In this document: in pieces, positions 1 through 11,214 of the stretch
Position numbering within the stretch: position 1 is the first letter of the stretch
Layout of the letters: every line of letters begins with the position of its first letter
NCBI GenBank assembly: GCA_003476465.1
Contig: DMUE01000029.1
Coordinates: 4,771 to 15,984, forward strand
Source of the DNA: Microbacterium sp.
Lineage (GTDB): Bacteria > Actinomycetota > Actinomycetes > Actinomycetales > Microbacteriaceae
Reading direction: 5' to 3'
Length of the DNA stretch: 11,214 nucleotides
Notes under the pieces: model-generated
Seen by the model: the letters and a program-made list of their open reading frames with translations, nothing else
Databases searched by the model: none
What the model was told of the DNA's origin: nothing
Made by a program: the position numbers and the translations under genes

Positions 1-228
1 CGGGTGCTCGAGGGCATAGACGACATCCATTTCGCGCGGCTCAGCAGCGCGGACGTCGTGCGGCACACGCTCGTCGGAAAGATCGTGGACGCGTACACCG
101 AGTACGACGAGCAGCGCACCGCCGAGCGGCACGAGCGGGAGCAGGCTGCACAGTTCGCCAACCGCGCCGAGCGACGCTCGTCCACGCGCCCGGTCGGCCC
201 GCGCAAGTCCCAGGGAGGACGCTCGTGA
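1..228 (+). CDS. phoH: PhoH-family ATPase, C-terminal fragment
   Basis: This is the last 75 codons of a gene that enters from the left edge, read in frame 1 and ending at the TGA at 226-228. The segment LEGIDDIHF followed by DVVRHTLVGKIVDAY matches the end of the P-loop ATPase domain of PhoH/PhoH2-like proteins. After it comes a charged, low-complexity tail rich in Arg, Glu and Ser. The Walker motifs lie outside the window, so ATP binding cannot be checked here. The stop codon overlaps the GTG start of ybeY, and phoH directly upstream of ybeY is a widely conserved bacterial arrangement. That context supports a role in RNA metabolism, but the biochemical role of PhoH is not well defined. The family call is fairly sure; the boundaries on the left are unknown. 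Confidence 0.82.
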   Translation, partial: RVLEGIDDIHFARLSSADVVRHTLVGKIVDAYTEYDEQRTAERHEREQAAQFANRAERRSSTRPVGPRKSQGGRS

Positions 229-698
229 CCGTCGAGATCTCCAACGAATCCGGTATGGGTGGCGTCGATGAGTCCAAGCTCCTGCGGCTCATGGAGTACA
301 ACCTGGCCGAGTTGCACGTCAGCCCGGAGGCGGACGTCGCGATCATCCTGGTGGACGAGGGCGCCATGGAAGCCCTGCACGTGCAGTGGATGGACGAGCC
401 GGGGCCGACGGATGTGCTGAGCTTTCCGATGGACGAACTGCGCCCCGGCACGGAGGATGTTCCGGCGCCCGCGGGTCTGCTCGGCGACATCGTGCTGTGC
501 CCGCAGGTGGCGGAGACCCAGGCGCGCGATGCCGGCCACTCGACAGAGGACGAACTGCTCCTGCTGACGACCCACGGCCTGCTCCACCTGCTCGGATTCG
601 ATCACGCCGAGCCGGACGAAGAGCGCGAGATGTTCGAGCTGCAGCGTGACCTGCTGATCGGCTTCGCGGTGCGCGAGCGCCGTCACAGACCGGCATGA
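225..698 (+). CDS. ybeY: Endoribonuclease YbeY (rRNA maturation factor)
   Basis: The gene encodes a 157-residue protein of normal length for YbeY, a single-domain zinc-dependent endoribonuclease involved in 16S rRNA 3'-end maturation and ribosome quality control in the cytoplasm. The zinc motif is intact: HGLLHLLGFDH at residues 117-127, with H117, H121 and H127 as the expected ligands. The upstream segment with DVLSFPMDE (about residues 63-71) is also typical of the family. The GTG start at 225 is chosen because it overlaps the phoH stop as GTGA and has GGGAGG about eight bases upstream (212-217). The stop in turn overlaps the next start as ATGA at 695-698, so the genes are translationally coupled. 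Assignment is confident from the motif and the neighbours. Confidence 0.95.
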   Translation: MTVEISNESGMGGVDESKLLRLMEYNLAELHVSPEADVAIILVDEGAMEALHVQWMDEPGPTDVLSFPMDELRPGTEDVPAPAGLLGDIVLCPQVAETQARDAGHSTEDELLLLTTHGLLHLLGFDHAEPDEEREMFELQRDLLIGFAVRERRHRPA

Positions 699-2050
699 CC
701 GCCCCTCTTCTCCTGCTCGGAGCGTTCTTTCTCGTCGCCTTCGCCGGTCTGATGGCGGCGCTGGATGCGGCTCTGAGCGTCACCTCACGAGCGGATCTCG
801 CGGAGTGGTCGCTCAAGGCTCGTGCGCGTCGGTCACTGCGGGCGATGGCCGACGACAATGACGCGCACCTCAACGCCGTCGTCTTCATCCGTATTCTGGC
901 TGAGACCGCGGCGGCGGTCTTCGTGACCGTCGCCCTCACTATCCTCTTCGACTCGATCTGGTGGGCGATGGTCGCCGCGATCGTCCTGATGACCGGGGCA
1001 TCCTTCGTCCTCGTCGGCGCGAGCCCGCGGACGGTGGGGCGCCAGCACGCCGAGGGCCTGCTGCGGGCGCTCGCCCCGGTCGTCCGGTTCGTGCGCATAA
1101 TCCTCGGCCCCCTCGCCGGTGCCCTCGTGGCGCTCGGCAATCGCGTCACGCAGGCGCCTCGCCGTGTCGCCTCGTTCGCGTCCGAGCAGCAGCTGCTGAG
1201 CATGGTCGACGAAGCCGCCGAGGCCGAACTCATCGAGGACGAGGATCGTGAGCTGATCCACTCGGTCTTCGACTTCACGGACACCTTCGTCCGCTCCGTG
1301 ATGGTTCCCCGAACCGACATGGTGACCCTCGATGCCTCCGCGACCACGGACGACGCCATGGGACTGTTCCTCAGCACAGGCGTTTCCCGTGCCCCGATCA
1401 CCGAGGGCAGCGACGACGAGATCGTCGGCATCCTGTACCTGAAGGACCTGGTGCAGTCCGGCTTCGGTGCGGGAGACGGATGGCGCACCCAAGGCATCCG
1501 GAAGATCCTCCGTCCTGCGGTTTTCGTACCCGAGTCGATGATGGCCGAGACGCTTTTGCAGCAGATGAAGCGCGAGGCCGTCCACGTCTGCATGGTCGTG
1601 GACGAGTACGGTGGCATCGCCGGCCTGGTGACGCTGGAGGACCTGATCGAGGAGCTCGTGGGCGAGATCGCGGATGAGTACGACGTTCCCCAGAACGAGA
1701 TCGTCGAGCTCAGCCCCGGCCGGTACCGCGTCAGCGCGCGCAGCTCGGTGGATGACATCGGCGACCTGTTCGGCATCGAACTCGACGATGAAGACGTCGA
1801 TTCGATCGGTGGTCTGCTCGGTAAGGTGCTCGGGCGCGTTCCGCAGCCCGGCGCCGAGGCGACGTACGAAGGCATCGTCATGACCGGCGGCGCCTCGCGT
1901 GGCCGGGGGCGGGGGATCGCGACGGTCTTCGTCGAGCGGTCGCCCGAGCTGATCGCCGCGGAAGAGGCTTTCGCCGAGTCGAACAACGCTCCGATCGAGA
2001 AGGTCGGCGGCGCCGATGGGCGCAAACGAAAGGGAGATTCCCGTGACTGA
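695..2050 (+). CDS. CNNM/CorC-family membrane protein with two CBS domains (hemolysin-like)
   Basis: The 451-residue protein belongs to the CNNM/HlyC-CorC family, whose members are linked to magnesium or cobalt efflux; the old name 'hemolysin' is not evidence of toxicity. The order is as follows. An N-terminal DUF21 membrane region (about residues 1-150) has a first hydrophobic helix at about 3-25 and further helices at about 65-125. CBS domain 1 begins near the conserved VMVPRTDM motif (V202-M209). CBS domain 2 covers about 270-330 and includes MVVDEYGGIAGLVTLEDL. A CorC_HlyC domain covers about 338-415, and a short charged tail follows. It overlaps ybeY by four bases (ATGA) and the era start by eight. 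The ybeY-corC-era order is a conserved actinobacterial block. The transported ion cannot be read from the sequence. Confidence 0.92.
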   Translation: MTAPLLLLGAFFLVAFAGLMAALDAALSVTSRADLAEWSLKARARRSLRAMADDNDAHLNAVVFIRILAETAAAVFVTVALTILFDSIWWAMVAAIVLMTGASFVLVGASPRTVGRQHAEGLLRALAPVVRFVRIILGPLAGALVALGNRVTQAPRRVASFASEQQLLSMVDEAAEAELIEDEDRELIHSVFDFTDTFVRSVMVPRTDMVTLDASATTDDAMGLFLSTGVSRAPITEGSDDEIVGILYLKDLVQSGFGAGDGWRTQGIRKILRPAVFVPESMMAETLLQQMKREAVHVCMVVDEYGGIAGLVTLEDLIEELVGEIADEYDVPQNEIVELSPGRYRVSARSSVDDIGDLFGIELDDEDVDSIGGLLGKVLGRVPQPGAEATYEGIVMTGGASRGRGRGIATVFVERSPELIAAEEAFAESNNAPIEKVGGADGRKRKGDSRD

Positions 2051-2969
2051 TGCGCGATCGCAGGGCGGCGCGGGGACGGGATCGCACCGCAGCGGGTTCG
2101 TCACGTTCGTCGGGCGTCCGAACGTCGGCAAGTCGACGCTGACGAATGCCCTGGTCGGTGAGAAGATCGCCATCACGAGTGAGAAGCCGCAGACGACGCG
2201 CCGAGCCATCCGGGGCATCGTGAACCGTCCCGCAGGTCAGCTTGTGATAGTCGACACCCCCGGTCTCCACAAGCCGCGGACGTTGCTCGGCGAGCGCCTC
2301 AATCACCTGGTCGAGCAGGTGCTGGGCGACGTCGACGTGATCGCGTTCTGCGTGCCGGCGACCGAGAAGGTCGGTCCCGGCGACCGCCGGATCGCGCAGT
2401 CGCTCGACGGATACCGGCGGGCGCGCAGGGTCGTGCTGGTGACGAAGACGGATGCAGCCTCCCGCGAGCAGATCGCCGAGCGATTGCTCGAGGTCGATGC
2501 TTTGCGCGAGGACTGGGCCGCCGTCATCCCGCTGTCCGCCGAGGCGGGCGAGGGCCTCGAGCTGCTGGCCGAGGAGTTGCTTGCGCTGATGCCCGAGGGA
2601 CCTGCGCTCTACGACGCGGACGTCGTGACCGATGAGTCCACCGAGGACCGCCTCGCCGAGGTCATCCGCGAGGCGGCGCTGCAGGGTGTGCGAGACGAGT
2701 TGCCGCATTCGATCGCCGTGACGATCGCCGATATCCTGCCGCGCGAGGACTCGGACCTGATCGACGTCTACGCCGACCTGGTGGTCGAGCGCGACAGCCA
2801 GAAGGCCATCATCATCGGTCACCGCGGGTCACGGCTCGCGGATGTCGGGGCTCGCGCTCGTGCTCAGATAGAGCCGCTGCTCGGCTCGCGCGTGTACCTG
2901 CACCTGCACGTGCGGGTGGCGAAGGAGTGGCAGCGGGATGCCAAGCAGTTGGGGCGCCTCGGGTTCTAG
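2043..2969 (+). CDS. era: Ribosome-assembly GTPase Era
   Basis: Era is a cytoplasmic GTPase that binds the 3' end of 16S rRNA and helps mature the 30S subunit. Numbered from the GTG at 2043 (308 residues, normal length), the GTPase motifs are G1 GRPNVGKS (24-31), G2 around TTR (51-53), G3 DTPG (71-74), G4 TKTD (134-137, a variant of NKxD that I regard as ordinary here) and G5 SAEAGEG (165-171). The C-terminal KH domain carries the GHRG loop at about 259-262 and ends in the typical KQLGRLGF. An ATG at 2016 is in frame, but the GTG at 2043 is preferred. It has AGGGAG at 2031-2036 six bases upstream, and it overlaps the corC stop by eight bases instead of 35. It is the last gene of the housekeeping block. 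Confidence 0.95.
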   Translation: MTDARSQGGAGTGSHRSGFVTFVGRPNVGKSTLTNALVGEKIAITSEKPQTTRRAIRGIVNRPAGQLVIVDTPGLHKPRTLLGERLNHLVEQVLGDVDVIAFCVPATEKVGPGDRRIAQSLDGYRRARRVVLVTKTDAASREQIAERLLEVDALREDWAAVIPLSAEAGEGLELLAEELLALMPEGPALYDADVVTDESTEDRLAEVIREAALQGVRDELPHSIAVTIADILPREDSDLIDVYADLVVERDSQKAIIIGHRGSRLADVGARARAQIEPLLGSRVYLHLHVRVAKEWQRDAKQLGRLGF

Positions 2970-3014
2970 GGCTTGCGCGCTGTTCGGGTCGTCTCGCGGT
3001 GGGGACGGACGCCA

Positions 3015-3101
3015 GCGACCGCCCGGTGTAGCTTCACGCCCGAGTGCACGCCTTGTCGCCGAGCGCACGAGGCGCGAACCGCGTGCAAGGGGTGCGGTCG
3101 C
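3015..3101. other. Nested inverted repeats in the era-transporter gap
   Basis: The sequence shows GCGACCGC at 3015-3022 and its exact complement GCGGTCGC at 3094-3101. Inside this pair, GCACGCCTTG at 3046-3055 matches the complement of CAAGGGGTGC at 3086-3095 in nine of ten positions. A smaller CGCC/GGCG pair lies at 3057-3060 and 3071-3074. The outer and inner stems share two bases (3094-3095), so they could compete. No run of T follows, so this is not a clear intrinsic terminator. In DNA this GC-rich such pairs arise by chance, so a structured 3' or 5' UTR is only a possibility. No ORF here has a convincing ribosome-binding site. Confidence 0.3.
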
Positions 3102-3130
3102 GCGTAGCCACGCTCGCGGGGGAGCGCCCC

Positions 3131-3146
3131 GTGTGAGTCTGTAACA
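3131..3146. repeat. Direct repeat 1, candidate operator half
   Basis: GTGTGAGTCTGTAACA is the first copy of a 16-base direct repeat lying about 90 bases upstream of the first transporter gene. It matches the second copy in 14 of 16 positions, and the two starts are 33 bases apart, close to three helical turns. I saw no further copies in the window. Confidence 0.6.
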
Positions 3147-3163
3147 GCGACGAAACGCGCTTC

Positions 3164-3179
3164 GTGTGAATATGTAACA
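3164..3179. repeat. Direct repeat 2, candidate operator half
   Basis: GTGTGAATATGTAACA is the second copy of the repeat at 3131-3146 and differs from it only at its 7th and 9th bases. It ends 57 bases before the ATG at 3237. The next base (C3180) completes an ACAC end complementary to the leading GTGT. Confidence 0.6.
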
Positions 3180-3236
3180 CGCGTCGCGGATGCTGGTGTA
3201 CAGCCCTCAACGGGCGGAGCAGCGGCAGGAGCCTCA

Positions 3237-4370
3237 ATGCAGCAGGACGCGATCGAGAGGGCGATCCGCCGCGTCGGCATGCCGGTGCTCGCGATCGTCG
3301 CCGCGCTCGTCGTGGGAGCGATTCTCGTCGCCACGCTTGGCCAGTCTCCGATCGCCGCCGCCTCTACGGTCATTCAGGCCGGGTTCAGCTGCACGCCCGG
3401 CTACTGCAACCTCGGCGGCACGCTCGCGCTGGCCTCGCCCATCATCTTCACCGCGCTCGGGGCGGTCGTGTCGCTGCGCACCGGCCTGTTCAGCATCGGC
3501 CAGGAGGGCCAGTACGCGCTTGGCGGCCTCGCAGGCGCGGTCGCGGGTTACTCGATCGCTGCCCCGGCGGGGGTCGCGCCCGTCATCGCCCTCGCCGCGT
3601 CCGCGGCGATGGGCGCGGCGTGGGGGATCATCCCCGCGCTGCTCAAGGTCTTCCTCGGCGTCAACGAGCTGATCATCACGATCGTTCTCAACGCCATCGC
3701 CGGGCTGCTGCTGGACTTCCTGGTCAACTACCCGCTCCGTGCCGAGGCATCGACGGTGGGGTACACACCCGTCGTCAACGAGGAGGCGCAGCTGCCGGTC
3801 TTCGACGTCTCGACCAAGTTCGGCCTCGCGTTCGTGCTGGCGATCGTCGCCGTGATCCTCGTCTCGTTCTTCCTCAACCGCACGACGGCAGGCTACGAGC
3901 AGCGCATGTCGGGGGAGGCGCCCCTGTTCGCACGCTACTCGGGCATGTCGAGCACGGCGAGCGTGCTGCGTGCGGGTCTGCTCGGCGGCGCCCTCGCGGG
4001 TCTCGGCGGGGGAGTACAGGTGCTCGGCACCAACTATCGCGTCATGGAGGGCTTCTCCGATGGAACGGGCTTCACCGGGCTCACCGCCGCGATCCTCGGC
4101 GGCACGACCGCCATCGGAGCGGGCCTGCTGGGCATCCTCTACGCCGGCATCACGGTGGGCGCCGTCAACGGCCTGCAGATCGTGCTCGGCGTGCCGCGCG
4201 AAATCGGCTCGACCGTACTCGCGCTGATGATCGTCTTCATCGCCGCCCAGGCGCCCCTGCTCACCCGGTGGGAACGCTGGCTCGACCGCCGTCGGGCGAA
4301 CAAGCTCATCGAGACCGGAGCGGGCGTGGCGCCTCCGCCCGGCCGCGGCACGGGGAGCGCCGCCGCATGA
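3237..4370 (+). CDS. BMP-type ABC importer, permease subunit 1
   Basis: The 377-residue protein is an integral membrane permease of the BPD_transp_2 family, the type that pairs with BMP lipoproteins in nucleoside and related importers (compare YufP/NupB). It starts with a cytoplasmic stretch and a helix at about 16-35. It then carries the family segment SLRTGLFSIGQEGQYALGG, the usual FNIGxEGQ motif with Ser in place of Asn. A string of hydrophobic helices runs to about residue 340, followed by a basic, then Gly/Ala/Pro-rich tail. C52 and C57 sit in the first presumed outside loop. The ATG at 3237 has AGGAG at 3227-3231 five bases upstream. It is the first gene of the operon, and its stop overlaps the next start as ATGA. 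Substrate is unknown; a nucleoside-like compound is the family-based guess. Confidence 0.88.
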   Translation: MQQDAIERAIRRVGMPVLAIVAALVVGAILVATLGQSPIAAASTVIQAGFSCTPGYCNLGGTLALASPIIFTALGAVVSLRTGLFSIGQEGQYALGGLAGAVAGYSIAAPAGVAPVIALAASAAMGAAWGIIPALLKVFLGVNELIITIVLNAIAGLLLDFLVNYPLRAEASTVGYTPVVNEEAQLPVFDVSTKFGLAFVLAIVAVILVSFFLNRTTAGYEQRMSGEAPLFARYSGMSSTASVLRAGLLGGALAGLGGGVQVLGTNYRVMEGFSDGTGFTGLTAAILGGTTAIGAGLLGILYAGITVGAVNGLQIVLGVPREIGSTVLALMIVFIAAQAPLLTRWERWLDRRRANKLIETGAGVAPPPGRGTGSAAA

Positions 4371-5404
4371 GCACCCTCGTCGATTTCCTCAACAGCGGCA
4401 TCAGGCTGACCGTTCCCATCCTGTTGGCCGCCATCGCCTCCATGCTCAGCGCTCGAGTGGGCGTGCTCAACCTCGCGATCGAGTCCATGGTCCTCTCCGG
4501 CGCCTTCGTCGGCATCCTCGCGGCTTCGGCGACGGGCAACAACCTCATCGGGGTGCTCGCGGCCGCGGCCACGGGCGCCACGATCGGCGCGATCATGGCC
4601 GTCGCCAATCGCGTCGGTGTCGACCTCGTGGTGCTCGCCATCGGGCTCAACATCCTGGTGCTGCAACTCACGGTGTTCCTGATGCGCTCCTACTTCGGGG
4701 GCGTCGGCACGTATGCGCCGGGCATCGAGCGGATCCCGCCGATCACGATCCCCTTCCTCTCCGACCTGCCCTTCCTCGGGCCCCTGCTCGCCCGCCTCAA
4801 CTGGCTGGTCTACCTTTCGATTCTCGTGGCGGTCCTCGTCGCGGTGTACTTCCGCACCCGCAGCGGCCGCCACCTGCTCGCCGTGGGCGAGGCCCCGGGA
4901 GCCGCCGCGTCCGCGGGCCTGTCGATCGCCCGCTACCAGACCCTCACGCTTCTGGCTGCGGGCGCCCTCGCCGGAATCGGGGGAGCGTACCTCTCGGTGG
5001 GCGACCTCGGCCTCTTTACCCGCAACATGAGCGGCGATCGCGGCTGGATCGGCATCACCGCGGCGCTGCTCGCCCTCAACAGGCCCGCTTTCATCGTGCC
5101 CGCGGCCGCCGTGTTCGGTTTCGCCAGCGCCGCATCGATCCGCCTGCAGGCGTTCGATGTGCCCGGCAGCGTCACGCAGTTCATCCCCCAGGGCGCCGCG
5201 TTCGTGGCACTCGTGCTCGTCGGCCTGCGCGCTAAGTCCCGCACCTCCTTCGCCCGGCTGTGGCGCAGCAGCAGCCGCATCCCGCTCCGGTGGCTGCGTC
5301 AGCACCCGTCTCCCAACCCCACCCCCGCGGCCGAGAACCCGCACACCCCCGCCACCAGACCGCACCACCCGCTCCACCACAGAAGTGATTCCCAATCCCT
5401 CTAA
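4367..5404 (+). CDS. BMP-type ABC importer, permease subunit 2
   Basis: This 345-residue second permease resembles YufQ/NupC-type proteins. Near the N-terminus it has PILLAAIASMLSARVGVLNL followed by AIESMVLSGAF, the equivalent of the family motif NLxxEGMML with Ser replacing Gly. Hydrophobic helices run to about residue 288. The start at 4367 is fixed by the ATGA overlap with permease 1; the same frame is open far upstream (from 3620), but that part lies inside permease 1 and is not expected to be coding. The last ~55 residues, from K290, are unlike the rest: first basic, then rich in Pro, His, Thr and Ser, with C-rich DNA at about 5300-5400. The TAA stop overlaps the ribosome-binding site of the lipoprotein gene. 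Confidence 0.88.
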   Translation: MSTLVDFLNSGIRLTVPILLAAIASMLSARVGVLNLAIESMVLSGAFVGILAASATGNNLIGVLAAAATGATIGAIMAVANRVGVDLVVLAIGLNILVLQLTVFLMRSYFGGVGTYAPGIERIPPITIPFLSDLPFLGPLLARLNWLVYLSILVAVLVAVYFRTRSGRHLLAVGEAPGAAASAGLSIARYQTLTLLAAGALAGIGGAYLSVGDLGLFTRNMSGDRGWIGITAALLALNRPAFIVPAAAVFGFASAASIRLQAFDVPGSVTQFIPQGAAFVALVLVGLRAKSRTSFARLWRSSSRIPLRWLRQHPSPNPTPAAENPHTPATRPHHPLHHRSDSQSL

Positions 5405-5408
5405 GGAG
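5403..5408 (+). promoter_or_regulatory. Strong ribosome-binding site for the substrate-binding lipoprotein
   Basis: AAGGAG lies four bases before the ATG at 5413 and shares its first two bases with the TAA stop of permease 2. It is among the closest matches to consensus in the window, which fits the higher dosage that binding proteins usually need relative to the permeases. Confidence 0.7.
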
Positions 5409-5412
5409 ACTC

Positions 5413-6513
5413 ATGTCACGGCACACTGGCGCACGACGCCGCTTCTCATTCCCTCTCGTCGCGCTCGCGGCGACCTTCCTGCTGGCAAGCTGCGCGGGCG
5501 GCGGCTCGGAAGCCACCGCAGAGGCGCCCGACGACGCATTCACCTATGCGCTCATCACCCCCGGTGCGGCAGGTGACGGCGGTTACATCGACTCCGCCAT
5601 CGCGGGCGCCGAGCTCGCTCAGGAGGAGCTCGGTGTCTCTGGCCGCCTCGTCGAGGCAGAGTCCGTCTCCCAGCAGGAGGGCGTGATCCGCTCGACCGTC
5701 GCGACCCAGCCCGACATCATCCTCGCGCCCGGGCTCGAGCCCGACGCGCTGCTCGCGGTGGCCGAAGAGAACCCCGACCAGCTGTTCGGGGTGCCGAGCG
5801 ACATCTTCGCCGATGAGCTGCCCGACAACGTGCAGGCGTACGCCATCAACGTGCACGAGAGCAGCTTCCTCGGCGGCTACATCGCCGGCAGCATGACGCA
5901 GACGGGCAAGGTCGGCGCCGTGCTCGGTGTCGACGCCCCGGGCCTAAACCAGTTCTACTACGGCTACAAGCAGGGCGTTCTGGCGGCGTGCCCCGAGTGC
6001 ACGGTCACCCCGACGTACCTGAACGGCGAGTTCTCCGACCCCTCGGTCGGCCAGGAGGCAGCGCTCGCGCTGTACCAGGAGGGCAACGACATCGTCTACG
6101 CCGTCGCCGGACTCAGCGGCCAGGGTGTCTTCACCGCCGCCACGCAGGAGGGCAAGTACGCGATCGGCGTCGACTCGAACCAGGATGCCGACGCTCCCGG
6201 CTCTGTGATCGTCTCGGTCATGAAGCGCGTCGACATGACCACCTACAACCTCATCGAGGCTGCCCTGAACGGCGAGTTCGAGTCGGGCTTCGTGCAGGCC
6301 GGTCTGTCCGACGGCGTGACGGGGCTGTCGTGGGCTGACGGATCGACGGTGTTCGCCGACGAGGGGCCCGCCGAGCTGGCGGGAATGGTCGAGGCGCTGT
6401 CCGCTGAGGTCGAAGACCTGCGGACGCAGCTGATCGATGGCTCCATCGAGGTGTGCGACGCGCTTAACGACCCCTCGAGCGACATCTGCGCCGAGCTGGG
6501 CCTGGCCTCCTAG
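5413..6513 (+). CDS. BMP-family substrate-binding lipoprotein
   Basis: The 366-residue protein is the extracytoplasmic binding component of the importer. It has a basic N-terminus (RRR at 8-10), a hydrophobic signal segment (about 11-24) and the lipobox LASC with C27 as the predicted lipidation site, then a short Gly/Ser/Ala linker. The Bmp fold is indicated by YALITPGAAGDGGYIDSA (about 45-62), the segment around GKVGAVLGV (165-173) and IGVDSNQDADAPGSVIVSVM with KRVD after it (about 251-274), all typical of PnrA/BmpA-like nucleoside-binding proteins. Cysteine pairs occur at C193/C196 and C349/C359. It follows permease 2 by eight bases and precedes the ATPase. The ligand is probably a nucleoside or similar small polar compound by family; the sequence does not fix it. 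Confidence 0.92.
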   Translation: MSRHTGARRRFSFPLVALAATFLLASCAGGGSEATAEAPDDAFTYALITPGAAGDGGYIDSAIAGAELAQEELGVSGRLVEAESVSQQEGVIRSTVATQPDIILAPGLEPDALLAVAEENPDQLFGVPSDIFADELPDNVQAYAINVHESSFLGGYIAGSMTQTGKVGAVLGVDAPGLNQFYYGYKQGVLAACPECTVTPTYLNGEFSDPSVGQEAALALYQEGNDIVYAVAGLSGQGVFTAATQEGKYAIGVDSNQDADAPGSVIVSVMKRVDMTTYNLIEAALNGEFESGFVQAGLSDGVTGLSWADGSTVFADEGPAELAGMVEALSAEVEDLRTQLIDGSIEVCDALNDPSSDICAELGLAS

Positions 6514-6542
6514 GCATGCGGCAGCAGGGAACGGACGAACGC

Positions 6543-8126
6543 ATGAGAACTACCTGGGGCGAGACGCCCCGGCTCGAGCTGCGGGGGCTGCGCAAGTACT
6601 TCGCAGCCTCCGGCGTGCTCGCGGTCGCGGACGTCTCGCTCGAGGTGGCACCCGGTGAGGTTCTGGCCCTCATCGGCGAGAACGGCACCGGCAAGACGAC
6701 GCTGATGAACCTCCTGTTCGGTGTGCACTCCCTGGATGCCGGTGAGATCTTCATCGACGGAAAGCCGGTCGAGATCCGCGGCCAGCAGGACGCGATCCGC
6801 AATGGGATCGGCATGGTGCATCAGCACTTCGAGCTGGTGCCGTCGTTCACCGTGGCCCAGAACGTGCTCCTCGGGCGCGAGCCCCGGCGGGGCGGCTTCT
6901 TCGACAACGCCGCCGCCGAGGAGCGGGTCGCCGAGCTGGCTCAAGAGACCGGGTTCCACATCGACCCACGGCAGGTCGTGCGCGACCTGCCAGTCGGCGC
7001 GCAGCAGCGCGTCGAGATCCTCAAGTCGCTGGCCGCCGACGCCCGGCTGCTCATCCTCGATGAGCCGACCGCGGTGCTCACGCCGAGTGAGACCGACGAT
7101 CTGCTCGTGATGGTGCGCACGCTCGCCGCCTCGGGGCGTTCGGTGGTGTTCATCTCCCACAAGCTGCCCGAGGTGCAGGCCATCGCCGATCGCATCGTCG
7201 TGATGCGGCGCGGCGCGGTCGTGGGCGACCTTGCCCGGGGCGAGGCGACAGATGCCGAGCTCGCGCGCCTGATGGTGGGCCGCGACGTGCTGCTCACCGC
7301 ACTCCGCGCCTACAGCCTCCCGGGCGAGGTGCTGCTGAGCCTCTCGGGGGTGACGGCTCCGCCGAGCCAGGACGGCAGCACCGGCCTCAAGGGCGTCGGC
7401 CTCGAGCTCCGCGCCGGCGAGATCGTCGGTCTCGCCGGCGTCAGCGGCAACGGTCAGGACGAGCTCGTCGACGCAATCGCGGCGCTCTCTCCTGCAGAGA
7501 AGGGCAGCATCCGGCTCTCGGGCACCGAGATCTCGCGTCGCTCTCCAGCCGAGGTGCGCACCGCCGGGGTGGCCCACATCGCGGCCGATCGCATGCACGT
7601 GGGACTCAACCTGCTCGCGACCCTTGAAGAGAACGCCGTGAGCACGAGGTTTAAGGCCCCCCCGTTTTCGAAGTGGGGCATCATCCGCAAGGCGGAGCGA
7701 CGCGCGTTCGCCCAGCGGATCGTCGCCGACTACGAGGTGCGCGGGGGCGCGCCGGCCCGCGTGGTCGGCTCGCTCTCGGGCGGAAACCTGCAGAAGGTCG
7801 TGATCGGTCGCGAGCTCAGCGGCGAGCCGCGCGTGGTGCTGGCCAACCAGCCGACCAGAGGACTCGACGTTGGCAGCATCGAGTTCGTGCACTCCGCGCT
7901 GTCGGATGCCCGGGCCTCGGGCGCCGGCGTGCTGCTGGTGTCCGCCGAGCTCGAAGAGATCTTCGCGCTCTCCGACCGCATCGCCGTGATGTTCGACGGC
8001 GAGCTGATCGGCCCCTTCCCGCGCGCTGAACTCGACCGCGAGCGCCTCGGACGATTGATGACCGGCGGCGCGTCCGAGAACTCCGAACCCACGGCCGACG
8101 CGCCGGATCCGAAGGAGAACCGATGA
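6543..8126 (+). CDS. BMP-type ABC importer, double-domain ATPase
   Basis: The 527-residue protein has two fused nucleotide-binding domains, like YufO/NupA, and powers the importer from the cytoplasmic face. Domain 1 has Walker A GENGTGKT (45-52, K51), a Q-loop segment MVHQHFELVPSF, the signature LPVGAQQRVEI from L149 and Walker B ending D173-E174. Domain 2 has a degenerate P-loop (GVSGNGQDE, no Lys), the signature LSGGNLQKV from L411 and a Walker B in which Gln (Q436, in ANQPTRGLD) replaces the catalytic Glu. Such asymmetry is usual for this class, leaving one working hydrolysis site. The ATG at 6543 is preferred because AGGGA lies at 6526-6530. An in-frame ATG at 6516 is only two bases after the previous stop, lacks such a site, and would add nine residues. 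Confidence 0.93.
   Translation: MRTTWGETPRLELRGLRKYFAASGVLAVADVSLEVAPGEVLALIGENGTGKTTLMNLLFGVHSLDAGEIFIDGKPVEIRGQQDAIRNGIGMVHQHFELVPSFTVAQNVLLGREPRRGGFFDNAAAEERVAELAQETGFHIDPRQVVRDLPVGAQQRVEILKSLAADARLLILDEPTAVLTPSETDDLLVMVRTLAASGRSVVFISHKLPEVQAIADRIVVMRRGAVVGDLARGEATDAELARLMVGRDVLLTALRAYSLPGEVLLSLSGVTAPPSQDGSTGLKGVGLELRAGEIVGLAGVSGNGQDELVDAIAALSPAEKGSIRLSGTEISRRSPAEVRTAGVAHIAADRMHVGLNLLATLEENAVSTRFKAPPFSKWGIIRKAERRAFAQRIVADYEVRGGAPARVVGSLSGGNLQKVVIGRELSGEPRVVLANQPTRGLDVGSIEFVHSALSDARASGAGVLLVSAELEEIFALSDRIAVMFDGELIGPFPRAELDRERLGRLMTGGASENSEPTADAPDPKENR
8112..8117 (+). promoter_or_regulatory. Ribosome-binding site of the amidohydrolase
   Basis: AAGGAG lies five bases before the ATG at 8123. 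That ATG overlaps the ATPase stop as ATGA, so this site fixes the enzyme's start and couples it to the transporter. Confidence 0.65.
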
Positions 8127-9448
8127 CCGAGATCATCGTCGCCGACCACATCTGGACGGGCGATCCGGCGCAGCCGCTGCTGTCACCCGGGGCGATCGAG
8201 GTCGACGGCGGCGTGATCGTCTCGATCAGCGCCGTGACCGGCGCGAGGCCCGCGGGAGCGAACGTGACCGACCTTCGGGCCAGCGTCGTGCTTCCCGGCC
8301 TCGTCAACGCGCACGCGCACACGCCGATGTCGATCATGCGCGGCATCGCCGAGGGCGTCTCGCTGCTCACAATGGAGGGGTTCCTGCAGACCCTGCGCGG
8401 CCATGAGGAGTTCCTCACCCCCGAACTCGTCCCCGCGGCGGTCGACGTGTCGCTGGCCGACATGATCCGGCACGGTACCACCATGTTCGCCGATCAGTAC
8501 TTCTACGCCGACGAGATCCTGCCGGGTGTCCTGCGCTCGGGCATGCGCGCCCGCATCGCGTGGGGCATCGTCGAGCTCGGCGACGACGAGGCCCGCGCCC
8601 GTGAACTCGCGGCGGCGACCGCGTTCGCCGAGTCCGTGCCGGACGGGTCGCTCGTGCAGGGCTGGGTCGGCCCGCACGCGTTCTTCGTCGACAACCAGCC
8701 CGAGGCCATCCGCGCCGAGGTGGAGCTCGCGACGCGGCTCGGCATCGGCCTGCATGCGCACTTCTCCACCTCGGGCGAGGAGGACGCCTTCTGCCACGCG
8801 GAGTACGGCCGCCCCGCCCTCGAGGTGATGAAGGAGCTGGGTCTGCTCGACCTGCCGCTGATCCTCGCGCACGGCAACACCGTGCCGGTCGCGCAGCTGC
8901 CCCTCCTCGCCGGCACCCGGGCGGCGATGGCCGTGATCCCGTCGGTCGCGATGATGAGCGGGGCTCCGGAGGCGCCCGTGCGCGAGGCCCTCGACGCCGG
9001 CGTCACCGTCGCGATCGGCTCCGACAACGTCTGCAACAACACCAACGCCGACCTGTTCGAAGAGATGCGCGTCCTCGGCAAGCTGGCGGCGTTCTCGAGC
9101 CGCACGCCGAATCAGGTCACCTCGCGCGAGATCCTCGAGATCGCCACCGTGAACGGTCACCGGGCCCTCGCGGGCGGTCCCGATGACGGCCGTCTCATGG
9201 CGGGTGCGGTCGCGGACCTCATCGCCGTGCCCGTGCACGAGGTGCGGCGCGGGCCCGTCGGCGCGCAGTCGCTGGAGTCGGCGCTGGTGTACTGCACCTC
9301 TGGAGCCTCGGTCAGCCACACAATGGTCGGTGGATCATGGCTGATGTCGGAGGGCATCGTCCGCACGGTCGATGACGAGCGCGCGGGGGCGCAGCTGCAG
9401 ACCGACTTCAACACGTTGATCGGCCGCAAAGTCGCGGCGGGAAAGTAG
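8123..9448 (+). CDS. Amidohydrolase-superfamily enzyme (MtaD/SsnA/AtzA-like, divergent)
   Basis: The 441-residue cytoplasmic enzyme has the layout of metal-dependent deaminases and hydrolases such as methylthioadenosine/S-adenosylhomocysteine deaminase, SsnA and the triazine hydrolases. An N-terminal beta-sandwich segment leads to VLPGLVNAHAHTPM with metal ligands H64 and H66. Further expected ligands are H213 (in LHAHFST), H250 (in ILAHGNTV) and D301 (in AIGSDNVCNNTNADLFEEMR). Compared with family members, the Glu three residues after the third His is missing (H213-F-S-T), and the NPxSN-type segment reads IPSVAM. The substrate class is therefore uncertain: a nucleoside or nucleobase-like amine is plausible from the importer, but a different hydrolysis is equally possible. 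The gene is coupled to the ATPase by ATGA and followed ten bases later by the regulator. Confidence 0.87.
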   Translation: MTEIIVADHIWTGDPAQPLLSPGAIEVDGGVIVSISAVTGARPAGANVTDLRASVVLPGLVNAHAHTPMSIMRGIAEGVSLLTMEGFLQTLRGHEEFLTPELVPAAVDVSLADMIRHGTTMFADQYFYADEILPGVLRSGMRARIAWGIVELGDDEARARELAAATAFAESVPDGSLVQGWVGPHAFFVDNQPEAIRAEVELATRLGIGLHAHFSTSGEEDAFCHAEYGRPALEVMKELGLLDLPLILAHGNTVPVAQLPLLAGTRAAMAVIPSVAMMSGAPEAPVREALDAGVTVAIGSDNVCNNTNADLFEEMRVLGKLAAFSSRTPNQVTSREILEIATVNGHRALAGGPDDGRLMAGAVADLIAVPVHEVRRGPVGAQSLESALVYCTSGASVSHTMVGGSWLMSEGIVRTVDDERAGAQLQTDFNTLIGRKVAAGK

Positions 9449-9458
9449 GGCACACGAC

Positions 9459-10277
9459 ATGGACGTCATCAAGCGCCGCACCCTCATCGAAGAAGAGGTC
9501 ATCCGCGCGGGAGAGGTGTCGTTCGTCGCCCTCGCCGAGAGGTTCGACGTCTCCGAGATGACGATCCGCCGTGACATCGAGGCTCTTCAGGCCACGGGCG
9601 TCGTGCGCAGGGTGTCAGGAGGGGCGATCGCGCTGTCGGGAACGGCGTTCGAGCCCTCGTACGGTCTCCGCGCGGGGCGGGCCGCCGACAGCAAGGCGCA
9701 GATCGGCCAGCGGATCGCCGCGCTGCTGCACCCGGGGGAAACGGTCGTGCTCGACAGCGGCAGCACGGTGCTCGCGGTCGCGCAGGCGATCCGCGGTCTG
9801 AACTTGGGCCTGACGGTGATCACCCCGAGCATCGGGGTTGCCACGACGCTCGCGGATGAGCCCGGTACGCAGGTCCTTCTCACGGGCGGCGTCGTCCGGC
9901 CAGGTGAGCTGAGCCTTATCGGCAGCGATGCCGAGCTGATGATGGCGCGCTACAACTGCGACACCTATGTTGCCGGCGTCGCGGGTGTCGACGCAGAGCG
10001 GGGACTCACCGAGTACCATCCGCAGGAGGCGAGCGTGAAGGAGGCGGCCGTCCGTGCCTCGCGCCGGGTGATCGTGGGCGCTGATGAGGAGAAGCTCGGG
10101 CGGGTGCACCTCGTCAACGTCGCGCCCCTGCATGCTGTCGCGGCGCTGGTCACCGATGCTCCGTCCACCCATCCCATCCTCGAAGCCGCGGCCGCCCGCG
10201 GCGTTGCGGTCTACACCATCGCTCTTGCAGCGGGCGCCGATATTTCCATCCAGAAACTCGCAGGAGACAGCGTATGA
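9459..10277 (+). CDS. DeoR-family transcriptional regulator
   Basis: The 272-residue protein has the two-part DeoR/GlpR layout. An N-terminal winged helix-turn-helix (about 5-57) includes VALAERFDVSEMTIRRDIEAL and ends in VVRRVSGGAI. A C-terminal sugar-phosphate sensing domain has LDSGSTVLAVA (D99-S102 in the phosphate-binding turn), TGGVVRPGELSLIG and GVAGVDAERGLTEY. Where many family members have a DHSKFG-type motif, this one reads GADEEKLGR. Proteins of this family usually repress catabolic operons and release DNA when they bind a phosphorylated sugar or sugar-like intermediate, which fits the kinase two genes downstream. It lies inside the operon, so autoregulation is likely. The repeats at 3131-3179 are the candidate target. 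The ribosome-binding site is weak (TAGGG, eight bases upstream). Confidence 0.92.
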   Translation: MDVIKRRTLIEEEVIRAGEVSFVALAERFDVSEMTIRRDIEALQATGVVRRVSGGAIALSGTAFEPSYGLRAGRAADSKAQIGQRIAALLHPGETVVLDSGSTVLAVAQAIRGLNLGLTVITPSIGVATTLADEPGTQVLLTGGVVRPGELSLIGSDAELMMARYNCDTYVAGVAGVDAERGLTEYHPQEASVKEAAVRASRRVIVGADEEKLGRVHLVNVAPLHAVAALVTDAPSTHPILEAAAARGVAVYTIALAAGADISIQKLAGDSV

Positions 10278-11074
10278 CCCGCTTCGCATGTATTTTTCCC
10301 GGCATCGACAAGCCCCTGATCGCGATGGCTCATGTGCCGGCGCTGCCGGGAACCCCCCTGTACGACCCGGGGGCCGGTGTCTCGGGACTCGTCGACCACG
10401 TGCGCCGCGACGTCGATATGCTGGTCGACGCGGGCTTCGATGCCGTGATGTTCTGCAACGAGAACGACCGACCGTACCAGTTGAAGGCCGGCCCCGAAGC
10501 GGCGGCCGTGATGTCGCGCGTGGTCACTGAATGCCGCCCGGCATCCATTCCGTTCGGTGTCGACTTCCTCTGGGACCCGAGTATCGCGCTCGCTACCGCT
10601 GTGGCGACGGGCGCGAGCTTTCTGCGCGAGGTCGTGACCGGCGTCTGGGAGTCGGACATGGGGCTCTGGAACACCGATGCCGCGACCACGCTGCGTGAGC
10701 GCCGCCGCCTCGACGGTGACGACATCGCGGTCCTGATGAACGTCTCGCCCGAGTTCGCTTCGCCGATCGGCACCCGCAGCGTGGCGCAGACGGCGAGCAG
10801 CGCCGTCGTGTCGAGTCTCGCCGACGCGATCCTCGTGTCGGGCCCGATGGCGGGCGCGGGGCCCGAGATGTCGCTCCTGCGTGAGGTGCGGGGTTCTGTG
10901 CCCCCTGACATCCCGGTTATCCTCAACACGGGAGCCCAGGCTGAGACGATCGCGTCGATGCTCGAGGTCGCCGACGGCTGCATCGTCGGCTCATCCCTGA
11001 AGGTCGACGGCTACACCTGGAACGCCGTCGACCCCGACCGGGCCCGTCGATTCGTCGAGGCGGCCAAGGGCTAG
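10274..11074 (+). CDS. BtpA-family TIM-barrel protein, SgcQ-like
   Basis: The 266-residue protein matches the BtpA family and looks closest to the E. coli SgcQ branch. Seen in order are MAHVPALPGTPLYD (18-31, the HxPxLPGSP signature), a FCNENDRPY segment (60-68), GVDFLWDP (95-102), ASFLREVVTGV (114-124), a VSGPMAGAG loop (188-196), ILNTGAQAETI (216-226) and GCIVGSSLKVDG (235-246). The last two resemble the phosphate-gripping loops of TIM barrels acting on phosphorylated substrates. The family is named after a cyanobacterial photosystem I assembly factor, but that role makes no sense here; the biochemical activity of SgcQ-type members is, to my knowledge, not established. The start at 10274 overlaps the regulator stop (ATGA) and has AGGAGA six bases upstream. 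An enzyme of the pathway is the best guess. Confidence 0.85.
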   Translation: MTRFACIFPGIDKPLIAMAHVPALPGTPLYDPGAGVSGLVDHVRRDVDMLVDAGFDAVMFCNENDRPYQLKAGPEAAAVMSRVVTECRPASIPFGVDFLWDPSIALATAVATGASFLREVVTGVWESDMGLWNTDAATTLRERRRLDGDDIAVLMNVSPEFASPIGTRSVAQTASSAVVSSLADAILVSGPMAGAGPEMSLLREVRGSVPPDIPVILNTGAQAETIASMLEVADGCIVGSSLKVDGYTWNAVDPDRARRFVEAAKG

Positions 11075-11092
11075 AGCGGAGCTGTGGCCTCG

Positions 11093-11214
11093 ATGAGTGC
11101 GATCACCATCGGCCTCGACATCGGCACGACGGGAGTCAAGGGCGTCGCCCTCGAGATCGACCGCGGGCTGCTCGCCCAGGCCTCGCGCGCCAACCGGCTG
11201 GCCTCGGCGCAGCC
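11093..11214 (+). CDS. FGGY/ASKHA-type carbohydrate kinase, N-terminal fragment
   Basis: Only the first 40 residues are in the window; the frame is open to the right edge. They contain ITIGLDIGTTGVKGVALEID, the phosphate-1 loop of the FGGY kinase family (xylulokinase, gluconokinase and relatives), with D9 and the GTTGVKG turn in the expected positions. The ATG at 11093 is preferred because GGAG lies at 11078-11081; an in-frame GTG at 11084 is too close to it. The gene follows the BtpA-like gene by 18 bases and appears to be in the same operon. FGGY kinases phosphorylate sugars, polyols or related compounds using ATP; the substrate cannot be predicted from this fragment. Confidence 0.82.
   Translation, partial: MSAITIGLDIGTTGVKGVALEIDRGLLAQASRANRLASAQ

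Follow-up and report, generated by a model that had tools for sequence, protein, structure and literature searches.

A candidate catabolic operon that combines a BMP-type importer and an amidohydrolase with DeoR, BtpA and FGGY proteins

Introduction

What might a bacterium take up and degrade with an operon that combines a nucleoside-type importer, an amidohydrolase, a DeoR-type repressor, a BtpA-family protein and an FGGY-type kinase? Such a set lies in the window, i.e. the whole stretch of 11,214 nucleotides that was analysed. A sequence-only reading had proposed one catabolic unit, acting by import, hydrolysis or deamination, phosphorylation, and a final step by the BtpA-like protein. It did not recognise the combination as a characterised pathway, and our searches of open-licence papers likewise turned up no published pathway built from these genes. 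It seems that some actinobacteria carry a privately regulated eight-gene set with which they import a nucleoside-like compound and degrade it as food. The explanation we favour, tentatively and with slightly less than even confidence, is a self-contained catabolic operon whose products would import a nucleoside-type compound, hydrolyse and phosphorylate it, and cleave or rearrange the product with BtpA.

Results

The operon consists of eight genes on one strand, encoding two permeases, a BMP lipoprotein, an ABC ATPase, an amidohydrolase, DeoR, BtpA and FGGY. They were assigned from open reading frames and Pfam families and, for FGGY, by homology:

3132..3146, + strand: operator-like repeat, copy 1 (TGTGAGTCTGTAACA); conserved pair, 11/11 operons
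3165..3179, + strand: operator-like repeat, copy 2 (TGTGAATATGTAACA); conserved pair, 11/11 operons
3237..4370, + strand: ABC importer permease 1 (BPD_transp_2, PF02653, 123 bits)
4367..5404, + strand: ABC importer permease 2 (BPD_transp_2, PF02653, 89 bits)
5413..6513, + strand: BMP/PnrA-type substrate-binding lipoprotein (Bmp, PF02608, 157 bits; best solved relative 7x0r (Lbp), E 4e-38)
6516..8126, + strand: ABC importer ATPase with two ATP-binding domains (PF00005, two stretches)
8123..9448, + strand: amidohydrolase of the TrzA/AtzB/SAH-deaminase group, HxHxxT replacing HxHxxE (Amidohydro_1, PF01979)
9459..10277, + strand: DeoR-type repressor (HTH_DeoR PF08220 and DeoRC PF00455)
10274..11074, + strand: BtpA/SgcQ-family TIM-barrel protein (PF03437, 224 bits; TIGR00259, 216 bits; model pLDDT 95)
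11084..11214 (start GTG 11084 or ATG 11093), + strand: FGGY-type kinase, 5' part (ORF; 61-68% identity to FGGY of 10 loci)

The strand, the gene count and three 4-base ATGA overlaps (at 4367, 8123 and 10274) are confirmed as first read. The intergenic gaps are 8, 2, 10 and 9 (or 18) bases, and their maximum of 18 is below the 29 given previously. About 43 codons of the FGGY gene fall inside the window, which ends at a 2-N scaffold gap (15985-15986 of L002); the reading frame continues to position 17248 of L002. This remaining frame is open but, at 464 amino acids, shorter than the roughly 490 of ten relatives, which makes a loss of sequence at the gap probable.

The same eight genes occur in the same order at 10 of the 80 BtpA loci examined, and divergence across these ten further loci is mostly correlated. 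Among 150 genomes of the family, the amidohydrolase, BtpA and BMP proteins have close orthologues (70% identity or more) in the same three genomes, side by side. Given the identical order and this co-occurrence, the grouping of the eight genes exceeds chance, and the ten loci support the proposal of one co-inherited unit of catabolic type with a nucleoside-type importer. An aldolase, isomerase or nucleosidase gene had been expected beyond position 11214, but the contig holds only FGGY there, and after FGGY no gene family (in rough ORF families) recurs in more than two of the ten loci.

A very unlikely explanation is that one promoter serves two unrelated functions, the importer and amidohydrolase acting on one compound and DeoR, BtpA and FGGY on another. 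Both modules are indeed found apart elsewhere, but the gene order is the same in all 11 operons and a single operator pair precedes all of the genes. Moreover, related importers stand with BtpA and FGGY on two branches of the BtpA tree: the window type and L068, a locus where an importer with ~55% BMP identity accompanies a nucleoside hydrolase, PfkB, BtpA and FGGY. Whether importer and enzymes are independent units has a mixed answer: they stand together in the 11 operons, but elsewhere BtpA-FGGY and BMP-amidohydrolase are separate.

All 11 copies of the operon are preceded by two TGTGAATnTGTAACA-like repeats with a spacing of 33-34 bases. With at most one mismatch, TGTGAATnTGTAACA is matched 16 times in 10 genomes, each time at the operon; the reversed pattern, as a control, has no match in the same 10 genomes, and the paired repeat is absent from 200 shuffles of the window. 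The repressor itself scores 52.5 bits with PF08220 and 148.3 bits with PF00455. The repeat pair is a candidate for a private DeoR operator. We propose that DeoR would bind this tandem pair, spaced by 33 bases and recognised by its conservation, and repress the operon, and that a phosphorylated intermediate may release it. A matrix built from these sites has matches before 10 of the 44 DeoR genes of other loci (permuted-column matrices gave a mean of 0.4 and a maximum of 2); it misses the other 34, which counts against the favoured explanation.

These shared sites bear on a different and rather unlikely explanation, namely that the operon acts on a nitrogen compound resembling a sugar or polyol rather than on a nucleoside, that the amidohydrolase stands in for the dehydrogenase of the more common operons and forms, by hydrolysis, the same substrate for FGGY, and that the specificity of the BMP protein has changed. 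Since the operator is common to some of the dehydrogenase loci, a common effector is suggested. DeoR, BtpA and FGGY are also common to loci with a dehydrogenase nearby (44 of the 80 BtpA loci) and to loci with a sugar-binding protein (21/80; both, 18/80), and in the BtpA tree the operon's protein falls in a 23-member set that, besides the operon type, comprises 10 of the dehydrogenase type and two others, which again favours a sugar or polyol. A nucleoside hydrolase lies within 8 kb at only one of the 80 loci, L068. Outside the operon, the DeoR-BtpA-FGGY module has little link to nucleosides. The neighbourhoods and the BtpA tree suggest that an importer-amidohydrolase module was joined to an older DeoR-BtpA-FGGY module.

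The importer points the other way in part. Its lipoprotein carries a Bmp domain (156.9 bits; cut-off 24.1), is homologous to the solved proteins 7x0r, 6shu and 2fqw, and is a putative PnrA-type nucleoside binder. Two residues that we take to contact ribose in the BMP family, the Asp of GVDS and the Lys of MKRVD, are retained, and an aromatic residue (F or Y) occupies the position of the stacking Phe; these residues argue against a sugar or polyol substrate. Guanosine was fitted in the density of Lbp, the closest solved BMP relative (PMC9601137), and BmpD bound adenosine and inosine, with Asp19 and Asn28 belonging to the network around the base (PMC7093131). In our alignment, Pro and Ile occupy the latter two positions in the operon lipoprotein, which counts against a nucleoside and in favour of a sugar or polyol. 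A BMP loop signature (Pro50, Ile59) is common to the 11 operons and L068, L113, L114 and L115. Assignment as the putative B6 ABC transporter (NF047927-NF047930) was rejected, with scores below cut-off for the permeases (140.4 vs 400 and 163.7 vs 465), the lipoprotein (56.3 vs 400) and the ATPase (422.2 vs 670).

The amidohydrolase has the metal-ligand pattern HxH, H, H, D, and the ligands H64, H66, H213, H250 and D301 are invariant in 36 of 36 sequences. They align with those of solved deaminases, the printed alignment being shifted at H213 for 4dyk/4gbd, and the best matches of the model are the nucleoside deaminases 4f0s/4f0r (adenosine/MTA deaminase fold). The catalytic Glu of HxHxxE is replaced by Thr216 (invariant in 36/36; HxHxxT in 120/120 among the proteins listed), and opposite Thr216 stands a Glu in 4f0r, 3lnp and 4dzh, as it does in four of four distant amidohydrolases of the family. 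Because of this replacement plain deamination is doubtful, which weakens that half of the hydrolysis or deamination step first proposed, and the lost Glu also counts against the favoured explanation. The enzyme departs from MTA/SAH deaminases in this residue and in its scores with the NCBIfam models of MTA/SAH deaminase and relatives (best score 218.6 bits vs 609; the best 25 of 29 matched families all below cut-off). Many HxHxxT proteins carry the name MTA/SAH deaminase from source annotation; since Thr replaces the catalytic Glu throughout those listed, the name is not to be trusted without an assay. Outside actinobacteria, a nucleoside hydrolase and/or BMP-type importer lies near this amidohydrolase subfamily at 8 of 10 loci (by BLAST, with Pfam for two clusters). 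The hydrolase is present at six of the ten, which is a further point against a sugar or polyol.

Could the operon serve ordinary purine nucleoside salvage, in which the nucleoside is imported and deaminated, a chromosomal PNP phosphorolyses it, and FGGY and a BtpA isomerase or epimerase process the pentose? We consider this unlikely. The fold match to adenosine/MTA deaminases would suit it, PNP-family proteins are present in 10 of 10 genomes, and of the 16 other family genomes with a distant amidohydrolase, 8 have it no more than 7 kb from a distant BMP gene. However, the missing catalytic Glu argues against it, the operator pattern was found at no PNP gene in the 10 genomes, and the product of PNP is an aldose 1-phosphate, which is not a usual substrate of FGGY kinases; these usually act on ketoses and polyols, a point against the favoured explanation as well. 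An intact orthologue of the kinase (L011) was rejected as xylulokinase XylB (TIGR01312, 263.3 bits vs 380.25).

BtpA belongs to the BtpA/SgcQ family (PF03437, 224.4 bits vs a cut-off of 30; TIGR00259, 216 vs 153.4), and was rejected as the photosystem I biogenesis protein BtpA (NF045918, 137.2 bits vs 400). Its model resembles the phosphate-binding barrels of KDPGal aldolase, GGGP synthase, PRA isomerase and RPE, and its profile weakly matches tryptophan synthase alpha in the half that carries the phosphate site (best E 0.003). BtpA is modelled as a TIM barrel of the phosphate-binding type. This fold fits the proposed order, in which BtpA acts after import, hydrolysis and phosphorylation; the reactions themselves we infer. 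The family has matches in 5 of 14 control genomes, including those of E. coli and a cyanobacterium; in three of the five the match is over the cut-off. A search by sequence found no solved structure of the family, and we found no assigned reaction in the open-licence literature.

Discussion

How would the favoured nucleoside-type pathway proceed? The BMP-dependent ABC importer would take up a molecule in which a ribose-like moiety carries an unusual base. The amidohydrolase would hydrolyse the base part, probably by a variant of the SAH/adenosine deaminase reaction that needs no Glu at the usual place, FGGY could phosphorylate the sugar or a sugar-derived part, and BtpA may cleave or rearrange the phosphosugar into central metabolism. 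The operon encodes no nucleosidase or phosphorylase. Since G440, a genome of 30 contigs with an estimated completeness of 100%, carries the operon but no IU nucleoside hydrolase, release of the base is unexplained unless a PNP-family enzyme acts in trans. A speculative and improbable reading is a nucleosidase-free route for modified nucleosides, in which the amidohydrolase, working without the Glu, opens the base or strips it off, FGGY adds a phosphate to the N-glycoside or sugar that is left, and BtpA completes the route as a lyase or isomerase. If true, this would be the first enzymatic function for the widespread BtpA/SgcQ family. In this operon BtpA stands beside a single kinase, a single hydrolase, a single importer and a private operator, which makes the reaction of BtpA directly testable.

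Comparison with known systems

The BtpA/SgcQ family is named after SgcQ, and the operon is like E. coli sgcABCEQX in combining a BtpA-family protein with a DeoR-type regulator (SgcR in sgc) and a sugar-type uptake system. However, sgc has PTS uptake and epimerase-like and zinc-hydrolase-like proteins, without a BMP importer, amidohydrolase or FGGY. An E. coli Sgc-type operon was rejected here, as no PTS components, SgcE or SgcX are among the seven Pfam-profiled genes and FGGY. On a set of N-containing substrates sgcABCEQX was induced 16-25-fold, and in starvation it rose together with hypoxanthine, which speaks for the favoured explanation; deletions of sgcC and sgcX gave no growth defect on the tested sources, sgcQ not being among the strains, which speaks against it (PMC13343008).

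The regulator, BtpA and kinase are homologous to those of DeoR-BtpA-FGGY-SDR loci in Actinobacteria, Chloroflexi and others, which share the operator motif to the extent given above. Where the operon has a BMP importer and an amidohydrolase, those loci have a short-chain dehydrogenase, and some of them a sugar ABC importer. The amidohydrolase shares its fold and metal-ligand pattern with the MTA/SAH (adenosine) deaminases 4f0r/4f0s and TM0936, and differs from them in the Thr at the HxHxxE Glu and in GPHAFFVDN in place of the PHAPY of 4f0r. Finally, the importer is like the PnrA/BMP nucleoside importers (TmpC, BmpD, Lbp) in its Bmp-domain lipoprotein, two permeases and double ATPase, and in the retained Asp, Lys and aromatic residue. 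Unlike BmpD, it has Pro and Ile for Asp19 and Asn28, and its nucleoside ligand is a prediction from sequence.

Conservation and distribution of the operon

The operon is real and conserved. ORF and Pfam analysis, with homology for FGGY, confirmed the eight genes described in the sequence-only reading (two permeases, a PnrA-like BMP lipoprotein, an ABC ATPase, an amidohydrolase, DeoR, a BtpA/SgcQ-family protein and FGGY), all on the + strand with three overlaps and short gaps. The overlaps are of 4 bases each, at 4367, 8123 and 10274, and the remaining genes are spaced 2–18 bases apart. The last gene is incomplete in the window:

11084 (GTG) or 11093 (ATG), + strand: start of the FGGY gene, truncated by the window end

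A 17,306-base scaffold, L002, contains the window as the piece between two 2-N gaps, and the FGGY frame continues past the gap to L002:17248, 58 bases short of the scaffold end. This gene contains the 2-N gap at L002:15985-15986 and its product falls ~25 residues short of the related proteins, so the assembly probably lacks some sequence at the gap. The genomic site of the operon seems to vary between genomes. Judged by eye, the window operon sits after housekeeping genes (YbeY-, CBS-domain-protein- and GTPase Era-like, 225-2969), and a tRNA-like sequence precedes the operon of locus L009.

A search for BtpA relatives in one genome per species found 123 loci, of which we retained the best 80. 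Co-occurrence of the gene set, which the sequence-only reading had named as a check, was borne out by 10 further loci among these 80 (L004-L012 and L017; nine Microbacteriaceae, one Brachybacterium), each with the full set of eight in the window's order. Across the 11 copies, the pairwise divergences of the individual genes correlate positively (r 0.28-0.84, lowest for BtpA versus BMP), with the caveat that the copies are not all independent because L005 and L008 are near copies of each other.

The operon is also rare and patchy. Of 150 family genomes, the same 3 (the window's own, G029 and G107) encode close orthologues (≥70% identity) of the amidohydrolase, BtpA and BMP, next to one another; among these 150, G106, of the same genus as the window, has close orthologues of none of the three. 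The amidohydrolase (E ≤1e-70) is present in 3 of 394 genomes of the class and absent from 10 of the 11 same-genus genomes listed there besides the window's own. Genomes G029, G107, G440 and G405 are those of L010, L012, L005 and L007, and are not additional cases. Such a spread would be expected of a horizontally moving unit.

Genomic partners of BtpA

We counted partners within 8 kb of BtpA in the 80 loci by BLAST best match to single references; the counts are lower bounds because many loci stop at contig ends. DeoR is near BtpA in at least 62 loci, FGGY in 59, and a short-chain dehydrogenase in 44 (BLAST matches, possibly to different enzymes among loci). An SBP_bac_1-type sugar-binding protein is found in 21, in 18 of them with the dehydrogenase. 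BMP (11), the operon-type amidohydrolase (10), an inositol-monophosphatase-like protein (6) and a nucleoside hydrolase (1) are less frequent, and 9 loci have none of the tested partners.

In a BtpA tree of 81 rows made by a quick method, the 11 operon sequences fall within a starred set of 23 that also includes 10 of the dehydrogenase type. The operon label requires two changes on this tree because L018 and L024, of other context, fall beside L012; the operon type may have a single origin. L068, a Chloroflexi locus, encodes a BMP (~55% identity) and an ATPase (~50%) together with a nucleoside hydrolase, PfkB, BtpA and FGGY; the BtpA of this locus belongs to another branch, also starred. In L074 (Thermotogae), a distant BMP importer (22% identity) precedes DeoR-BtpA-FGGY-SDR; it fell below the score limit of the partner count and hence is extra to the 11 of 80. 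The simplest reading, we infer, is of at least two events that brought related importers together with BtpA-FGGY.

Other contexts were also seen. In L071:10796-12760 (Anaerolineae), the genes after BtpA encode two proteins of the IF-2B family, which includes some sugar-1-phosphate isomerases, and an oligopeptide-type importer. In L024:6394-13746 (Ornithinicoccus), a BtpA near the operon's type accompanies an M42 peptidase, a Dak1-Dak2 kinase and a Peripla_BP_4 binding protein, a set that would be compatible with BtpA making a dihydroxyacetone-type product. A distant BtpA (32%) in L093:4693-9009 adjoins an arginase-family protein, DeoR and an amino-acid permease.

Operator-like repeats

Two direct repeats with the consensus TGTGAATnTGTAACA lie upstream of all 11 operons, spaced 33 bases apart (34 in L011); copy 1 is degenerate in L005 and L008 (5 mismatches). 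In the window they are:

3132-3146: first operator-like repeat of the pair, shared by 11/11 operons
3165-3179: second operator-like repeat, likewise shared

No such pair was found in 200 shuffles of the window. In 10 whole genomes, a set that leaves out the L008 genome and includes the window's own at 59% completeness, all 16 matches to the pattern (≤1 mismatch) are at the operon, and a reversed control pattern gave 0 matches. As far as this pattern indicates, the regulon would be limited to this operon, and the repeat pair suggests that the operon is probably privately regulated.

A matrix built from the operon sites matched (score ≥14) before 10 of 44 DeoR genes of other loci, some of them close relatives (e.g. 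L028 and L031), and before none of the other 34; three further DeoR loci, which have no upstream sequence, were excluded. Column-permuted matrices gave a mean of 0.4 matches (20 matrices, maximum 2) and random stretches 2 of 220. That some dehydrogenase-type loci share the putative repressor and its candidate site with the operon would argue for a common effector.

Putative ligand and reactions

The closest solved relative of the window BMP protein is Lbp (7x0r). The Lbp report describes guanosine fitted into density and notes a likeness to PnrA (PMC9601137). For BmpD, another relative, the reported ligands are adenosine and inosine, ribose, guanosine and xanthosine gave no binding curve, and Asp19, Asn28 and Phe176 are named as residues around the base (PMC7093131). 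In a sequence alignment, these residues correspond to Pro50, Ile59 and Phe207 of the window protein. Pro50 and Ile59 are common to 11/11 operons and loci L068, L113, L114 and L115; these positions are Asn and Phe in two close BMP relatives, L099 and L117. An aromatic residue, Phe or Tyr, occupies position 207 in every sequence compared. The GVDS Asp and MKRVD Lys, which we take to be ribose contacts in the BMP family, are retained. Together, these residues suggest that the ligand is of the nucleoside type and carries an unusual base. Among the 16 family genomes that have a distant (~30%) amidohydrolase, 8 (L086-L092, L094) have a distant BMP gene ≤7 kb from it; hence, the association of this importer type with the amidohydrolase group is wider than this operon.

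At least one IU nucleoside hydrolase is encoded in 8 of the 10 operon genomes searched, and PNP-family proteins in all 10. None of the former was found in G440, which carries the operon and is an estimated 100% complete; none was seen in the window's own genome, but this is only 59% complete. From these distributions, base release, if any, would fall either to an enzyme in trans, of PNP type or another, or to an enzyme of the operon. Dehydrogenases like the L028 protein (E ≤1e-40, 40-44% identity) occur in 4 of the 10.

Modelled from 58 sequences, one from the window and the others from 57 of the 80 loci, BtpA is predicted to fold as a TIM barrel (pLDDT 95). The structures that match the model best are phosphate-binding barrels, including KDPGal aldolase, GGGP synthase, PRA isomerase, thiamin phosphate synthase, RPE and MJ1099; a sequence search found no solved BtpA-family member. 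The invariant H20, E63, D97, R118, N156 and E160, like the NTG and VG motifs, are located within strands or immediately after them, a usual site of catalytic and phosphate-binding residues in TIM barrels. Weak matches of a BtpA profile, mostly to the second half of tryptophan synthase alpha (best E 0.003), would fit a phosphate site and say nothing on the reaction. The window protein scores below the cut-off of the photosystem-BtpA model; a cyanobacterial BtpA is reportedly tied, in a paper's title, to tetrapyrrole biosynthesis. The intact FGGY of L011 has the FGGY kinase 3ifr as its best solved match and scores below the XylB cut-off.

Comparison with known systems

We found no account of this operon among the papers listed in searches of the open-licence literature, absence from which is weak evidence. 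The most relevant report is on the E. coli sgcABCEQX genes, which respond to a group of N-containing substrates with 16-25-fold induction and whose expression climbs along with hypoxanthine during starvation (PMC13343008). According to the same report, sgc is dispensable for growth on the sources tested (the strains named are sgcC and sgcX deletions), and the authors propose unusual carbohydrate or pentitol chemistry for this module with no known substrate (PMC13343008). For the operon described here, a nucleoside-type reading, with putative reactions for the amidohydrolase, FGGY and BtpA, is the best supported. We regard it as a catabolic operon assembled from known modules.
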